DNA from: Halostella pelagica
GTDB taxonomy: Archaea; Halobacteriota; Halobacteria; Halobacteriales; Natronoarchaeaceae
Reading direction: 5' to 3'
Assembly: GCA_005954745.1 (NCBI GenBank)
Contig: CP040678.1
Location: 496,001 to 560,000 of the forward strand
Length of the DNA stretch: 64,000 nt
The position numbers and the translations under genes were made by a program. Below the pieces are notes generated by a model. That model was not told the origin of the DNA. It saw only the letters and a program-made list of their open reading frames with translations, and ran no database searches. This document shows, in pieces, positions 1 to 64,000 of this stretch. Each line of letters starts with the position of its first letter. Positions within the stretch are counted from its first letter, which is position 1.

Positions 1-879
1 CTCTCGTACGACGACCCGATCGTCGACCACTGGCCCGGGTTCGCCGACGACGGGACGGCGAAAGCCGCGGTCACCGTCCGGCAGGTGCTCAGCCACCACT
101 CCGGGCTCACCGAGAGCGCGTTCGACGACCGCCCCGGCCTGTGGCACGACTGGGACGCCGCCGTCGCGGCGATGGAGGACGCCGAACTGACCCTCGAACC
201 GGGGACGGCCGCCTACCAGACGCTCACGTACGGCTGGATCGTCGGCGAACTCGTCCGGCGCGTAACCGGGACGCCGGTCGAGGAGTACGTCCAGGCCAAC
301 GTGTTCGACCCCCTCGGCATGGACGACACGACGCTCGGTGCCGACGACGCCGACGACGTCGCGACGCTCGTCGGGTTCGAGGAGTTCGACCGCTGTCGCG
401 ACCCGGGGGAGGGGCTGGAGACGCTTGCGCCGCGGGAGGCCGCGGCCGCGTTCAACGACCCGTCGGTTCTCGAGTCCGTCGTTCCGGCGTCGACGGGCGT
501 CGGAACGGCCCGCGACATGGCGCGGTTCTACGGCTGTCTGGCCGATGGCGGCGCGACAGACGGATGCCGGCTCCTCGACCGCGAGACGGTCGACGCGATG
601 ACATCGCTCCACGGCGACACCCCCGACGACGGGACGCTCTCCCGACCGATGCGGTACGCGCTCGGCGTCTGGAACGGCGGCGCCGTCAACGACGGGTTCG
701 GCACGCTGAGCGGTCCGGAGACGTTCGGCCATCTCGGCCTCGGGAGCGTCGCCGGATGGGGCGATAGCGCCGCCGACCTCGGGTTCGCCTACGTCACGAA
801 CGGGATCCGCGAGGGGTCGTTCGAGCACTGGGCGCGGGCGAACACCGTCGCGGACGCGGTGCGACAGACGTACGGGTAG
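1..879 (+). CDS. Beta-lactamase-family serine hydrolase, C-terminal part
   Basis: The frame is open from base 1, so the gene starts upstream of the window. The visible 292 residues look like the C-terminal two thirds of a class C beta-lactamase/penicillin-binding-protein-like esterase: QVLSHHSGL, a tyrosine-containing stretch TLTYGWIVGELV (the family's Y-x-N-like position) and GHLGLGS near the end (the H/K-T/L-G position). The catalytic S-x-x-K must lie upstream and cannot be checked. Family members hydrolyse esters, amides or D-peptides; the substrate here cannot be told. No signal peptide can be assessed. Confidence 0.8.
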   Translation, partial: LSYDDPIVDHWPGFADDGTAKAAVTVRQVLSHHSGLTESAFDDRPGLWHDWDAAVAAMEDAELTLEPGTAAYQTLTYGWIVGELVRRVTGTPVEEYVQANVFDPLGMDDTTLGADDADDVATLVGFEEFDRCRDPGEGLETLAPREAAAAFNDPSVLESVVPASTGVGTARDMARFYGCLADGGATDGCRLLDRETVDAMTSLHGDTPDDGTLSRPMRYALGVWNGGAVNDGFGTLSGPETFGHLGLGSVAGWGDSAADLGFAYVTNGIREGSFEHWARANTVADAVRQTYG

Positions 880-889
880 GCGTCTCGCG

Positions 890-3106
890 CTACGGGCCAT
901 CGCCGTCCGCCGCGCCGCCGTACGCCGTGACCACCGCGTCCTCGCGGTCCGCGAGATACGCCTCGATATCGCCCCGCCGCCACCCCAGCGGCGAGAGGAC
1001 GCTCTCGGCCGCCCGGAGCGCCCGGTCGCGGTAGTAGTCGGCGTCGTAGCCCTCCGGTTCCTCCGCCGCCAGCGCGACCCGTTCTCTGGTGTCTCTCTCG
1101 TTGTCCACTACGACGTAGTCGACGGACTGGCCGGGTTCGACGTCAAGTCCGGCGTCGTCCGCGCGCTCTACCGCCGCCGTCGAGTGCGTGTAATGAGCGT
1201 ACTCCCCCGATTCCTTCGAGACGCGGTTCGAGACGGCAAGGTCCGCGGGGTCGACCCGTTCCGCGTCGAGTCGCTGGAGGTACTGCGCGAGGACGCCACA
1301 AACCGGTTCCGGCTCGCGATACCGGTCCAGTGCCGCGATCAGGTCGCGCTGAACGTCGGCGACCCACTCCGGCGTCGACCGCTGGCGACACTCGACCCCG
1401 CGGTACTTGAACGCATCCTCGCCGCCGTTTCCCCCGTCATCCCTCGCCTCCGCACCGCCTTCCGTGCCGCCCTCGTTCGCCCGCTTCCCGAAGTACTTCG
1501 TGAGCGCTCCAGCGTTCGAGTCCCGCCGCGGGACGAACGCCACCCAGTCGTACGCCGACTCGTACTCCAGGCGGACGCCGACGTCGTCGGTTATCTCGGC
1601 GGCCAGCGCGTCCAGCGGCCGCCGCTTTGCGCCCTCGCGCGGCGTCACCCAGACGCTGTCGACGATACCGTGAACTACCTCCCAGCCGCCGGCTTCGAGC
1701 GCCGCCTTCGCGTCGAGCAGTATCTCCCGGGCGAACGCGTTGATCGCCTCGTGGCATTCGATCCGGCCGAACTTCGCGTTGCTGAAGCCCTGATAGCCGA
1801 AGCAGGCGACGAGGATCCACTTCAGTGCGGCCGACCGACCCGCTAACGTCTCCCGGCGCTCCGGGTCATCCGTCGACCGGCGCTCCCGCTTGATCCCGTC
1901 GCGGGCGTCGACAAGCGACGACAGCACCTCTGGCAGATACCCCTGCTCGTCGCAGACGGCGTAGCCGAGCCCCGGTACGTCCTCGCGGTCGGGGTGGCAG
2001 TCACAGCGGACCGTCTCCGGGCTGACGTTGCGCGTGACGATGATGTTGGGGTACAGCGAGGCGAAGTCGAGTTCGTGGACGTCCTCGTGGACCCCGACGC
2101 GCGGCGAGAAGGTGTAGCCGCCGCGGTCCGCGTCCTGTAACTGCCCCATCGTCTTGAAGAACTCCGCGCGCCAGGACCGCCAGGGGACGAGGACGTTCCG
2201 GTCGAGCGCCTCGCGGACCTGGATCGCCGTGAGGACGTTCCCGATGGACGCCCACGCGAGTTCCTGGAGCGGCTTGCCGGACCGCGAGACCAGGTCGAGA
2301 CAGCCCACCAGGTTCGTCTCGCGATAGAAGAACGTGTTCTCGCGGTCGATAACCGCTCGCCCGGGGATGCCGTACCGCGCCGGCGAGTGGCCGACCCGCC
2401 CGTAGCTCTCGTACGTCGACGCCCCCGCGCGCTTCCGGTAGCCCGGACGCCGCCCTAACTGGAAATCGACCCCTCGATCGTGGGCCGTCTCGAACAGGAT
2501 CGGTATCAGCCGCGCGGTGCTCAGAACGAGCACGTCCGGGTCGGCGCTCTCGACTCGTTCGCCCACCCGTTCGACGACGGTTTCGGGGTTGCCCGCGACC
2601 GTCTCCGCGCCGCGCGGCCCATCCCCGTTCGCCCCTTCCCCGCTCCGCACCGTACACTCCGTTATCTCCGGGTCGTCGCCGGCGAGTTCCGTCGCCGGGA
2701 CGTCGATGGCGAGTGTCCGGAGCGACCCGTTCGGCGTCGGGTCCGCGTCGGTTTCGAGGCAGTACCGAAACGCCGGCGTGAAGTCGACGTTGAACAGGCG
2801 GAACGTCCCGGATCGCTCCCAGCTTCGCAGTTGGCGCGCGACCGACCGCACGGCGTCGACGCCGGTCACGTCGACCCGGAGCACGTCCGTCGGGTCCTCC
2901 CGGAACCCCGGCCGCCACTCCTCGCGGGCGGTCGCGGCGACGTTCGGATGGGCGTCGACGTGTTCGCGGTTCTCAGCGACCGTCGCCCAGTCGTTCGCTT
3001 CGAGGTAGACCGTCGGCGTGTAGTCCGGGTCGTGCTCGCACTCGACGCCGTTGCCCGTCCGCGACCACGCGTAGACGGCGTCGTCACGGAAATCGACCGT
3101 GAACAT
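890..3106 (-). CDS. B-family DNA polymerase homolog (PolB2-like) with altered active-site motifs
   Basis: This 738-residue protein has the palm motifs of family B polymerases: motif A LDFASLYPNII with Asp347, and motif B from Lys429 (KWILVACFG). Motif C, normally YGDTDS, reads HGIVDS: Ile481 replaces the first Asp and only Asp483 remains. The exonuclease domain is degraded too: exo I D-x-E appears as AIDVP (Asp135, no Glu), and no exo II N-x3-F-D is seen. It is shorter than replicative haloarchaeal PolB. It fits the archaeal PolB2 group, part of which has been proposed to be inactivated. It ends a three-gene minus-strand cassette, 2 bp after the preceding small gene. A repair or accessory role is inference. 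Confidence 0.85.
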   Translation of the reverse strand: MFTVDFRDDAVYAWSRTGNGVECEHDPDYTPTVYLEANDWATVAENREHVDAHPNVAATAREEWRPGFREDPTDVLRVDVTGVDAVRSVARQLRSWERSGTFRLFNVDFTPAFRYCLETDADPTPNGSLRTLAIDVPATELAGDDPEITECTVRSGEGANGDGPRGAETVAGNPETVVERVGERVESADPDVLVLSTARLIPILFETAHDRGVDFQLGRRPGYRKRAGASTYESYGRVGHSPARYGIPGRAVIDRENTFFYRETNLVGCLDLVSRSGKPLQELAWASIGNVLTAIQVREALDRNVLVPWRSWRAEFFKTMGQLQDADRGGYTFSPRVGVHEDVHELDFASLYPNIIVTRNVSPETVRCDCHPDREDVPGLGYAVCDEQGYLPEVLSSLVDARDGIKRERRSTDDPERRETLAGRSAALKWILVACFGYQGFSNAKFGRIECHEAINAFAREILLDAKAALEAGGWEVVHGIVDSVWVTPREGAKRRPLDALAAEITDDVGVRLEYESAYDWVAFVPRRDSNAGALTKYFGKRANEGGTEGGAEARDDGGNGGEDAFKYRGVECRQRSTPEWVADVQRDLIAALDRYREPEPVCGVLAQYLQRLDAERVDPADLAVSNRVSKESGEYAHYTHSTAAVERADDAGLDVEPGQSVDYVVVDNERDTRERVALAAEEPEGYDADYYRDRALRAAESVLSPLGWRRGDIEAYLADREDAVVTAYGGAADGDGP

Positions 3107-3108
3107 TT

Positions 3109-3483
3109 CTACCGCGTCGCGCCGGCGTTCTCGCCGTTCCCATTTGCGTTTTCCGTCTTCCCGTTTGCGGTCTCACCGGTCCCAATCGTGCCCTCACTGG
3201 TCCCGTTTGCGCCCTCGGCGCTCCCGTCGCCGTCCGCGAGGTCGTCCAGGCGCTCGGCCAGTTCGTCCAGTCTGCGCTCGTGTTCCAGCGCGACGGAAAA
3301 CAGCGCCGGGACGATGGGGTCGGGGTGGTTCAACAGACCGCTTGCGTCGGCGTGGCGGTCGGCGTGTGCCCACAACCGGTCGAAGCGGCGCTGTTCGTCG
3401 TGGCGGAGGCCGCGGCGGTACGTCTCCCACCGCTCGGCGGTGCGCCGGAGCAGGTCCCGATAGGTCGGATTGGTTCGGCCCAT
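3109..3483 (-). CDS. Small conserved-looking protein of the PolB2-like cassette
   Basis: A 124-residue protein wedged between the RadA-like gene (no gap) and the polymerase gene (2-bp gap), so very probably co-translated with both. The N-terminal 90 residues are helical and Arg-rich (NPTYRDLLRRTAERWETYRR) with a long predicted coiled coil (ALEHERRLDELAERLDDLAD). The last 35 residues are a low-complexity Gly/Asn/Glu tail, possibly a flexible linker. I do not recognise the family. Position and coiled coil suggest an adaptor between the two neighbours, by loose analogy with bacterial mutasome accessory proteins; this is inference. Confidence 0.75.
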   Translation of the reverse strand: MGRTNPTYRDLLRRTAERWETYRRGLRHDEQRRFDRLWAHADRHADASGLLNHPDPIVPALFSVALEHERRLDELAERLDDLADGDGSAEGANGTSEGTIGTGETANGKTENANGNGENAGATR

Positions 3484-4233
3484 CTACCGCACCCCCTCCG
3501 CGCCGGCGGACGAGACGCTCGGTTCGCGGTCCTCGTCCGGGGTCGCCGTCGCGCCGTGTATCGGGTCTCGGGCTTCGAGGATCCGCGTCCAGTACGCGAG
3601 CGTCGTCTGGACGGTGCCGTCCGGTTCGCCCGGGTAGACAAGCGTCTCGAACCCCTCGGTCCGGAACCGCGGGCCGAACTCGGTCCGCTCGCAGGCCACG
3701 GTCGTGTCGGCGGCGGCCGCGGCGGGCGCGCCGAACTCGTCGTCCCGCCGTCGGGTGACGAGAACCGGCAGGTCGCGCTCGCGGGCGAGGCGGCCGACGG
3801 TCGCGAGACTCCGCAGGAACAGTTCCCTGCCGTCCTCACGGGGCAGTTCGTCGCCGCGGTACTGACCGTCTATCGCCGGCAGGACGACCAGCGACGTGTT
3901 CGGCGTTACCCGCTCCGGCAGTCGCTCGACCAGCGTCGCGTGCTGGGTCGGCGTGAACCCCCTTGCGACCCGGACGCGGTCGAGGACGCGCCGACTCGGC
4001 GCGAGGCGACCGAGCAGTTGCGACTGCGCGTGGCCGTGGCTGTCGACCCACAGCGCCTCGCCGCCCTGCAGGAGCAGGTGGTCGAGGACCAGCGCCTGCA
4101 GGGGACCGGTCGCCCCCTCCTCGGTCGAGAGAAGCGTGATCCCCGGGTCGAGCGTCGGCAGTTCCGGCACGTCGAGGCGACCGCCCCGCGCCGCCGTGAG
4201 TGTGCTACCGTCTGGTGGTGGCGTTCGGACCAT
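3484..4233 (-). CDS. RadA/RecA-like protein with degenerate ATPase motifs
   Basis: About 249 residues from the ATG at 4233 (alternatives 4260 and 4383; the longer ones run into the repeat-bearing promoter). The order of elements matches a RadA core: GITLLSTEEGATGPLQALVL sits where RadA has a Walker A loop, but there is no G-K-T/S. TPNTSLVVLPAIDGQYRGDELP parallels RadA's D-S-V-x-x-x-F-R-x-E-Y stretch with the Walker B Asp missing, and ERDLPVLVTRR parallels the VVVTNQ strand. It is therefore a RecA-fold protein probably unable to hydrolyse ATP. It is the first gene of the cassette with the small protein and the PolB2-like polymerase. Bacterial ImuA, a degenerate RecA, is the closest conceptual parallel. 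Confidence 0.7.
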   Translation of the reverse strand: MVRTPPPDGSTLTAARGGRLDVPELPTLDPGITLLSTEEGATGPLQALVLDHLLLQGGEALWVDSHGHAQSQLLGRLAPSRRVLDRVRVARGFTPTQHATLVERLPERVTPNTSLVVLPAIDGQYRGDELPREDGRELFLRSLATVGRLARERDLPVLVTRRRDDEFGAPAAAAADTTVACERTEFGPRFRTEGFETLVYPGEPDGTVQTTLAYWTRILEARDPIHGATATPDEDREPSVSSAGAEGVR

Positions 4234-4275
4234 ACCGATACGTTCCGCGGCTCGCCGCATAAGCCGAGGCGTGGC

Positions 4276-4373
4276 GTTTCCAGAAGTTCCAGAAGTCGTC
4301 GGAGAGTTCCCGTAACCACCGTACGTGGACGGGATCGAACGTCGAAATCGGCCGTTTCCAGAAGTTCCAGAAG
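4276..4373. repeat. Two 20-bp direct repeats upstream of the RadA-like/PolB2-like cassette
   Basis: GTTTCCAGAAGTTCCAGAAG occurs at 4276-4295 and again, identical, at 4354-4373 (78 bp start to start). Each copy is itself a tandem of the 9-mer TTCCAGAAG, and each 9-mer contains a TTC-N2-GAA dyad. The copies lie between the Orc1/Cdc6 stop and the first gene of the cassette, the expected promoter position on the minus strand. The repeat structure suggests operator sites for a regulator binding cooperatively; a DNA-damage-responsive regulator is a guess. Confidence 0.75.
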
Positions 4374-4425
4374 CCGCCGTCACGGTCGATTCGGTCTCGC
4401 CGCGAACAGTGCGATTCGCCCCGCG

Positions 4426-5430
4426 TCAGTTCAGGCTCCGATACACGCGGGCGCGGCTTGTTCCCTCGATCTCGATCAGGTCGTAGCGTGCCATCTTCTG
4501 CAGGTAGTTCCGCACCGTCCGGTCGCTCTTCGGGTCCGCGACTCGTTCGCGGTAGCGTTCGTACACCGCGTTCGGTTCGATCTCCCCGGCATCCTCGACG
4601 ATGTCGTACAGTATCTTCTGGTGCCGGGTGAGGTTCTCCAGGTTCCGCTGGTGGACTTCCTCCCTGGCGTCGGGGATCGCCGCCTCGACGGTCGCGGCGG
4701 TGATCCGCTCGTCGCCGTCGCGGTCGGCTTTCCGGGCGGCGCTCCGGAGGACGCTGATCCCGACGCGGGCGTCGCCCGCCGCCGCGTCGGCGATCCGTTC
4801 GAGTTCCGCCGTGCCGACGGCGTCTGCCGCCAGTCCGCGACGGGCGCGAGCGTCGAGGATGGCGACTAACTGGTCGAGCCCGTACTTCTCGAAGCGGATC
4901 CGCTCGCTCCCGCGGAGACGACTCGTCAGCCTGTCATCGATCTGGCCGAACAGTTCGGCCTCGCGGTTGGCGATGAGCACGGGCGCGAACTGCGGCAGTT
5001 CGTGGAGGTCGTACAGCAGGCTCGGGTCCTCTAGCTGGTCGACCTCGTCGAGGACGAGCATTCGCGGCGGCCCGTCGTACGCCTCCAGCCGAGCGAGGAG
5101 TTCGTCCCCCGGCGTCGACTGACGGTGGACGTCCATCGTCTCGTTCATCCCGTCGAGGACGGCGTAGGCGCAGCGGAAGAACGTGTAGTGCCGCCAGCAG
5201 TTGACGTACTGGAACTCGACGTCTAACGTTTCCTCTCGCAGGCGGTCCCCGACGAACTGCGTCACGCAGGTCTTGCCCGTCCCCGTCGGCCCCGTCACCA
5301 GCACCGTGTCGGCCGGGTCGCCGTCGGTCAGCGGCCGGAGTACTTCCGAGAGGTAGTTCACCTCGTGGTCGCGGTGCTCGACCTCCCGCGGGACGAAGTC
5401 CGTCCGGAGAACCCGAGCGTCGCGGATCAT
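4426..5430 (-). CDS. Orc1/Cdc6-family AAA+ ATPase
   Basis: A 334-residue initiator-like ATPase with Walker A GPTGTGKT, Walker B LVLDEVD, sensor 1 (PVLIANRE), sensor 2 region GDARVGISVLRSA, and a C-terminal winged helix (HQKILYDIVEDAGEIEPNAVYERYRE). Orc1/Cdc6 proteins bind origin recognition boxes and load MCM. It is shorter than the main haloarchaeal Orc1 and is probably one of the many paralogs. I see no convincing origin recognition box or long AT-rich stretch next to it, so an adjacent origin is unsupported. It lies upstream of, and on the same strand as, the RadA-like/polymerase cassette. Confidence 0.9.
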   Translation of the reverse strand: MIRDARVLRTDFVPREVEHRDHEVNYLSEVLRPLTDGDPADTVLVTGPTGTGKTCVTQFVGDRLREETLDVEFQYVNCWRHYTFFRCAYAVLDGMNETMDVHRQSTPGDELLARLEAYDGPPRMLVLDEVDQLEDPSLLYDLHELPQFAPVLIANREAELFGQIDDRLTSRLRGSERIRFEKYGLDQLVAILDARARRGLAADAVGTAELERIADAAAGDARVGISVLRSAARKADRDGDERITAATVEAAIPDAREEVHQRNLENLTRHQKILYDIVEDAGEIEPNAVYERYRERVADPKSDRTVRNYLQKMARYDLIEIEGTSRARVYRSLN

Positions 5431-5506
5431 CGTCGGACAGTGCTTCCTCGACCGACATAAAGTCGCCGGGCGTCCGCTCGCGGCGTGCGGCAGACCGAGA
5501 CCCGCC

Positions 5507-6448
5507 TCACGCCGGGTCAGGGAGGGAATACGCGACGCCCGTCTCCGCCTCGGAGACCGCCCACAGGCGGCGGCCGACCGACCCGTCGTACGACCGGTCG
5601 TTGGAGCGCTGCTTCTCAGGGGGTCCGCGCATGTTCAGCAGGCCGCCCGGGCCGACGTAGTCGCCGCCCTCGACGGCCGGCGCGGTGGCGGCGTACAGCA
5701 GCGGGAACGCGCCGTCGGCCGCCGACTGGGCGAAGACCCGGTTGGCGACCTCCATCAGCCACAGGCGGAGCCGCGACCCTGCCATCTCCGGGCCGCGCTG
5801 CTGGAGGTTCGTGGCGGCCCACCCCGGGTGGCAAGCGACGCTGCGGACGTCCGCCCCCGTCGCGTCGAGCCGGCGATCGAGTTCGTAGGCGAACAGCACG
5901 TTCGCGAGCTTGCTCTGTGCGTAGGCGTCCCACTCGTCGTACGACGACTCGCCGTGGAGGTCGTCGAAGTCGATCCGGCCGCGCTCGTGGACGCCGCTGC
6001 TCTGGGTGACGACCCGCGTCTCCCCGGGCGTCTCGCGAAGGGTGGGGAGGAGCAGGCCCGTCAGCGCGAAGTGTCCGAGGTGGTTGACGCCGAACTGTCG
6101 CTCGAAGCCGTCTGCCGTCTCCCGGCGAGGGATCGCCATCACGCCGGCGTTGTTACAGAGCACGTGCAGCGCCCGCTCCTCGTCCGCGACCGCCTCGGCG
6201 AACGTCCGCACCGAGTCGAGGTCCGCGAGATCGAGTTCACGCACCGTCAGCGACGCGGCCGGGGCGTCCTCGCGGACGGTCGCCTTCGCCGACTCGCCGC
6301 GGCCGACGTCGCGACACGCCATCACGACGTGTGCCCCCTTCCGCGCGAACGCCCGCGTCGCTTCGAGTCCAATCCCGCTGTTCGCGCCGGTGACGACGAC
6401 CGTTTTCCCGGACAGGTCCGGCATCGACGAGGCGTCCCATTCACTCAT
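5507..6448 (-). CDS. Short-chain dehydrogenase/reductase
   Basis: A 313-residue SDR with the Rossmann glycine motif TGANSGIG near the N-terminus, NNAGVM after the fourth strand, the catalytic Ser region (VTQSSGVH) and the Tyr-x3-Lys pair in YAQSKLAN. It resembles retinol-dehydrogenase/WW-domain-oxidoreductase-like SDRs, which reduce or oxidise alcohols or ketones with NAD(P). The substrate is unknown. Monocistronic on the minus strand, 60-70 bp from both neighbours. Confidence 0.9.
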   Translation of the reverse strand: MSEWDASSMPDLSGKTVVVTGANSGIGLEATRAFARKGAHVVMACRDVGRGESAKATVREDAPAASLTVRELDLADLDSVRTFAEAVADEERALHVLCNNAGVMAIPRRETADGFERQFGVNHLGHFALTGLLLPTLRETPGETRVVTQSSGVHERGRIDFDDLHGESSYDEWDAYAQSKLANVLFAYELDRRLDATGADVRSVACHPGWAATNLQQRGPEMAGSRLRLWLMEVANRVFAQSAADGAFPLLYAATAPAVEGGDYVGPGGLLNMRGPPEKQRSNDRSYDGSVGRRLWAVSEAETGVAYSLPDPA

Positions 6449-6519
6449 ACGCTCGCTAGGGACCGGCGCGAAATCTATCTGGCGTCACCCGCGGAAGTCG
6501 CCGGGACCGTCGCCCGCGG

Positions 6520-8199
6520 CTACTCCTCCGTTTTCCCGTCCCGCCGGTCGCGCTCCCGCGCGTTCGTATCCCGGTCGGCGGGGTCGCCGTGGCCGCCGCC
6601 GCCGGGCGTCCGGACGGTGACGGTCGTCCCCGCGGGCACGTCGACGGTCGCCTTCGCGGGCACGCGCTCGCCGCCGACGAGGTTCTCGCCGGTCGCGCCG
6701 TCACCGCCGCCGGCGACGCCGCGGGGGCGGGTTCGCCGGCGCTCGGTGAGCAGCGACACCGTCGCGTCGCGCTCGACGGTGAGCGACCGTTCGAGGCCGA
6801 GACCGCCGCGGTGCTCGCCGTCGCCGCCGGTGCCCGGGCGGAAAGCGTAGCGCTCGACGCGCAGCGGGTACTCCGCCTCCAGCACCTCGACGGGGGTGTT
6901 CAGCGTGTTCGTCATGCCGACCTGCACGCCGTCGGTCCCGTCGCCGGCGCTGGTCGCGCCCGCGCCGCCGCCGATGGTCTCGTAGTACGCGAAGTCGCCC
7001 TTGCGGGAGCCGACGATCAGGTTGTTCATCGTCCCCTGGCCCTGCGCCGGGGCGCGCTCCGGGACGGCCTGCGCGAGGGCTGCGAACACCACGTCTGTGA
7101 CCCGCTGGCTCGTCTCGACGTTGCCCCCGACGACGGCGGCCGGCGGTCGGGGGTTCAGGAGCGACCCCTCGGGCGCATCGACCGTCACGGGGTCGTAACA
7201 CCCATGATTCGGGGGAATATCGGGGTCGGTGAGACAGCGCACGACGAAGTAGACGGCGCTTTTCGCGACCGCGAGGGGGGCGTTGATGTTGCCGGTCACC
7301 TGCTCGGCCGTCCCCGTGAAGTCGACCCGCAAGCGGGAGCCGTCGACGGTGACGGCAACCTCGATCGGCACGTCGTCGTCGGTGACGCCGTCGCCCTCCA
7401 TCGCGTCGCGGGCCTCGTAGGTGCCGTCGGGGATCTCCGCGAGTTCCGCCTCGACCCGGTCGCGGGAGTAGTCGATCACACCGTCGAACGCCGCGAACAG
7501 CGTCTCTCCGTGCTCGTCGAGCAGGTCGCCCAGACGCTCCTCGGCCCGGTCGTGGGCGGCCAGTTGCGCCCGGAGGTCGGCCCGGCGCTCGTCCGGCGTC
7601 CGGACGTTCGCGAGGAACAGATCCATCACGTCGTCGTCTATCTCCCCGTCGCGGACGAGGCGGACGCCCGGCAGGCGGACCCCCTCCTCGTAGATCTCCC
7701 GCGCGCCGGCGGGCATGCTGCCGGGCGTCGACCCGCCCACGTCGGCGTGGTGGGCGCGCGAGACGGCGTAGCCGACCACCTCGCCGCCCTCGCTGTCCCC
7801 GCCATCGTTCACTCCGCTCCCCTCGTCGCCGGGCGCGAGCGGCGAGACGAGCGTCACGTCGGGCAGGTGGGTGCCGCCCGCGAACGGGTCGTTCAGGGCG
7901 TACACCTCGCCGGGTCGCGGGTCCTTCTCGTCGACGGCGTCGACAGCCTCGGGCATCGCGCCGAGGTGAACCGGGATGTGCTCGGCCTGCGCGATCATCC
8001 GACCGTCCGCGTCGAACAGCGCGGTCGAGCAGTCCTGGCGCTCCTTGATGTTCGGCGAGTACGCGCCACGGATCAGCACCTGGCCCATCTCCTCGGCGAC
8101 GCCCTCCAGTTGGTTGCGAAGGATCTCCAGCGTGACGGGGTCGACCCGCTCCGTCCCATCGTCCTCCGTCGCGCTGCTATCGCCGTTATCTCCCGTCAT
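6520..8199 (-). CDS. hyuB: Hydantoinase B/oxoprolinase family protein
   Basis: A 559-residue protein starting at the ATG at 8199, whose ATGA overlaps the stop of the hydantoinase A gene; a longer frame to 8253 runs into that gene and is rejected. Family features include DPVTLEILRNQLEGVAEEMG at the start, ALNDPFAGGTHLPDVTLVSP, and a glycine-rich C-terminal segment (FRPGTGGDGEHRGGLG). HyuA and HyuB together form ATP-dependent hydantoinase/5-oxoprolinase-type enzymes that open cyclic amides. Translational coupling with hyuA supports a heteromeric enzyme; the true substrate cannot be told. Confidence 0.9.
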   Translation of the reverse strand: MTGDNGDSSATEDDGTERVDPVTLEILRNQLEGVAEEMGQVLIRGAYSPNIKERQDCSTALFDADGRMIAQAEHIPVHLGAMPEAVDAVDEKDPRPGEVYALNDPFAGGTHLPDVTLVSPLAPGDEGSGVNDGGDSEGGEVVGYAVSRAHHADVGGSTPGSMPAGAREIYEEGVRLPGVRLVRDGEIDDDVMDLFLANVRTPDERRADLRAQLAAHDRAEERLGDLLDEHGETLFAAFDGVIDYSRDRVEAELAEIPDGTYEARDAMEGDGVTDDDVPIEVAVTVDGSRLRVDFTGTAEQVTGNINAPLAVAKSAVYFVVRCLTDPDIPPNHGCYDPVTVDAPEGSLLNPRPPAAVVGGNVETSQRVTDVVFAALAQAVPERAPAQGQGTMNNLIVGSRKGDFAYYETIGGGAGATSAGDGTDGVQVGMTNTLNTPVEVLEAEYPLRVERYAFRPGTGGDGEHRGGLGLERSLTVERDATVSLLTERRRTRPRGVAGGGDGATGENLVGGERVPAKATVDVPAGTTVTVRTPGGGGHGDPADRDTNARERDRRDGKTEE

Positions 8200-10211
8200 G
8201 CGTCTCCCTCCGTGAGAACGAGCGAGCCGTCCGCGCGCACCTCCGCGTCCCACGCCGGCGGAACGACCACGGTGCTCTCCGCCTGTTCGATCACCGCGGG
8301 GCCGCCGACCGTCCGGCCGGTCGGTAGCGCGGCGTGGTCGTACACCGGCGTCTCGTACGCCGACCCGTCGCCGAAGCGCGCCTCGCGGCGGTCGGTCAGG
8401 GCCTCGCCCGCCGCCTCGCGTTCGGCGGCGGGACCGCTCCGGGCGGCCGTCGCCGTCGCGCGCAGGTTCACGAGGTCGACTGGCTCGTCCATCCGGTAGC
8501 CGTACGTCGACTCATGGGAGTCGTGGAAGCGCTCTGCGGCGCGGGCCGGGTCGAACGACCCCTCCACGTCCACGGTGAGTTCGAAGCTCTGGCCGGCGTA
8601 GCGCAGGTCGGCGTGCCGGCGAACGACGCTCGACGCCGGGTCTCGGGCGTCGGCGAGCACCTCGCGTTCGAGGTCGTCGTACAGGTCGTCGACTCGGTCG
8701 GGGTCGGTCTCGTCGAGCGCGACGCGGTGGGTCCGGACCGCGTCGTGCTTCTCGTCGGCTGCGAGGAGGCCGTAGGCCGAGAGAACGCCCCCTGCCGGCG
8801 GGACGACGACCGTCCCGACGCCGAGGTCGGCGGCGAGCGCGCCGGCGTGCATCGGCCCCGCGCCGCCGAACGCGACGAGGCCGAACCGCCGCGGGTCGTG
8901 GCCGCGCTCGACCGTCGCCGAGCGGATGGCCCGCGCCATGTTCGCGTTGGCGACGCGGTAGACGCCGCGTGCGGTCTCGACCGGGCCGTCGAGGCCCGCC
9001 TCGTCCGCGAGAGCGGCGAGCGCGTCGTGTGCGGCCTCTGCGTCGAGCGAGAGATCGCCGCCGAGCTCCGTGCTCTCGCCGACGTAGCCGAGGACGAGGT
9101 CGGCGTCGGTGACGGTCGGCTCCGTTCCGCCCTTGCCGTAGCAGGCGGGACCCGGCTCCGCGCCGGCCGAGCGGGGGCCGACGCGGAGCGCGCCGCCCTC
9201 GTCGACCCACGCGACGGAGCCGCCGCCCGCACCGACGGTCGTCACGTCGACCATCGGCGTGCGGACGGGTCGGCCGTTGATCTCGGCGTCAGTTGTTCGC
9301 TCGGCCTCGCCGTCGCGGACGAGGCTCACGTCGCTGGACGTGCCGCCCATATCGAAGGTGACGAGGCCCCGGAGGCCTCGCTCGGCGACCAGTTCGCCCG
9401 CGGCGGCGTTCGCGCCGACGACGCCCGCCGCGGGGCCGGACATCGTCGTCGTCACGGCGTTTGCCCTGACCGTCGCCGCGTCGGCGATCCCGCCGTTGGC
9501 CTGCATGACGAGCGGTTCGGGCAGCCCCGCGTCGACGGCCTCGCTCGTGAGCCGGCCGAGGTAGCTGTCGATCGCCGGCGTGACGTAGGCGTCGACGACG
9601 GTCGTCGACGCCCGCTCGTACTCGCGGAACTCCGCGAGGACCTCGTGAGAGGCCGAGACGGGCACGTCGAGTTCCTCGTCGAGGACCTCCGCGACGCGCC
9701 GCTCGTTCTCGGCGTCGGCGTACGCGTGGATCAGACACACCGCGACGCTCTCGGCGTCCACGTCGCGGATCCGCGCCGCGACCTCGCGGACCGCCGCCTC
9801 GTCGACCGGTTCCTCGACGCTGTCCGGGGTCGCCCGCTCCGGCAGTTCGAAGCGGCGGCGGCGCGGCACCAGCGGCTCTGGCCGCCCCGCATCGAGGTCG
9901 TACAGGGCCGGCCGGTCCTGCCGACCGATCTCTAACACGTCCCGGAACCCTTCGGTCGTGACGAGCGCCGTCTTCGCGCCCGTCTCCTCCAGCAGGGCGT
10001 TGACCGAGACGGTCATCGCGTGGGTGAACTCGCCGATCGTCGTGGGATCGACCCCCGCCTCGTCGCAGGCCGTCCGGACGCCATTCATGACGCCGACGCT
10101 CTGGTCGGCGGTGCTTGGAACCTTCGCCGTGACGAGGTCGTCCCCGGTTGCGAGGACGACATCGGTGAACGTCCCGCCCACATCCGCTCCGAGTCTGGGT
10201 CGGTCCGTCAT
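8196..10211 (-). CDS. hyuA: Hydantoinase A/oxoprolinase family protein
   Basis: About 671 residues from the ATG at 10211 (MTDRPRLGADVGGTFTDVV); the 29 upstream residues of the open frame look non-coding. It has the ASKHA ATPase-fold signature GADVGGTFTDVVLA, ATTVVDAYVTPAI, a central VTFDMGGTSSDVSLV phosphate-binding loop and AFGGAGPMHAG. HyuA is the ATP-using subunit of N-methylhydantoinase/5-oxoprolinase enzymes. It is the first gene of a two-gene operon with hyuB, sharing an ATGA overlap. Confidence 0.92.
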   Translation of the reverse strand: MTDRPRLGADVGGTFTDVVLATGDDLVTAKVPSTADQSVGVMNGVRTACDEAGVDPTTIGEFTHAMTVSVNALLEETGAKTALVTTEGFRDVLEIGRQDRPALYDLDAGRPEPLVPRRRRFELPERATPDSVEEPVDEAAVREVAARIRDVDAESVAVCLIHAYADAENERRVAEVLDEELDVPVSASHEVLAEFREYERASTTVVDAYVTPAIDSYLGRLTSEAVDAGLPEPLVMQANGGIADAATVRANAVTTTMSGPAAGVVGANAAAGELVAERGLRGLVTFDMGGTSSDVSLVRDGEAERTTDAEINGRPVRTPMVDVTTVGAGGGSVAWVDEGGALRVGPRSAGAEPGPACYGKGGTEPTVTDADLVLGYVGESTELGGDLSLDAEAAHDALAALADEAGLDGPVETARGVYRVANANMARAIRSATVERGHDPRRFGLVAFGGAGPMHAGALAADLGVGTVVVPPAGGVLSAYGLLAADEKHDAVRTHRVALDETDPDRVDDLYDDLEREVLADARDPASSVVRRHADLRYAGQSFELTVDVEGSFDPARAAERFHDSHESTYGYRMDEPVDLVNLRATATAARSGPAAEREAAGEALTDRREARFGDGSAYETPVYDHAALPTGRTVGGPAVIEQAESTVVVPPAWDAEVRADGSLVLTEGDA

Positions 10212-10442
10212 CGGCCCTCCCGGCGCTCCGTCGCGTTCGCGCGTCGCCGCGGACCGCACCGCTGTCGTGCGGATATTGTGTCCCCCGGCCCACGGCACCT
10301 ACCGCCGCGGGAGTGCCACCTGCACTCGATGAACATGGTTCGCTCGTCGGCGACTGGCCAGGTATAACCTACGGCTCGTGGCTGTGCGCTGTCGACGCAC
10401 CCGAACGTCTTCCTTTTGTGTCCGAATCGCCTATCGGGGGGT

Positions 10443-11078
10443 ATGAGCAAACAGCAGGAAGCGGCAGCCATCACGGTGTTCGCCGACTACGTGTGCCCGT
10501 TCTGTTATCTCGGGCGCGAATCGCTGCGACAGTATCAGGACTCTCGCGACGAGGAACTGACGGTCGACTGGCACCCGTTCGACCTGCGTGCGCAAAAGCG
10601 CGACGAGAACGGCGAGATCGACCACGAGGTCGACGACGGCAAGGACGACGACTACTACTCGCAGGCCCGCGAGAACGTCGAGCGCCTGCAGGAGGAGTAC
10701 GACGTGGAGATGGTGCAGGAACTCGTCACAGACGTCGACTCGCTGGACGCGCAGGTCGCCTCCTACTACGTGAAAGGGCACTACCCGTACGAGACGTGGG
10801 CCGAGTTCGACGAGGCGGTGTACGACGCCCTCTGGAAGGACGGCCGGGACATCGGTGACGAGGACGTACTCACCGACCTCGCCAGCGAGGCCGGCGTCGA
10901 CCCCGACGAAGTCCGGTCGGCGCTCGACGACAACACGCTCCGGAGCGAGGTCGGGGAGGCGTTCGACGCCGCCCACGAGCAGGGCGTCACCGGCGTCCCG
11001 ACGTTCGTCTTCGAGGGTCACGCCGCTCGCGGTGCCGTGCCGCCGGAGCAGTTGCGCCGCCTCGTCGAGGGCGCGTAA
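10443..11078 (+). CDS. DsbA-family (FrnE-like) thioredoxin-fold protein
   Basis: A 211-residue protein from the ATG at 10443. It has a C-x-x-C redox site in DYVCPFCYLGRESL (about residue 18), an inserted helical domain and the cis-proline loop GVTGVPTFVFEG near residue 190. This matches the DsbA/FrnE cytoplasmic thiol oxidoreductases. No signal peptide is seen, so it probably acts in the cytoplasm on protein or small-molecule disulfides. Monocistronic; a T-rich terminator follows. Confidence 0.92.
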   Translation: MSKQQEAAAITVFADYVCPFCYLGRESLRQYQDSRDEELTVDWHPFDLRAQKRDENGEIDHEVDDGKDDDYYSQARENVERLQEEYDVEMVQELVTDVDSLDAQVASYYVKGHYPYETWAEFDEAVYDALWKDGRDIGDEDVLTDLASEAGVDPDEVRSALDDNTLRSEVGEAFDAAHEQGVTGVPTFVFEGHAARGAVPPEQLRRLVEGA

Positions 11079-11113
11079 TCGGACCAAGGCTCTTTCGACT
11101 CTTACTTCCTCAG

Positions 11114-11139
11114 TCGCTTGGTAAGCGCTCTCTTTTTTC
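11114..11139 (+). terminator. Possible terminator after the DsbA-family gene
   Basis: A weak short stem (GCTTGGTAAGC) is followed by a run of six T at 11133-11138, 55 bp after the stop codon. T-tracts are the main archaeal termination signal. Confidence 0.45.
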
Positions 11140-11207
11140 GCCCTGCCCCGCGGATCTCCGCAAAGACCATCGTCGTTTCTGACTTCGCGGGCGTGCGGAG
11201 TCCGTTC

Positions 11208-11249
11208 CACTTTGCACCGCGTCGTAACCACTTTGTACCGCGTCGTAAC
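11208..11249. repeat. Tandem 21-bp repeat upstream of the copper chaperone gene
   Basis: Two adjacent 21-bp units, 11208-11228 and 11229-11249, differ at one base (CACTTTGCACCG versus CACTTTGTACCG, each followed by CGTCGTAAC). They end 31 bp before the ATG at 11281, where a TATA/BRE or an operator would lie in a short-leader haloarchaeal gene. A 21-bp period is two helical turns, so two regulator molecules would sit on the same DNA face. Confidence 0.75.
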
Positions 11250-11280
11250 GGTCTTTGACGTGGAGCGGAAAGCGACTGAT

Positions 11281-11487
11281 ATGAAGCGCGAAACGCTCTC
11301 AGTCACCGGAATGTCCTGTACCGGGTGCGAGCAGAACGTCGAAAGCGCCCTCGGCAACATAGACGGTGTGACGCGTGTCGAGGCCGACCACGACGGGAAC
11401 ACCGTCGAGATCGTCGCCGAAGAGGACGTCGAAGACGACGACCTCTACGCTGCCGTTGAGCAGGCGGGCTATGACGTCGCTGTCTGA
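11281..11487 (+). CDS. Heavy-metal-associated domain protein, CopZ-like copper chaperone
   Basis: A 68-residue single HMA domain (MKRETLSVTGMSCTGCEQNV) with the metal-binding GMSCTGC motif and the beta-alpha-beta pattern ending EQAGYDV. The ATG at 11281 gives the standard HMA start; an upstream ATG at 11212 would translate the tandem repeat and is rejected. Single HMA proteins carry Cu(I) to a P1B-type ATPase; no such ATPase is in the window. Confidence 0.93.
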   Translation: MKRETLSVTGMSCTGCEQNVESALGNIDGVTRVEADHDGNTVEIVAEEDVEDDDLYAAVEQAGYDVAV

Positions 11488-11677
11488 TCGGCTGCTATCT
11501 CTGTGTTTTCTCCTCCGACCTCGCTGACCGTCGCTCGCCGGGCAGTATCTGCCCCGTGTGGAACGGAGTACGACACGAGGTACCGCTTCTGTCGGCAGTG
11601 CGTCGGCGAACTTCCCTGCGCGTCGCCGTACGGAACGAGAACCGACGCACCGCGGGGCCGAGAGACGTTCTAAGCGG

Positions 11678-11893
11678 CTATTCGTTGCCGGACGACTCGG
11701 TGCGGTACTCGACCCGATCGACGGTCCGTTCGACGCGGCTTCCGCCGAACAGGCGGTCGAACACCCACAACACGGCGAGGAACGGCAACAGGGGGAGCAA
11801 CAGGATCGCCGTCATCGCGGCCAGCAGATACCCGATCACGCTCATCTCCGCGCTCGGTTCGTAGTCGGAGGGTTCGGTCACGCTTCTGGGCAT
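11678..11893 (-). CDS. Small membrane protein
   Basis: 71 residues with one long hydrophobic segment (about residues 18-45, VIGYLLAAMTAILLLPLLPFLAVLWVF) or a tight hairpin broken by LPLLPF, and a charged C-terminal tail. The ATG at 11893 follows an AT-rich stretch. I do not recognise a function; similar short Leu/Pro-rich membrane proteins are common in haloarchaea. Confidence 0.65.
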   Translation of the reverse strand: MPRSVTEPSDYEPSAEMSVIGYLLAAMTAILLLPLLPFLAVLWVFDRLFGGSRVERTVDRVEYRTESSGNE

Positions 11894-12167
11894 ACGTGTA
11901 AACGTACGAACTACCCGCTATTAACTGTTGATCCGCCCGAACGCCGCCGCTCGGGCCGTTCGGTAAAACGACCGTCACGTGTGGCCCGTCGCCGGAACGG
12001 AGCGGTCCGCTGGGAGTCGGTCCGACATCGAACGTGCTCCGCGACGCGGAGGCTACGAGGGCGGGACCGTCCTGCAGTCGCGTCACGGGCAACTCCGTCG
12101 CCGACCTCGTCCCAAGGTTTTTGCGGAAATAGACGCGTCGTTCCGTACGGTTAGTCCGATACAGACG

Positions 12168-12671
12168 ATGAAAGACAACCAGAACCGCGACCGCGGCGTA
12201 CTCACTCCGGCCGACAGGGCGTTTCTCCGCGGCGAGACGACGCTCCGAAGCGAGCAGTCCGCCTACGACGCCCGGTACCGCATCCGCCGGCGCTTGCGAA
12301 ACGCTATCTACGACCTCGCGCTCCTGTTCGAACACGCGGAACCGCGCGACCGCGAGGGGGTGTTTGCGGACGACGCGCTCGACGAGGCGCTGGTCGACGC
12401 GCTCGCTTTCTTCTATCTCGGCCTCGGCGACGGCGACCGCTCGCGGAAGGCGACGTTTCTGGAGTCGATTTACCGCGCCGAACGCAAGCAGGCGGACGGG
12501 CAGTGTACCGTCAGCGCGACGTTCGACGTGGAACGAACCGACGCTCCGGTCGACGAAGTGATCGAGAAAATAGAGCGCGGCGCGTACAACGAACTCTCCG
12601 AGGACGAGTTACGTGCGTTCGCCCACTACTGCGGAGAACGCGAGAATGTCGACCCGAGCGACCTCGAATAG
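12168..12671 (+). CDS. Conserved-looking haloarchaeal protein of unknown function
   Basis: 167 residues from the ATG at 12168; the longer open frame to 11979 is Arg-rich and looks non-coding. The start VLTPADRAFLRGETTLRSEQSAYDARYRIRRRLRNAIYDLALLFEH is of a type often seen in haloarchaeal hypothetical proteins, followed by acidic helices. No enzymatic motif or membrane segment. It converges on psmB, whose stop lies 30 bp away. Function unknown. Confidence 0.75.
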   Translation: MKDNQNRDRGVLTPADRAFLRGETTLRSEQSAYDARYRIRRRLRNAIYDLALLFEHAEPRDREGVFADDALDEALVDALAFFYLGLGDGDRSRKATFLESIYRAERKQADGQCTVSATFDVERTDAPVDEVIEKIERGAYNELSEDELRAFAHYCGERENVDPSDLE

Positions 12672-12701
12672 GCCGCTGCGGGGTACAGGTGCCGAACGTC
12701 G

Positions 12702-13412
12702 TCAGATGACGTCGTCGAAGTCCTTGTGACCGCGGATGTCGACGCCGTCGGTGGTGATCTCGGCGAGGAAGACGCCGTTGCCGGAGCCAGTGTCGCGCTC
12801 GACGGCACTTTTGACGCTGCGAGCGGCGATGGTTTTGCCTTCCTCGTTGGAGAGGCCCTCTTCGTACTCCTGCTCGAGGACGCCGTAGGCGATCTGCATG
12901 CCGGAGCCGGTGACGGTGTAGTCGTCGGCGACGACGCCGCCGGCGGGGTCGATCGAGTAGACGTGGTGGCCTTCCTCGTCGACGCCGCCGAGGATCGGGT
13001 GAATGGCGAAGAACGGACCGCCGCGGGCGAAGTTCCCCGCGAGCGTCGCCAGCGCGTTGATGCTCATGGGCTCGCCGCGGCGAGCCTCGTAGAGGTTCGC
13101 CTCGGCGCGGAGGCTACTGATGAACGACTGTGCGCCGCCGACGGAGCCGACCAGCGTCAGCGCCGCCGTGTCGTGGATCTGCTCGACCTTCTGAACGTTC
13201 TTGTTCGAGACGAATCGACCGCCGAGGCTCGCGCGCATGTCCGTCGCGATGATGACGCCTTCCGCCGTCGCCAGCCCCACCGTCGTCGTCCCCGTCTTGT
13301 TCACGTTCTCCAGGTCGTCCAGGCTGTGGTCGTTCGTCGGCATCTCCCCCACCTCGGGTTCGGCCGGATTCGCAAGTCCGCTGTCGATAGTGTTGTTGAA
13401 GTTGTCGTGCAT
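12702..13412 (-). CDS. psmB: Proteasome subunit beta
   Basis: 236 residues. A propeptide of about 41 residues ends ...NKTG, and the mature chain would start at Thr42 (TTTVGLATAEGVIIATDMRAS), the N-terminal nucleophile after autocleavage. The Lys33-equivalent lies in FVSNKNVQK and the GSGMQIAYG region is also present. Beta subunits form the inner catalytic rings of the 20S proteasome. Directly follows psmA on the same strand (3-bp gap), so the two ring components share a transcript. Confidence 0.97.
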   Translation of the reverse strand: MHDNFNNTIDSGLANPAEPEVGEMPTNDHSLDDLENVNKTGTTTVGLATAEGVIIATDMRASLGGRFVSNKNVQKVEQIHDTAALTLVGSVGGAQSFISSLRAEANLYEARRGEPMSINALATLAGNFARGGPFFAIHPILGGVDEEGHHVYSIDPAGGVVADDYTVTGSGMQIAYGVLEQEYEEGLSNEEGKTIAARSVKSAVERDTGSGNGVFLAEITTDGVDIRGHKDFDDVI

Positions 13413-13415
13413 GAT

Positions 13416-14165
13416 TTACTCCTCCTCGTCCTCCTCGTCGAGCAGGTCGAGTTCGTCGAGGTGCGCCTGCACGCGCTCGTCGTCGAGTTCGCTGTACTGT
13501 TCGGTTTCGACGTCGACCGTGGCGACGCCGACGCCGCTGGCCTCGAAGTCGTCGTCCGAGACGGACGCGAGCGCTTCGAGCGCGAGGTCGATACCGGCGT
13601 CGAGGTCGGCGCTCTCTTCGTAGTTCTCCTCGAGGTACTCCTGAATCTCGCCCCGGTCGCGGCCGACGGCGAGCGCTTTCCACTCGTTCGGCGTCCCGCT
13701 CGGGTCCGTCTCGAACAGGCGCGGTTCGCCGTTCTGGATCCCGCCGATGAGCAGTGCCACGCCGAACGGGCGGGCCCCGCCCGTCTGGGTGTACTGCTGG
13801 ATGTGGTCGGTGACGTTTTTCGTCAGCGTCTCGACGCCGATCGGTTCGCCGTATCGCAACTGATTGACTTGGGCCTGCTGGCGTGCGAAGTCGATCAGCT
13901 GTCGGGCGTCGGCGACGTGGCCGGCGCTCGCGATGCCGACGTGGTCGTCTGCCTTGTGTAGCTTCTCGATGCTGTTCGGCTCCATCAGCCGCGAACGGAG
14001 CTTCTTGTTGACGACGAGGACGACGCCCTCTGCCGTTCGAATGCCGATACTCGCCGTGCCGCGCTTGACCGCTTCGCGGGCGTATTCGACCTGATAGAGA
14101 CGACCATCCGGGGAGAAGATGGTGATCCCACGGTCGTACGCCTGCTGTTGAGATTGTCCTTGCAT
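13416..14165 (-). CDS. psmA: Proteasome subunit alpha
   Basis: 249 residues with the alpha-subunit signature YDRGITIFSPDGRLYQVEYAREAVKRG at the N-terminus, the gate-forming extension (MQGQSQQQA) and an acidic C-terminus (DLLDEEDEEE). Alpha subunits form the outer rings of the 20S proteasome and dock PAN-type ATPases. First gene of the psmA-psmB pair; its promoter lies in the gene-free region beyond 14166. Confidence 0.97.
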   Translation of the reverse strand: MQGQSQQQAYDRGITIFSPDGRLYQVEYAREAVKRGTASIGIRTAEGVVLVVNKKLRSRLMEPNSIEKLHKADDHVGIASAGHVADARQLIDFARQQAQVNQLRYGEPIGVETLTKNVTDHIQQYTQTGGARPFGVALLIGGIQNGEPRLFETDPSGTPNEWKALAVGRDRGEIQEYLEENYEESADLDAGIDLALEALASVSDDDFEASGVGVATVDVETEQYSELDDERVQAHLDELDLLDEEDEEE

Positions 14166-14774
14166 GGTAGAAGTCCGATGTATCTTTCACCTCGGGTTAA
14201 GGCGGGGCCATTCAAGTACCTTTTGTGTGTGATGGCTATCTCCGCCCGGAAGTTAGCCGGCTTCGGACTAACTCTTCCGTCGGTGCGTCGACGTGAGTCA
14301 CTTGGATCTGCAAGGACAAAAGACCGTCACTGCCTGCAAGGGTCACCGATACGTTCGGGTGCTGGATCCGTTCCCACGGGGTGACGAGTGATCCCCGCTG
14401 ATACGTCCGTCTCTGGGACGAACCTGTCGTACGGCGGTGACGTTGCGGAAGGCTTTTTCGTGTAGTGCGATAACAAATAACGTGCCGGATGCAGGCCGAC
14501 CGGACGACCTATATCCGGCCGTGTTGGGCGGGTAGAGGAAAGGGCGAAACCCACAATACCAGACCGAGGGGATAGCCCGTCGGAGGACCGCAGCAGCCCG
14601 TCGCTCCGCTGTGAGCGCGGAGTACGAAGACCGAGTACCGGACTGCGCGCGAGGGCGGTCCGTGAATCGGCGGGGGTCGTACGGGCTGTGGAACGTGCCT
14701 CCCGTCCGGCTTCTCCGGCACTTACCGCGGCGTTCGTACCGACGCTTTTGGTTCGTCGCGTCGTTTACTCCGTC
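14166..14774. other. 609-bp gene-free region with possible structured RNA
   Basis: No convincing protein gene. The left end holds the psmA promoter. From about 14470 there is an AT-rich box (ATAACAAATAA) followed by sequence with strong self-complementarity: GCCGGAT at 14484-14490 pairs with ATCCGGC at 14513-14519, and GTCACC near 14342 can pair with GGTGAC near 14382. Segments such as GAAACCCACAATACCAGACC and GGACCGCAGCAGCCCG have the look of a stable RNA, but I could not match them to RNase P RNA or firmly to SRP RNA. Confidence 0.35.
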
Positions 14775-15044
14775 GTGCTCGAACTGTACCAGGCAGAAGG
14801 CTGTCCGCACAGCGAAGACGTCCGGGAGAAACTCACCGATCTGGGCCTGTCCTACGTCGCGCACAACCCGCGCCGGCCCGGCGAGGACCCGGAGGTTCTC
14901 AACGACCAGACGTACGAGCAACTGCAAGCCGTCGGCGGCAAAGACCAGATACCGCTACTGGTCGACCACCGGTACGGTGAAGTCATCGCCGAGAGCGACG
15001 ACATTCGGGACTACCTCGCGGAGCGATACAGCGACGCGCGGTGA
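14775..15044 (+). CDS. Glutaredoxin/GST N-terminal-domain protein
   Basis: 89 residues if started at the GTG at 14775, giving (M)LELYQAEGCPHSEDVREKLTDLGLSYVAHNPR. This is a thioredoxin-fold glutaredoxin/GST-N domain with a C-P-H-S site, the cis-Pro in KDQIPLLVDH, and the ESDDIRDYLAERY end typical of the family. An ATG at 14688 would add residues not seen in such proteins. Probably a monothiol redox protein of the cytoplasm. Confidence 0.8.
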   Translation: MLELYQAEGCPHSEDVREKLTDLGLSYVAHNPRRPGEDPEVLNDQTYEQLQAVGGKDQIPLLVDHRYGEVIAESDDIRDYLAERYSDAR

Positions 15045-15305
15045 CGGTCGAACGTCAGCCGGTGACGATAACGATATAACGGCGTCCGGAGACGGTTCTC
15101 GGCGAGCAAGCGGAAAGTGACTCTTTTATTGCATCCCGCAAAGCGTCAGTCCATTCACGGTGCCATAAGTTATGAGTATGCAACAAAATAAATAGGAGAA
15201 TTCACGGAACTGATCACAGACTGCTTCAAAATGTGTTGTCTGAACTTCACTGGGATAAGATTTTAGTGGGGCTCCGTTGTAGTGATCACTGAGGGTGGTG
15301 ACAGT

Positions 15306-15539
15306 ATGACGGATAGTGTCAACGATGGCCGCTCTACGGCCACAGGTCGGTCACTCGGAGTATCGCGCTACGACCTCGTTCTGGCCGTCATCCCGGCGGC
15401 GTTCATATTCGCACTGCTGATAGGCTATCTCTTCTCGCTTCCGTCACGTACCGCGCTGATCGCCGCCTCGGTAGTCGGCGTCGGTGCGATGTTCGACGGA
15501 CTCTTCCGGAACCCGCCCGAAAACACCGGTTCCGCCTGA
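15306..15539 (+). CDS. Small two-helix membrane protein
   Basis: 77 residues from the ATG at 15306. A polar N-terminus is followed by two hydrophobic segments (LVLAVIPAAFIFALLIGYLF and ALIAASVVGVGAMFDGLF) and a short tail. GGTGGTG stands just upstream of the ATG as a possible ribosome-binding site. No family recognised. The 260 bp upstream are unusually AT-rich and contain no other gene I can support. Confidence 0.65.
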   Translation: MTDSVNDGRSTATGRSLGVSRYDLVLAVIPAAFIFALLIGYLFSLPSRTALIAASVVGVGAMFDGLFRNPPENTGSA

Positions 15540-15665
15540 TTTCGTCCGTCGGCACTGCCGAACGCCGGTCGTACGGTCCGGAGTGTGCCCCCACAGATAA
15601 GCCGGTCTCTGCCGTAGTTCGTGTACCAGCAACCCGGAGCCGTAACCGGGGTGTGGGGGATACCA

Positions 15666-17060
15666 ATGGACAGTGTCAATCCGGCGACCGAGGAGGCTCT
15701 GGAATCGTACGAGACACACGGCGAGGGAGACATCGACGACCTACTCGACCGCGCCGACGAGACGTTCGAGGAGTGGCGCGAGCACACGATAACCGAACGC
15801 GAAGCGTTGCTCGAACGCGCCGGCGAGGTGTTGCGTGACAACAGCGAGGAGTACGCCGAACTGATGACCCGCGAGATGGGGAAACCCATCGAGCAGGGCC
15901 GGTCGGAGGTCGAGAAGTGCGCGTGGGTCTGTGACTACTACGCCGAGCGCGCGGGGGAGTTCCTGCAGGACGAGCGCGTGGGCGGTGAGACGGGCGCGGA
16001 CACGTTCGTCGCCCGCCAACCGATCGGCCCCGTCCTCGCCATCATGCCGTGGAACTTCCCCTTCTGGCAGGTGTTTCGCTTCGCCGCGCCGACGCTGACC
16101 GCGGGCAACGTCGGCCTGCTCAAGCACGCCTCGAACGTGCCCGGCTGTGCGAAAGCCATCGAGGGCGTGTTCGAGGAGGCCGGCTATCCCGAGGGCGTCT
16201 TTACGACGCTCATGGTCGGCTCGGACGCTATCGGCGACGTGATCAGCGACGACCGGGTGCGCGCAGTCACGCTCACGGGGAGTGAAGGTGCCGGCCGGAA
16301 CGTCGGCGAGACCGCCGGAAAGAACCTCAAGCACCACGTGCTCGAACTCGGCGGGAGCGACCCGTTCGTCGTCCTCGACGACGCGCCGATAGAGCGGGCC
16401 TGCGAGGTCGGTGCGAGGGCCCGGATCATCAACTCCGGACAGTCCTGTATCGCCGCGAAGCGCTTCATCGTCCACGAGGATGTGTACGACGAGTTCCTCG
16501 ACGGGTTCCTGAACGAGATGGAGAGCCTGCGGACGGGCGACCCGACCGACGACGACACTGACGTCGGCCCACAGGCCCGCGAGGGCCTCATGGAGGACCT
16601 GCACGAGCAGGTCGAAACGACCGTCGAACAGGGCGCGGAGGTCCGGATGGGGGGCGAGCCGATGGACCGCGACGGCTACTTCTACCCGCCGACAGTGCTC
16701 ACCGACGTGCCCGAGGGGTCCCCAGCCGAAAGCGAGGAGCTGTTCGGGCCCGTCGCGCCCGTGTTCTCCGTCCCGGACGAGGAGACGGCCATCGAGAAGG
16801 CGAACGACAGCAACTACGGGCTGGGCGCGAGCGTCTGGACCGAGGACTTAGAGCGCGGCGAGCACGTCGCCCGGCAGTTCGAGTCCGGCCTCGCGTTCGT
16901 CAACGAACTCGTTCAGTCCGACCCGCGCCTGCCGTTTGGCGGCGTCAAGGACTCGGGGTACGGCCGAGAACTGGCGAAACAGGGGATCCGCGAGTTCGTC
17001 AACGAGAAGACAGTGTGGGTCTCACATGGCCCGAGCAAGGAGAGTGATCTCGTCGAATGA
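15666..17060 (+). CDS. NAD(P)-dependent aldehyde dehydrogenase (succinate-semialdehyde type)
   Basis: 464 residues from the ATG at 15666. Catalytic elements are visible: the oxyanion Asn in PWNFPFWQ, the general base Glu in LELGGSDPFVVL, the nucleophile Cys in NSGQSCIAAKRF, and the EELFGPVAPVF block. The NSGQSC/KRF combination resembles succinate-semialdehyde dehydrogenases of the GabD type. The stop overlaps the start of the ThDP enzyme gene by 4 nt (ATGA), so the two are translationally coupled, suggesting that the aldehyde arises from, or relates to, the ThDP enzyme's chemistry. Confidence 0.92.
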   Translation: MDSVNPATEEALESYETHGEGDIDDLLDRADETFEEWREHTITEREALLERAGEVLRDNSEEYAELMTREMGKPIEQGRSEVEKCAWVCDYYAERAGEFLQDERVGGETGADTFVARQPIGPVLAIMPWNFPFWQVFRFAAPTLTAGNVGLLKHASNVPGCAKAIEGVFEEAGYPEGVFTTLMVGSDAIGDVISDDRVRAVTLTGSEGAGRNVGETAGKNLKHHVLELGGSDPFVVLDDAPIERACEVGARARIINSGQSCIAAKRFIVHEDVYDEFLDGFLNEMESLRTGDPTDDDTDVGPQAREGLMEDLHEQVETTVEQGAEVRMGGEPMDRDGYFYPPTVLTDVPEGSPAESEELFGPVAPVFSVPDEETAIEKANDSNYGLGASVWTEDLERGEHVARQFESGLAFVNELVQSDPRLPFGGVKDSGYGRELAKQGIREFVNEKTVWVSHGPSKESDLVE

Positions 17061-18634
17061 TACAAGCCGCCGACCTCCTCGTGGAGTGTCTGGAGGAGGA
17101 GGGCGTCGACTACGTCTTCGGCATTCCCGGCGAGGAACTGGAGGACATACTCTTCGCTTTGCGGGACTCCAACGTCGACTTCTTCCCGGTCCGTCACGAG
17201 CAGGGGGCGGCGTTCATGGCTGACGTTCACGGGCGCGTCACCGGCGATGCCGGCGTCTGCCTGGCGACGCTCGGACCGGGCGCGACGAACCTGATCACCG
17301 GCGTCGCGGACGCCCACCTCGACAAGAGCCCGCTCGTCGCCATCACCGGTCAGGGCGGGTTAGAGCGTCTGCACAAGGAAAGCCATCAGGCGTTAGACAT
17401 CGTCGATACGTTCGAACCGGTCGTCAAGTGGAACACGCAGGTCAGCGCCCCCGAAACCGTCCCGGAGTCGGTCCGCAAGGCGTTCAAACTCGCCGAGTTC
17501 GAGAAACCCGGCGCGACACACCTCGAAGTACCGGAGGACGTGGCCGCGGAGGCGGTCGAATCGACGCCGCTCGCGTCGCGCGAACGGGTCCGTCGTCCCG
17601 ACCCCGACCGGTCATCGCTGGACGAGGCCGCGGACCTGATATCGGCGTCGGCGCATCCGCTCGTCCTCGCGGGCAACGGCGCGGTGCGGACCCGCGCCGC
17701 AGAGCAACTGCGGGCGTTCGTCGAGACGACTAACGTCCCTGTCGTCTCGACGTTCATGGGGAAAGGGGCCGTTTCCGACGCGGACGAACACTCGTTGCTG
17801 ACGCTCGACTCCGGGCCGTCGGCCGAGGCGACGACGGCCATCGAACGTGCGGACTGCGTCGTCGCCGTCGGCTACGACATCGCCGAACACGACCCCGAGA
17901 AGTGGAACCCCGTCCACGACAAGACGGTGGTCCACGTCGACCACGAACCGGCCGAGGTGTACCGCCATTACAACCCGGACGTGGAAGTCGTCGCTGACGT
18001 GTCCCGGACGCTGGAGGAACTGACCGACCGTCTCTCCACGGAGTGTTCGACCTGGTGGCACGACCTTCGCGAGCGCATCGCCGGCGACGTTAGCGAGTGG
18101 CCCGACGCCGGCGACCCCGTCTCGGTGCGCCGCGTCCTGCCCGTCCTCCGCGACGCGATGAACGACGAGGACGTGCTGATATCGGACGTGGGCAGCCACA
18201 AGATGGCCATCGCGAAGCACTTCCCGGTGTACGAACCCAACACCTGCATCATCTCGAACGGCCTGGCCAGCATGGGGATCGCCGTCCCCGGCGGGATCGC
18301 GGCCGACCTGGCGCTCGACGATGATGTCGTCGTCGCGACCGGCGACGGCGGGTTCCTGATGAACGCCGCCGAGATAGAGACCGCGAACCGCCTCGATTGC
18401 TCGTACACCATCGTCGTCTTCCGCGACGACGACTACGGCATGATATCCGAGCATCAGGAGGAACACCGGGACGAACACTTCGGCACGAGGATTTCAAACC
18501 CCGACCTCGTGGACTTCGCCGAGAGCTTCGGGATCGAGGCGTACCGCGCCGACGACTGGGGGGAGATCGAGGCGACCCTGAACGACGTTATCGGGGCCGA
18601 CGAACTGTCGCTCGTGGAAGTGCCGCTTGGATAA
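17057..18634 (+). CDS. ThDP-dependent enzyme, acetolactate synthase large-subunit-like
   Basis: 525 residues. N-terminal pyrimidine-binding domain with the catalytic Glu in VRHEQGAAFMAD, GPGATNLITGVADAHLDKSPLVAITGQ, a central domain, then the ThDP motif GDGGFLMNAAEIETAN. The usual N-N that closes the ThDP motif reads R-D-D. The overall look matches catabolic acetolactate synthases (AlsS type), which make acetolactate from two pyruvates, but a 2-oxoacid decarboxylase is possible. Coupled by ATGA overlap to the upstream aldehyde dehydrogenase. Confidence 0.85.
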   Translation: MIQAADLLVECLEEEGVDYVFGIPGEELEDILFALRDSNVDFFPVRHEQGAAFMADVHGRVTGDAGVCLATLGPGATNLITGVADAHLDKSPLVAITGQGGLERLHKESHQALDIVDTFEPVVKWNTQVSAPETVPESVRKAFKLAEFEKPGATHLEVPEDVAAEAVESTPLASRERVRRPDPDRSSLDEAADLISASAHPLVLAGNGAVRTRAAEQLRAFVETTNVPVVSTFMGKGAVSDADEHSLLTLDSGPSAEATTAIERADCVVAVGYDIAEHDPEKWNPVHDKTVVHVDHEPAEVYRHYNPDVEVVADVSRTLEELTDRLSTECSTWWHDLRERIAGDVSEWPDAGDPVSVRRVLPVLRDAMNDEDVLISDVGSHKMAIAKHFPVYEPNTCIISNGLASMGIAVPGGIAADLALDDDVVVATGDGGFLMNAAEIETANRLDCSYTIVVFRDDDYGMISEHQEEHRDEHFGTRISNPDLVDFAESFGIEAYRADDWGEIEATLNDVIGADELSLVEVPLG

Positions 18635-18654
18635 TCGAGTTGGTCTCGCCCCGC

Positions 18655-18747
18655 TTACATTCCGAGGGCGGCCATGGCGAACCCGACGACGATTAGCGCG
18701 AAGATCAGCAGCGTTACCACCATAAAGAACCTGTCAGCGCCAGACAT
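18655..18747 (-). CDS. 30-residue single-pass membrane microprotein
   Basis: The start at 18747 gives MSGADRFFMVVTLLIFALIV followed by VGFAMAALGM: a short polar start and one transmembrane helix spanning almost the whole chain. The open frame continues to 18873, but the extra part crosses an AT-rich promoter-like stretch and does not read as protein. Very short, so uncertain, but the composition is far from random for this GC-rich genome. Confidence 0.55.
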   Translation of the reverse strand: MSGADRFFMVVTLLIFALIVVGFAMAALGM

Positions 18748-18971
18748 ACGTTCGACTACGGCGACGTGGGGGATAAACGTGGTCCCGAAACGGGACGACA
18801 TCCACCGACAGTTAAGACGATCCAGTAGTAAAATTATATAAGAAATGTCTGTACTCTTCCGAACCGAACGCACGTTCGACGCTCCGCCCTTCTGCGGTTG
18901 GACCCCGACGCAGTCGCCCTCGAATCCCGAAGAGCAACCGACGCTCCGGAGCTTCGGAGTACTGATCTATC

Positions 18972-19202
18972 ATGGGTAGGTTCGCACGCGTTCGGCGTCT
19001 TGTCGACCGCTGGAACGACCTGCTCGCGGTGCATCCGTTTGTCAGGATCGCTCTCCTGGTTCTCGTCCCGCTCGTCACCGTGACCGTGACAGCGTACGCG
19101 CTGGGAGACGATCTCATCAGTGCGACGCTGCAGGGGCTCGCGTTCGGCGTCACGTACGCAACCGTGACGGTCGTCTTTCGTAGCTTCTCCTCGTCCGACT
19201 GA
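18972..19202 (+). CDS. Small membrane protein
   Basis: 76 residues: a basic amphipathic start (MGRFARVRRLVDRWNDLLAV) and two hydrophobic helices (IALLVLVPLVTVTVTAYAL and QGLAFGVTYATVTVVF). It is preceded by a TATA-like AAATTATATAAG at 18830-18842 and a 100-nt stretch with a CTCCG/CGGAG hairpin near 18945. No function recognised. Confidence 0.6.
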   Translation: MGRFARVRRLVDRWNDLLAVHPFVRIALLVLVPLVTVTVTAYALGDDLISATLQGLAFGVTYATVTVVFRSFSSSD

Positions 19203-19497
19203 CTTCTGATGGTCCACTCTCGCGTCCCGCGCACATGCCCTTCTCCGTTGTCTCTCGCTCGGATCGCCCGACGAAGGGAACCGACGACGCGTTCTGACGG
19301 GAGATCGGATTTCGGCGCATAGTCGTCGGTGGCTGATCTCTGTATCGGCGAGCCTAGCCGTCTTCCAACCGCCGCTTTGTTTTCCGGGACCGGGAGCCAG
19401 TTCGTCGAGCGACGGGAGACGGAGGACCTGCCGTAAGAACATTCACTAAAGCGGACGCTCGTCGCCGCGAAAAACGGGAGAAATCAGCCGGCCGCGT

Positions 19498-20088
19498 TTA
19501 CTTCCCGCGTCCCTGGTCGCTGCTGTTGCTCGGTCGAGTGTGCTCCGAGCCCTTGCCCTTCTCCGAGAGCCCGCGGTTTTTGGTGCCGGCGCTCGTGAGG
19601 CCGCGGAACGCGCGGTTCTTGTGCGTGTCGTCGCAGATCCAGTTGAGATCGTCGTCGTTCTGGATGGCCGGATGCTCGGGGTCGAGCATGATTACTTCGA
19701 ACCACTTCTGACTGCCGTCCTCTCCGACCCAGTAGGAGTTGAGGACGCGCAGGTTGCGGTATTTCCGGCTGGAACGCTCCTCGGCGATCCGCTGGAGGTT
19801 CTTCCGGCGGGTGATCGCGTTGACACCCTGACGCTTCGAGCGTCGACCGGCGCGGAACCGCTCCTTGCGGGCCGAGCCCTTACGGACGCTCACGCGAGCG
19901 ACCACGACGCCCTGTTTCGCCTTGTAGCCCAGTTCGCGGGCCTTGTCGAGGCGGGTTGGACGGTCGACGCGTTCGATCGCGCCCTGGTCGCGCCATTCCT
20001 GCTTTCGTTGCCACTGTAGTTCGGCGAGGTCACCGTCGCCGGGGTCTTTCCACGCTTCCTTGATGTGGGAGTAGAAGCTTCGTGCCAT
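19498..20088 (-). CDS. rpl15e: 50S ribosomal protein L15e
   Basis: 196 residues, full length for archaeal L15e: MARSFYSHIKEAWKDPGDG, then RPTRLDKARELGYKAKQGVVVARVSVRKG, RKNLQRIAEERSSRKYRNLRVLNSYWVGEDG and the basic C-terminus with RGLTSAGTKNRGLSEKGKG. It is a large-subunit protein shared by archaea and eukaryotes that binds 23S rRNA. Monocistronic here. Confidence 0.98.
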   Translation of the reverse strand: MARSFYSHIKEAWKDPGDGDLAELQWQRKQEWRDQGAIERVDRPTRLDKARELGYKAKQGVVVARVSVRKGSARKERFRAGRRSKRQGVNAITRRKNLQRIAEERSSRKYRNLRVLNSYWVGEDGSQKWFEVIMLDPEHPAIQNDDDLNWICDDTHKNRAFRGLTSAGTKNRGLSEKGKGSEHTRPSNSSDQGRGK

Positions 20089-20325
20089 CTATATCACCAC
20101 GGGCGTTTGTGGTTCAGCCGGTTGACCGGCCACATTCCGTCCTGAGTGTACAGGTGCCCGCTGGCGCCCGTCGTCCAGCGAGTTACTGCTTCTTCTCGAC
20201 TTCCGAGTTTAAGGGCTTCGAAACGCTCGGCCGCCCGGTGGGGCGACGCTCTGCTATCAGAGACGCTCTGTCGCCGTTATCGCGCGAAAGCGACTGCACC
20301 AGGTCGTTCGACTCGACCGATCGAG

Positions 20326-20604
20326 TTATTGTTCCGAGGCTGTCGTGTCCCGCGGGTCCACGGTGACGGAACCGTCGCTCGACACGACGACTTCGTACTC
20401 CGCGTACTCGAATTCGACTCGACCTTCCGGGCGCGGAACCCCACTCGTCGGCGAAAACAGCGCGTCGAGTGCGTCGAGGTCGATAGCGGTGTGTAGCGGT
20501 GGGTCGAGATCGATCGGGTCGACACCTTCGGCCGCCGCGATGGATTCGATCACTTGCGTGCTCGGTTCCCAAGTGGTCGATAACTCGACCTCGCTGTTAC
20601 TCAT
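20326..20604 (-). CDS. HalOD1 output-domain protein
   Basis: 92 residues. The pattern VIESIAAAEGVDPIDLDPPLHTAIDLDALDALF followed by a short beta strand pair (RVEFEYAEYEVVVSSDGSVTV) is typical of the HalOD1 domain, a haloarchaea-specific output module found alone or behind receiver and PAS domains. Here it stands alone. Its molecular role is unknown. Confidence 0.85.
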   Translation of the reverse strand: MSNSEVELSTTWEPSTQVIESIAAAEGVDPIDLDPPLHTAIDLDALDALFSPTSGVPRPEGRVEFEYAEYEVVVSSDGSVTVDPRDTTASEQ

Positions 20605-20724
20605 TACCCTACCTGCACCGCACCATTGCTTAAAGTCAGTGGCCGATTTATCTGACCAGGACGCGATTTCATTCAGACAAAGAAGGCGTTTTTTGTACTA
20701 CGAGATTCATGTCCACCCACGAGA

Positions 20725-21126
20725 ATGAGCGACGGTAACAGGGACGATCGGGACGGGAACACCGGACCCGGTAGTCGTAATCTGTCGTCCGCTCCGTCTC
20801 TCGACACCGTCTTCGACCTCCTGTCGGCCCGACGTCGCCGCTACGTCATTTACTATCTCGTCGACATGGACGACGACACCGTCGACTGCGATTCCCTCGT
20901 GGAACACGTCGCATCGTTGGAGGCTGACACTGACCCGTCCGCGGAGCGGATCGACCGGATTGCCGCCGACCTGTATCAGATTCACCTCCCGAAACTCGAC
21001 GACGCGGGCGTCGTCGACTTCGACAGCCGGTCCGACACCGTTCGGTTCTGGGGCCAGCCGTCGATAGAGGAGTACGCCGAACACGCCGCGATGCAGGAAC
21101 TACCCGACTGGTACGGCAGCCACTGA
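20725..21126 (+). CDS. Winged-helix-like protein of the DUF7344 type
   Basis: 133 residues. After a disordered start comes SLDTVFDLLSARRRRYVIYYL, the opening helix and strand of the haloarchaeal DUF7344-type winged helix, and later RIAADLYQIHLPKLDDAGVVDFD, its recognition helix and wing. Such proteins are presumed transcription regulators. It stands alone, divergent from the HalOD1 gene with about 120 bp of shared upstream region. The family number is from memory. Confidence 0.8.
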   Translation: MSDGNRDDRDGNTGPGSRNLSSAPSLDTVFDLLSARRRRYVIYYLVDMDDDTVDCDSLVEHVASLEADTDPSAERIDRIAADLYQIHLPKLDDAGVVDFDSRSDTVRFWGQPSIEEYAEHAAMQELPDWYGSH

Positions 21127-21198
21127 CAGACGAGGCACATCCTCGTCGGACGGCACGCGACCGGCGAGCATCCAACTGTTCCGCTGACACTGCCGCCG

Positions 21199-21456
21199 TC
21201 AGCCGTCACCCTCGGACTGATACGGTTCCCCCACGGCGTGACGCGGGAGGAGGTTCATCAGTTCGTTCTCTAGGTCGTCGGTGCTGTCGAACGTGTCGTC
21301 GCTTGACTGTGAGATGATGTCGCCCATGTTCTCTTCGCCGTCGGCGAGACTGAGGGTCACGTCCGCGTACTCCTCGACCGCCGTCTCACGAGAGACTGGA
21401 TAGTCGAGGGCCGAAACCACGGAGTCGATATCGTTGAGTTTGACAGTGCGTCCCAT
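21199..21456 (-). CDS. Short acidic protein, DUF5789-like
   Basis: 85 residues beginning MGRTVKLNDIDSVVSALDYPVSRETAVEEYADVTLSLADGEEN. The opening and the length resemble a haloarchaeal family I know as DUF5789: a small mixed fold with an acidic C-terminal half. No catalytic motif. Function unknown. Confidence 0.75.
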   Translation of the reverse strand: MGRTVKLNDIDSVVSALDYPVSRETAVEEYADVTLSLADGEENMGDIISQSSDDTFDSTDDLENELMNLLPRHAVGEPYQSEGDG

Positions 21457-21638
21457 ACGGTTCGAAAACGCGCGCCAGACGCTTAGATGTATAGTCGCGT
21501 TTGCGACTGTTTACATACCAGATCACACGACTGCGTACGACAGGTGCGTGACGACGTGCAAAAGTCTCCGTCCCTTACGCGTCCGACGAGACGCGGGCGT
21601 TCGGGATCACTCTCGTCGGCCGGAACGCCGATACTGCA

Positions 21639-22778
21639 CTATCCCTCGTAGCCCGCGTACTCCATGAGATCCGCGAAGATGTCGGTGTCCATCGCGGACT
21701 CGTAGACGACGCCGCCGACCATACCGCCGGGGTACACCTCGCCGTTCATCGCGTGGCTGACCTTGTGGCAGTGCATGAGGTAGATGCCGGGGTCGGCGTC
21801 CGCCTTGAACTCGATCGTGTGTCGCTCGGCGGGCGCTATGTTCGTGATGTCCATTTCGTGTCTGGCCGCTTCGGGGATCGTCCCGCCGTCTTTCGCCACG
21901 CGCTCGAAGCGGTGGTTGTGAATGTGGATCGGGTGGGACATGTACCCGTTGTTAGCCATGTGAAGGCGGACCGTATCCCCCTCGGAGACGATGATCGGCG
22001 ACCCGTCTTCCGGGTGAAGCGTCCGCGGCGCGACTTTGCCGTTGATCGTAAACACGTCGGGGTCGCGCTGGCGCGGGCTGTACTCGACGTCTTCGCCGGC
22101 CATCCGCCGGTTCAGCCGTGAGTCCCAATCCTTGAACGTCAGGAAATGTTCCTTGTCCGCGCGTTCGTACCCCTTGGGGTCGACGCGGAAAATGCCGTAC
22201 ATCCCCATGTCGATGTGGCGGTGGGTCTGGTAGTGGCAGTGATAGAGATGCGTGCCGGGAACGTTTGCCGGGATCTCGTACGTGTGTTTTTCCCCGGGCG
22301 GAATGGTGATACCCGTCGTTGTGGGAACGCCGTCGTTCTCCCAGGTCTTTCGGACGCCGTGGAAGTGCACCGTGTGCGGGTGCTTTCCATCGGTGTTGTC
22401 AAACGTCACCTCCATGTCTTCGCCCTCCGTCGTTCGCAGGATCGGTCCGGGGACGCTCGGTTCCCGGTCGTCGGCCTGGAACGCCCACACCTGCGGCAGT
22501 TCGACGGGGCCGCCCATCGATTCGCCGGGGTGTGCGAGATGGCGGGCAGGCTGTGAACTGAGCGTCACCTGTCCCCCCTGTTCGTCGACATCGACGACCT
22601 GGGGTGGGGAGGTCGTCGGCAGATCGCTGGGCGACTCGGTCGCCGCTGCCGTATTTCCTTCGTCACGTTGACTGGCGGGAGCCGTACATCCGGCAACCGC
22701 ACCGAGGCCGGTTGCGCCAGTCGCCGCGAGAAACGCTCGTCGAGAGATACCGTCGCCGGGGGCACCGATTTGGGTCAT
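21639..22778 (-). CDS. Two-domain multicopper oxidase, exported by Tat
   Basis: 379 residues. The N-terminus has a twin-arginine signal (SRRAFLAATG) running into a lipobox-like AVAGC at residue 31, so it is probably a membrane-anchored lipoprotein on the outer face. Copper ligands are clear: HPHTVHFHG, TGTHLYHCHYQTHRH-like spacing around GTHLYHCHYQ, SHPIHIHNHRFE and the type 1 block LMHCHKVSHAMNG. This is the layout of small laccase/copper nitrite-reductase-related oxidases. Without the active-site Asp/His pair checked structurally, laccase and nitrite reductase cannot be separated. Confidence 0.9.
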   Translation of the reverse strand: MTQIGAPGDGISRRAFLAATGATGLGAVAGCTAPASQRDEGNTAAATESPSDLPTTSPPQVVDVDEQGGQVTLSSQPARHLAHPGESMGGPVELPQVWAFQADDREPSVPGPILRTTEGEDMEVTFDNTDGKHPHTVHFHGVRKTWENDGVPTTTGITIPPGEKHTYEIPANVPGTHLYHCHYQTHRHIDMGMYGIFRVDPKGYERADKEHFLTFKDWDSRLNRRMAGEDVEYSPRQRDPDVFTINGKVAPRTLHPEDGSPIIVSEGDTVRLHMANNGYMSHPIHIHNHRFERVAKDGGTIPEAARHEMDITNIAPAERHTIEFKADADPGIYLMHCHKVSHAMNGEVYPGGMVGGVVYESAMDTDIFADLMEYAGYEG

Positions 22779-22805
22779 GGCTTCACCTGCAACTTCGAAC
22801 CCCCC

Positions 22806-22841
22806 ATAAAAAGGAGCGTCTCAGATTCCCGGGATCTGAGA
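22806..22841 (-). promoter_or_regulatory. TATA element and 8-bp inverted repeat upstream of the multicopper oxidase
   Basis: On the minus strand a TTTTTAT box (22806-22812) lies about 28 bp before the ATG at 22778, implying a leaderless transcript. Immediately upstream is a perfect inverted repeat: TCTCAGAT at 22819-22826, a 7-bp centre, and ATCTGAGA at 22834-22841. It overlaps the BRE/activator position and is a candidate operator. Confidence 0.6.
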
Positions 22842-23039
22842 ACGGGGGCTGTCGCCACAAACGCCAGTCGCACGGACGGCCTCCCGTGCGACCTGTCTTC
22901 GGTGCCACGGCCAGGTGATAGTTAGACGGCGGTACGCCCCAGTTTGGGATTGCATCGCAGCCTCCCTCAGTCCGACCCCGCACGTGTTCGTTCCCATCTC
23001 AACTACTGGACTAACCCATTTTCTATATCGAAATGAAGT

Positions 23040-23951
23040 TTATTCTAACGCCGTTCGGATCCCGCCGTCGTCGCCAGCCGCCACAGCATCCGCGAGTGCG
23101 GCGCTATCGACAGCCTCCGGAAGTAACTGGGGATATTTCCGCTGGAAGTAGCTGACAACGTTTTCCACGTCCCGTTCCAGGAACTCCTCGGCGTTCTCGT
23201 GGTCCGTGGGTATCGACTGTGGCCAGTCGAAGATCGTGACTCCGCTCTCATCGACGAACACGTTGTACTCACTCATGTCTGCGTGTACGCGCCCGTGCGC
23301 GTACGCCTCGCTCATTTCTTCCAAGAGCAACCGCAAGACTGGGACGACCTGTTCGTCTTTGAGTTTCGTGCGGGAGAGCTCAACCCCGTCTATCTTCTCC
23401 ATCACGATAGCGTGACGGTTCTGGTCGATCGGTTGCGGCACCGCGACATCTGGATACACGGCTTCCAGCGCCTCGTACTCGCGTTCGGCCGCTTTCCGGG
23501 CAGTGTAGAGCCAGGAAACGTGGTCTTTGTCCGTCGTGTAATCCCGTTCCCGCATCACCTCACGGAAGTTGGTAAAGCCCTCTCGGTGAAATTTCAGCGC
23601 CATGGGCTTGTACGACTGTACTTCGAAGACGTCACTTTCCTTCCCGACGCCGAGTGACGACCCGAACCCTTCGATGGTCTCTCGCTCGGCGAACGCGTGC
23701 AACGCCAGCGCGTCGTACCCTTCGAACTTCAGGCGATACCCCTCGTACTGGATCGTGTTCCGCTCGATGAGGTCGTAATCGAGACACCGGTCTATCCGGT
23801 AGTCGACGTTTTCTTTCGTCAACCGCGAGAACTCGGGCAACTTCTCGCGTTTTACCCACTCCGAAAACCGCATTCCCTGCTCGACGCCCGAGAGAAGGTG
23901 GAAATCCTCCGGTTCGAGTTCCGGGAGGATCCCGGCGACGTTCTGGACCAT
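23040..23951 (-). CDS. rio2: RIO2-family serine protein kinase
   Basis: 303 residues with the RIO2 layout: N-terminal winged helix (KENVDYRIDRCLDYDLIERN), an ATP-binding GVGKESDVFE loop, the lysine in MALKFHREG, the flexible loop with YTARKAAEREYEAL, the catalytic RVHADMSEYNVFV and the metal-binding IFDWPQS. RIO2 acts in final maturation of the small ribosomal subunit in archaea and eukaryotes. Monocistronic. Confidence 0.96.
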   Translation of the reverse strand: MVQNVAGILPELEPEDFHLLSGVEQGMRFSEWVKREKLPEFSRLTKENVDYRIDRCLDYDLIERNTIQYEGYRLKFEGYDALALHAFAERETIEGFGSSLGVGKESDVFEVQSYKPMALKFHREGFTNFREVMRERDYTTDKDHVSWLYTARKAAEREYEALEAVYPDVAVPQPIDQNRHAIVMEKIDGVELSRTKLKDEQVVPVLRLLLEEMSEAYAHGRVHADMSEYNVFVDESGVTIFDWPQSIPTDHENAEEFLERDVENVVSYFQRKYPQLLPEAVDSAALADAVAAGDDGGIRTALE

Positions 23952-24260
23952 ACCGTATCCGTAGCGTACGGGCAGGTTTAAGCCCCGTGCGTTGTCCGTC
24001 GGATGTGTAAACTACATTCCGATATACACAATGTACGGGGCGTGGCTCGTCCTGCTTCGATCACGGCCGAGTACCGCCGTCAGCGTGGCTGGTGAACTGT
24101 CGCTTTGCTCGCACGAACTCGACCGGCCTCCAGTAAGCAGGGCTTGACCGACAGCACTACAGTTACGCGTCGGTCCACTGCGTCGCATTCGTCTCCAAGG
24201 AGACACCTGTGACGGTGGGTCTGCACCGGCTTTTTGTCGGAACCCGACGTACGCCACGGC
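23952..24260. other. 309-bp intergenic region between divergent genes
   Basis: Separates divergent RIO2 and lipoate-ligase genes and must hold both promoters. I see no gene, repeat or hairpin worth naming. An 81-codon open frame on the minus strand has neither family resemblance nor plausible composition. Confidence 0.6.
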
Positions 24261-25094
24261 ATGGCCGACGACTCAGGATCTCTCCGGTCTTCGCTCGCAG
24301 ACAAGGACTGGCGTTTCGTCAGCGAAGAGTCCCGTTCGGGCGCGATGAATATGGCTCTCGACGAGATAGCCGCCGAAACGGCGTCAACCGGGGGGATCAG
24401 GACCGTCCGGGTGTATCAGTGGGATCCCAGTTGCCTCTCGCTCGGATATCGACAGGATCCCGAATCCGTAGATTGGGAGTACTGCGAACGAGAGGGGATA
24501 GACGTGGTCCGGCGCCAGACGGGCGGCGGCGGCATCTATCACGATTCGTTCGGCGACATCTCTTACTCGATAATCGCGCCAGCGGACGACCTTCCCGGTG
24601 ACCTGATGGACTGTTACGGACTCCTCTGTGAACCTATCGTCGAGGCGTTCCAACGGATGGGCGTCTTCGCGGAGTTCGCTGAGGACGACCTCCCGGCGAT
24701 CCACGACCCGGCTTGTTACCTGCGGGCGGTCCACCCCGCTCACGACCTGCTCTGTGGCGGTCGGAAGATAAGCGGGAACGCTCAGTATCGCCAGCGTGAC
24801 GCCGTCATACAGCACGGTTCGATCAACTTCGACCTCACCGAAACCCGCCATCTCGGCGTCTTCTCGGAGCCGGACACGTCGCCCGAGGAGTTCACTGGTC
24901 GGGTGACGAGCGTGACAGACCACGCGGATGTCACTCGGGAGGCGGCAGTCGAGACGCTCGAAACGTGTCTCGCCGAGTGGGCGGACGCCGAAGAGGGCGG
25001 CTGGTCCGACCAGGAACTCGACGACGCCGAACTGCGCGCGGATCGCAAGTACGACAGCGAATACTGGAACCGTCACCGGGACGATCCGACCTAG
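24261..25094 (+). CDS. lplA: Lipoate-protein ligase A family protein
   Basis: 277 residues from the ATG at 24261. The signature RRQTGGGGIYHDSFGDISYS matches the lipoyl-binding loop (R-R-x-T-G-G-G-x-V-Y-H-D), and CGGRKISGNAQYRQRDAVIQHGSI carries the catalytic lysine region G-x-K-I-x-G-x-A. Such enzymes attach lipoate (or a related cofactor) to carrier proteins such as 2-oxoacid dehydrogenase E2 or GcvH. The C-terminus is acidic. Biotin-ligase or octanoyltransferase activity cannot be excluded. Confidence 0.9.
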   Translation: MADDSGSLRSSLADKDWRFVSEESRSGAMNMALDEIAAETASTGGIRTVRVYQWDPSCLSLGYRQDPESVDWEYCEREGIDVVRRQTGGGGIYHDSFGDISYSIIAPADDLPGDLMDCYGLLCEPIVEAFQRMGVFAEFAEDDLPAIHDPACYLRAVHPAHDLLCGGRKISGNAQYRQRDAVIQHGSINFDLTETRHLGVFSEPDTSPEEFTGRVTSVTDHADVTREAAVETLETCLAEWADAEEGGWSDQELDDAELRADRKYDSEYWNRHRDDPT

Positions 25095-25233
25095 GAGTCG
25101 TTCGCTATTCCTCGACGCCGCTGCTACCGGGTGAAACACTGCCAGCACGGCTGCAGTCAGTGCGACTGCTTAGAGTCACTGTTAGCCCGTCGGAGTCGAA
25201 GTGCATTTGCCGGTTCGGTCACTCTCCGAACAC

Positions 25234-26061
25234 ATGCGAGTCGGAGCACACGTGTCTATCGCTGACGGCGTTCACCTCGCCGTCGACAGGCAACGCGACG
25301 TCGGCGGGAACTGCGGACAGATATTCACCCACTCCCCACAGGTGTGGCAGGATCCCAACGTGGGAGACGACGAGGCGGCGGCCTTCCGCGAGGGTACCGG
25401 TGAGAAACTCGACGGACCGTGGGTGATCCACTCCTCGTATCTCGTCAATCTCTGTACGCCGAAAGACGACCTCCGCGAGAAGTCGATCGACGCCATGCAG
25501 AAGGAGGTCGACGCGGCGGACAAACTCGGCATCGAGTACGTTAACGTTCATCTCGGCGCACACACCGGCGCGGGCGTCGAGGGCGGCCTCGACAACGCCG
25601 CCAGCGCGCTGGACGAACTCGATATCCCCGATGGGGTCACCGTCCTCGTCGAGAGCGACGCCGGCAGCGGCACCAAGCTGGGCGGCGATTTCGAGCATCT
25701 CGCCGAGGTCCTCGACCGGTCAGAACAGGATCTCGACATCTGTCTCGACACCGCCCACATGTTCGCCGCGGGCTACGACCTCTCGTCCGCCGAAGGCGTC
25801 GAGGAGACGGTCGCCGAGTTCGACGACGTGGTCGGACTGGAGCATCTCGAATGCGTCCATCTCAACGACTCGAAGCACGAGTGCGGCACGAACAAGGACG
25901 AACACGCCCACATCGGCGAGGGCCTCATCGGCGAGGACGGGATGCGCGCGTTCGTCAACCACGAGGACCTGCGCGACGTGCCGCTGGTGCTTGAGACGCC
26001 GAACGAGGACGGGAAGGGATTCGCCTGGAACATCGAGCGAGTCAAGGAGCTGCGGGAGTAA
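25234..26061 (+). CDS. nfo: Deoxyribonuclease IV (AP endonuclease family 2)
   Basis: 275 residues from the ATG at 25234 ([20 protein letters not shown]). The metal ligands of the endonuclease IV TIM barrel appear in order: [66 protein letters not shown] and the final Glu in [10 protein letters not shown]. It nicks DNA at abasic sites in base excision repair. The methyltransferase gene follows after 8 bp, probably on the same transcript. Confidence 0.95.
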
Positions 26062-26069
26062 CGCGCCCC

Positions 26070-26864
26070 GTGCGCCAGTTCACAGCCGATTACCTCGACG
26101 AGACGCGTCGCGGGATGTGGGAGGACCGCAGGGCCCTCGACCCGCTCGAACTCGGGGACGCGGACCGCGTCCTCGACGTGGGCTGCGGGACGGGTGAGTT
26201 GACCCGCGTCCTCGCCGAGGAGTCGCCGGGCGAGGTGATCGGCGTCGACGCCGACGCCGACCTGCTCGCCGTCGCGGCCGACCATGCCCCGGTCGTCGCT
26301 GGCGACGCGACCCGCCTCCCGTTCCCTGACGGTTCTTTCGACCTCGTCGTCTGTCAGGCCCTGCTGATCAACCTCCCTGACCCCGCGGCGACGGTCCGGG
26401 AGTTCGCGCGCGTCTCGCGGGACCGCGTGGCCGCGGTCGAACCCGACAACGGTGCCGTTACCGTCGACTCCAGCGTCGCCGCCGAATCACGACTGGAGGG
26501 ACGCGCCCGCCGCGCGTACATCGACGGCGTGCCGACGGACGTCTCGCTGGGCGGGACCGGAACCCGCCGGGTGTTCGACGAAGCCGATCTCGATAGCGTG
26601 GAGACGCGTCGCTACGACCACGAGCGGACGGTCGCCCCGCCGTATTCGGAGTCTGCGCTCTCCGCAGCGAAGCGGAAGGCGTCGGGCGAGGGGCTAACGG
26701 ACGACCGCACGACGATGCTCAACGGCGACCTCTCCGCCGAGGAGTTCGACGACCTGCGCGCCGCGTGGCGCGCGATGGGACGGGACGTCATCGAGCAGAT
26801 GCAAGACGAGGACTACCGGCGAACGGAGGTCGTCCCCTTTTTCGTGACCGTCGGACGGGTGTAG
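26070..26864 (+). CDS. SAM-dependent methyltransferase
   Basis: 264 residues from a GTG start at 26070, 8 bp after nfo. Motif I VLDVGCGTGELTRVLAEE, motif II acidic residue in VIGVDADADLL, and motif IV FDLVVCQALLINLPDP place it in the class I methyltransferases of the UbiE/Methyltransf_11 type. The substrate is unknown. Co-transcription with the repair endonuclease is likely from spacing but may carry no functional meaning. Confidence 0.9.
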   Translation: MRQFTADYLDETRRGMWEDRRALDPLELGDADRVLDVGCGTGELTRVLAEESPGEVIGVDADADLLAVAADHAPVVAGDATRLPFPDGSFDLVVCQALLINLPDPAATVREFARVSRDRVAAVEPDNGAVTVDSSVAAESRLEGRARRAYIDGVPTDVSLGGTGTRRVFDEADLDSVETRRYDHERTVAPPYSESALSAAKRKASGEGLTDDRTTMLNGDLSAEEFDDLRAAWRAMGRDVIEQMQDEDYRRTEVVPFFVTVGRV

Positions 26865-26941
26865 GATACCCGGACAACTGTCGGTGGTCGCCGGACGGTT
26901 AGACGGTGAAGTTTGGAAGTTACCAGTCGCCTCGCCTCCGT

Positions 26942-27433
26942 TTACAGGCGTTTCCGCATCTCCACAACGGTTCCCGGAACCTCGCCGCCGAACTCGTGGG
27001 CCCGTTCGGCGACGCGGTCGTACCCACACGCCTCGTAGAAGGAGACGGCGTTTTTCGACGCGTAGAGGCCGAGCGTCTCGGTGTCGTTTTCGCGTGCCGC
27101 GTCCTCCAGTTCGGCGAGTAGCGCCGACCCGACGCCTCGGCGGGCGACGGACGGGTGGACGTAAACCGCTTTCACCTCGGCGTCTGCGGGCGGTTCGAGA
27201 TACTCGCCCGGATCGAACGCGAGTTCGCCGAACCCCTGAACTTCGCCGTCTACTTCCGCGACTACGAAGCGGGTATCGCCGGCGTCGACCGGATAATCGT
27301 CGGGCCCTGCGCTGGTCCCCCAGGCCGCGACCTGTTTCTCGTCGTAGGCCGCGGGGCCGAGGCCGTCGACGGAGTCGAGATGGACTGCGTTGACCGCCGC
27401 AGCGTCGGCGGGCGTGGCTTCGCGGACGTTCAT
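26942..27433 (-). CDS. GNAT-family N-acetyltransferase
   Basis: 163 residues with the GNAT acetyl-CoA site VKAVYVHPSVARRGVGSALLAELE (Q/R-x-x-G-x-G/A variant) and the C-terminal LGLYASKNAVSFYEACGYDR. The acetyl acceptor cannot be inferred. Monocistronic and convergent with the methyltransferase gene. Confidence 0.93.
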   Translation of the reverse strand: MNVREATPADAAAVNAVHLDSVDGLGPAAYDEKQVAAWGTSAGPDDYPVDAGDTRFVVAEVDGEVQGFGELAFDPGEYLEPPADAEVKAVYVHPSVARRGVGSALLAELEDAARENDTETLGLYASKNAVSFYEACGYDRVAERAHEFGGEVPGTVVEMRKRL

Positions 27434-27588
27434 GCGGCGTCGTACGGGCGCGTCGGAGATATACGCGGCCGTTCGGCAGTCTGTTGTGTCGAACCGCGGC
27501 GTCGCTCGGCGGCGAGCGCAACGCCGCCGGGACCCCGCGTCGGAACCGGAAGGGTTGAACCCTCCGCGTTTGAGAGTGCGGACAAGGA

Positions 27589-28584
27589 ATGCGCGTCAGC
27601 CACTACTTCGAGTGGGAGGACCACATCACGGGCGGACACGCCCAGTCGGTGCGGAACCAGCGGAAGATACTGGACCGGCGGGGGATCGAGTACACCACCG
27701 AACCCGACCTGAACGCCGACCTCCTGCACCTGAACAACATGGGGCCGCGCTCCGTGTATTACGCCCGGAAAGCACGCCTGAGCGGCGTTCCCGTACTGGT
27801 CCATGCACACCAGACCGCGGAGGACTTCCGGGAGAGCTTCGCCCTTTCGAACCTGCTCGCACGTCCGATGCGCCCCTACCTGGAGTACGCGTACTCGCTG
27901 GCCGATCACCTCGTCTGTCCCTCCGAGCACAACCGCCAGGTGTTGGAGGGGTACGCGGACGCTCCGAAAACCGTCATCAGCAACGGGTTCGACCCGGATA
28001 TGCTGGCCGGATACGCGGACCTCCGCGAGGAGTACCGCGACAGGTACGACCTCTCCGGAACGGTCGCGTTCATGGTGGGCCACGTCATCGAGCGCAAAGG
28101 CCTCCGGTCGTTCGTCGAGACTGCTCGCGCGATGCCCGATACGGACTTCGTCTGGTTCGGCTACCTCAACCCCACCGGAGGCGGGGGTCTCGACCGCCTC
28201 CTCCGGAAGCGAGAGACGACGAAACTCGTCGAGAACGCGCCGGACAACTGCACGTTTACGGGCTACGTCGAGGACATCCGCGGGGCGTACGCCGCCGGCG
28301 ACGTGTTCTTCTTCCCGACGAAAAACGAGAACGAGGGGATGGCGCTGCTGGAGGCGATGGCCTGTGGGAAACCGCCGGTCGTCCGCGATATCCCGACGTT
28401 CGAGTGGCTCACGGACGGAACGAACTGCTTGAAAGCGGACGACGACTTCGCCGGCGCGATCAAGCAGGTGCAAGACTCTGACCAGCGCGAGCGCCTCGGC
28501 GCGAACGCGGAGGCCGCGAGCGAGTCGTTCGAACTCGACACTGTCGCCGACGATCTCGTGTCGCTGTATCGGAGCGTTGTCTGA
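27589..28584 (+). CDS. GT4-family glycosyltransferase
   Basis: 331 residues with a GT-B fold: an N-terminal acceptor domain (TGGHAQSVRNQRKIL), a linker with SNGFDPDML, and the C-terminal donor domain ending in ENEGMALLEAMACGKPPVV, the E-x7-E motif of GT4 retaining transferases. It probably adds a sugar to a lipid, glycan or small molecule in the cytoplasm. It stands alone, not in a visible glycosylation cluster. Confidence 0.9.
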   Translation: MRVSHYFEWEDHITGGHAQSVRNQRKILDRRGIEYTTEPDLNADLLHLNNMGPRSVYYARKARLSGVPVLVHAHQTAEDFRESFALSNLLARPMRPYLEYAYSLADHLVCPSEHNRQVLEGYADAPKTVISNGFDPDMLAGYADLREEYRDRYDLSGTVAFMVGHVIERKGLRSFVETARAMPDTDFVWFGYLNPTGGGGLDRLLRKRETTKLVENAPDNCTFTGYVEDIRGAYAAGDVFFFPTKNENEGMALLEAMACGKPPVVRDIPTFEWLTDGTNCLKADDDFAGAIKQVQDSDQRERLGANAEAASESFELDTVADDLVSLYRSVV

Positions 28585-28700
28585 GACGGATACGCCATTC
28601 CTCCGTGACCTGTTCAGTCACCGGGGCGGAAAGTCTCAGAAAATAAATGTTAATGTATCATGGAGATTATTTATTACGCATCAGTACAGATCCCCGCAAG

Positions 28701-29870
28701 ATGACAGGGGTGTACGCGATACTCGGGGGATCGAGCGGCGCGGGGGCAACAACTACCACGGCGGCGCTGGGGGCGTCGCTCGCGGAGGGACCGCTTCGGG
28801 TCGGCATCGTCGACGCCGACCTGGGCGGGGCGGAACTGACAGAGAGCATCGACGTAGCGGTCGACGGACCGACGATCGAGTCGGTCCTGGCGGGGCGGGC
28901 GACCCTGCTCGACGCGACGTACAAGCGGTCGAGGGACTTCGCCGTCGTTCCCGGTGCGTCCGACCGCGACTGGCAGCGGAACGCGAACCTGGGGATCGCC
29001 GCGGATATCGTCGACGTGGCCCGCCAGCGCTACGACGTGGTGTTGCTCGACGTCGGCGTCAGCGACCGGTTGGAGGCGATGCTGTGGGCGTCACTCGCCG
29101 ACAGAGCTGTGTTCGCGTCGACGCTCGACGAGGAATCGCTAACGGCCACCGCTGAGGGGCGACAGGCCGTGGAGTATCTAGGGACGCCGGTCGAAGGCGT
29201 GATCGTGACCCGAATCGATGCCGGCGTGACGCCGGACCTGTCGGCGATAGAACGCCACGTTTCGACCCCCGTACTCGCCGCACTACCGCACGACGAGAGC
29301 GTCGTTGCGAGTTCGGCGGCCGGGGTTCCGGTGATCGAACACGACCCGGACAGCCCGACCGCGGAGACGTACTGGGAGCTGGCGGCGCGCATCGCCGCGG
29401 ACGACCTGTCCGCGGACCCGATCGTCCCGTCATCGCTGTCAAACGGTCTCGACGAGGGCACGTATCACTCTCCGGGAGCGACGAGTGCGGCGGAGGCGGG
29501 GAGCGAACGAGCGTCCGAGACGACGCAGGAAGCCGATCAGCCGACGGCGGCCGCTGCAGGCGGGACGGAGACGGCCGCGGACGGCGAGAACGGCGATTCG
29601 AATCCGGCGTTCGACTGGGTCGATTCGGACGGGTCGGCCGGAGCCAGCGGCGAGGCGGCCGACGCCGAATCCGGTAGGTCCGGCGGCGGAAAGGGCAACT
29701 CCGTCGCCGGAGTTTCCGCCGATCAGACCGGACAGACAGCAGGCGACGACGAGGAAGATCCGGTCGCCGCGGCGTTCAAAGACCGGATGCAAAACGCTCG
29801 TGAGCAACGCGAGACCGAACGCAGCAAGGAGGTCGGCGAGGAAGGCCTGCTCGACAAGTTCTTCAGCTAA
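28701..29870 (+). CDS. MinD/ParA-like protein lacking the P-loop lysines
   Basis: 389 residues from the ATG at 28701. The fold is MinD-like: GVYAILGGSSGAGATTTTAALG, VGIVDADLGGAELTES, YDVVLLDVGVSDRLEAM, and GVIVTRIDAG. The deviant Walker A (normally K-G-G-x-G-K-T-T) reads S-S-G-A-G-A-T-T-T, so both the signature and catalytic lysines are missing. After residue 245 comes an acidic, Ala/Gly-rich disordered linker and a short C-terminal helical block (AAFKDRMQNAREQRETERSK, then GLLDKFFS) that may bind a membrane or partner. Haloarchaeal MinD homologs can position polar structures; the role here is unknown. Confidence 0.8.
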   Translation: MTGVYAILGGSSGAGATTTTAALGASLAEGPLRVGIVDADLGGAELTESIDVAVDGPTIESVLAGRATLLDATYKRSRDFAVVPGASDRDWQRNANLGIAADIVDVARQRYDVVLLDVGVSDRLEAMLWASLADRAVFASTLDEESLTATAEGRQAVEYLGTPVEGVIVTRIDAGVTPDLSAIERHVSTPVLAALPHDESVVASSAAGVPVIEHDPDSPTAETYWELAARIAADDLSADPIVPSSLSNGLDEGTYHSPGATSAAEAGSERASETTQEADQPTAAAAGGTETAADGENGDSNPAFDWVDSDGSAGASGEAADAESGRSGGGKGNSVAGVSADQTGQTAGDDEEDPVAAAFKDRMQNAREQRETERSKEVGEEGLLDKFFS

Positions 29871-30520
29871 ACCACGTCGCCGCGAACGGTCGCGCCCTCC
29901 TGCTGTTCGCGCCAGGCGTGAATCTCCTTTGCGGCGGTGTCGGCCTGGTCGGGTTCGAGCCCGAGCATTTCGAGCGATTCCGACAGCGTCGGGAACGGCA
30001 GTTCGCTGTTGCGGAGTTTCGAGAGCGCGTCCTCGCTCCGAGTCCCATCGACCCAGAGGCAGGCCCCGCGCGGGTCGAGTATCTCTTCGTAGGCTTCGCG
30101 GTCTACCGCCCCGCGCAAGCGCTGCGTGACGTTGTCCTCGAAACTGGCGTTACACACTTCGAGGTGGATCGGTTCGTCCTCGTCTATCAGGTGTGCAGCG
30201 AGACATTTCTCCGGCGCGGCGTGACCGTTTGGGTTCGCCCGGAGCAGGTCGGGGTGGTCCTCGGCCCAGTCCGCTCGGACGGACTTGCCGACCCCCTGTA
30301 TTCCGTGGCTGTCGACGAACTCCCCCTCGCGGTCGCTCTCGCCGTCCAGCAGGATGTCTTTCGTCAGGTAGACGTCGAGGCGTTCGACCGGGTCGAGACC
30401 GAGAGCGACGTCCCCGTACACCCACACCTCGCGGACGGGGACGGGCATCCGTTCGCTCTCTACGGCGTCGACGATGGCTTCGACGCGGTCGATGGCGTCG
30501 TCGCGGTCCAGTCCGCTCAT
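29867..30520 (-). CDS. Haloarchaeal conserved protein with nucleotidyltransferase-like start
   Basis: 217 residues from the ATG at 30520 (the open frame to 30625 has an implausible Cys-rich start). The region MPVPVREVWVYGDVALGLDP recalls the G-S/D loop of nucleotidyltransferase folds, and DVYLTKDILL follows, but the usual D-x-D is not certain. I believe it belongs to a haloarchaeal family of unknown function (DUF7095, from memory). Its stop overlaps the MinD-like gene's stop by 4 nt in a tail-to-tail arrangement. Confidence 0.75.
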   Translation of the reverse strand: MSGLDRDDAIDRVEAIVDAVESERMPVPVREVWVYGDVALGLDPVERLDVYLTKDILLDGESDREGEFVDSHGIQGVGKSVRADWAEDHPDLLRANPNGHAAPEKCLAAHLIDEDEPIHLEVCNASFEDNVTQRLRGAVDREAYEEILDPRGACLWVDGTRSEDALSKLRNSELPFPTLSESLEMLGLEPDQADTAAKEIHAWREQQEGATVRGDVV

Positions 30521-30657
30521 CGTTTCCCGGTAGTCGCCGGACGCGCAAAACGTCTTCGTGCTGGTCCCGCAGTAGCCGTGCGCGCAGTCACCGGCTTCTG
30601 GACGGCGGAGTACGGTCTCCCGCATCGCTTTTGTCGTATTACGGAGAACCCGACCGT

Positions 30658-31356
30658 ATGGAACAGCGCACGTTCGACGACGGCGGAGACGAGGACCTGG
30701 TGTTCGTTCTCGGCTGGGGGAACAAACTGTACCACGAGAACGTCCGCTGGCTGATAGACGAACTCACGGGCGCGGGATACCGCGTCCACGTGTTTCGGAT
30801 CCCGACGGCTATCTCCGACTTCCGGAGCGAGTACCTCGAACCCGTCGCCGAGTTCGTCGCGGAACTGGACGGGTACCGCCTGCTTTCGCACAGCACCGGC
30901 GGCCTGATCGCGGCCCATCTCGACGGCGCTGACCAGCGGGTCTATCTCAGTCCGTTCTGGGGGTTCCCCGAGGGTGTGCTCGACGTTCTCGGCCCGTTGT
31001 TCGCGAAACTCCCGACCAGCGTCGAATTCCTGCCGGCGAACACTGACGCGGAGAACATCGGTGACCTGGCGACCGACCGACAGATAGCGACCGGGGCGAA
31101 CGCCGCCGCGCCGTCGTGGATACGGGAGTGCCGCGAGGCACAGCGGACCCTTCCGCCCATCGACGACGACGCTGTCGTCTTCTGCACCCTTCGGGACCGG
31201 ATCGTCAGCACGCGCGCCATCGGAGACCGGGTTCCGCCGGAGCGTATCGTCCTTTACGACGGCGGTCACGAACTGTTTTCCTCGTCGGCGCGCGACCGCC
31301 ACCTCGACACGCTCCTGGCCGCTCTGGAGGACGGTTCGGCCGCGCTCTCGGCGTGA
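30658..31356 (+). CDS. Alpha/beta-hydrolase-like protein
   Basis: 232 residues from the ATG at 30658. The nucleophile elbow is LLSHSTGGLIAAHL (S-x-S-x-G-G, with Ser instead of the usual Gly before the first His). An acid candidate lies in FCTLRDRIVS and the catalytic His in YDGGHELFSSS. The first strand (DLVFVLGWGNKLYHENVRWL) has the oxyanion region. Probably an esterase or peptidase-like hydrolase; substrate unknown. Confidence 0.8.
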   Translation: MEQRTFDDGGDEDLVFVLGWGNKLYHENVRWLIDELTGAGYRVHVFRIPTAISDFRSEYLEPVAEFVAELDGYRLLSHSTGGLIAAHLDGADQRVYLSPFWGFPEGVLDVLGPLFAKLPTSVEFLPANTDAENIGDLATDRQIATGANAAAPSWIRECREAQRTLPPIDDDAVVFCTLRDRIVSTRAIGDRVPPERIVLYDGGHELFSSSARDRHLDTLLAALEDGSAALSA

Positions 31357-31457
31357 CCGGTGATGCCGCAGTGGCGGGCGGACCAGCGTCGACGACAGCC
31401 ACCCGCGAACGCGCCGAGGCGAAACCGTGATGGGCGGCGCGAAGGTACGTGTCGGTA

Positions 31458-32435
31458 ATGGACTGCACCAAGTGCGACCGCGAGGCGGTGATGCACGCGG
31501 CCTACTCCGGGTCGCACCTCTGCGAGCACCACTTCTGCGAGTCGGTCGAGAGCAGGGCTCGGAGCCGGATCCGCGAGGACAACCTCCTCCCGCGGTCGGC
31601 CACGCCGGACGACCCCGAGACGTGGGTGATCGGTCTCTCGGGCGGCAAGGACAGCGTCGTCCTCGCGCAGATCCTCGACCAGACGTTCGCCGAGGACCCC
31701 CGCGTCGAGATGATCGCCTTGACCATCCACGAAGGGATCGAGGGCTACCGCGACAAGTCCGTCGATGCCTGCGAGGAACTCGCCGCGGACCTCGGTATCC
31801 GCCACGAGATAGTGACCTACGAAGAGGAATTCGACGTGAAGATGGACGAGGTCGTCGAGACGGACCCCGAAAACATGGCTGCCTGCGCGTACTGCGGCGT
31901 GTTCCGCCGCGACCTCCTCTCGAAGTACGCCGAGGAGTACGGCGCGACGAAACTCCTGACGGGCCACAACCTGGACGACGAGGCCCAGACGGCACTGATG
32001 AACTTCTTCGAAGGCGATATCCCCCAGATGGCGAAGCATTTCGATGCCAGCCTCGGCCCGTTCGGCGACGGCCCCGACACCCGCGGCGAGCAGGCCGATT
32101 TCGTCCCCCGCGCCAAACCGCTCCGGGACATCCCCGAGAAGGAGGTCGCCCTGTACGCACACTTGCGCGACCTCCCCGCCCACATCACGGAGTGTCCCCA
32201 CGCCAGCGAGGCCTACCGCGGCGAGATTCAGGAGTTGCTACTCGACCTCGAAGAGAACCACCCCGGGGCTCGCCACTCGATCATGGCGGGGTACGAGGAG
32301 ATCGCGGCCATGGCCGCCAGCAAGTACGGCGACGCGAGCGAACGCGACCTGGGAGAGTGCGCGGAGTGTGGCGCGGCGACGACGAGAGAGAAATGTCGAA
32401 AGTGTGCTCTCGTGGAATCGGTCCATGCCGTTTAG
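31458..32435 (+). CDS. ncsA: NcsA/TtuA-type tRNA 2-thiolation enzyme
   Basis: 325 residues from the ATG at 31458 (a GTG at 31449 is possible). N-terminal zinc ribbon MDCTKCDREAVMH...LCEHHFC, PP-loop GLSGGKDSVVL (residues 61-66), the catalytic CAYCGVFRR and LTGHNLDDEAQT of the Ncs6/CTU1/TtuA family, and a C-terminal zinc ribbon CAECGAATTREKCRKC. Family members thiolate uridine 34 or 54 of tRNA using sulfur from a ubiquitin-like SAMP; in haloarchaea NcsA acts on wobble uridine. Just downstream lies a near-repeat of its own 3' end. Confidence 0.95.
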   Translation: MDCTKCDREAVMHAAYSGSHLCEHHFCESVESRARSRIREDNLLPRSATPDDPETWVIGLSGGKDSVVLAQILDQTFAEDPRVEMIALTIHEGIEGYRDKSVDACEELAADLGIRHEIVTYEEEFDVKMDEVVETDPENMAACAYCGVFRRDLLSKYAEEYGATKLLTGHNLDDEAQTALMNFFEGDIPQMAKHFDASLGPFGDGPDTRGEQADFVPRAKPLRDIPEKEVALYAHLRDLPAHITECPHASEAYRGEIQELLLDLEENHPGARHSIMAGYEEIAAMAASKYGDASERDLGECAECGAATTREKCRKCALVESVHAV

Positions 32436-32486
32436 GGCGTGACTGTGCACGAGAGCACAAGCGCTCGTGGAATCGGTTCATGCCGT
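32404..32486. repeat. Partial duplication and inverted repeat at the ncsA 3' end
   Basis: A 23-bp unit at 32409-32431, covering the last codons of ncsA (CTCGTGGAATCGGTCCATG then CCGT), recurs at 32464-32486 with one mismatch. Between the copies, GTGCTCTCGTG (32404-32414) pairs with CACGAGAGCAC (32448-32458), an 11-bp stem with a 33-nt loop spanning the stop codon. This could act on mRNA 3' end formation. Confidence 0.65.
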
Positions 32487-32689
32487 GTAAGACGGACTGT
32501 CACACGTCGTTCTCGTTCCGCCGTCTTTCCGGCGAGACAGCCGCCCAGTCCGCTGAAAACGAGCCGATAGGCGACTCCAGCGGCGGCGAACCCGACCCCG
32601 AGTATGCGTCCGAAGCCCACCAATAGCGTCGCTCGTGGGGTGCGAAATAGAGGGGCCGAAGCCCCACGAGTCTCCGTCGAAAAAACGGG

Positions 32690-33880
32690 TTATCGGATGA
32701 CGTCGAGGCCGTTGTTCTGTTCGACCGTTTCCCGGCCGCCGTCGCTCTGTGCGCCGTTGCCGTGAACGGCGTCGTTCCCGAGGTTCTGACTCGCGTCGAA
32801 GTCGGATTCGTCGACGCCGTCAAGGCTCTGTCGGGACTTGTTGGCCTGCTTCTGCGTGGTCGGGCCGAGCACCTGCGCGCTCTGGACGCCCGTCATGATC
32901 GCCATGACGCGCACCTTGCCCTTGTAGTTCTCCTGAATACGAGCGCCCCAGATAACGTTCGCGCTCGCTTCCAGGCGTTCGGTGATGTTGTTGGCGATAC
33001 CCTCGGCCTCCTTCAGCGTGAGGTCGGGGCCGCCGGTGATGTGGACGAGTCCGCCGCTCGCGCCGCGGTAATCAACGTCGAGCAGGGGGTGACTCATCGC
33101 GTCGTTGACGACCTCCTGGGTCTTGTTCTTGTCCTGAGTCTCCCCGACGAGCATCACCGCGACGCCGCCCTGGTTCATGATCGTCGTCATGTCCGCGTAG
33201 TCCAGGTTGATGAGCGACGGTTGAGTGATGGTCTCGCTGATACCTTTCACCGTCTCGGCGATGATCTGGTCCATCACCGAGAAGGCCTTGCCGATCGGGA
33301 GGTTGGGAACGTAGTCGAGCAGGCGGTTGTTGTCGAGGACGATGATCGAGTCGGCCTCCTCGCGGAGTTTTTCGAGGCCTTCCTCGGCCTTGACCGTCCG
33401 CGCGCGTTCGACGTTAAACGGCGTCGACACCATGCCGACGACGATGGCACCCTGCTCGCTCGCTATCTTCGAGACGACGGGCGCAGCGCCGGTACCGGTG
33501 CCGCCACCCATCCCGGCGGTGACGAACACCAGGTCGGCGTCGCCGAGCACTTCCTTGATGGTCCCCTGAGCCATCTCGGTGGCTCGTTCGCCCATCGAGG
33601 GGTCGCCACCCGCGCCGAGACCGTTCGTGAGCGACTTGCCCACGAGGATCTTCGTGTCGGCCTCGATCATCTTCAGGTGCTGTTTGTCGGTGTTTATCGC
33701 GACGGTCTCCGCTCCGTCGACGCCGATGTTGTACAGGCGATTGACGGTGTTGTTGCCCGCCCCGCCCGCTCCGACGATGACGATCCGCGGGTCGCCGAAC
33801 TCGTCCCCGTCGGTGTCGACATCCATGTCACGCTTCTCGGCTTCGGCATTCTCGAGCGCGTCCTGAACGATGTCCTGCAT
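32690..33880 (-). CDS. ftsZ2: Cell division tubulin FtsZ2
   Basis: 396 residues. GTP-binding tubulin signature GGGTGTG at residues 125-131, the T7 loop [11 protein letters not shown], and [15 protein letters not shown] at the N-terminus. The leader [15 protein letters not shown] and the C-terminal LDVIR tail match what I recall of haloarchaeal FtsZ2 rather than FtsZ1. FtsZ2 drives constriction of the mid-cell ring in haloarchaea. It directly follows the short RHH gene cdrS (2-bp gap), as in the described cdrS-ftsZ2 operon. Confidence 0.95.
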
Positions 33881-33882
33881 AG

Positions 33883-34062
33883 TTACACCTTCGCCCAGTT
33901 GTGTTTGCTCGAGCTATCCTGGGTCTTCTCGCCCTGCTCGTTGATCATTTCGCGGACGGCCGACCGGATCGCTTCGCTCCGGTTCGGAAACTCCCCCGTC
34001 TCGACTAGCTGTTCGACCTCGTCGATCTGCTGTTTCGGAATTCGCAGTGTCACACGCTCCAT
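33883..34062 (-). CDS. cdrS: CdrS, short ribbon-helix-helix regulator of ftsZ2
   Basis: 59 residues, reading [20 protein letters not shown] then [20 protein letters not shown] and a polar tail. This is a classic MetJ/Arc ribbon-helix-helix: the beta strand VTLRIP, helix 1, a turn FPNRSEAIR and helix 2. It sits 2 bp upstream of ftsZ2, the position of CdrS, a regulator shown in Halobacterium and Haloferax to control ftsZ2 and division. Its own promoter region carries GTCTTAC repeats. Confidence 0.9.
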
Positions 34063-34079
34063 TGTTAGATTCCCCTTTG

Positions 34080-34195
34080 GTAAGACGGATACGTGCGATT
34101 CCCCTCACACGCGTGGTGTCTTACACGTCATAACTCCACGATGGGAGTACGATACTGCCGTATGTTCTCGCCGTGTAAGACGACCGTCTTACGCG
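34080..34195. promoter_or_regulatory. GTCTTAC-type repeat cluster upstream of cdrS-ftsZ2
   Basis: GTCTTAC or its complement GTAAGAC occurs four times in 116 bp: 34080-34086, 34118-34124, 34175-34181 and 34186-34192. The last two form a perfect inverted repeat, GTAAGAC-GACC-GTCTTAC. An AT-rich TTTATTA-like box on the minus strand lies near 34216-34226. RHH proteins bind short repeated or palindromic sites, so CdrS or CdrL is the natural candidate binder. Confidence 0.6.
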
Positions 34196-34284
34196 AATCA
34201 ACACACCAGCCGATATGTAATAAAAGTATCGCTGATCGTATGACAACCGGAGAAAACAGCGGCGTAGAGCGCCGATACTGCCGG

Positions 34285-34839
34285 TCAGGCGGAATCGAGT
34301 ACGTCGGCGGCCGGCGTCCGACGACCGCAACTGGGACAGAAGGCCCAGTCCGTTCTGAGCTCGTCGCCGCAGTCACAGAACACCCTGTGGGTCGCTTTTT
34401 CCCCGCAGTTCGGGCAGTACACGTGGTCTGAACTGACGTTCTCGCCGCACTGGCCGCACGTATTACTTCCGTCGGGGGCCGGGTCGCGAGCGTCGGACGC
34501 GTCGCGTTCGTCAGGCGCGGCCGTCTTACGAGCGCCCGCCTGGGACTGTTCGCTCGCCGCGCGGTCCCCGTCGAGCGAGATGTTTACGTTGATGTCCTGT
34601 CCGCCGCCGTTCGCTGTCCGCTCCGCCAGTCGCCGCTCGACGAGCGTATCGACCCGTTCCGCGACGATGTCGTCGATGCTCCCGCCCTCCGCGCCGCGGT
34701 CGCTCCGCTCCGCGCTCGCGCCGTCCCGGCCCTCGAGATACTCTCGGAGGGCGCGGCGCAACACCTCGCTCTTGGAGGCGTCGAACCGCTCTAACTCGTC
34801 GACGAGAGTGTCGTCGGCGCGGAACGTGATCTTGCTCAT
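34285..34839 (-). CDS. cdrL: CdrL-like protein: ribbon-helix-helix plus double zinc ribbon
   Basis: 184 residues. The N-terminus is a ribbon-helix-helix (SKITFRADDTLVDELERFDASKSEVLRRALREYLEG). A disordered middle follows, then two zinc ribbons, CGQCGENVSSDHVYCPNCG and CDCGDELRTDWAFCPSCG. It lies upstream of cdrS-ftsZ2 on the same strand with 222 bp between, the place of the long partner CdrL described with CdrS. It is probably a DNA-binding regulator of the division operon. The symbol rests on architecture and position. Confidence 0.75.
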   Translation of the reverse strand: MSKITFRADDTLVDELERFDASKSEVLRRALREYLEGRDGASAERSDRGAEGGSIDDIVAERVDTLVERRLAERTANGGGQDINVNISLDGDRAASEQSQAGARKTAAPDERDASDARDPAPDGSNTCGQCGENVSSDHVYCPNCGEKATHRVFCDCGDELRTDWAFCPSCGRRTPAADVLDSA

Positions 34840-34970
34840 GCGCGTCTCTCGTCAGACAGATGTAGCGCCACCTATTTCAATCTTCCCGCGATGTCTGACG
34901 CTCGTCTGTCGACGTGCGAACCGAATAATAACCCTTAAGTCCAACAGAGGGACTACGTGTAATCGCCTGC

Positions 34971-35044
34971 CCGCCCTTAGCTCAGACTGGTAGAGCAGTC
35001 GACTGTAGATCGACTTGTCCCCCGTTCAAATCGGGGAGGGCGGA
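34971..35044 (+). tRNA. tRNA-Tyr (GTA anticodon), integration target
   Basis: A full cloverleaf can be drawn: acceptor CCGCCCT pairs with AGGGCGG, the anticodon stem GTCGA/TCGAC encloses CTGTAGA with anticodon GTA, and the T-arm is CCCCG-TTCAAAT-CGGGG. The discriminator is A and no CCA is encoded. No intron. An AT-rich box (AATAATAACCCTTAAG, 34925-34940) is a likely promoter. The 3' half is the attachment site of the element that follows. Confidence 0.95.
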
Positions 35045-35047
35045 CTT
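35013..35047. repeat. Left attachment site (attL)
   Basis: 35-bp sequence beginning ACTTGTCCCCCGTTCAAATC and ending GGCGGACTT, covering the T-arm and 3' acceptor strand of tRNA-Tyr plus three bases. Identical to 45444-45478. Confidence 0.93.
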
Positions 35048-35400
35048 CCTAACCCTGCTTTCCAGATTCACAGGATAGCGCCCCGATTCGGCGCTATATC
35101 GCTCCGAAAACGCCTCGGGGTTCACTTGGTCATCAAGTCCAGTCGTAGCCATCTGGTGGTTCATCGTGGCCGAAGAGGGGAACGCGCTTAGACCTTAGCG
35201 TAGTAGATGAGTCGTACTCTACCTCCTGAGGGCTGCTCTCTACAGTCGCAATCTCTTCAGCATTCACTGAGAGGAGCGAGAGGCGCGTAAGAATGAATCT
35301 TCCAGCGTGACCCAGGCCAATCCCCCTCTTTCAGCAGAATTGTCAGAGACACGCGCTCAGTTCCTTCTCATCGAATCAGCTCTCATGACCCTCTCCTGAG
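35048..35400. other. 353-bp region at the left end of the element, no gene found
   Basis: Lies between attL and the stop of the first HEPN-type gene. I see no supported gene. It contains one copy of a 23-bp repeat (35265-35287) that recurs at 39566-39588. Confidence 0.6.
35265..35287. repeat. 23-bp dispersed repeat, copy 1
   Basis: CACTGAGAGGAGCGAGAGGC plus GCG; identical to 39566-39588 inside the same element. Neither copy lies inside a gene I support. Confidence 0.7.
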
Positions 35401-36195
35401 CTATATCTTCCTACCACGGATGTAGTCCTCTACATCCTCTAATAGACGTTCCACATCATTGGGGTCTGGGTCTTCCTCATTTGCGTGGGCGCAGTCTGCT
35501 CGAATATCGGCAAGATGTTGGAGGTGCTTCTCAGGCGTGGAGTCAATCTCATCGGCCTCGTATAATTTCTGAGCCAGAGCCGCAATTCCATCGTTGTAGT
35601 TGTAGCTGATTTCTGCGCTAGCATTCTCGCACTTCATTAAGAGGTATCTCTCTAAAGCGATACCTGCGACCACTCCACTTGCTCTAACCTCTCCCTCCTC
35701 AAAGAGGTCTCTCGCAGTATCAAGCTCACTTTGGGAGACCTCTTCGGATATCTGCCGTCTTACCTTCAGCTCTTCAACTCGAATCTTGGATGGGATTGAC
35801 TGGAGAATACTACGCTGGGAATCAAAATCCGCGTTTTGAGCATTCAGTACCTTTTGAGTATCTGAACGAGCGTCTTTGTCCAACTGAAGTCTCTCTTTGA
35901 ACTCCGAGTAATGTTGCTCAAAGTCCTCTTGGCGATTCGGGAGATAGTCAGAGATGAGAGGGGTGGCTGAATTGTACCAAACCTCGTATTTTTGCAATGC
36001 CTCTCGTTGAAGTCCTTCTAGCTCGTCAGAGGGGGTATCCCAAAATCTACCTCCCACGACTACCATATCCCCAGGTCCGTTAGCCGAATGGGTCCCAATT
36101 CGATTGAAAAAATCCGTATATAATGCTTCAATAGACTCGGCATCATCCTCTAACCGTTCAACTTCTTTCTCAATAGCTTCAACTGGGGCAGCCAT
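35401..36195 (-). CDS. HEPN-like protein with coiled-coil N-terminal half
   Basis: 264 residues from the ATG at 36195 (another ATG at 36204 adds three residues). Residues 1-170 are acidic helices and probable coiled coil. The last 90 residues look like a HEPN domain: SGVVAGIALERYLLMKCENA, then DIRADCAHANEEDPD with the R-x4-H pair (Arg232, His237), and a final helix. HEPN domains with R-x4-6-H are often RNases in toxin-antitoxin and abortive-infection systems, though DUF4145-like HEPNs have less clear roles. Isolated on the minus strand at the element's left end, like typical cargo. Confidence 0.65.
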   Translation of the reverse strand: MAAPVEAIEKEVERLEDDAESIEALYTDFFNRIGTHSANGPGDMVVVGGRFWDTPSDELEGLQREALQKYEVWYNSATPLISDYLPNRQEDFEQHYSEFKERLQLDKDARSDTQKVLNAQNADFDSQRSILQSIPSKIRVEELKVRRQISEEVSQSELDTARDLFEEGEVRASGVVAGIALERYLLMKCENASAEISYNYNDGIAALAQKLYEADEIDSTPEKHLQHLADIRADCAHANEEDPDPNDVERLLEDVEDYIRGRKI

Positions 36196-36377
36196 ATGGT
36201 ACACTCGAAATCATAATCGCTTAGTCTTTTTCTTGACCTGAGCAGCCCAGTCCCATTGACCTATGAATTAGCTCTCTTCGTTTTCCTCAGGCGATTCCAG
36301 AACTATCGAGCAGAAGACGATTGATCGCTATTCAATCGCTTTCTCGCCGCGCTCAGTAGTTTAGAGCAGAGACGGAT

Positions 36378-37730
36378 TCAATCTTCAATCGGTGTGACCG
36401 CTTTTCCATCAAGTGATTCGATTATCTCTTCATGAGATTTTCCACTGTTATTCAATTTCAAGAACTCAGAAAGGGTCCTCCGGGTGATGTCATGAAGATT
36501 CGAGACGAAGTCATGACCGACATCGGTTTGTCCACCATGGACTAAGGTACTTCGTGTACTATACGCTTCTTTGAGTGCTTGTTTGATTTCTTCCGCTTTC
36601 TCTCTCGACTCCCCGAGTAATAGTGCACCTCGCTGAGAGAGTCGGAACGACATTTCCTGTTGTTCCCCGGTCTTCAGATATAACGCTTCCAACGCAATTA
36701 CCGAATCCAACAGTCGGTCATTTTCATTTTGTCTACGGAAGGAGTGGGAGAACTTATCTAAAGCAATACGATAAGTTTCCGGGGGGTCGTCAATTTGCTC
36801 ACTCATTACGGTCCAGAATTCTTTAAACTCTTCACAGTCCTCGGAATCCATCTCGTACCTTGAGCCGAAGAATCGTATGTTTGGCTCCCCTCCGGAGGTT
36901 TCGTTCCCCTTATGGAACGGCGAAATAGGTTCGGTGAATATACGTTGATATCTCACATCTCCATTTCGCTCGAACAATCGAAGGGTCAAGACAACATCTT
37001 GGAACGCGTCTATCGCTTCCTCAGCGCGTAGCTCCGTGAATTTGGGAACCTCATAAGTCTTCTCGATAACATAGACATCTTTCGAATCACCAGTCACCCG
37101 CCGTCTAATCGGGGGACTTAAATTCTCAACCTCGTCCTCGTCGAGGGTGCGAAATATCAGGTCCTCCTCTAGTTCCAATCGGTCTTCCTCCATCCAGAAG
37201 TTGTCCAGAATGGCCTGTGACTGATATTCGACTTCCTCTGCTTTGAGATATTGTTCAAATTCAGCATAAACCTCTTTGAATACATCTTCATTAAAAGAGA
37301 AGTTCCCCTGCTTTTCCAGATACCTTGTGAAAAGCTTAGGAAGAGAATCGTTCTTGATGTGGTCTTCTGGGTCATCCACATCCTCTATGATATCATTCTG
37401 CTTCGCAAGACCCAATTCCTTTTTATATAAATCACTTGACGCAAATGCGCCTGCACAATCGGTGTAATGGGGGAGCTCAGACCATCTTGATTCCATAGAG
37501 TCAGTCAACTTATAGAACATTCCATTATCGACTTCTCTAGGGTGAGCCCTCACAATCCGTTCACCACTATCTGTATGATGGACAATCTCCCTTCCGAACA
37601 TATCCTCCTGCATCATCTCCGCCAAACTTCCAAATATTGCCATCGAAGATTGGAAGTAGGTTTTCAGATTATCATACAGATTCAGGTCCTCAAAATCCCG
37701 CTCTACCTCAGTTTCCTTACTTTCGCTCAT
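36378..37730 (-). CDS. Apea-like HEPN domain protein
   Basis: 450 residues from the ATG at 37730. A large N-terminal region without recognised motifs is followed by a C-terminal HEPN of the Apea type: DRLLDSVIALEALYLKTGEQ, then RLSQRGALLLGES, then AYSTRSTLVHGG with Arg393 and His398 (R-x4-H). This arrangement is common in prokaryotic predicted ribonucleases of defence islands and mobile elements. AT-rich codon use and its place next to another HEPN gene support mobile cargo. No neighbouring antitoxin is evident. Confidence 0.75.
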   Translation of the reverse strand: MSESKETEVERDFEDLNLYDNLKTYFQSSMAIFGSLAEMMQEDMFGREIVHHTDSGERIVRAHPREVDNGMFYKLTDSMESRWSELPHYTDCAGAFASSDLYKKELGLAKQNDIIEDVDDPEDHIKNDSLPKLFTRYLEKQGNFSFNEDVFKEVYAEFEQYLKAEEVEYQSQAILDNFWMEEDRLELEEDLIFRTLDEDEVENLSPPIRRRVTGDSKDVYVIEKTYEVPKFTELRAEEAIDAFQDVVLTLRLFERNGDVRYQRIFTEPISPFHKGNETSGGEPNIRFFGSRYEMDSEDCEEFKEFWTVMSEQIDDPPETYRIALDKFSHSFRRQNENDRLLDSVIALEALYLKTGEQQEMSFRLSQRGALLLGESREKAEEIKQALKEAYSTRSTLVHGGQTDVGHDFVSNLHDITRRTLSEFLKLNNSGKSHEEIIESLDGKAVTPIED

Positions 37731-37819
37731 AGGTGCGAAGAGGACACGCCACCCACATAAATCCTCCCAGCAAAATCTCAAGTTTAGAGAGTTCCAGAAT
37801 ACAATCGAACGATAATCGA

Positions 37820-38461
37820 CTATACTTCTCTATCCTCGACAAAAGCCCTCCACGACTCGAGCGCATCCGCTTTCTGACTCTCCGGGTCATCAAGAACGCC
37901 GACTTCCTTGAGCATCCGGAATATCGTCTTGTCGCGTTTACGAATTTCATCGAGGAGGGCCGCTTCCTTCTCGTGGCTTCCGTGTTCGGTGAAGATAGTC
38001 TCAGTCAGGCCGGAAACGTTCTCGACGTAGTCGCTGGCTTTGCTGACGATGTGGAGTTCGATAGCGATTCGCCGGGTCATCACTCTATCCAGATAATCGA
38101 CGTCTCCCGAGCGCGCTCGAATTCGGTCCTGAATTGAAGCGGCGACATCCCGGACATACTCCTTCTGCTCTCGCGGGAGGGATTGGAAGTAGTGGTGAGG
38201 GTCAGCGTTCAGGGCATGGGTCTGAGCGTTCTGGTTCCCTTTCGGCGCTCCAGCCGAAGCCCCTCCATGGTACTTACAACGCCCTTCACCGAGATGGTCC
38301 GTTCCCTTCCCGGCGGTGGCGTTGCAGTAGCCCGCGAAAACAGTCTCCTCACTCTCGTCGTCTCGCTCGACTTTCTTCCCGTTGCATTGCTCATCTGGCT
38401 CGATTCTCGGAACCTCGTCAGGCTCGTTGCCGAGATACTGCTCTTCTTGCTCGATGGTCAT
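37820..38461 (-). CDS. HGG-motif (terminase-small-subunit-like) protein
   Basis: 213 residues. The motif CKYHGGASAGAPKGNQNAQTHAL matches the C-x-x-H-G-G-x-S-x-G-A-P-K-G-N-x-N-A block seen in small-terminase-like phage proteins and in haloarchaeal viruses, with an upstream Cys in FAGYCNATAGKG that may complete a zinc site. The C-terminal half is helical. Function is unproven; DNA packaging or DNA binding is plausible, and it is the only virus-like gene in the element. Confidence 0.65.
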   Translation of the reverse strand: MTIEQEEQYLGNEPDEVPRIEPDEQCNGKKVERDDESEETVFAGYCNATAGKGTDHLGEGRCKYHGGASAGAPKGNQNAQTHALNADPHHYFQSLPREQKEYVRDVAASIQDRIRARSGDVDYLDRVMTRRIAIELHIVSKASDYVENVSGLTETIFTEHGSHEKEAALLDEIRKRDKTIFRMLKEVGVLDDPESQKADALESWRAFVEDREV

Positions 38462-38613
38462 GGTCTATGGAGTTGATGTATGATGTGAGGGGAGGGCGTC
38501 GGCGTTAGAGCGTTGAGCATTCCTTCCCCACCATTCGGGAGGGGGATGACTACAGGGAATCTACGAATCAAATCGTTTCGACTATTCTCCATCGGAAACA
38601 TCGGGGAACTCCT

Positions 38614-38811
38614 CTACCACCAAATATGCGTATTCCCGACTGGCTTCCCTGAGGGGCGTGGGGATTCATCCAGTAGCTTGAATGCCTCTTCGGTACTGAC
38701 TCCGAGTTCTTCGGCGACTTCCTCGGTCGAGACGGCGGGATTGGTGACGGACTTCTCCATCTTCACGATTGTATCTGCATCCTCGGGCGTCACTTCTTGA
38801 GATTCACTCAT
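38614..38811 (-). CDS. Small acidic protein with HTH-like segment
   Basis: 65 residues from the ATG at 38811. The middle reads NPAVSTEEVAEELGVSTEEAFKLLDE, shaped like a helix-turn-helix (V-S-T-E-E-V-A-E-E-L-G-V-S). It overlaps the stop of the preceding 141-residue gene by 8 nt, so the two are co-translated. Probably a small regulator; no firm family. Confidence 0.6.
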   Translation of the reverse strand: MSESQEVTPEDADTIVKMEKSVTNPAVSTEEVAEELGVSTEEAFKLLDESPRPSGKPVGNTHIWW

Positions 38812-39229
38812 CGTTTCCCCCGTGGTCCCAGCCACCGACCGGAACATCCTCGGGATTAGCGTCTTTGCTGTTCGTCCGATGACCCCCCATGACTTCGAGT
38901 TCTTGCTCCACCGTCAGACCTTCGCGGGATGCCCGAGAAATTTCAGCCGCGCTCATGTCATCATTGAGTCGTGGGTCTCTACCTGGTTCGACTCGTTCTC
39001 GCTCGACCGTCGAGGTATGAGGGGAATCACTCTCGATGAATCCAGACACCGGAATTTCGACTTCCTCCGTCACCGTATTCGGCCCCGACCCTCGGCTGGC
39101 GTTCGTCCGAGATTGGTCTGAGTCGAAGAGTTCCGAAGCGACATCGTCATTGAATCGCTCCTGTAGCACCTTCTCGACCTCTTCACGAACCTTCTGCTTC
39201 ATCGCATCACTGGACATTGCTTTGCTCAT
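38804..39229 (-). CDS. Acidic hypothetical protein of the element
   Basis: 141 residues from the ATG at 39229; an AT-rich TATA-like stretch (TTTAAGTTG on the minus strand near 39250) fits a leaderless start there. MSKAMSSDAMKQKVREEVEKVLQERFNDDV suggests an N-terminal helix; the rest is polar and probably disordered. First gene of a pair with the small HTH-like gene. Function unknown. Confidence 0.6.
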   Translation of the reverse strand: MSKAMSSDAMKQKVREEVEKVLQERFNDDVASELFDSDQSRTNASRGSGPNTVTEEVEIPVSGFIESDSPHTSTVERERVEPGRDPRLNDDMSAAEISRASREGLTVEQELEVMGGHRTNSKDANPEDVPVGGWDHGGNDE

Positions 39230-39322
39230 ACTCAGATATATGGCAAACAACTTAAACAATATTCCGCCGGATATGGCCTCAAACGGGAGGAAGAGGACAC
39301 CTATCTACGATTTGGGACGAAC

Positions 39323-39526
39323 TCAATCCGAGGAAGCTTTCCCTCTCAGACTGTACCTCGCTACCTCCGGCGATTCCGAGAATTCTCCCTCTGTCGATGG
39401 GAGTTCTTCGGGTTCAACGTCTCCTCGGCGCAGATACTCGTTATGCATCCGACTGGAGTGAGTTCGGAGTGGGGTCTCTTCGAGGAAGACCTTCTCACAG
39501 GATGGGCAGGGCCAAATCTCAGCCAT
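39323..39526 (-). CDS. Small C2H2 zinc-finger protein
   Basis: 67 residues from the ATG at 39526: MAEIWPCPSCEKVFLEETPLRTHSSRMHNE holds C-x2-C...H-x5-H with the central Phe and Leu of a C2H2 finger, and an acidic tail follows. The same frame stays open to 39790, but that part crosses a 23-bp repeat and looks non-coding. Single C2H2 fingers are typical of haloarchaeal viruses and plasmids. Confidence 0.65.
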   Translation of the reverse strand: MAEIWPCPSCEKVFLEETPLRTHSSRMHNEYLRRGDVEPEELPSTEGEFSESPEVARYSLRGKASSD

Positions 39527-39565
39527 ATTCGGACCTTCGACTGTGAGGGGGATAAACTGTCTCTG

Positions 39566-39588
39566 CACTGAGAGGAGCGAGAGGCGCG
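39566..39588. repeat. 23-bp dispersed repeat, copy 2
   Basis: Perfect match to 35265-35287. Confidence 0.7.
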
Positions 39589-39815
39589 CTCTAATAGATT
39601 TGTCGAAGAGATGGCCCTTTCCGTTGCCCAAGCCCTTCGATTCACTCTCTGCTTGCCCTCGCAGCGAGAACTGGCGCTGGATGGATTCCGGGGCTGTACT
39701 ATTGGAAACCTCGTTCATTTTGACCACATCTCCCACAGTTTCCCGTGCCATTCCATCGTGCATTTCCGATGAACCAGCCGACGAAATCAAGCGGTTGAGG
39801 TGGATTTCTTCATAT

Positions 39816-39836
39816 ATCCCTACTTGAGTAGGGGAT
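39816..39836. promoter_or_regulatory. Inverted repeat in the divergent control region
   Basis: CCCTAC (39818-39823), TTGA, GTAGGG (39828-39833), with flanking AT and AT that extend the dyad imperfectly. Directly next to a CATATAT box. Candidate operator for the ribbon-helix-helix protein encoded just downstream. Confidence 0.45.
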
Positions 39837-39976
39837 GGCGTGATTCTCTGACCTTCTCGACCAACCTCGATAAATCTGGATACTCACGTCTTCTATTGCG
39901 TACTAACGACTTCTGAGCCAAAGAGTCGAACTTGTGTTCGCCAGCAGTTATGACAGTTCGGAGGTCAATCGAATAT

Positions 39977-40237
39977 ATGGCGAAAGAGCAGACAGAGGTT
40001 ACGACAATCGGCGTTCAGAAAGACACGCATCGAGAACTGAAGGAAGCCAAGCCCGAAGGGGAAACCTGGTCCCGCTTCCTGCAACGAGCGGTCAATTCCC
40101 TCGATTCGGACAAGGCGTTCACGGATGGACAGGAAGAGCGCCTTAACGAACTAATCTCGGAATCAGTCCGGGACGAATTCGAGGAAGAGTGCGAGGAGCT
40201 GGTCGATGAAGCGTTAGACGACTTCCTCGCTAAGTAG
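39977..40237 (+). CDS. Ribbon-helix-helix-like DNA-binding protein
   Basis: 86 residues from the ATG at 39977. EVTTIGVQKDTHRELKEAKPEGETWSRFLQRAV has the strand-helix-turn-helix order of haloarchaeal VapB/RHH-like proteins, followed by an acidic helical tail (DEFEEECEELVDEALDDFL). It could be a plasmid copy-control, partition or repressor protein. It precedes the replication gene by 91 bp on the same strand. Confidence 0.65.
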   Translation: MAKEQTEVTTIGVQKDTHRELKEAKPEGETWSRFLQRAVNSLDSDKAFTDGQEERLNELISESVRDEFEEECEELVDEALDDFLAK

Positions 40238-40312
40238 GTCAGGACGATGAGAGGAATTGTATTCAGGGGCTTGTGGGACCCCCGAACAATGGGTAACGAG
40301 GTCGACGCCGAA

Positions 40313-40317
40313 GGAGG
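40313..40317 (+). promoter_or_regulatory. Shine-Dalgarno GGAGG for the primase-polymerase gene
   Basis: GGAGG lies 11 bp before the ATG at 40329 and selects that start over the in-frame ATG at 40257. Confidence 0.55.
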
Positions 40318-40328
40318 GAACCTTCGAC

Positions 40329-42221
40329 ATGAGAAAATCAGACTCCGACAGAGAAAATAGTTCCGCGCCGGAAACAGTCGAAAGCGTCCCTAAGGAACTC
40401 GTAGGGCGTGATATCTGGATTTGCTGGCGATTTGAGCAGGGAGGGAATAAGAAGCCTCCATTTGACCCAGATACAGGTGAGAGAGCTTCGGTTCAGGAGC
40501 CTAATACTTGGTCTGACTTCGAGACGGCTCTCGCCCGATACGAGGGGGGAAACTACGATGGCGTTGGATTGGTCCTAACTGAGAACGGGCCTATAACGGG
40601 CTTCGATTTCGATGACTGCCGAGACCCAGAGACGGGAGAAATCGAGCCAGAAGTCGAGGATATCATCGAACGCCTCGATTCCTACTCCGAGATATCCCCC
40701 TCCGGAACAGGTATCCATACGCTCATCATCGGAGAGAAGCCGGAGGAGTATGGGAGTAAGGGAGGTGAATATATCGAGGTCTACGACTCCGATCGATATT
40801 TCACCGTCACTGAAGACCATCTCGATGGAACGCCGGAATCCATCGAATCCCGCGAGGATGAACTCCAGAGGGTTTGCGAGGTCTATCTAAACAAGACATC
40901 TTGTGCGGAGGTTGAGGAGGTTGATACTCCAGATATCGACGCCGATGATGGTCTCATCGAGATAGGGGAGAACGCCCTTCATGAACTACAGGAGGAATCC
41001 ACACCAGTATTCAGCGACGTGATGGACTTCCTGCAAGGGGGTATCTCCAAGTTCGATAGAGCAGAATTGCTCAAAGAGGATGGTCTGATTGACGTTAGCG
41101 GTCAGGAATACATCGGAATCTCCCTCCTCTACTCGACGGTGGAGCGATACTGCGATGAATCCGAATCGAAGGTCAGGGAGATAGTTTGGGCTACCTGGAC
41201 TCACTACTGCCGAGAACATCCGGTTACGAGACATAGCCAGAAACGACGATGGCTGACGGATACTGACAAATACAGGTCTGAAATCTTCAATCACGCAATC
41301 TCGATGGCCGACGGGGAGAAGTTCGAGATGATGGTCGAGGAGAAGGGGAAGGAGACACGCCGAGAGAACAACGAATACTCGAAAATGACCTACGATGCGA
41401 TTTGGGATGCGCTCTCTGAGCAGACTCCCTCTCCTCAGGAAGTAGAGAACCTACTCGCCGCTTCCCCCCAACTGTATAATGATATGGACCCAGAGAATCC
41501 GCAGACGAAGTCGAGGATTCCTGACGGTCACGCGAGCGAAAATCCAGAGGTTCACGAACTGTATCCGAGCAAGGAGGAAATCGTCGACCGTGCGGTTGAA
41601 ATTGATAATGGATACAACGAGTGGGCTACTTACGAAGAGGCACTTCGCAGACTTCAATCCGAATATGGTCAGGTCAAGGCGGCGAGGATAGGTTCCTCAA
41701 CGTGGGTCTACTATGCTGTTGGTCACCCTGACCCTCCTGAGGCATCCTACGTCTTACTCGAAGGGGAGCAAATGGAGCCAGAGAAACCGTATCTCTTGCA
41801 GTCCTTCGATGAGCAAATAGAATCCGAGGGGGATTCCGAGCCGGAGATTATGACCGATGGAGGAGTGAACACGGAGGTTCCCGAAGCGAAGCAAGACCTC
41901 GAACGAATTCGGAAAGCCCGCGAAGGTAGCGAGGAAATGACCGAATCCCCCGAGACCTTCACTTGCCCCATCGAGGGATGCTCTCGAACTGTCATCGGCT
42001 CCCCCGATGCTCTCCGGAGTCATGTCCGGCAATCCGGCGAGGAGAGCCATCGCCATAGACGGCTGAATGACGCGCTTAAAATCGGATTTGATGAGGAGGG
42101 ATATCACGCGGAGTGGGGGCCACAACTCCCTGAGGATGGTGATGAGGGGCGAGAATCGATATATGAGCCAGATGACCTGTGGAGGCCCGGAGTTCCAGAG
42201 AGTGAGGTGAACCAATCATGA
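40329..42221 (+). CDS. Primase-polymerase-like replication protein with C-terminal C2H2 finger
   Basis: 630 residues. The N-terminal 170 residues look like an archaeo-eukaryotic primase/PrimPol domain of plasmid and phage type: IWICWRFEQGGNKKPPFDP, motif I GFDFDDC (Asp93, Asp95), motif II SPSGTGIH (His130), and motif III region EVYDSDRYFTVTE. The middle (residues 210-520) is helical with no Walker A, so no fused helicase. Near residues 544-580 a zinc finger CPIEGC...H...H is present. It is the only replication gene of the element and is coupled to the HNH gene by an ATGA overlap. Confidence 0.75.
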   Translation: MRKSDSDRENSSAPETVESVPKELVGRDIWICWRFEQGGNKKPPFDPDTGERASVQEPNTWSDFETALARYEGGNYDGVGLVLTENGPITGFDFDDCRDPETGEIEPEVEDIIERLDSYSEISPSGTGIHTLIIGEKPEEYGSKGGEYIEVYDSDRYFTVTEDHLDGTPESIESREDELQRVCEVYLNKTSCAEVEEVDTPDIDADDGLIEIGENALHELQEESTPVFSDVMDFLQGGISKFDRAELLKEDGLIDVSGQEYIGISLLYSTVERYCDESESKVREIVWATWTHYCREHPVTRHSQKRRWLTDTDKYRSEIFNHAISMADGEKFEMMVEEKGKETRRENNEYSKMTYDAIWDALSEQTPSPQEVENLLAASPQLYNDMDPENPQTKSRIPDGHASENPEVHELYPSKEEIVDRAVEIDNGYNEWATYEEALRRLQSEYGQVKAARIGSSTWVYYAVGHPDPPEASYVLLEGEQMEPEKPYLLQSFDEQIESEGDSEPEIMTDGGVNTEVPEAKQDLERIRKAREGSEEMTESPETFTCPIEGCSRTVIGSPDALRSHVRQSGEESHRHRRLNDALKIGFDEEGYHAEWGPQLPEDGDEGRESIYEPDDLWRPGVPESEVNQS

Positions 42222-42739
42222 GTACGACCGACGACCAAGATTCAGATGCACCATGGCGAGATGAGGAAACGCTCCGACGAATGTACTGGGAGGAAGGTAT
42301 GTCCTCGCAGGATATCGGTGATGAGTTGGGATGCTCCTATGGGGCTGTCCTCCGTTGGATGGACAAGCATGATATCCCTCGTCGGGACCGACTCGAAGCC
42401 TCTCATCTCGCTGGTGGCCTTGAGGCGGCCCAAGAAGCGAGGAGAGTCCCGTGGGTTCCCTATACCATCTCAAGCGGCTATGAGATTTGGCGAGACTCTA
42501 AGACTGGGAATGATGTGAGCGTCCACCAGCTCCTCGCAATCGCTAACGGAACTGACCCTCACGAGGTTTTCAGGGAGGGAACTGTGGCCCATCATCGGAG
42601 TGGTCATCGGCGGGATAATCGCCCCGAGAATATCGAGGTAATGGGGCGAGGAGAACATACCAAGGCCCACATGGCCGACGAATGGACCGAGGAGGATGGC
42701 TTCCCTGTGCTGGTCAATCCCCGCGATGAGCAGACGTAA
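42218..42739 (+). CDS. HNH endonuclease with N-terminal helix-turn-helix
   Basis: 173 residues. Residues 14-55 form an HTH (LRRMYWEEGMSSQDIGDELGCSYGAVLRWMDKH), and the C-terminal half is an HNH nuclease: VHQLLAIANGTDPHEVF, then VAHHRSGHRRDNRPENIEVM, with the H-H...N-R-P-E-N-I core and a final H in GEHTKAHM. The layout matches phage-type homing or packaging-associated HNH nucleases. Starts inside the stop of the primase-polymerase gene (ATGA). Confidence 0.85.
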   Translation: MSTTDDQDSDAPWRDEETLRRMYWEEGMSSQDIGDELGCSYGAVLRWMDKHDIPRRDRLEASHLAGGLEAAQEARRVPWVPYTISSGYEIWRDSKTGNDVSVHQLLAIANGTDPHEVFREGTVAHHRSGHRRDNRPENIEVMGRGEHTKAHMADEWTEEDGFPVLVNPRDEQT

Positions 42740-42835
42740 TCGGGACTGACTAACCTATCATCCATCTAACTTTCCTGTACGACCAATCTGAGGAAACAGG
42801 TTCCTCATACTGCAATACCACGTCGCTGAACCTGT

Positions 42836-43282
42836 ATGCCATCGAAGAACCATGCAGATGGCGGAGAAGAACGAGATACCTGGAATGAGGATACCCCCTA
42901 TAGCCTTTCAGTAGAGGGGTCTACCGAACTCCTTGGCGCCCCGCTCGAAATGGTCGGCTTCTGCTGGACAGAGGAACATGGAGAGAGCTACGAGGTGGAG
43001 TGCCCGTACTGTAACGGGGAACTACACCATCATAATGCCTCCAACCACCATCGGCTCGCATTAGGTGGGATTAGTCCAGCGAGGTGTAAGGCGTCCGGAG
43101 AGCGCTACTATCTGGTATTGGTTCCGGATACAGCGAGACTCCCGTATGAGGTAATTCATCGAGCCCGGCAGGAATTAACCAACCTACCTGGTGATGAACT
43201 GCAACAACCTCTAGTACCGAAGGGGATTGACCCTCGGGTAGTTGATGACCTACTTTCCTACTGGACGGACGGAATCTTCTAG
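42836..43282 (+). CDS. Small zinc-binding protein of the element
   Basis: 148 residues. One C-x2-C (VECPYCNGELHHHNASNHH) with several nearby His and a later Cys (SPARCKASG) suggest a zinc site. The C-terminal third is helical. No family recognised. It is the third gene of the rightward unit after the replication and HNH genes. Confidence 0.6.
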   Translation: MPSKNHADGGEERDTWNEDTPYSLSVEGSTELLGAPLEMVGFCWTEEHGESYEVECPYCNGELHHHNASNHHRLALGGISPARCKASGERYYLVLVPDTARLPYEVIHRARQELTNLPGDELQQPLVPKGIDPRVVDDLLSYWTDGIF

Positions 43283-43449
43283 AAACCATAGAATCCACTC
43301 AGCGCCATCCTCTGCGGCGCTATCATGTATTCGATGATTCCCGTTGCCAGCGGGAGAATGTCGCCTCTGAGTGGCGAGGAGAAGCGAGAAGAGCGGATAG
43401 ATTAGTTCGAGGGGTTATCGAGTTCTATATTCCTTACCCGACTTCGAAT

Positions 43450-44277
43450 CTATTCGGAGTCACCCATTCGTAATATTTCCGAGATAGGCGTGACCGTTGG
43501 AGCGAGAAATGCCATTCCAATGTTAAGCTTCTCAGATAGCATTACTACCCCCACAATTGCTTCATCCATCCTCTCTAAAATAGTCTCAAATTCTCTCCCA
43601 AACTGAACCATCCCCAATTTATGGACTACCTCACCTCTGAACGTTCGATTCCGTGCCAGAGACTCTCGTAGTTCTGGGGAAATAATCTCTGTCCTCTCAA
43701 GAAACATCTCTCGTTCCTGCTGGTGAATTTGGTCAACAAGTTTTGCGACTGCTTTCGAGCCTTCTCGCTCCTCATCAAACGTCTGGACGACTAGGTGCTT
43801 AGTAGGTAGTTCGATAAATTCACTAAATAGGGTGAAAAATAGCACAATATCATCACTAAGCAGGTTAGTTATCATCACCTGTTTGGATTTGTCCCACTGA
43901 TTATCAGTTAACCTAATCTCATTCATCCGTTCCTTCTCTAATTCCTCCTGATTGGGTACAGGGTGTAGTAATATCTCCTTGTCGTCAAATTTGGAGAAGT
44001 ACTCTTTCAGGCGGGTATGTTTTTGAATTACCTCCTCTCGTAGGATGGCTAATTCGGTAGGGACATGTATCTGCATTATATCGTCCCCCGCTTGCTCTAT
44101 CCCTGGTTCATACTCCTCTCCATAAGCCACGACAGAGATTTGCTGGTGGATATGGCGAGTTCTTTCTGACCAACCCATCGATTTCATAGGCGTCGCAACT
44201 GACTCTCCTTCTGGCAAATCTACAACATCTATTGCACCATTTATTATTTCATACAGGCTATACTCATTCCTCGTCAT
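43450..44277 (-). CDS. Possible third HEPN-motif protein
   Basis: 275 residues of AT-rich codon use. Mostly helical; residues 205-225 read SLARNRTFRGEVVHKLGMVQ, which contains Arg214 and His219 in R-x4-H spacing followed by a further helix, as in HEPN domains. A hydrophobic stretch (LLSDDIVLFFTLFSEFI) precedes it. The HEPN reading is weaker than for the two left-end proteins. Located between the rightward unit and the integrase, a usual cargo slot. Confidence 0.5.
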   Translation of the reverse strand: MTRNEYSLYEIINGAIDVVDLPEGESVATPMKSMGWSERTRHIHQQISVVAYGEEYEPGIEQAGDDIMQIHVPTELAILREEVIQKHTRLKEYFSKFDDKEILLHPVPNQEELEKERMNEIRLTDNQWDKSKQVMITNLLSDDIVLFFTLFSEFIELPTKHLVVQTFDEEREGSKAVAKLVDQIHQQEREMFLERTEIISPELRESLARNRTFRGEVVHKLGMVQFGREFETILERMDEAIVGVVMLSEKLNIGMAFLAPTVTPISEILRMGDSE

Positions 44278-44376
44278 ACCTCAACAGTGTGAAGCCATGA
44301 TTGAAATATGTCGTAGAAATCAGGCCGCTCTATTTCCCCGAGAAAATAAGTCTCCTCCCGAAAACCGAGTTAGGAA

Positions 44377-45393
44377 CTATATCCCGTCGAGGTAACCACG
44401 CCTCTGTTCGACTTTCACCTCCTCAGTTCTCCGGTCGTAGTGCTTATCCAGAACATCTTGCCCCACATCCATCCGGTCGGAGACGACCTTCTCGGGAACG
44501 TCCTCGGTCAGGAAGTGAGTGATGGCCCCTCTCCGGATTGAGTGGGGACTGACGCTCGATGGGCACTTGCTACGATATCCGTACTTCGTCGCCTCGCAGT
44601 CCCGTTCTCTCCGGTCATGTGGGCAATGGTCGCCGTAGTAGCAGGGGCGAGTGACGGTATAGACTCTCTCGCGCATGGTCGATATCGTCAGTCGGCCTTG
44701 CTCCGAAGCGAAGAGGGGTTCTCGGTCGTTCTCATCAGTGACCTCGGGGCGATTGTGGTCAATCCAGTCTTCGAGAACTTCGCAGAGATACTGGCTCAGA
44801 GCGACCATCCGCTCCCCCTCGGATTTGTTCTTGAGAGGTGTCTCGGAATCTGGTCGATGGGTGAGACTGAGACGTTGCTCCTCGGAATCGAAGTCCTCGA
44901 TATCCAGTGAATAGACCGCTCCGATTCGGAGTCCAGTATGCCAGAGAAGTTCGACCAGCGTATGGGAGCGAGAGGCATACTCAAATCGGCGGAGATATTC
45001 CAGCACGTCCTCGGCCTGTCCGGAGCGAAGCGTCTCCTCTCGGCGCTCCTCCTCGTTCGATGGCGTCGGGAGGAGAATCTTCTCGTGAAGCCCCTCCTCG
45101 ACTGCATCGATGGATTCGCACCACTTGATGAAGACTCGAAGCGATTTCAGTTGCGTCCGGAGGCTGACCTTGTTTAGGTCCCCATCCTCCTTACGCCAGA
45201 GCCGGAACTTATGGAGAGTCCGACCATCGAGTTCGTTCAGATTGTCGAGTCCGTTATCCTCGGCCCAGCGAATGAGATGCCGGAGTCGATAATCGTCTGC
45301 CTGTACCGTCCGTTCTGAGACTTGTCCACGCCGGTCGGCCAAGAACATCTCCTTGGCTTCCGAGGGCGTGAGGGGTTCGAGTTCCTTCGTCAT
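44377..45393 (-). CDS. int: Tyrosine recombinase (integrase) of the element
   Basis: 338 residues. N-terminal SAM-like core-binding domain (TVQADDYRLRHLIRWAEDNGL), then the catalytic residues Arg156 (HTGLRIGAVYSLDIED), Lys in KNKSEGER, His284-x2-Arg287 (SPHSIRRGAITHFL) and the nucleophile Tyr319 (LDKHYDRRTEE). Four Cys between residues 251 and 277 form a probable zinc-binding insert. Complete, not split by integration. It lies 50 bp inside the right attachment repeat and presumably acts on the tRNA-Tyr site. Confidence 0.93.
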   Translation of the reverse strand: MTKELEPLTPSEAKEMFLADRRGQVSERTVQADDYRLRHLIRWAEDNGLDNLNELDGRTLHKFRLWRKEDGDLNKVSLRTQLKSLRVFIKWCESIDAVEEGLHEKILLPTPSNEEERREETLRSGQAEDVLEYLRRFEYASRSHTLVELLWHTGLRIGAVYSLDIEDFDSEEQRLSLTHRPDSETPLKNKSEGERMVALSQYLCEVLEDWIDHNRPEVTDENDREPLFASEQGRLTISTMRERVYTVTRPCYYGDHCPHDRRERDCEATKYGYRSKCPSSVSPHSIRRGAITHFLTEDVPEKVVSDRMDVGQDVLDKHYDRRTEEVKVEQRRGYLDGI

Positions 45394-45443
45394 GATTTCC
45401 TCGAACCACCAGAAAGCGTGAGGATTGTCCCTTTATTTCAGAT

Positions 45444-45478
45444 ACTTGTCCCCCGTTCAAATCGGGGAGGGCGGACTT
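45444..45478. repeat. Right attachment site (attR)
   Basis: Perfect 35-bp copy of the tRNA-Tyr 3' end, marking the far junction. Sequence beyond it is again GC-rich. Confidence 0.93.
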
Positions 45479-45479
45479 T

Positions 45480-45760
45480 TCCTGCGAACATCGTGAGCAG
45501 TGAAAACTCTCTCCCGAGCCGATCTGAAGCAAGCACCGCGAGACGTGGCTCCCCGTCGAGATATTCTTCGCCCTTCCCGGTGATCTCGTAGTGACGCCAG
45601 TCTTGGGAGACGGGAGCGACGAGACCGGCCCGAGAGAGCGGGATACAGCGTTCTTTCACCCGTCTCTGCGAGGCGCACAGTGAAGCCTCATTGGTGATGT
45701 GGGAGGGCGTCGCCGTTCTTCTGCGCGGAGGAACTCCAGCGTAAGATCGTTGAGGACAGA
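45480..45760 (-). pseudogene. Remnant of a winged-helix (PhiH1-repressor-like) gene
   Basis: On the minus strand LTLEFLRAE appears in one frame and ITNEASLCASQRRVKERC...LSRAGLVAPVSQDWRHYEITGKGEEYLDGE in another. Joined, they make the familiar haloarchaeal winged helix (D-x-x-L-E-F-L...L-x-x-A-G-L-V...Y-x-I-T-x-x-G-x-x-Y-L). The break near 45700 indicates a frameshift, and no start codon is evident. Its reading frame runs on into the attachment repeat. Probably chromosomal debris beside an integration hot spot. Confidence 0.55.
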
Positions 45761-45922
45761 TCCGCAACAGCAACCGAACTCCGTTCTGTAAGACGCCGAC
45801 TTTGAAGCCGCGTCTCCCAATCGTATACGAGGGATCGATGTACTGCTTGTCGACGAGGACCGACGAACGGCGAGTGCGGACCGCCGATAGTTACCGATTA
45901 CTGGCCAGACGGCCTCGCTCCA

Positions 45923-46420
45923 CTACCGCGCTCCGGCGAGCCAGCCTGCAAGCGCCAGCGTGCCCAGACCGAACGCGCCCGTGATGAGAACTGGTTCCCA
46001 TTGCGAGGTCCCGACGAGAACGGCCAGCGCGAACAGGAGCGAGAGCGACCCGAGGACGGCGAGAACGCCGGCCAGTCCGGTCCGCCAGCCGGGGACGCCG
46101 GTTTCGTCCGCCCGCGAGCGGACGGCGGCAGCAGCCACGGCACCGGCCAGCCCCAGGCCGATGAGATACGCGGCGAACAGCACCTCGGAGTAGTCACCGG
46201 CGAAGCCGAAGGCCGCCTCCAGTACGCCGAATCCCACGATGACGAGATAGCCCGGTATCTGGAGGGGGGGCGAATTCGACGTTGGACGCGAGAGCGTACG
46301 ACCCGGTGATGACCGCAGTTGCGACCACGGCGTCGCGGACGAACGGGACTCTCCGTTCGGGAAACACGTTCGATACGAAGCGTTCGACGACGAAAACTGT
46401 TGCCCTCGTACCCGATCTGC
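45923..46420 (-). pseudogene. Membrane protein gene with an apparent frameshift
   Basis: The right frame from 46258 gives IPGYLVIVGFGVLEAAFGFA and then further helices to GWLAGAR at 45923 (four hydrophobic segments). Upstream, a different frame reads RRVPFVRDAVVATAVITGSYALASNVEFAPP, which would continue it naturally. The two meet at a run of seven G (46264-46270), so a one-base slip splits the gene. If intact it would be a membrane protein of about 160 residues. A short functional form starting at the GTG at 46237 is also possible. Confidence 0.55.
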
Positions 46421-46513
46421 GCTTGAGGATCTGTCACCAGACCGCTGATGACCCGCTTCGTAGCGTCCGGCGGCGGAGAGTAGTAAACGCCGAACTCGGT
46501 CCTGTGACGCGAT

Positions 46514-47905
46514 TCAGTTCCGCTCGTCGCGAGTGATCGGCGATTGGAACGTGATCCCTCGCGCCCGCAGGAACCAGCGGAATTCGAGGCCGGTCCACGT
46601 CAGACCGGTGAGGACAGCGACGGTAGCCGCGCCGAACTCCGGTCTGCCCATCCACGTCGGACCGACGTAGATGATGGCGTTGACGACCCGAGAGGGCAAG
46701 AGTCCGCGGACGACGTCGGAGACGGTTTCGAAGATACCGAGACTGAACCCGCCTCCGCCCCCGTCATCGCCGGCGGTCCGGGAGTCGAGACCGAGGGCCG
46801 TCGCGCTCTGTCCTCCTGCGCTCTCGTCGCCGGTCTCGAGGCGTTCGGCGTCGTATGGGTGCGAGAGTTCGACCTGCCAGACGATGTCGCCGGACTCGTT
46901 CACTTCGATCACGCGCTTACCGTTCGTGTCGGTGATGAGCGTGTTGCCGTTCGGCAGGCGGTCGGCGTCGCGGGGCCACTGCATGCGCTCGTCGGACCAC
47001 ACCCAGGTACGGTTCCAGGACCCGTCCTCGCGCTGGAACTCCTGGACGCGTGCGTTCTCGGAGTCCGCGACGATGACGGCGGGGCCGCCGCGCTCTTCGG
47101 GGATGTAGTCGGGGTTGTGCTGTTCGTACTGGATGTCGTGGTTACCCTCCTCGCCGAGCGTCCAGTTCTCCTGCATGCCGGTCTCGGGGTCGATGAAGAC
47201 GACCTGGTCCTGGTTTCGCAGACTGGCCATGACGCGGCCGTCGTTCAGGACTTCCACGTCGTTGAGATGCGCCCAGTCGCCGGGGTACGGACCGCCCTCT
47301 TCGACGGGGAACTCGCTTTGGGCTTCCCAGGTCCACTCTATCATCTCCGTTTCGGTGTCGACCATGTACACCTCGTCGTCGACCATGTCCGCGAGCACGA
47401 CGTGGGACTCGTTGACTCGGTCGGCGTCGTGCCACTCGGCGGCGTTCTCTTCCGGAACGTAGCGGGCGTACAGTTCAGTGACCTCGCCCGTCGTGAGATT
47501 CGCCCGCTCGATGACGTTTCTGGCACACGGCGGGTCCTGACACCGCGGTCCTGCGGTGTGAATGGTGTCGGTCGCAACGTACTCCACGGTCATCGACTCC
47601 CCTTCCACGGGATCGACGTCGAAATACTTCGTGTGCGTGTTGTTGTAGTACGCGACGCTCCCGTTCGGCGCGTAGGCGATTATCGTGCCGAATTTGGCTG
47701 ATTCAGTGACGACAGTGTGGTTCTCCGTCGGCGGGGCCTCGGGGACGCCGTCTTCGGTTGCGGTCGTGACCCCCGTCACGGCACCGTACGCCAGGTATGC
47801 TCCGCAGAGGATAACGATGACGAGAAACGCGATGCGAAGCCGTCGACGCGTGACCCTCGAACGGATCCGGTCGAACGGGGAGGAGTCAGCGGTTTCACCG
47901 TCCAT
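46514..47905 (-). CDS. Arylsulfotransferase-like (ASST) membrane-anchored protein
   Basis: 463 residues with an N-terminal membrane anchor (LRIAFLVIVILCGAYLAYGA), a large beta-propeller-like extracellular domain with repeated ...W-H-D/...D-V-E blades (YPGDWAHLNDVEVLNDGRVM, HDIQYEQHNPD, WPRDADRLPNGNTLITDTNGKRVIEVNESGDIVW), and a C-terminal hydrophobic segment. The last blade motif is typical of the ASST family, which transfers sulfate between phenols; haloarchaeal members are uncharacterised and may bind other ligands. Many N-x-S/T sites fit a glycosylated surface protein. Confidence 0.8.
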   Translation of the reverse strand: MDGETADSSPFDRIRSRVTRRRLRIAFLVIVILCGAYLAYGAVTGVTTATEDGVPEAPPTENHTVVTESAKFGTIIAYAPNGSVAYYNNTHTKYFDVDPVEGESMTVEYVATDTIHTAGPRCQDPPCARNVIERANLTTGEVTELYARYVPEENAAEWHDADRVNESHVVLADMVDDEVYMVDTETEMIEWTWEAQSEFPVEEGGPYPGDWAHLNDVEVLNDGRVMASLRNQDQVVFIDPETGMQENWTLGEEGNHDIQYEQHNPDYIPEERGGPAVIVADSENARVQEFQREDGSWNRTWVWSDERMQWPRDADRLPNGNTLITDTNGKRVIEVNESGDIVWQVELSHPYDAERLETGDESAGGQSATALGLDSRTAGDDGGGGGFSLGIFETVSDVVRGLLPSRVVNAIIYVGPTWMGRPEFGAATVAVLTGLTWTGLEFRWFLRARGITFQSPITRDERN

Positions 47906-48054
47906 ACCTACCCCTCAAACGGGACTCTAAAAGAACTGTCCACTTCGGGTGAGTCTCGTGTGCGTTTCCGATCCGTGATAGCAGTCGAGATCCGGAGCGG
48001 TCGTAGATGTCGCAGTATTTCGGAGACTTGCGAAACGCTTCTACCTCGTTATAA

Positions 48055-48219
48055 TCAGTTCGTAATGTCGCTCCAGTCGACTCGTTCGACCCGGAACCCA
48101 CCGCAGGAGGGACAGACTTGATGCTGTAACTCGAACGGCTTCCCACAGCCTTTGCATTCGTACGTGTGATCCGGGGTTTCGCTCCGGAACACCTGCCGCA
48201 AGTTCTCGAATACGCTCAT
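48055..48219 (-). CDS. 54-residue zinc-ribbon protein
   Basis: Translation from the ATG at 48219 gives MSVFENLRQVFRSETPDHTY, then ECKGCGKPFELQHQVCPSCGG and a short tail. Two C-x2-C knuckles spaced by 11 residues form a rubredoxin-like zinc ribbon. Common as small haloarchaeal proteins of unknown role. Confidence 0.75.
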   Translation of the reverse strand: MSVFENLRQVFRSETPDHTYECKGCGKPFELQHQVCPSCGGFRVERVDWSDITN

Positions 48220-48807
48220 TCGCCAGTCCTCCCGTAAGTGTTCTCACACGATCCCGTCTGATATAAGAGGGCATTTTCGTTCAATCGGCTAAGGGAGTCC
48301 ATTACTGGGGTCGATTGACGTTTATTCTGGCGGACGGGACTATCCAGTGGCTACGGTCGTACAGCGACACGTGTCGACGCCCACGGTTTAGCGTCACGAG
48401 TCCGAGCGGCTACCCGCGAGATCGGTGCGCCGGGCCGTCGTAGCGTTCGTTTACTCGGACGGTTTCGCGTTCGCGGAAGTCGTGTCCGCTCGTATCGGGA
48501 ACTGGCTCGGCCGCGAAACGATGGTAAGCAGGAACTTTGTTGCGGACAGATCGGTTCTTCGGATCGGAACTCCGTCCGAGGCGAACCACTGATAGAGTCG
48601 ACGGACGGCCATCTCACAAGGGACAGGACGGCCTGATAGGAACTGTGTGAATTCACATTCGGATACCAGTCCGACTTCCGAATCTCGTACTGTTCTCTCA
48701 CCTACCGGACGTATACGAATGCTGTCAGCTATCGCCTGTGAGCGGATACCCAGTAGCGACACTACTGGAGACAATCAGGACAAACAGTGTGGTGAAATCC
48801 GCTGCGG
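48220..48807. other. 588-bp region without a convincing gene
   Basis: A 107-codon open frame on the minus strand (48451-48774) has no recognisable family and ordinary shadow-like composition. The sequence is less GC-rich than the surroundings and may be degraded accessory DNA. No repeats noted. Confidence 0.5.
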
Positions 48808-48969
48808 TTACAGTCCGGTTCGCGCTTCGATCTGTTCTCGTCCCGCGCCGTTTTTGACTGCGGTCGCGCCGACGCAGTCAAGACAACCGTACACCTCGTC
48901 TTCGTTTCCGCCGAACACTCTAACGAAATCCGGTGTTACGAACGAACCACAGTTGTTACATTTGGGCAT
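48808..48969 (-). CDS. 53-residue zinc-finger protein (DUF7563-like)
   Basis: Starts MPKCNNCGSFVTPDFVRVFG at 48969, with a second knuckle YGCLDCVGATAVKNG. The MPxCxxCGxFVTxxFxRVF opening matches a short haloarchaeal family I know as DUF7563. One zinc ion is likely bound by the four Cys. Function unknown. Confidence 0.75.
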   Translation of the reverse strand: MPKCNNCGSFVTPDFVRVFGGNEDEVYGCLDCVGATAVKNGAGREQIEARTGL

Positions 48970-49070
48970 TCTAATTCACCCTGCCAGCGACAACTCACAG
49001 TATGGGCATAGTTATACACTGGATACTGCCGATTAAACTGTGCCTTACGACCTGATCTGATGCCGAAAGT

Positions 49071-49170
49071 GACAGTAGTAGAATTGATTCTGGCGATACT
49101 GATCCACATATACTCTATATCACACTATATATTATTCCTTACTGTTAATATGTAGAATAATACTACTGTC
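49071..49170. repeat. 100-bp AT-rich segment with 10-bp terminal inverted repeats
   Basis: GACAGTAGTA at 49071-49080 and its exact complement TACTACTGTC at 49161-49170 bracket an 80-bp AT-rich core (many TATA runs), in an otherwise GC-rich genome. This is MITE-like in shape, though no target duplication is evident. It lies upstream of the aIF2-beta gene. Confidence 0.45.
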
Positions 49171-49247
49171 GGGCTGTCCTAAATGTGGACTGCGGTCGCC
49201 GATAGCGCAAAGCGAACCCCTTTACCTGCCGGGCCTCTTGGTGTGAT

Positions 49248-49859
49248 ATGGACTACGAAGCTAGCCTCGACCGCGCCCTCGACGCGGTCCCTGATTACAC
49301 CGGCTCCGACGAACGACTGTCGGTGCCCGACGCAGAGGCCCAGAAAGACGGCGCGTTCACGCGACTCACGAACCTCGGCGCTGTCGCCGACGCGCTCTCG
49401 CGCGACCCGGAACATCTACACAGCGTCATCCAGCGCGAACTCGGTACGGCCGGTCAGTTCGACGACGGCCGCGCGCGGTACAACGGTTCGTTCACCGGCA
49501 GCGACTTCGACGCCGCGATCGACAGTTACATCGACGAGTTCGTCACCTGTTCGCAGTGTGGACTCCCCGACACCAAACTGACGATGGAGGACCGAACCCA
49601 GATGCTCCGCTGTGAAGCCTGCGGTGCGTTCCGACCGGTCACGAAGCGGTCGAACACCGAGACTACGCAGAACCGCGATGCGGTCGAGGAGGGTCAAACC
49701 TACGAGGTCAAGATCACCGGCACCGGTCGCAAGGGCGACGGCGTCGCCGAGAAGGGCAAGTACACGATCTTCGTCCCGGGCACGCAGGAGGGTCAGGTCG
49801 TGAACATCTACATCAAAAACATCAGCGGCAATCTCGCGTTCGCCCGCCTCGCGAACTGA
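49248..49859 (+). CDS. Translation initiation factor aIF2-beta with C-terminal TRAM domain
   Basis: 203 residues. Residues 1-110 carry the eIF2-beta/eIF5 core (VADALSRDPEHLHSVIQRELGTAGQFDDGRARYNG), followed by the zinc ribbon CSQCGLPDTKLTMEDRTQMLRCEACG. The C-terminal 60 residues are a TRAM domain (GQTYEVKITGTGRKGDGVAEKGKYTIFVPG), a fusion seen in haloarchaeal aIF2-beta. The protein is part of the heterotrimeric factor that delivers initiator tRNA. Confidence 0.95.
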   Translation: MDYEASLDRALDAVPDYTGSDERLSVPDAEAQKDGAFTRLTNLGAVADALSRDPEHLHSVIQRELGTAGQFDDGRARYNGSFTGSDFDAAIDSYIDEFVTCSQCGLPDTKLTMEDRTQMLRCEACGAFRPVTKRSNTETTQNRDAVEEGQTYEVKITGTGRKGDGVAEKGKYTIFVPGTQEGQVVNIYIKNISGNLAFARLAN

Positions 49860-50111
49860 CGCCGGTTCGCTTTTCGACTTCAGAGGCCCCTGCCGTGCGC
49901 TCTCTCGTGTATTTTCCGCTCGATAGCGATGTCCGTACCGTCGGGAGAGCGAGACGCCGAAAGAGGACGCCCGTGCGCCGGGTTCTGATTCCTGTAAACG
50001 GTGAGTTCTTGTGCTCTTGGCCACGGGGTACCTGATTGCCGGACGCTGCCCGAGGGTGGGATTCTAGGGCACAAGTGAGTGATGTCGGACGGGAACGTTC
50101 GCCGCTGGTCG

Positions 50112-50969
50112 TCAACCGGTCCTGTTCGCCGGATACCGCACGCCGAACTCGCGTTCGAGAACGTCATCCCACTCCTCTGGGGCGACCGGTTTCTCGCGGG
50201 ATTCGCCGCCGGTCTTCTCGGTGAACGTCTCCGTCGAGAGCCGTTTGTACCCTCGCGTGCTCGCGATAGCGACGACGGGATCGCCGGTAAACGGCGATTC
50301 GGGCGCGCTCTGGAGGTACTCGCAGGTCGCCTCGAAAAAGCCGGGGGGCCGCGGCCGGTCGCGAAACACGTACCGGTCGGTCCATCCGTCGTCACCCTGT
50401 TCCTGGTACTGCGTTAGATACTCCGCGTCGGGGCGGTTGCTCTCGACGACGCGCCACTCGACGTCGGCGGCGTCGGCGACGACAGTCCCGTCGAGGGGGA
50501 CCGGACGCCGGATCTGTGGGGTCCCTGTCCCGACGTCCGTCACGTACCGTCGGTCGAACTCGACGACGTGAGTGAGGTGATTCGCCGGCGGGCGGGCCGT
50601 GCCGTCGTTGACGACGCGGGCGGCGACGCGGTCCGCATCGAACCCGAGTTCGCCGAGGAGCCACCCGAACAGGCCGTTGAGTTCGTAACAGAAGCCGCCC
50701 CGGCGGCGTTCGACGACCTTCTCGTAGAGGTGGGCCCGGTCGAGCGAGACCCCCTCGCCGTCGGGATTCGCGGTTCCGTCCGGTCGCTCGTTGGGAGCGC
50801 CCGCTCCGCTCGACTTCCGGTCTCCGAACGGATGTCCGGTGATAGATAGCGTCTCGAACGGGACCGCGGTGACGTGTGCCTCCTGAAGTCGTTCGAGCGA
50901 CTCGCGGTCGGGACGCGGGATATCCGTCGCGCCGAGGCCGATCCGTTCGAGGTAGCGTTCGGAATTCAT
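50112..50969 (-). CDS. nat: Arylamine N-acetyltransferase
   Basis: 285 residues with the NAT catalytic triad in order: Cys94 in RRGGFCYELNGLF, His131 or His134 in ANHLTHVVEF, and Asp145 in YVTDVGTG. The start GLGATDIPRPDRESLERLQEAHVTAVPFE is also typical. The enzyme moves acetyl groups from acetyl-CoA to arylamines or related acceptors. It lies 9 bp after the FMN-reductase gene on the same strand, so co-transcription is likely. Confidence 0.93.
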   Translation of the reverse strand: MNSERYLERIGLGATDIPRPDRESLERLQEAHVTAVPFETLSITGHPFGDRKSSGAGAPNERPDGTANPDGEGVSLDRAHLYEKVVERRRGGFCYELNGLFGWLLGELGFDADRVAARVVNDGTARPPANHLTHVVEFDRRYVTDVGTGTPQIRRPVPLDGTVVADAADVEWRVVESNRPDAEYLTQYQEQGDDGWTDRYVFRDRPRPPGFFEATCEYLQSAPESPFTGDPVVAIASTRGYKRLSTETFTEKTGGESREKPVAPEEWDDVLEREFGVRYPANRTG

Positions 50970-50978
50970 CTGTCGCGG

Positions 50979-51560
50979 TCAGTCGACGGTCGCGGGGTCT
51001 GCCGGGGCCCGAGTGGCCTCGGGGTAGCGCTCGACACCCGCGTACCGGACCAGTTTCTCGCCTAACTCGCGGACGCGGCGCTCGACGTCGCCGTCGCGTA
51101 TCTCGTCGTCACCGACCGTCGATCCCGAGTTCGGGATGGCGACCTGCTGTGGCAGCGGCCACGCGTCGAGCGTAAGAGCGACCTCCCGCAGGTGTTCGAG
51201 CGTCGCTCGCGGAAACCCACCGCCGGCAACGGCCAGTGCGGCGGTTGTCGTTCCGTCGAAGTCGGCGCGCTTGCAGTAATCGAGGGCGTTCTTCAGCGAC
51301 CCCGAGAAGGACCCGTGGTACACAGGCGTTCCGAAGAGGACGGCGTCCGCCTCGCGGACGCTCCGCCGGAGTGATTCCGCGTCGCTCGCGTCGGCACCGT
51401 CCCACCCGTACGGCAGGAGTTCGTGGTCGCGGAGGTCGATCAGTTCAGTCGTCGCGCCCGCGGCCGCCGCCGCGTCCAGCGCGGTCCGTAGCGCGACTCG
51501 TGTCTTGCTGTCGTCGTTCAGGCTTCCGCACACCGCGACGACATGTGGATTCCTCGGCAT
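50979..51560 (-). CDS. NADPH-dependent FMN reductase family protein
   Basis: 193 residues of the flavodoxin-like quinone/azo/FMN-reductase family: VVAVCGSLNDDSKTRVALRTAL (phosphate loop G-S-L-x-x-x-S), then FGTPVYHGSFSGSLKNALDYC, the flavin contact motif P-x-Y-H/N-G-S-x-x-x-x-L-K-N-A-L-D. First gene of a pair with the arylamine N-acetyltransferase; together they could process nitro- or amino-aromatic compounds, an inference from context. Confidence 0.92.
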   Translation of the reverse strand: MPRNPHVVAVCGSLNDDSKTRVALRTALDAAAAAGATTELIDLRDHELLPYGWDGADASDAESLRRSVREADAVLFGTPVYHGSFSGSLKNALDYCKRADFDGTTTAALAVAGGGFPRATLEHLREVALTLDAWPLPQQVAIPNSGSTVGDDEIRDGDVERRVRELGEKLVRYAGVERYPEATRAPADPATVD

Positions 51561-51730
51561 CGGTCTCTACTCCGTACTACCGACGATACCCACTAAAGCG
51601 CTCCCTGAAACGAATTTTTGATCGATATTTTATATTAATCCGGAGTAAAAAGTGACAGAGTCCGCGGTCACTGCGAACCGGACGCGGAACGGTCAACCGT
51701 TCGCCGAAAGCGCGTTGCGGACGGGTGCTA

Positions 51731-52969
51731 TCAGGCCTCGTCGAACAGTTCCTCGCCCTCGACCATGTGCTGCTCGACGGCGTCCATGTCGAGCGTCACG
51801 CCGAGTCCGGGTTCCTCCGGGATCTCGATGTATCCGTCCTCGATGACCGTCTCCTCGACGAGGTCCTCCCACCAGCCGAGTTCGTAACTGTGGTACTCGA
51901 CGGCGAGCGAGTTGGGGATGGCCGCGCCGACGTGGGCCGAAGCCATCGTCGCGACGGGCGAGGAGACGTTGTGCATCGCGACTGGGATGTAATACTGGTT
52001 CGCGGCGTCTGCGATCTTTCGGGTTTCGCGCATGCCGCCGACCTTCGGCATGTCCGGGGCGATCATGTCGACGGCCTGGTTCTCGATGAGGCGGCGCTCC
52101 TCCGTGACGCGGTAGCGGTTCTCACCGACGGTGATCGGCGTCGTCGTCGATTTCGTCACTTCCTCCTGTACGTCTAAGTTCTCCGGCGGGACCGGGTCTT
52201 CGAGCCACCAGACGTCGTACTCCTCCAGCGCTGCGGTGAGACGCTTGGCCGACCCGGCGGAGAACGTCCAGTGGCAGTCGAAGGCCACGTCGGCGCGGTT
52301 CTTGACGCGCTCGGTTACTTTCTCGACGATCTCGACCTTGTGTCGGACCTCGGGCGGGCGGAGGTGTCGATTCGCGCGGTCTTTCTCGTGCCCGCTCGGT
52401 ACGTCGAGATCGAACTTCAGCGCGTCGTAGCCCAGCTCCTCGACGACGCGTTCCGCCTCGTCGGCGCAGGCGTCCGGGTCGGCCTCCTGTTCGGTGTGAC
52501 AGTCGCAGTAGACGCGCATCTCGTCGCGGTACTTCCCGCCGAGCAACTGGTAGGCCGGCACGTCGAGGATCTTGCCGGCCAGGTCGTGCAGGGCCACTTC
52601 GATCCCCGAGATGGCCGTGACTGTGACGCCTTCGACAGAGCCCTCGCCGGACATCTTCTGGATCAGGTGTTCGAAGAGGCGGTCGATGTCGAGGGGGTTC
52701 TCGCCGACGACGAACGGTTTCATCCGCTCGATGAGTTCCGGAACGCCGGCCCCCCAGTACGCCTCGCCCGTGCCGACGATGCCCGCGTCCGTGTAGACGC
52801 GAACGAGCGTCCACGGGAAGTTCCCGTCGACCATCGTCGTCTGAACGTCCGTGATCTCGACGTCGCGCCCGCCGCCGCGTTCTCGCGTCACTCCCATCTC
52901 CGGTGCGGAGAGTTCGCGCATCGTGTACTCCGCGTTCGGGTCGTGCAGGTCCGAGTAGTCGATCCCCAT
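51731..52969 (-). CDS. Enolase-superfamily sugar-acid dehydratase (gluconate/xylonate dehydratase-like)
   Basis: 412 residues from the ATG at 52969. Mandelate racemase/enolase fold: GTGEAYWGAGVPELIERMKP, the metal ligands in VAFDCHWTF, WWLEDPVPPEN and ITVGENRYR, and a catalytic His in VAMHNVSSPV. The N-terminus GIDYSDLHDPNAEYTMRELSAPEMG matches haloarchaeal gluconate/xylonate dehydratases. With glucose dehydrogenase close by, gluconate to 2-keto-3-deoxygluconate in the semi-phosphorylative Entner-Doudoroff route is the best guess; xylonate is the alternative. Confidence 0.87.
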   Translation of the reverse strand: MGIDYSDLHDPNAEYTMRELSAPEMGVTRERGGGRDVEITDVQTTMVDGNFPWTLVRVYTDAGIVGTGEAYWGAGVPELIERMKPFVVGENPLDIDRLFEHLIQKMSGEGSVEGVTVTAISGIEVALHDLAGKILDVPAYQLLGGKYRDEMRVYCDCHTEQEADPDACADEAERVVEELGYDALKFDLDVPSGHEKDRANRHLRPPEVRHKVEIVEKVTERVKNRADVAFDCHWTFSAGSAKRLTAALEEYDVWWLEDPVPPENLDVQEEVTKSTTTPITVGENRYRVTEERRLIENQAVDMIAPDMPKVGGMRETRKIADAANQYYIPVAMHNVSSPVATMASAHVGAAIPNSLAVEYHSYELGWWEDLVEETVIEDGYIEIPEEPGLGVTLDMDAVEQHMVEGEELFDEA

Positions 52970-53056
52970 GGTGGATCGTTTACTCACGCGGAAGTAAAGG
53001 TTTGAGATACGCGTCCGGGACAGTTACGGGCGCTGAGATGACGGATCTCTCGTGAG

Positions 53057-54313
53057 TCACGCGCCGTCCAGTGCGGCGAGTCGGTTCAGCGCGTAAATCG
53101 TACGCAGCATCTCCGCGCTCTTGCCGCGGTCGAAAACGAGTTCGTCCGTCGAAAGGACGTGATCAAGCGCGTCCCGCGACGCGTGGTTCGGCGCGGCCCC
53201 GATGCCCGCGTCGTTCTCCGCGACCCACTCCATCACGCGCAGGTCGCTCTTGCTGTCGCCCATCACCAGCGCGAACGGGGCGTCGATACCGAGGACGTCG
53301 AACGCGGTCCGGACGCCGACGACCTTGTTCAGTTCGAGGCTCCCTATCTCCGCGGCGTCGGCCTCGTAATACGCCACGTCGATCCGCTCGAACACGTCCG
53401 CGACGGCGTCGGGTATCGACTCGGAGTGCGTGTCGGGATACTCGCCTCGCTGTTCGAGCACGCTCCGTATCTCCGGGTCTTGTGCCGCGTAGTACGTCCG
53501 GGCCCATCGGGATGCCCTGTCGTCCGTCTCGACTCCGTCGACCCGCCCGGCGACCGCCTCGCCGAGGAGGTCGAGTTCGTACACCAGTCCGTCGTCTATC
53601 ACTTCGCCCGCCCGTTCGCCGCCGATCTCGAAGTTCGGTTTGAGCGTGACGTTGAACTCGTTGCCCTGGAGGTGACACCCGCGGCGGAGGTGGTCCGGTG
53701 CCTCCCGGAGGATACGTGAGCGTACTTCGTCGAACACCTCGACGATATCGTCGTCGAGGTCGTCGTACAGCAGTTGCTTCGTCTCCGCACCGTGACCGGG
53801 CGTGAACACGCCGGTCCCGGCCTCGTACACGATGCTCAGGTCGCCCGAGTGGACGATCTCCGAGCCGAGTCCCTGGATCATGAACCCCTTCACGTTCTCA
53901 AGCGTCTGTCCCGTGCAGATGACGATAGGCACGCCGTCCTCGTGGAACTCCGTCAGCAGGTGGAGCGTGTCGCGCGGGATCTCGTTGTCCGTGCTTCCGG
54001 CGGAGCGAAGCGTCTCGTCGACGTCGAGAACGAGGACGTTGACCGACCGGCCGTGTTTGGCGAGGAGGTCGAGGGCGGTAAACGCCTGGTCACGCGTCGC
54101 GTGCGCTGCGGTCTCCGCGAACGTCTCACCGGCGGTAAACGACTCTCGGATCTCGTCTTTCCGCTCGCTGAGTTCGTCGCTCGCGTTCTGCCAGTGTTCG
54201 AGGGCGACCCGGGAGTCGACCGGCGGAAACACGTCGACGAACTCCTGATAGTCCCGGAGCGTCTCCGTGTCGAACTCGTCGTAGAGTCGATAGAGGTGGT
54301 CGTACCGTTCCAT
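53057..54313 (-). CDS. HAD-superfamily hydrolase-like protein
   Basis: 418 residues. A helical N-terminal 85 residues precede the HAD core: motif I VLVLDVDETLRSAG (D-x-D-x-T), motif II IVICTGQT, the lysine in ELNKVVGVRTAF and motif IV LVMGDSKSDLRVMEW. The IIB-like cap lies in the middle. It is either a phosphatase or phosphosugar enzyme. It is upstream of the dehydratase gene (87-bp gap, same strand) and divergent from glucose dehydrogenase, suggesting a link to sugar metabolism. Confidence 0.85.
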   Translation of the reverse strand: MERYDHLYRLYDEFDTETLRDYQEFVDVFPPVDSRVALEHWQNASDELSERKDEIRESFTAGETFAETAAHATRDQAFTALDLLAKHGRSVNVLVLDVDETLRSAGSTDNEIPRDTLHLLTEFHEDGVPIVICTGQTLENVKGFMIQGLGSEIVHSGDLSIVYEAGTGVFTPGHGAETKQLLYDDLDDDIVEVFDEVRSRILREAPDHLRRGCHLQGNEFNVTLKPNFEIGGERAGEVIDDGLVYELDLLGEAVAGRVDGVETDDRASRWARTYYAAQDPEIRSVLEQRGEYPDTHSESIPDAVADVFERIDVAYYEADAAEIGSLELNKVVGVRTAFDVLGIDAPFALVMGDSKSDLRVMEWVAENDAGIGAAPNHASRDALDHVLSTDELVFDRGKSAEMLRTIYALNRLAALDGA

Positions 54314-54512
54314 ACCGTATCACGTGTCGGGACCGGCATAAACGTGGCCGGACGGAGTCGTTACCCGCGAACGCCCCCGCTCCGTCCCGGCCGTGGCGGT
54401 CAAGGTTGACTACTGTTGGTCCGCTCGGAGAGAACTGAGGTGAAACGGAACTTTCAGTATATTTACTCAGAATAGAATAAATACTTTTCACCTTCCGTGC
54501 TAACGGGTAGGT

Positions 54513-55589
54513 ATGGATGCTGTCGTACTCAGGGAGGGCGAGCAAACCCCGACCGTCGTCGAGAAACCGAAACCAGACCCGGAGCCCGGAGAAGCGCTGG
54601 TCGAAACTCTGCGCGTCGGCGTCGACGGCACCGACCACGAGGTCATCAATGGCTTGCACGGCGGCTTTCCGGACGGCGAGGACCATCTCGTGCTCGGTCA
54701 CGAGGCCGTCGGCGTCGTCGTCGATCCGAACGGGACGGACCTGACTGACGGTGATGTCGTCGTTCCCACCGTCCGGCGCACACCGGGAAAGAGCAACGAG
54801 TTCTTCGAGCGCGGCGAACCCGACATGGCCCCGAGCGGGCAGTATCGGGAACGCGGTATCGAGGGGGCTCACGGGTTCATGGCGGAGTATTTCACCAGCC
54901 CTGCCGACTGCCTCGTCACCGTTCCTGCGGCCATGGCCGACCTGGGTTTTCTGGTCGAACCGGTCAGCATCACGGAGAAAGCGCTCGAACTCGCCTACGC
55001 CTCCCGCTCCGCGTTCGACTGGAAGCCGGAGTCCGCCATGGTGCTCGGCAACGGCAGCCTCGGGCTGCTGACGCTGGCGATGTTCGAACACACGGAGGGG
55101 TTCGACCGTACGTACTGTCTCGGTCGCCGCGACCGCCCTGACCCGACCATCGACATCATCGAGGAACTCGGCGCGACGTACATCGACTCCCGGCAGACCG
55201 CGGTCGCCGACGTACCGGACGCTCATGAGGGCATGGACGTCGTCTACGAGGCAACCGGCTACGCGAAGCACGCGTTTGAAACGATCCGGGCGCTCGAACC
55301 CAACGGCGTCGGAGCCCTCCTCGGCGTCCCCGACTCCTGGGAGTTCGAGATAGACGGCGGCGCGCTTCACAACGAGTTCGTCCTCCACAACAAGGCGCTC
55401 GTCGGCAGCGTCAACTCCCGCGTCGAACACTTCGAAGCGGCGGTGGAGACGCTCGAAACGCTGCCGGAGTGGCTCCTCGACGACCTCGTTACCGGCGTCT
55501 ACGGCCTCGGCGAACTCGACCGCGCATTTGACGACGACGACACGACTATAAAAACAGCGGTCGAATTCAGCACATATGAAGAACGTTGA
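54513..55589 (+). CDS. gdh: Glucose 1-dehydrogenase (zinc MDR family)
   Basis: 358 residues. Matches haloarchaeal glucose dehydrogenase: Asp38 (GVDGTDHEVI) replaces the usual zinc-binding Cys, followed by His63-Glu64 in VLGHEAVG; nucleotide site VLGNGSLGLLTLAMFE, and LVGSVNSRVEHFEAA at the C-terminus. It oxidises beta-D-glucose to gluconolactone with NAD(P). It opens a two-gene unit: the GfcR-type regulator gene starts 14 nt before its stop. Upstream 54440-54490 is AT-rich, with likely promoter elements. Confidence 0.95.
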   Translation: MDAVVLREGEQTPTVVEKPKPDPEPGEALVETLRVGVDGTDHEVINGLHGGFPDGEDHLVLGHEAVGVVVDPNGTDLTDGDVVVPTVRRTPGKSNEFFERGEPDMAPSGQYRERGIEGAHGFMAEYFTSPADCLVTVPAAMADLGFLVEPVSITEKALELAYASRSAFDWKPESAMVLGNGSLGLLTLAMFEHTEGFDRTYCLGRRDRPDPTIDIIEELGATYIDSRQTAVADVPDAHEGMDVVYEATGYAKHAFETIRALEPNGVGALLGVPDSWEFEIDGGALHNEFVLHNKALVGSVNSRVEHFEAAVETLETLPEWLLDDLVTGVYGLGELDRAFDDDDTTIKTAVEFSTYEER

Positions 55590-56223
55590 CGATCTGATAG
55601 AGAGCGCCGCCGAGTTGGCGGAGCGGGGGCTGTCGAAAGGCGAGATAGCCGACGAACTCAACGTCTCGCGCGAGACGGCGAGTTGGCTCGTAGAACGGAG
55701 CGGGACGACCACTCCGCCGGCGATGGCGTCCGCGGAACCGTCTGCCGGCAGTCCGCACGATATTCACGTCGACTGGAGCGCCATCGGCCGGGACAGCAAG
55801 CGTCTCGCGTCCGTCGGGTCGGCGATGGCCGACCTCCTCCAGAAGCGCGGGGAAGACGTGGACCTGACCATCGGCATCGAGAAAGCCGGCGCGCCGCTCG
55901 CGACGACCGTAGCCCGCGAACTCGACACTGACCTCGGAACGTACGCCCCTCGGAAACATCAGTGGGAGGAGGGCGATATCGAGGAACTGGGCGGGTCGTT
56001 CTCTCGGAACTTCGCGCAGATACGAAACCGCGAGTGTTACGTCGTCGACGACACGATCACCAGCGGGACGACGATGACCGAGACGGTCAAGGCTATCCGC
56101 GAACAGGGCGGCGAACCGGTCGCCTGTGGCGTACTCGCGGACAAGCAGGGCGTCGAGGAGATAGAAGGGGTCCCGGTGTACTCGCTCCTCCAGGTCATCC
56201 GTGTCGGCTCCGAGGACGAGTAG
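55576..56223 (+). CDS. gfcR: GfcR-type transcription regulator with phosphoribosyltransferase domain
   Basis: 215 residues. N-terminal helix-turn-helix (LAERGLSKGEIADELNVSRETASWLVERSG, residues 15-42), then an orotate-phosphoribosyltransferase-like domain with PRPP motif CYVVDDTITSGTT (154-166). This architecture is GfcR, described in Haloferax volcanii as activator of glucose and fructose breakdown genes; it was earlier labelled PyrE-like. Overlapping glucose dehydrogenase by 14 nt, it is regulator and target in one operon. Confidence 0.9.
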   Translation: MKNVDDLIESAAELAERGLSKGEIADELNVSRETASWLVERSGTTTPPAMASAEPSAGSPHDIHVDWSAIGRDSKRLASVGSAMADLLQKRGEDVDLTIGIEKAGAPLATTVARELDTDLGTYAPRKHQWEEGDIEELGGSFSRNFAQIRNRECYVVDDTITSGTTMTETVKAIREQGGEPVACGVLADKQGVEEIEGVPVYSLLQVIRVGSEDE

Positions 56224-56387
56224 ACGGGCCGACCGTTCCGGAGACTGCGTGACTCCGTATTATACAGCGGCGATAGGCGAGCAAATTTCGGTCCTACATC
56301 TAGAGAATGAAATAGCAGTCCATATAAGCGCCGGAGTCCTACACACACACAACCAACTGCTGTCGCGGACCTCGAACACAATCAGCT

Positions 56388-56960
56388 ATGTCAAACCACG
56401 TTTATCGACTTCACTCGACACTGGAACTGCCGCTCGAAACAGTCCATGACCACTTCGAGGACGCTGATCTCCCGGACGGGATAGAGGACATAGAGATAAC
56501 CCGGCGGAACAACACCTTGATCCTGAAAGCCGTCGCGGACGACAAGAGCATCAGCAAGTACACGCCGACGGCACAGTTGAAAGCCAGCGTAACCGAAAAC
56601 AGGGTGTACGAGGAAGAACCCGAGGAGCGACGCCAGAGCGGCCCGCAGTGGGGCGAAGAGGAGGAAGAGGAGATCGAATCCGAACTCGTCGAGTACGCCG
56701 CGTTCAAGGGCGACCGCGAAACCGTCCTCCAGAACTCGACGCTCCAGTACGAGATGTTCCTGGTCCTCTGTGACATCGCCCGGCAGGCCGAGAAAGGAAC
56801 GCTGACGGCTATCACCGTCGAAGAAGACGAACTTCAGGCGACCCGCATCGTCGACAGCGAGGACCGCCCGGCATCGATAGAGGTCGTCGAGGGGCCCGGA
56901 GACGGCAACAAGGGCGAAAGCGGCGTCAACTGGCGCGACAACAAGTTCATCTCGGACTGA
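56388..56960 (+). CDS. Acidic haloarchaeal conserved protein (DUF7110-like)
   Basis: 190 residues: MSNHVYRLHSTLELPLETVHDHFEDADLPDGIEDIEITRRNNTLILKAV, a highly acidic middle (EEEEEEIESELVEYAAFKGDRETVLQN) and SGVNWRDNKFISD at the end. I recall a haloarchaeal family of this kind (DUF7110) with no assigned function. Lies between gfcR and the PAPS-reductase-like gene on the same strand with over 100 bp on both sides, so it is probably monocistronic. Confidence 0.8.
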   Translation: MSNHVYRLHSTLELPLETVHDHFEDADLPDGIEDIEITRRNNTLILKAVADDKSISKYTPTAQLKASVTENRVYEEEPEERRQSGPQWGEEEEEEIESELVEYAAFKGDRETVLQNSTLQYEMFLVLCDIARQAEKGTLTAITVEEDELQATRIVDSEDRPASIEVVEGPGDGNKGESGVNWRDNKFISD

Positions 56961-57075
56961 GTTCCCGTCTCCCGCGGCTATTCTCCCGTAACGACCCGTG
57001 TGGTACCATCTCGCAAGCGATCAGCGATAAGCGTCCATCAAACTTTTACCGCTCCTAATTATATCTAATTACGAG

Positions 57076-58047
57076 ATGGCAGAGAACTTCCCCGACTACG
57101 TTAACGTCGACTACGAGGACGGCGAGGGCGAAGACCCCGCCGACTACCCGTCGGTAAACCACAAGATCGAGAAGGCCATCGAGGTTACGAAGACAGGCCT
57201 CGAAGAGTACGAGAACCCGGTCGTGATGTGGACCGGCGGCAAGGACTCGACGCTGACGCTTTACTTCGTCAAGGAGGTCGCCGACCGCTTCGACCTCGAA
57301 GTTCCGCCGGTCGTCTTCATCGACCACTACCAGCACTTCGACGAACTCATCGACTACGTCGACCACTGGGCCGACGAGTGGGACCTGGACGTCATCTGGG
57401 CCCGCAACGAGGACATCGGCGAGTACGTCGACGAGAACGGCCTCGAACCCGGCGACGACATCCCGATCGACGAACTCTCGGAGCACAACCAGCATCACGT
57501 CCGCAACATTCTGGAGTACGAGGAGGACGAGTTCCCGTTCCTGCTCGACACCTACGTCGGCAACCACCTGCTGAAGACCGTGGCGCTGAACGACGCCATC
57601 GAAGAGCACGATGTCGACGGCATCCTCTCCGGCGTCCGCTGGGACGAACAGGAGGCCCGCGCCGACGAAACGTTCTTCTCGCCGCGTCACGACCCCGATA
57701 TCTACCCGCCGCATGACCGCGTCCAGCCGATCCTCCAGTTCGCCGAACCCGACGTCTGGGAGACGTTCTGGAACTTCGTCGTACCGGACACCGTCGAGGA
57801 CTACCCGGACGAGGGGTACGTCCCGCAGGGTCAGGACGACCTCCCCGAAGGGATCGAGAAGGAGGACGTTCCCGTCTCACCGAAGTACTTCGCCGGCTTC
57901 CGCTCGCTCGGCAGCGAGATCTCGACCGACAAGTCCGCCGAGGAGCCCGCCTGGCTACAGGACATGGAGAACACGACCGAGCGCGCCGGCCGCGCCCAGG
58001 ACAAAGAGGACCTGATGGAGCGCCTGCGCGACCTCGGTTACATGTAA
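57076..58047 (+). CDS. PAPS reductase/sulfurtransferase-like PP-loop protein
   Basis: 323 residues. The ATP-pyrophosphatase loop VMWTGGKDSTLTLYFVKEV is followed by FIDHYQHFDELIDYVDHW and a later GILSGVRWDEQEARADETFF, the layout of the phosphoadenosine-phosphosulfate reductase superfamily. The usual C-terminal Cys motif of true PAPS reductases (E-C-G-x-H) is not seen, so it may instead act in nucleotide or sulfur metabolism. It is very acidic with an extended C-terminal tail. Confidence 0.85.
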   Translation: MAENFPDYVNVDYEDGEGEDPADYPSVNHKIEKAIEVTKTGLEEYENPVVMWTGGKDSTLTLYFVKEVADRFDLEVPPVVFIDHYQHFDELIDYVDHWADEWDLDVIWARNEDIGEYVDENGLEPGDDIPIDELSEHNQHHVRNILEYEEDEFPFLLDTYVGNHLLKTVALNDAIEEHDVDGILSGVRWDEQEARADETFFSPRHDPDIYPPHDRVQPILQFAEPDVWETFWNFVVPDTVEDYPDEGYVPQGQDDLPEGIEKEDVPVSPKYFAGFRSLGSEISTDKSAEEPAWLQDMENTTERAGRAQDKEDLMERLRDLGYM

Positions 58048-58366
58048 GACGACCTTTTTTGACGCTCAGGTCGCCTTCGGCGACCACTCGCGCAAAAAGC
58101 TCGGCCAAAAAACCCCGGGCGCTCTCTACGTTCGCGCCCGGTGAAACGGCGGCTTCGCCGCCGTACGACTGCCGCAGCGACCCACGCTCTCCGTCCGCGC
58201 GGACGCTTTCTTTAACGGCTAATCGGCGACAGCCTGCCCTCCCCCGTACGCTCACCCGCTCGCCGCTCTCGGCGAGCACGTTCGCGCTGGCCCAACCGGG
58301 GGTGAAAAACCACATCGCGAAGCGCACACCACCCCCTCGGGATCGGTGCGTCCCTACAGAACTCGT
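58048..58366. repeat. 319-bp convergent intergenic region with five hairpins
   Basis: Perfect or near-perfect inverted repeats: 58070-58084 (6-bp stem, loop TTC), 58115-58141 (8-bp stem CCGGGCGC/GCGCCCGG, 11-nt loop), 58148-58162 (6-bp stem, loop TTC), 58193-58204 (GTCCGCGCGGAC palindrome) and 58258-58277 (8-bp stem GCTCGCCG/CGGCGAGC, loop CTCT). They sit between the convergent PAPS-reductase-like and GMP-reductase-like genes. No gene is evident. Confidence 0.65.
58053..58060 (+). terminator. T-tract terminator after the PAPS-reductase-like gene
   Basis: CC followed by six T begins 6 bp after the stop codon; typical of archaeal intrinsic termination. Confidence 0.6.
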
Positions 58367-59446
58367 CTACTGCTCGGTTTCGCGGACGACGCCGTGGTCG
58401 ACGGTCACCGTCTCCCACTCGTCGTCGGAGTGAGCGCCCTCTCGCTCCCGGGCGCTGGCGGCGACGCGGATGAACTCCGCGTTCTGCCGGGCTTTTTCGA
58501 TAGTGTGGCCGCCGCAGTAGCTCAGGCCGGAGCGGATACCGGCGGCGAACTCCTCGGCGACGTCGACGAGCGGACCCTTGTACTCCGTGAGTCCCTCGAC
58601 GCCCTCGTCGGCGTCGACGTCTACCTCCTTGTCCGAACGGTCCTCGTTCGCCGCGGTGGTGGCCATCCCGCGCGAGCGCTTGTACGTGCGGCCGTCGACG
58701 TCGACGACCTCGCCGGGGGCTTCCTCGGTGCCGGCGAAGAGGCTGCCCATCATCACCGAGTCCGCGCCGGCCATCAGCGCCTTCACCGCGTCGCCGGAGG
58801 AGCGGATACCGCCGTCGGCGATGATCGGGACGCCAAGGTCGTCGGCGACCGCTGCGCAGTCGTCGACTGCGGTGAGTTGCGGGACGCCGGCACCGGCGAC
58901 CTTCCGCGTGGTGCAGTGCGATCCCGGTCCGATGCCGACTTTCACGCAGTCGGCACCGGCGCTGTAGAGGTCGCGGACGCCGTCCGGCGTTGCGACGTTT
59001 CCGACGACGAGATCGATGTCGCCGAACTCCTTCCGGAGACGGGAGACGACATCGAGACACGACTCCAGGTGGCCGTGAGCCACGTCGACCATCACGCAGT
59101 CGGTGCCCGCGTCGAGGACGGCTTCGGTTCGCTCCAGATAGTCTTCGTTGATCCCGATCGCCGCGCCGACCTGTTCGCCGGCGTCCGCCACGGCCCGCAC
59201 TTCCGCCGCCTGTTCCTCGATACTAACGAACCGGTGGATCGTTCCGAACCCGCCGGCTCGCGAGAGGGCAATAGCCGCCTCGGACTCCGTGACGGTGTCC
59301 ATCGGCGCGGACAGCAGGGGCGTTTCGAGTTCTAACTCGTCGGTGAGGGTTGTCGATATCTCAACGTCGTTTCGGGACTCGACGGGCGACCGCTGGGGCA
59401 CCAGCAAGACGTCGCCGTACGAGAGTCCCGTTCGCAGGTTGTTCAT
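58367..59446 (-). CDS. IMP dehydrogenase/GMP reductase family protein without CBS domains
   Basis: 359 residues from the ATG at 59446 ([20 protein letters not shown]); the open frame to 59626 is Cys/Ser-rich and looks non-coding. The barrel carries the active-site loop [18 protein letters not shown] with the catalytic Cys, [29 protein letters not shown] and [16 protein letters not shown] domains, usual in IMPDH, are missing, which favours a GMP reductase-like enzyme, though a CBS-less IMPDH is possible. Confidence 0.9.
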
Positions 59447-59570
59447 ACCGCCACTTGTGTATCGCACACAACGGCAAAAGCATACCGGACCGTCGGACTG
59501 CTGTAAGTCAGTTCCGGATAGTGCCGACACGGGGTCGGCGAACACCGGTACACAGTCACAACAGTCCGTA

Positions 59571-59771
59571 TCAGTGCGTCGCGCGGTACTGTCCGTGTGC
59601 GACGCCGATGGCGAGACAGATCGCACCGAACACGACCATCGAGGGTAGCACCATCATCAACACGATCCGAGTCGTCATCATCGGTGTGACGATCAGACTT
59701 CCCACGCCAACGGCGATCAGAGCCACGAACGCGGCCGCCGTCTTGGACAGGTCGAACTCCATGTCCGTCAT
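59571..59771 (-). CDS. Small two-helix membrane protein
   Basis: 66 residues, MTDMEFDLSKTAAAFVALIAVGVGSLIVTP, MMTTRIVLMMVLPSMVVFGAICLAIGVAHGQYRATH. Two transmembrane helices separated by TPMMTTR. The short family resembles haloarchaeal DUF7333-type proteins. Function unknown. Confidence 0.75.
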   Translation of the reverse strand: MTDMEFDLSKTAAAFVALIAVGVGSLIVTPMMTTRIVLMMVLPSMVVFGAICLAIGVAHGQYRATH

Positions 59772-59811
59772 CTACGGGCGAGAAACACCTAATGGTTCCG
59801 AGATCAGCAGC

Positions 59812-60552
59812 TCACTTCGGCCTGATCAGGTCGGCGAGCGTCACTAACCCCCCGAGGATCCAGCCCAGGGGAACGGCGATGCCGAACCACATGCCGACGT
59901 AGCCCAGCCCCGACAGCGAGTATCGGGACCGAAGGAACTCGTTGATCCCGCCGACGTACAGTACGTTGTCGAGGAGCCAGATGGCGAGCGATTCGCTCTG
60001 GGGGAAGATCGTCTGTGCGAGCGTCGGGGAGTAAAGCGCCGCCACGACGGGCGGGAGGAAGACGGCGGTCATGCCGAACGGATAGCCGAGAAACACCGTC
60101 GTCTTCCGACCGCCGATCCGGGAGAACACCACGGCGAGCGCCGCCGATATGGTGGCCACGACGCCCGCCGCGCCCACGGCGAGAAAGCCGGTGCGCGAGA
60201 AGCGAAAGTGTGCAAACACCGTCAGTGCCCCCCAGATGAGAACGGAGACGGCGACGACGCCGAGAATGCCGATCCGAGTCGCAGTCCCGTCCGCCTTCCG
60301 CGCGTAGAACCGCGCCATGAACCCGAACAGCGCGAGCGGGTACAGCAAGGCGACTATCATCACCCCTAACGCGGCCCACAGACGATAGCCGATCCAGCCA
60401 GTCGTCGTGTTCGGCGTCCACTTGCCGAGCACCGAGTGCGTGGACGTGCGCTGCCGGGGGAAAACGAGTTCCATCCAGGTCTCGTGTAACCGGCGCAGAT
60501 CCACCGATATCGCGTGAAAGACACCACCTCTGGTCTTTGACCCGGTAGCCAT
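59812..60552 (-). CDS. Multi-pass membrane protein
   Basis: 246 residues from the ATG at 60552. About five to six hydrophobic segments (ALGVMIVALLYPLALFGFM, ILGVVAVSVLIWGALTVFA, TGFLAVGAAGVVATISAALAVVF, YPFGMTAVFLPPVVAALY, YVGMWFGIAVPLGWILGGLVTLA). The pattern resembles Yip1-domain permeases, which I cannot confirm. Role unknown. Confidence 0.75.
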   Translation of the reverse strand: MATGSKTRGGVFHAISVDLRRLHETWMELVFPRQRTSTHSVLGKWTPNTTTGWIGYRLWAALGVMIVALLYPLALFGFMARFYARKADGTATRIGILGVVAVSVLIWGALTVFAHFRFSRTGFLAVGAAGVVATISAALAVVFSRIGGRKTTVFLGYPFGMTAVFLPPVVAALYSPTLAQTIFPQSESLAIWLLDNVLYVGGINEFLRSRYSLSGLGYVGMWFGIAVPLGWILGGLVTLADLIRPK

Positions 60553-60599
60553 ATGCACGTAGACAGGATCGCTCGGTTTCAACTTTCCGGCCTTCGGAC

Positions 60600-61430
60600 C
60601 TACCAGGGAGCGAAGCCGGGGTCGACCTGCCGCTCCTGTCGGTCGATCCCGTCGATAGTCTCGATGTCGTCCTCGTCGAGTTCGATCGAGAGGCTACTCC
60701 AGTTGTCGCGGATGTGGTCCTCGCTGGTGGCCTTCGGGATCGGCGTGGCTCCCTTCTCGAGCAGCCACGCGAGACTCACCTGCGCCGCGCTCGCGTCGTG
60801 TTTCTTCGCGACCGCCTGGATCTCGGGTACGTCGAACACCCGGCCGCGCGCGAGCGGCGAGTACGCCACGAGGTTCACGTCCTCCCGTTCGGCGCACGCC
60901 TGGAGGTCCTCCTGGGGAAGCAGCGGGTGCATCTCGACCTGATTGGCGAAGATAGGCGCGTCACAGACCTCTGTTGCCTCCCGGACCTGCTCGGGTAGGA
61001 AGTTGCTCACGCCGACGCGGTCGATCAGGCCGTCGTCGTACAGTTCAGCGAACGCCGCCAGCGTGTCCTCCGCGTCGTACTCCCCGGACGGCCAGTGGAC
61101 GTACAGCAGGTCGAGGTAGTCGACGCCGAGACGATTCAGACTCTCGCGCGCCGTGTGGATCACGTCGTCGTACGAGAGGTTATCAGTCCAGATCTTCGTC
61201 GCAAGAAAGACGTCGTCGCGGTCGACGTCCGCCGCCGCTATCCCGTCGCCGACCTCGACCTCGTTGTCGTACGCCTGCGCGGTGTCGACGTGGCGATACC
61301 CCGTCTCCAGTGCGGTCTGTACGCTCTCGCGACACTGGTCCGGGTCGGTGTTTTGCCACGTACCCAGGCCGAGTCGCGGCATGCCATCGACGGACGGAAC
61401 ACTATCCGGTGTCTGTTGCTCTTGAGACAT
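60600..61430 (-). CDS. Aldo/keto reductase
   Basis: 276 residues from the ATG at 61430. AKR barrel with the catalytic tetrad: Asp and Tyr in HVDTAQAYDNE, Lys in LATKIWTDN, His in DLLYVHWPSG, plus VGVSNFLPEQV and the NADP-binding IPKATSEDHIRDN. It reduces aldehydes or ketones with NAD(P)H; substrate unknown. Monocistronic, 47 bp from the preceding membrane protein gene. Confidence 0.95.
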   Translation of the reverse strand: MSQEQQTPDSVPSVDGMPRLGLGTWQNTDPDQCRESVQTALETGYRHVDTAQAYDNEVEVGDGIAAADVDRDDVFLATKIWTDNLSYDDVIHTARESLNRLGVDYLDLLYVHWPSGEYDAEDTLAAFAELYDDGLIDRVGVSNFLPEQVREATEVCDAPIFANQVEMHPLLPQEDLQACAEREDVNLVAYSPLARGRVFDVPEIQAVAKKHDASAAQVSLAWLLEKGATPIPKATSEDHIRDNWSSLSIELDEDDIETIDGIDRQERQVDPGFAPW

Positions 61431-61555
61431 ACTGCAAGGAAGTGGCGTCACGCAAAAATGGGTTGTGAATGCGGAGAGAGACGACGGGGATGGAGAGGCG
61501 AAGTAGAACTACGAAAGGGCCACAGCCTGCGGCGCTCGCGGCACAAAGGTCGTTT

Positions 61556-62923
61556 CTAATACTTCGGCTCAGCGCCGGTTATCTCGTACACGTCGTCCAT
61601 GATCGCGTCCCGGCGGTCCCGCCACTGGTCGAACCCGTCGGGGGAACTCGGGTACTCGTTGTACACCTCTTTCAGTCGCTCTGCGCACTCGTGGACCTTG
61701 TACAGTTCGTACAGCGTCTCCCAGTGCCCGAACGTCTTCAGGATGGTCTTGAATTTGAGGCCGAGACTCATCGACGAGGTCCCCTTACTGCCGAGCGCGT
61801 CGACGAGTTGCTGGCCCGGGAGCGAGGAGACGACGGCGACGAGTTCGTCGACTTCGTGAGCGCTTCCGAAGATGTTGTACAGGTCCATCGCGGCGAAGCG
61901 CTTCCCGAAGTCCTGCATGATGCGCTGGTTGTACTCCCAGAGGTTCGCCTCGCCCACGTCGTCTTTCTCGATAGCTTCGATCGCCTGTTGTGCGGCCCAA
62001 TGTCCCGCTTTCGCCGCTCCCGGAATACCGCCGCCTGTGGTAGGGTTGACGTGGCCCGCGGCGTCGCCGACGGCGACGAACCCGGGTCCGGTTGCGGAGT
62101 CGTACGGCCGCCGTGTCGGGAGCGCAGCGCCGAGTTTATCTTCTACCTCCGCGCCGTCGAACTCCTCACGGTTCTCCAAGTCGCGTTTGAGAACGTCGAC
62201 CAGTTCCATCGGTTCCTTGTTCATCTGGAAACCGAGACCGGCGTTGATCTCGGTTTCCGACCGCGGGAAGTACCAGAGATATCCGAGTTCCTCGGTCGGC
62301 TTGAAGACGATTGCGTCGTGCCACTCGACCGGGTCCTCGACGTGAACGATCTCGCGATACGCGGAGCAAAACTGCGAGTAATCGACGTTCGTGTCGAACG
62401 TCGCGTCCTCCAGATCGGCCTTGTCCTGCAGAATAGAGAGCGCTCCCGCACCGTCGATGACGACGTTCGCCTCGTAGGTCAACGCCTCGCCTTTGCGCTT
62501 GGCGCGAACGCCCGTGACGCGCCCGTCCTCCTGTATCACGTCCTGTACGACCGTGTCGTACTCGATATCGGTTCCGATGCGGTCGGCCTCTTCCAGGAGA
62601 ACTTCCCCGTAGCGGGTGCGGTCAAGAACGGCACCCGAGGCGGGCAACGGGATATCGATGTCGTCGCCGGAATGAGGGTTCTCGAACACCGCGCGCTCGA
62701 TGTTCTGGTTCTGGAACGACTCCTCCTTGAGATACTCCCGGTCGATCACGTCCGGGAACGTGTTTTTCCCCTTGATCGCATCGCCGCAGGCGATATGACC
62801 TGCCTCCTCCTCGGACTTCCGTTCTAACAGAGCGACATCTACCCCGCGGTCCGCCGCCGTCGCCGCGGCGAAGCAACCCGCGGTCCCACCACCGACGACG
62901 ACGATGTCGTAGGTTTCAGTCAT
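61556..62923 (-). CDS. Geranylgeranyl reductase family flavoprotein
   Basis: 455 residues. The FAD Rossmann motif DIVVVGGGTAGCFAAATAADRG, CGDAIKGKN (the redox-like C-G-D of geranylgeranyl reductases), the central YLWYFPRSETEINAGLGF of the isoprenoid reductase family, and GFVAVGDAAGHVNPTTGGGIPGA. Such enzymes saturate the double bonds of isoprenoid chains, as in digeranylgeranylglycerophospholipid reductase that makes archaeal lipids, or other prenyl compounds. Confidence 0.93.
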   Translation of the reverse strand: MTETYDIVVVGGGTAGCFAAATAADRGVDVALLERKSEEEAGHIACGDAIKGKNTFPDVIDREYLKEESFQNQNIERAVFENPHSGDDIDIPLPASGAVLDRTRYGEVLLEEADRIGTDIEYDTVVQDVIQEDGRVTGVRAKRKGEALTYEANVVIDGAGALSILQDKADLEDATFDTNVDYSQFCSAYREIVHVEDPVEWHDAIVFKPTEELGYLWYFPRSETEINAGLGFQMNKEPMELVDVLKRDLENREEFDGAEVEDKLGAALPTRRPYDSATGPGFVAVGDAAGHVNPTTGGGIPGAAKAGHWAAQQAIEAIEKDDVGEANLWEYNQRIMQDFGKRFAAMDLYNIFGSAHEVDELVAVVSSLPGQQLVDALGSKGTSSMSLGLKFKTILKTFGHWETLYELYKVHECAERLKEVYNEYPSSPDGFDQWRDRRDAIMDDVYEITGAEPKY

Positions 62924-63036
62924 TATTGTCGCAGTTTCGCGTCCATCTCATAAAAAACGGGAGGGAACGAACTCCGCGGTCCAACCACACCGATAGCCGG
63001 AAGGAATATACCCGGGTACCACTCTGTCTCTGTACG

Positions 63037-63702
63037 ATGTCGGGACCGATAGACCGGAAACGCGTCGCCGTTCTCGCGGTCGCCGTTTTGCTCGCTTCGA
63101 GCGGATGTATCGGATTCCTTCTCGGGAACGACTCGCTCGAATTCACCGCGTCGAACGTGACAGTGAGCGACGATGCCCTCGACGAAACCGGCTACTCGCT
63201 GAACGAGAGCCACGCCCTCGTGGAGAACCGAACGCTCGAAGACGCCGGCGACCGAGAAATAGTCGTCGAGAGTCACGTTAACGCCTACTCGAAGCACGAA
63301 ACGATCCTCGACGACAGACGGGAAGTCGGCAGGTTCACCGCCGTCGCAGTGCCGGAAGTCGAGGTGCTCGGGCGGTCGTTCAACCCCCTCGACGACATGT
63401 CTAACGCGGACCTACTCGACGAGTTCCAGTCGCAAATGACTGATAGCTCCCGGGACGCCGACTTCTCGGTCGACGAAGAGAAGCGTCTCGACGGCGTCCT
63501 CGGCGAACAGGTGAACGTGACGCGTTTCACCGGAACGACCCGATTCAACGACAAGGAGATAGAAGTCGCGGTGTACGCCACGAAAGTCAAACACGACGGT
63601 GACTGGGTCGTCATGCTCGGCGCACACCCGACCCAGCGGCCGGAGGGAGAACAGGACATCGAGACGCTGATGCAGTCGGTCGAACACGACGGCGACGACT
63701 GA
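63037..63702 (+). CDS. Lipoprotein, DUF6517-like
   Basis: 221 residues from the ATG at 63037. The N-terminus MSGPIDRKRVAVLAVAVLLASSGCIG is a signal peptide with a lipobox ending at Cys24. The mature part begins SLEFTASNVTVSDDALDETGY and contains a mixed fold to residue 210. Probably an exported lipid-anchored protein of the DUF6517 type, function unknown. Confidence 0.85.
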   Translation: MSGPIDRKRVAVLAVAVLLASSGCIGFLLGNDSLEFTASNVTVSDDALDETGYSLNESHALVENRTLEDAGDREIVVESHVNAYSKHETILDDRREVGRFTAVAVPEVEVLGRSFNPLDDMSNADLLDEFQSQMTDSSRDADFSVDEEKRLDGVLGEQVNVTRFTGTTRFNDKEIEVAVYATKVKHDGDWVVMLGAHPTQRPEGEQDIETLMQSVEHDGDD

Positions 63703-63807
63703 TGCGGCGTTTTCTTTTATTAGTAGAGCCGTCGCTGGCGAGTGTCGAAAGCTCTGTTCTCTCGAACCGAAAAAAGTCGTTTTAGTCCGAACGGAAAGGC
63801 CGTCGTT

Positions 63808-64000
63808 CTAGTAGAACTCCCGAACCAGGTCCATCGCGTCCTCGGGCGCGCCGTCGGGTATCTCGGACATGTTCGAGCCGATCCCGTGCAGGTCACTGTA
63901 CGGCACGGAGTTTTCGTCCTTGTAGATGACTCCCTGATACTCCTTGTCGCCTTCCAGGATCTTCTCCTTGGCTGCCTCGCGGTCGTTCGGGTCGTGGTCC
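63808..64000 (-). CDS. C-terminus of a probable 2-oxoacid:ferredoxin oxidoreductase beta subunit
   Basis: Only the last 63 residues lie in the window: DHDPNDREAAKEKILEGDKEYQGVIYKDENS, VPYSDLHGIGSN, then IPDGAPEDAMDLVREFY. The pattern GVIYKDENSVPY is of the type seen at the C-terminus of KorB/PorB-like oxidoreductase beta subunits in haloarchaea. The catalytic ThDP domain is beyond the edge, so identification is tentative. Confidence 0.5.
   Translation of the reverse strand, partial: DHDPNDREAAKEKILEGDKEYQGVIYKDENSVPYSDLHGIGSNMSEIPDGAPEDAMDLVREFY

Follow-up and report, generated by a model that had tools for sequence, protein, structure and literature searches.

A compact gene cassette lies near the left end of the 64,000-nucleotide stretch of Halostella pelagica DNA that we analyzed (the window; contig CP040678.1, positions 496,001 to 560,000). 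ORF calling places three adjacent genes in the same orientation on the minus strand, with 0 bp between iRadA and ppb2 and 2 bp between ppb2 and polB2, which bears out the tight packing at 890-4233 described in the original prediction from the letters alone. The ATG at 4233, the start given there for iRadA, is judged the likely one; the longest open reading frame begins further upstream, at 4383. The operon, its promoter elements and the adjoining gene are as follows.

4426-5430, minus strand: arORC2/Orc1-Cdc6-type AAA+ gene, the proposed regulator, adjoining the operon; 334 aa
4351-4372, minus strand: distal box copy, TTCTGGAACTTCTGGAAACGGC, lying 78 bp farther upstream than the proximal box
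4268-4294, minus strand: proximal mutasome box, TTCTGGAACTTCTGGAAACGCCACGCC, a conserved tandem GGAA element directly before the TATA
4258-4263, minus strand: TATA-like CTTATG of unusual type (consensus CTTATc), separated from the iRadA ATG by 24 nt (30 nt between the two starts)
3484-4233, minus strand: iRadA, inactive RadA/Rad51 core without the N-terminal domain; 249 aa
3109-3483, minus strand: ppb2 (arCOG07300 type), small helical PolB2 partner; 124 aa, N-terminus MGRTNPTYRD
890-3106, minus strand: polB2, PolB2-group B-family DNA polymerase; 738 aa, motif C HGIVDS, D254-R255

The first gene of the operon had been proposed to encode a RadA-like protein, and it is RecA-like by both family profile and AlphaFold fold match. 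As a single sequence, iRadA matches radB in NCBIfam (4e-5), and a profile of its family (31 members) finds solved RadA/Rad51 proteins in the PDB (3.8e-10). The AlphaFold model aligns with Rad51, RadA and Dmc1 over ~180 residues (VIA-align Z of 17-18, rmsd of 2.6-3.1). The N-terminal domain of RadA is absent. The P-loop position reads GPLQALVLDHLL, with no GKT/S, and in our reading of the alignment an invariant Pro119 occupies the place of the RadA Walker B Asp (VVLPAID versus VIVDSLT), as expected from the earlier claim that both the P-loop and the Walker B acid are missing. Judged from sequence and predicted structure, both the nucleotide site and the N-terminal domain have been lost from iRadA, which leaves a Rad51/RadA core. 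Inspection of iRadA and PolB2 by eye revealed no canonical PCNA-binding QxxLxxFF, a motif present in only part of the mutasome family; the nearest string, QTTLAYW at iRadA residues 209-215, has a spacing one residue too short.

The AlphaFold model of PPB2 is helical (pLDDT 81), with helices at 8-25, 28-49 and 57-85 and a long C-terminal helix. The window protein begins MGRTNPTYR and so has the MGRT arm and the Arg at positions 3 and 9 of the three-helix mutasome PPB2. Among 24 haloarchaeal relatives, M1, G2, R3 and R9 are invariant, and T4 is kept in at least 90%.

PolB2 scores 1032 bits against NCBIfam PRK05761.1-4 (cut-off 692). Motif A (DFxSLYP) is intact, motif C reads HGIVDS in place of YGDTDS, with the first Asp lost and the second kept, and a Pfam search of the protein gave no exonuclease-domain match, confirming the altered motif C and exonuclease motifs noted at the outset. 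Polymerases of mutasome operons have usually lost the exonuclease site and replaced the first Asp of DxD. Across 12 aligned haloarchaeal PolB2 sequences, no variation is seen in motif A, in the Lys of motif B or in the second Asp of motif C. The D(K/R) motif, expected at about residue 253, is D254-R255 in the window, and D254 is found in at least 90% of the 12, followed mostly by R and otherwise by E or V. The label of a damaged polymerase is nevertheless misleading, because proteins with the same change of the first motif C Asp to Ile are active, as in S. islandicus PolB2, which has IID (PMC11791011). One might still suppose from the replaced Asp (IVD) and the missing exonuclease match that haloarchaeal PolB2 is catalytically dead and that the cassette acts structurally or as a regulator at stalled forks, the more so as H. 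volcanii tolerates deletion of PolB2, with no consequence reported (unpublished remark in PMC7776575). We consider this unlikely, given the activity of the enzyme with IID and the invariant motif A, motif B Lys and second Asp, none of which a dead enzyme would have to retain. The host genome carries two PolB2 copies, and the one outside 890-3106 is broken by a stop.

Comparison with the literature leaves little doubt about the identity of the cassette. An operon of inactivated RadA, arCOG07300 and PolB2 was described by Makarova in 2014 (PMC4104785), and the name PolB2 mutasome, with a modeled PolB2-iRadA-(PPB2)3 complex, comes from Timinskas in 2025 (PMC11791011). The operon is present in archaea and in some bacteria, and an orc gene is an already known neighbor of this operon (PMC4104785, PMC11791011). 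The window shares with it the three families, gene order, MGRT arm, lost RadA nucleotide site, changed first Asp of motif C, D(K/R) motif and adjoining orc gene. Linkage of the trio across haloarchaea, set beforehand as a check, is conserved: most of 80 haloarchaeal loci have iRadA and PPB2 genes near polB2, far above chance, and the order iRadA-PPB2-PolB2 is kept. The trio is almost certainly the haloarchaeal PolB2 mutasome (PolB2-PPB2-iRadA operon), and its proteins do not differ from the published operon, which is a known kind. The original prediction of an archaeal mutasome analogue was right in kind but already published (PMC4104785, PMC11791011). It knew of no described role; one has been reported in S. 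islandicus, where Dpo2/PolB2 is the sole polymerase behind targeted mutagenesis, and the enzyme is damage-inducible in Sulfolobus (PMC7390963).

The proposed likeness to ImuA-ImuB-DnaE2 stands for function and layout, both being three-gene damage-tolerance cassettes with a degenerate RecA-family protein. It fails for homology because the polymerase families differ: the bacterial set has Y-family ImuB and C-family DnaE2, whereas the window has a B-family polymerase only, and ImuB is an inactive polymerase, whereas PPB2 is a small helical protein. Descent from that cassette is rejected, and the two are analogous, not homologous. The closest published parallel is E. coli Pol V, UmuC-UmuD'2-RecA, in which the polymerase likewise holds a RecA-family subunit by a filament-like contact and a small oligomeric subunit contributes an N-terminal arm (PMC11791011), although Pol V has a Y-family polymerase, active RecA and an unrelated small subunit. 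On the published models, the holoenzyme would combine single copies of PolB2 and iRadA with a trimer of PPB2, PolB2 docking on iRadA as a RadA subunit docks on the next and the PPB2 arm extending toward the active site. After damage, such a complex would, from the models and Sulfolobus genetics, extend mispaired or lesion-containing primer ends, with mutations as the cost. By analogy, a translesion function of the PolB2 mutasome cassette is quite likely.

The promoter of the operon holds what appears, as far as the literature shows, to be new: a box common to the mutasome operon and the orc gene. No such promoter appears to be mentioned in PMC4104785 or PMC11791011. The operon TATA is spaced from the iRadA ATG as in a leaderless promoter, and the 30-nt spacing is kept in nearly all orthologous promoters. 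The consensus of the element is TTCnGGAAn-TTCCGGAARCGaCaCGCCnnnGCTTATc, mostly 24 nt from the ATG. It precedes iRadA, and also polB2 where polB2 is separated from iRadA-PPB2. In most relatives, distal half-sites precede the proximal site by 75-79 and 85-92 bp. The exact 17-mer occurs twice in the window (0.10 expected with up to 3 mismatches), and the composite of box and TATA occurs once in the 3.94-Mb genome. Of 20 looser matches there, only the two operon sites are free of mismatches; the remaining 18 fall inside long open frames and are read as chance. A chance GC-rich motif is rejected on the grounds of the single composite match and of mismatch-free looser matches confined to the operon.

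The box is also found beyond this genome. A position weight matrix (PWM) gave 117 matches in 1.09 Mb of loci versus 9 in reversed sequence, and the iRadA sites among them had in part served to train it. A scan of 243 whole Halobacteriales genomes likewise gave 117 box matches, versus 5 for the reversed pattern, counts that, like the other statistics given here, take no account of shared ancestry among genomes. At least 80 of these 117 whole-genome matches precede a polB2 gene of the same strand, and the better-matching remainder are mostly before iRadA, polB2 or orc. The box shows no visible match to the UV-B motif of Halobacterium, TTTCACTTTCA, from UV transcriptome papers in which a term search found no mention of polB/polB2 or orc (PMC2556686), nor to the Sulfolobus DDRE, ANTTTC (PMC9738581), the element here being a tandem GGAA box. 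Identity with a replication-origin ORB is also unsupported, as the (T)GAAACG core alone is common, the G-string is absent, and the genome's own oriC has TTCCACTTGAAACGAAGGGGTGG. We found in the literature no transcriptome reports on PolB2 and no expression or box-binding data in haloarchaea.

The adjoining Orc protein matches Cdc6_lid (8.9e-11) and TIGR02928 (172.8 bits, slightly below the cut-off), and linked orthologues are present in sister loci. A PWM trained solely on iRadA promoters placed the box upstream of 23 orc genes out of 31, compared with a single case among 382 other ORFs (Fisher p, 6e-30). Occurrence of polB2 and orc is associated across genomes (odds ratio, 8.8), with no orc orthologue in 22 of 150 polB2-bearing genomes at the threshold used. 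The box is retained before orc in most sampled genomes where polB2 was not found and is absent there in three (G206, G225 and G071). Neither the orc gene in the window nor its counterpart in a close relative (L005) has it; in the window's lineage, the orc promoter has lost the box and the operon promoter carries two. A precedent exists in S. islandicus, where Orc1-2 binds its own and DNA damage response promoters through its winged-helix domain (PMC9738581). In both cases a promoter motif is common to damage-response genes and the gene of an Orc1-type AAA+/winged-helix protein (PMC9738581), ANTTTC there and the tandem GGAA box in haloarchaea; Orc1-2 is a shown binder, and the haloarchaeal Orc is a predicted one and its putative counterpart. 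By this analogy, the product of 4426-5430 would bind the TTCTGGAACTTCTGGAAACG box and would be a damage-response regulator rather than an origin initiator, controlling its own gene and the mutasome. We slightly favor such control of the operon by the adjoining Orc.

A competing explanation accepts the mutasome but has the box read by another transcription factor, or serve as an extended BRE for one of the many haloarchaeal TFBs, with orc a mere member of the regulon. We give it somewhat less than an even chance. The box abuts the TATA at a fixed distance, as an activator site or extended BRE would; Orc binding is a prediction; only the core resembles true ORBs; and, at the threshold used, some genomes with box and polB2 lack an orc orthologue. 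The second half-site pair 75-92 bp upstream is unexpected for a BRE, and a box that stays with orc where polB2 is absent is the pattern of an autoregulator. Another option, which PMC4104785 raises in view of the ORC linkage, is that the complex serves replication initiation or origin control, and iRadA is indeed a homologue of RadA, which, in its active form, origin-less H. volcanii needs, as cited in PMC4104785. This we find quite improbable: S. islandicus PolB2 is the targeted-mutagenesis polymerase (PMC7390963), bacterial operons of the PolB2-mutasome kind carry lexA (PMC4104785, PMC11791011), and regulation through the common promoter box accounts for the linked ORC gene.

The best reading of the whole, which we think likely, is a translesion polymerase complex, inducible by DNA damage, under a self-controlling, non-initiator Orc. 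Archaea, to our knowledge, have no general LexA-type SOS system, and the box suggests how haloarchaea without one of bacterial type could turn on error-prone repair. The chances seem even that an SOS-like circuit operates in haloarchaea, in which a non-initiator Orc binds TTCnGGAAn-TTCCGGAARCGaC at its own and the mutasome promoters, through two sites ~78 bp apart, and controls damage-induced mutagenesis. If confirmed, the box would be a defined cis element with a candidate regulator encoded next door, making control of error-prone repair testable in genetically tractable haloarchaea, and the Sulfolobus Orc1-2 type of control would reach into euryarchaea, acting there through another DNA element.

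At two further loci (L133 and L135), where no iRadA was found, a box follows closely after an orc gene and may be a relic. A single other regulon candidate emerged, an exonuclease-like gene near an orc gene (L129), with a 3-mismatch box at the 30-nt spacing.

The three-gene cassette is a member of the known PolB2 mutasome operons, because its proteins match the published marks (PMC11791011, PMC4104785). Timinskas et al. 2025 (PMC11791011) describe an iRadA that lacks both the N-terminal domain and the ATPase site, a PPB2 with an MGRT arm, and a PolB2 in which the first Asp of motif C is changed and a D(K/R) motif is present; the cassette shares these marks in all three proteins. The operon, its haloarchaeal occurrence and the linked ORC gene already appear in Makarova et al. 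2014 (PMC4104785). The original prediction of a mutasome analogue was right in kind but knew of no described role, and one had been reported: in S. islandicus, PolB2 is induced by DNA damage and alone accounts for targeted mutagenesis (PMC7390963). The likeness it drew to ImuA-ImuB-DnaE2 holds as an analogy only.

4426-5430, minus strand: orc, the adjoining Orc1-Cdc6-type AAA+ gene
3484-4233, minus strand: iRadA, first gene, 0 bp to ppb2
3109-3483, minus strand: ppb2, middle gene, 2 bp to polB2
890-3106, minus strand: polB2, last gene; NCBIfam PRK05761.1-4, 1032 bits

The first gene product had been taken as RecA-like, and profile and structure comparisons bear this out. As a single sequence, iRadA has a weak RadB match in NCBIfam (4e-5) and no significant match in Pfam (Rad51, E 0.041); a profile of 31 haloarchaeal relatives reaches solved structures of RadA, Rad51 and RadB, the best at E 3.8e-10. 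The AlphaFold model (pLDDT 83) matches Rad51/RadA/Dmc1 chains in Foldseek (E about 1e-11) and in VIA-align (Z 17-18, rmsd 2.6-3.1, about 180 residues). The N-terminal domain is missing, since model residue 22 is already the counterpart of about residue 94-118 in archaeal RadA and human Rad51. The protein has no P-loop, and in the alignment of the 31 relatives, by our reading, an invariant proline takes the place of the Walker B acid.

PPB2, helical in its AlphaFold model, begins MGRTNPTYRD, with M1, G2, R3 and R9 invariant among 24 relatives. By alignment, the PolB2-group polymerase has motif C HGIVDS, an intact motif A DFxSLYP, and D254-R255. Published models suggest that the three proteins would form one translesion holoenzyme, and Sulfolobus data that the operon may be induced by DNA damage. 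At four Haladaptatus loci (L012, L017, L020, L027), where BLAST found no iRadA, PPB2-like genes adjoining polB2 start with MSQT, MSHT or MMQT, not MGRT, and resemble the MGRT-less PPB2 copies of PMC11791011.

Linkage is conserved across haloarchaea, in keeping with the original prediction: in most of 80 PolB2 loci on genome contigs, iRadA and PPB2 still lie immediately upstream, with an orthologue of the window's orc upstream of these in many loci. Among 243 Halobacteriales genomes, PolB2 is present in 150 and the orc orthologue in 165, with both in 128 (co-occurrence odds ratio 8.8). At other PolB2 loci, many on plasmids, polB2 is parted from iRadA-PPB2 by other DNA. Many plasmid-type operons, including L041, L044, L045, L050, L067, L079 and L080, carry inserted genes there, one of which in L079 and L080 looks like a TnpB-type transposase; the separated polB2 of these and other loci has its own copy of the promoter box described below, whose TATA precedes the polB2 start by 33-54 nt. 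The window's own genome (G000) holds a second, truncated PolB2 copy with one in-frame stop (C3:194423-195949; L002, L157), 62% identical over residues 214-730, with no recognisable iRadA or PPB2 in the stretch examined around it, and a short fragment at C3:167352-167510 (L004, L158); both look like decayed copies, carried on a smaller replicon. A beta-lactamase/serine-hydrolase-like frame (85-879, plus strand) heads towards the polB2 end from the opposite strand, with no visible link.

Between orc and iRadA, TTCTGGAACTTCTGGAA occurs in two exact copies (4278-4294 and 4356-4372), against a chance expectation of 0.10 matches in the window with up to 3 mismatches. At the equivalent position, relatives have a tandem GGAA element leading into CGaCaCGCCnnnGCTTATc. 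The start of CTTATc lies 30 nt before the iRadA ATG in nearly all of them, a spacing that points to leaderless transcripts driven by a weak TATA. Most relatives have a second half-site pair 75-79 and 85-92 bp further upstream, with differing intervening DNA. The composite pattern occurs once in the 3.94-Mb genome; a looser 22-nt pattern finds 20 places there with up to 3 mismatches, the only exact ones being the two operon sites and the remaining 18 all lying inside long open frames. We did not find this box described in the literature searched, and because that coverage is incomplete we call it new only to that extent.

When up to 3 mismatches are allowed, a 26-nt pattern has 117 matches across the 243 genomes, versus 5 for its reverse. 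At least 80 sit upstream of polB2 on the same strand, no more than 12 kb away: 35 stand before iRadA, at a distance of 1.0-1.6 kb, 21 are less than about 60 bp from polB2 itself, and there are 24 others. The figure of 80 is a lower bound, since the polB2 positions came from an incomplete list and covered box-bearing genomes only. Among 20 further sites examined, those with 0-2 mismatches mostly stand before an iRadA or polB2 gene, and a single 3-mismatch box precedes an orc gene. At L129 (G191:C4, position 465 onwards), in a genome where polB2 was not detected, a 3-mismatch box about 1 kb from orc stands exactly 30 nt before an exonuclease-like gene starting MGDLSPVAFDIETSGLDPS, a possible further regulon member. 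Boxes at L133 (G101:C1) and L135 (G120:C69) lie just downstream of orc, in the expected place of iRadA, with no iRadA seen beside them; they are possible relics of lost operons.

A weight matrix trained on iRadA promoters only, then applied to orc promoters, detects the box upstream of 23 of the 31 linked orc genes versus 1 of 382 other frames of the same loci (Fisher p 6e-30, a value overstated by the shared ancestry of related promoters). In several sub-threshold orc promoters the box is visible by eye. Most sampled orc genes from genomes without a found polB2 still have it, those of G206, G225 and G071 being without. The orc genes of the window and of L005 also lack it, and the window's operon promoter has two. 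Because the box stays with orc when the operon is absent, the pattern is one that autoregulation would give, paralleling Sulfolobus Orc1-2, which binds its own promoter (PMC9738581). The Orc-type protein may thus bind the box and control both its own gene and the mutasome.

The alternative is that a different transcription factor binds the box. The genome's own origin, at 3150.1-3150.9 kb of C1 and next to an Orc gene, carries ORBs such as TTCCACTTGAAACGAAGGGGTGG, with which the box shares a (T)GAAACG/GGAAACG core; this likeness rests on six bases and is weak evidence for Orc. The box is missing the G-string, which in initiators is read by the AAA+ domain (PMC3936714). Under the Orc reading, a core without G-string would fit, if weakly, a regulator that can bind but does not serve as an initiator. 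Cdc6_lid matches (L161-L171) indicate about ten Orc/Cdc6 paralogues in this genome, and the window's Orc is among the most divergent, at 45.5 bits versus 75-108 for most others.

Follow-up and report, generated by a model that had tools for sequence, protein, structure and literature searches.

An island of 10.5 kb located inside the tRNA-Tyr(GTA) gene of Halostella pelagica, at 35013-45478 of the window (the whole 64-kb stretch of DNA that was analysed), is probably an integrated satellite that exploits head-tailed haloarchaeal viruses in the manner of a bacterial PICI. This reading is favoured because the element carries a solitary gene, under purifying selection, for a terminase small subunit (TerS), the part of the viral packaging motor that recognises DNA, and because it belongs to a family in which neither TerL nor structural genes were found. 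The original prediction had left the choice between a satellite, a cryptic plasmid and an unknown virus family; the solitary TerS strongly favours the first of these and not the other two.

Integration site and integrase

The integration target, tRNA-Tyr(gta) at 34971-35045 (+), was the only tRNA gene identified by ARAGORN in the 64-kb window. Exact-repeat comparison gave a 35-nt repeat, ACTTGTCCCCCGTTCAAATCGGGGAGGGCGGACTT, with identical copies at 35013-35047 (attL, +), where it covers and restores the 3' part of the tRNA, and at 45444-45478 (attR, +). By simple arithmetic, the chance expectation for exact 35-mer pairs in 13 kb is far below 1e-10. The GC content was 0.514 within the element compared to 0.650 in the flanks. 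A tyrosine integrase gene at 44377-45393 (-), matching PF00589 at 1.8e-16, has no stop in its frame and lies 50 bp from the distal repeat. The element has integrated site-specifically, its ends are exact and its integrase gene is stop-free. The bounds, perfect repeat, lower internal GC and intact integrase beside attR that had been predicted were all confirmed, the bounds also by the same arrangement elsewhere.

A 20-bp block at 35183-35202, reading TACGCTAAGGTCTAAGCGCG on the minus strand, was detected by k-mer comparison and alignment of the element ends. It is common to five of the eight delimited elements, in tRNA-Tyr and tRNA-Phe alike, lies about equally far in each from the att site on the tRNA side, and is a candidate for an integrase arm site or another cis-acting site.

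Related elements at this locus, whose absence had been set as the test of the original prediction, were found: the tRNA-Tyr/ftsZ locus is occupied in the window, in G130 and in Halosimplex aquaticum, and holds a remnant in G066. All four congeners examined (G001-G004) keep the side running from a zinc-ribbon gene to tRNA-Tyr, with ftsZ, and lack the element's TerS. The joined empty site was not found in these four genomes, in which the DNA past the tRNA has no direct match to the right flank of the window. In G003 and G004, roughly 4.6-5 kb separate the tRNA from the arylsulfotransferase gene that follows the element in the window, and the tRNA-Tyr locus therefore looks like an integration hotspot.

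Alignment of the integrase revealed a cluster of conserved Cys residues and DKHYD as the context of the catalytic Tyr, and its nearest relatives were the integrases of SNJ2 (45% identity) and HHPV4 (44%). This kinship, together with a size and integration habit like those of Humcor2, could point to a member or satellite of the SNJ2-type pleolipoviruses that leaves the cell in membrane vesicles. Such an origin is highly improbable, as the spike, internal membrane protein and pleolipovirus ATPase families were absent among the PHROG matches listed, the integrase being the only gene in common. Furthermore, integrases are swapped between elements of the same core: those of E1, in tRNA-Tyr, and E7, in tRNA-Phe, are only 59% identical, compared to 96% for their TerS. 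We know of no role for a terminase subunit in vesicle-like virions.

Gene content and the solitary TerS

TerS (213 aa, 37820-38461, -) matched phrog_9231 at 8.2e-28 and is homologous to the TerS of HGTV-1 (33% identity) and HATV-3 (34%), which are annotated as such and are accompanied by TerL and portal in those viruses. The nearest TerS of viruses and proviruses were 33-39% identical. The earlier claim that the element holds no recognisable virion genes stands for TerL, portal, capsid and tail, none of which was found, and fails for TerS. Residues C26, C46, C62 and H65 and a GAPxGNxN stretch are invariant in the family alignments. The dN/dS of TerS was 0.04-0.07 between the element of the window and E2, E6 and E7, and 0.02-0.09 over the six pairs among E1, E2, E6 and E7. 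TerS is under strong purifying selection and is among the most tightly held of the genes compared. A structure model of poor quality (mean pLDDT 66.6) gave nothing at E<=0.001 with Foldseek against the PDB; the fold was dropped as evidence for TerS. No packaging site was identified in the element.

Next to TerS, on the same strand, lie a small winged-helix protein (F5, 38614-38847, -) and a protein of 151 aa (F4, 38804-39259, -). The latter contains repeated E-I-P-V-x-G-like stretches and had no match in PHROGs; one family member had none in phage records. A C2H2 zinc-finger-like protein (F8, 39323-39790, -) matched PF13894 below the cut-off (E=0.0099) and has related ORFs in E6 and E7. The divergent replication operon is headed by a ribbon-helix-helix-like regulator (39932-40237, +, start perhaps at 39980) with weak matches to VAPB_antitox (0.0057) and phrog_18289 (3.3e-4), retained in E6 and E7. 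It is followed by a 654-aa PrimPol (40257-42221, +), an assignment made in the original prediction and borne out by the DFDD, SGTGIH and YDSDRYFTVT stretches and by phrog_13901 at 1.5e-43; no Walker A and no helicase motif was found in this protein. An HNH endonuclease with an N-terminal HTH (42218-42739, +, phrog_7545 at 1.8e-32) and a zinc-ribbon-like protein of 148 aa (42836-43282, +), recognised by its ORF and Cys pattern and matching no Pfam or PHROG family above the cut-off, complete this side. The element thus has a replication module and regulators, made up of PrimPol and small DNA-binding proteins.

The cargo gave almost no Pfam match above the cut-off. A HEPN-like protein of 267 aa (35401-36204, -, PF05168 at E=0.08), possibly serving in defence, is 97% identical in G130 and 77% identical in the G101 element. 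A 467-aa protein (36378-37781, -, phrog_28161 at E=7.7e-5) has a C-terminal part that appears HEPN-like by eye, and a 275-aa protein (43450-44277, -) is weakly HepT-like (PF20797 at E=0.016, below the cut-off). In Pfam, PHROG and phage records, the proteins of the element matched halovirus families or none.

A family of related elements

Seven more elements with defined ends were found in tRNA-Tyr, tRNA-Phe or tRNA-Val, with att repeats of 27, 24, 23, 24, 39, 22 and 38 bp, along with several partial ones. The delimited elements span 3.7-12.7 kb, one of them below the approximately 8-15 kb expected of PICI-like satellites. They have the integrase, the small winged-helix protein and TerS in common; their replication modules are exchangeable, and the defence-like cargo, which takes in HEPN-like, Schlafen-like and type IIG restriction-modification genes among others, varies by member. 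HMM searches of 11 TerS-bearing elements (eight delimited, three partial) detected TerS and F5 in all 11, F4 in ten and TerL in none. Two PHROG scans were run, one of 95 element proteins at 1e-5, with the best 25 of 39 families listed, and one of 76 of these proteins at 1e-3, with all 20 families listed. Among the families listed, TerS alone fell under head and packaging, and none was a capsid, portal or tail family. One of the 76 proteins had a weak match (4.5e-4) to a 'virion RNA polymerase'. TerL, portal and major capsid protein, the marks of a head-tailed provirus, were found neither in the element nor in its family.

Long common segments of the elements are 92-95% identical between genera, compared to mostly 75-78% for the left-flank DNA, and these comparisons indicate that the family has moved between genera. 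Any match to the element DNA at E<=0.01 was seen in 271 of 392 genomes, mostly to the integrase, and this search gave no usable CRISPR evidence. Fourteen of the 392 genomes matched in the winged-helix search: every TerS host except G066 (ten of 11), G062 with a remnant, and G102, G324 and G359 weakly.

The element could also be what decay has left of a head-tailed provirus, with the structural genes gone and TerS kept by accident. Homologous TerS genes do occur in the complete-looking G170:C11 (a 43.9-kb contig with a 95-bp end overlap) and in a 51-kb provirus of G380, and decayed copies of the family exist, namely the G066 fragment and a TerS with a stop in G385. We nevertheless regard decay as very unlikely. 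One core recurs in 11 elements with TerS frames open in nearly all, the dN/dS values are low, transfer between genera was recent, and the same F4-F5-TerS block is not expected from independent decay. Furthermore, the 12 family TerS form one clade (support 93/97, in 92% of bootstrap trees) with the virus TerS outside.

An integrative plasmid, moving by mating, vesicles or transformation, whose captured TerS-like protein now acts in regulation or replication and not in packaging, is likewise unlikely. PrimPol and divergent regulators are plasmid-like, DNA binding is a property of TerS proteins, and neither a helper nor a packaging site was identified. The G101 and G005 elements have related integrases, one with partly common cargo, and no detected TerS, which means that this integrase lineage does not always come with TerS. 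Against this explanation, the conserved Cys/His and GAPxGNxN residues of TerS are retained, and TerS remains grouped with F4 and F5 in what looks like an operon. It survives even in E2, a 3.7-kb element that has lost PrimPol and the whole replication operon and has kept Int, F5 and TerS; TerS is therefore not needed with PrimPol. When plasmids were searched using the element's first 7,988 bases, all matches were short (60-80%) and fell inside the PrimPol gene.

Possible helpers and comparison with known systems

As a satellite, the element would depend on a tailed virus, and we infer that its DNA is packaged by its own TerS with the TerL and capsid of a helper. When such a virus infects or is induced, the element would excise by means of its SNJ2-like integrase, perhaps aided by the small winged-helix protein, and then replicate from PrimPol or another replication module. 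TerS would recognise the element's own DNA and recruit the helper's TerL and procapsid, and the packaged DNA would be delivered to new cells and integrate at a tRNA. Cargo such as the HEPN-like, Schlafen-like and type IIG restriction-modification genes may repay the host by defence against other viruses.

No TerL was found by three probes in the genome of the window, and any helper would therefore have to come by infection. An HMM built from 12 TerLs, which misses the TerL type of the G170 virus (searched separately), exceeded 200 bits in G032 only among the 11 family hosts; scores of 27-42 bits in most genomes were read as background helicases. TerL of the G170 type was found in the family hosts G149, G308 and G385, with a fragment in G202. 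In G149 it lies within a provirus that, by reading, also holds portal and capsid-like genes and whose TerS-like ORF is unrelated, while no portal was seen beside TerL in G308 and G385. Helper-type TerL was present in 3 of 11 family hosts vs 24 of 381 other genomes (raw counts).

Fifteen non-family haloarchaeal TerS loci (L020-L027, L122-L128) were read over about 18-20 kb. TerL was located inside the stretch at nine, and at one (L123) it lay at the opposite end of the 51-kb provirus that also holds the TerS; it was not found at L022, L023, L025, L125 and L126. From a second TerL model, built from longest frames with portal-like sequences mixed in, only the matches at L122 and L021 were used. 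TerL was also present in the fetched stretch of 38 of 50 IMG/VR contigs with a TerS homolog. The IMG/VR virome contigs appear to give no packaged copy of the element, because no relative turned up in the integrase scan, and in the TerS scan the long matches reached 37% at best, none being a close family member.

We lean towards the view that these elements are the first family of tailed-virus satellites in Archaea, in which a halovirus TerS was captured once and spread through many Halobacteria by diverting helper TerL and by swapping integrases, replication modules and defence cargo, F4 being a further helper-interfering protein. No description of terminase-carrying haloarchaeal satellites was found in the open-access literature searched, including passages of PMC11705971, PMC11389934, PMC4158269, PMC8371274, PMC7911831 and PMC8989297; subscription papers and most preprints were outside this scope. 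In bacteria, many cases are described of satellites that pirate the particles of tailed phages. A haloarchaeal family marked by TerS would, if true, make terminase diversion a general route to satellite life that arose separately in both prokaryotic domains. It would also help to explain the movement of defence genes among haloarchaea. The predictions are testable since some haloarchaeal hosts and tailed haloviruses can be cultured, and a TerS without TerL adjoining an integrase offers a search rule for more such elements.

SNJ2 and related pleolipoviruses resemble the element in integrase (about 45% identity), tRNA integration and size (10-17 kb), but, judging by the Humcor2 annotation, they encode spike, membrane and ATPase proteins and lack a terminase. 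HGTV-1, HATV-3 and the haloarchaeal tailed proviruses G170:C11 and G013 have a homologous TerS (33-39% for the nearest), but one outside the family clade, together with TerL and, where read, portal and capsid-like genes. E9, a tRNA-Val element of G092 (L026 3368-15284), is similar in size, with a related integrase (47% identity) and TerS (27%) and no capsid gene noticed; unlike the family it encodes a TerL, and F4 and F5 are missing from it. To our knowledge, the satellites of fuselloviruses have a fusellovirus helper, use no terminase-based packaging and carry genes unrelated to those of the element. pSSVx and pSSVi are alike in being archaeal satellites dependent on a helper virus, in their case fuselloviruses (passages of PMC11389934 and PMC4158269), and the archaeal virus satellites named in those passages of PMC11389934 belong to fuselloviruses. 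The traits found here, integrase and att repeats, a replication module, a predicted packaging gene (TerS) and no TerL, portal, capsid or tail of its own, are those of PICI-like elements. PICIs, including SaPIs, belong to the same size class; like the element, they have the integrase at an end and divergent operons for replication and packaging, encode TerS while lacking TerL and structural genes, carry defence cargo and occur in strains that have no resident helper, the PICI side being taken in part from passages of PMC11389934 and PMC8989297. Compared by traits, the element differs from them in its archaeal hosts, halovirus-family TerS, SNJ2-like integrase, PrimPol and F4/F5.

Site-specific integration at tRNA-Tyr

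The element had been predicted at 35013-45478, and these coordinates proved correct. An exact 35-nt repeat was found at 35013-35047 (attL) and 45444-45478 (attR), the first copy starting past the anticodon and ending 2 bases beyond tRNA-Tyr(gta) (34971-35045), the sole tRNA gene in the window. The GC content was 0.514 between the repeats compared to 0.650 outside, and an integrase gene (44377-45393, minus strand; phage integrase domain) adjoins the distal copy. Five of eight elements of the family described below, at both tRNA-Tyr and tRNA-Phe, have in common a 20-bp block close to the tRNA-side site. The locus beyond tRNA-Tyr varies among congeners and therefore appears to be a hotspot of integration that retains remnants. 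Immediately outside attR, an ORF (45438-45773) contains the stretch 'RHYEITGKGEEYLDGE', which we take to resemble winged-helix proteins of other haloarchaeal elements.

Gene content and a family of TerS-bearing islands

From the integrase end, the element encodes the integrase, a 275-aa protein, a leftward operon (zinc protein, HNH endonuclease, PrimPol, small regulator) and a divergent rightward operon (zinc-finger-like protein, F4 of 151 aa, the winged-helix protein F5 of 77 aa, the terminase small subunit TerS and two HEPN-like cargo proteins reaching up to the tRNA). The PrimPol contains the stretches DFDD, SGTGIH and YDSDRYFTVT, presumably PrimPol motifs; a Walker A motif was not found in it. 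TerS was unexpected: it matched phrog_9231, 'terminase small subunit' (PHROG, 8.2e-28), and by tblastn TerS of Halogranum tailed virus 1 (33%, 1e-19) and HATV-3 (34%, 1e-6), where the gene neighbours those for the large subunit (TerL) and portal. No match for F4 was obtained in PHROGs or phage records; from its repeated short stretches and position beside TerS, we speculate that it may have an interaction role.

TerS matches were observed in 14 of 146 related genomes and, with a five-row profile, in 38 of 392 genomes of the order at 1e-10. Eleven of the 392, with six family codes, matched far above the others at E <= 4e-59 (G000, G032, G066, G075, G082, G130, G149, G202, G308, G370 and G385). 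A scan of GTDB genomes added Halosimplex aquaticum (99.5-100%) and Salinadaptatus halalkaliphilus (65%). Reading of the neighbourhoods delimited eight elements, the window's included: at tRNA-Tyr in the window (10.5 kb), G130 (3.7 kb) and H. aquaticum (8.2 kb), at tRNA-Phe in G082 (10.1 kb), G032 (8.5 kb), G075 (10.0 kb) and G149 (12.5 kb), and at tRNA-Val in G308 (12.7 kb). The G202 element is apparently divided between two contig ends, those of G370 and G385 are partial, G066 has a fragment next to tRNA-Tyr, and in S. halalkaliphilus the copy is at the start of a contig.

All eight delimited elements carry an integrase. An HMM survey of these and three partial elements (G202, G370, G385) found TerS and F5 in 11 of 11, F4 in 10, being absent solely from the 3.7-kb form, and TerL in none. 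In that form, an internal deletion joins the integrase in frame to the F4 end (L015:8309-9325), and the fused integrase retains the DKHYD catalytic context. The replication side holds a PrimPol-type protein in the window, G082 and H. aquaticum, and other long proteins in G075, G370 and others. Cargo was HEPN-like in the window and G130, Schlafen AlbA in H. aquaticum, and a type IIG restriction-modification protein with TATA-binding and ParB-like proteins in G308. The type IIG gene adjoins the TATA-binding protein gene in both G308 (L131:9236-12723) and G370 (L129:16366-19853), the pair being 97% identical in DNA, a case of a transcription factor among the cargo of these putative satellites.

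A PHROG scan of 95 element proteins at 1e-5 gave no TerL, portal, capsid or tail match among the 25 of 39 families listed, nor did 76 of these proteins at 1e-3 in all 20 families. One 'virion RNA polymerase' match (4.5e-4) was read as chance.

Mobility and selection

The elements are mobile and under selection. The same tRNA-Tyr gene by ftsZ is occupied in the window, G130 and H. aquaticum. Identity is 92-95% over long common element segments (86-97% with pieces below 300 bp included), about 85% in ftsZ, and for the most part 75-78% across the left flank, where short pieces range over 69-84%. The G149 element has the same core (89%) with a different integrase (59% protein identity) and a tRNA-Phe site. 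The dN/dS values were 0.02-0.09 for TerS (six comparisons among these four elements), 0.03-0.16 for the integrase among the three Tyr elements, and, among close pairs, 0.16-0.21 for F4 and 0.14-0.58 for F5. In a TerS tree of 43 rows (12 family, 31 other), a branch with support values of 93/97 set the family apart, and this grouping recurred in 92% of 200 bootstrap trees.

Terminase, candidate helpers and the satellite reading

In the window's genome, no TerL was detected with phrog_2 or the TerL type of the G170 virus, and a 12-row TerL profile gave nothing above background. Satellites of E. coli are likewise reported to occur, in some cases, without a resident helper (PMC11389934). G032 has a TerL distant from its element. 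The G149 genome contains, about 150 kb from its element, a provirus bearing an unrelated TerS-like ORF alongside genes for TerL, a portal and capsid-like proteins. A self-overlapping contig, G170:C11 (L155-L157; 43.9 kb, 95-bp overlap), encodes TerS, TerL, portal-like and capsid-like proteins and is apparently a complete tailed haloarchaeal virus. Its TerS (about 39%) is among the nearest outside the family, and the TerLs of this virus and the G149 provirus share 60% identity, so one TerL type occurs alongside both a family-like and an unrelated TerS. This would suit terminase diversion, short of proof. In raw counts, 27 of 392 genomes and 3 of 11 family hosts contain this TerL type. In G308 (L189:10062-13257) and G385 (L190:7751-11313), a TerL adjoins small ORFs and an ATPase judged by eye to be Cdc6/Orc1-like, with no portal seen beside it; other genomes also contain this TerL subtype, whose C-terminal match is split.

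Several points count against a satellite that uses a tailed-virus helper. No particle, circular form or helper was observed. Virome scans (IMG/VR; TerS and integrase alignments) were negative. Integrase relatives occur in elements at tRNA-Phe in G101 (L227:5013-13819; 8.8 kb, HEPN-like cargo) and tRNA-Tyr in G005 (L146:740-5537), in which TerS, F4 and F5 were not detected. At five other TerS loci, TerL was not found.

An 11.9-kb tRNA-Val element in G092 (L026:3368-15284) has TerS, TerL and a related integrase and is without F4 and F5; neither a portal nor a capsid gene was noted in it, and it is possibly a second kind of satellite. In G086 (L022:5963-10287), genes for a 1065-aa Walker A protein and a TerS homolog come after tRNA-Ser; no TerL was found over 20 kb, nor was a repeat detected, and this is a possible separate TerS-bearing element.

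In the satellite reading, a tailed virus would induce the element, TerS would direct packaging of its DNA by the helper TerL into helper particles, these would deliver it, and its cargo may give defence. In the portions of the open-access literature consulted, archaeal virus satellites are described only for fuselloviruses, together with one proposed fusellovirus-like satellite (PMC11389934, PMC4158269). The element would be PICI-like in its way of working, a functional likeness with no claim of descent.
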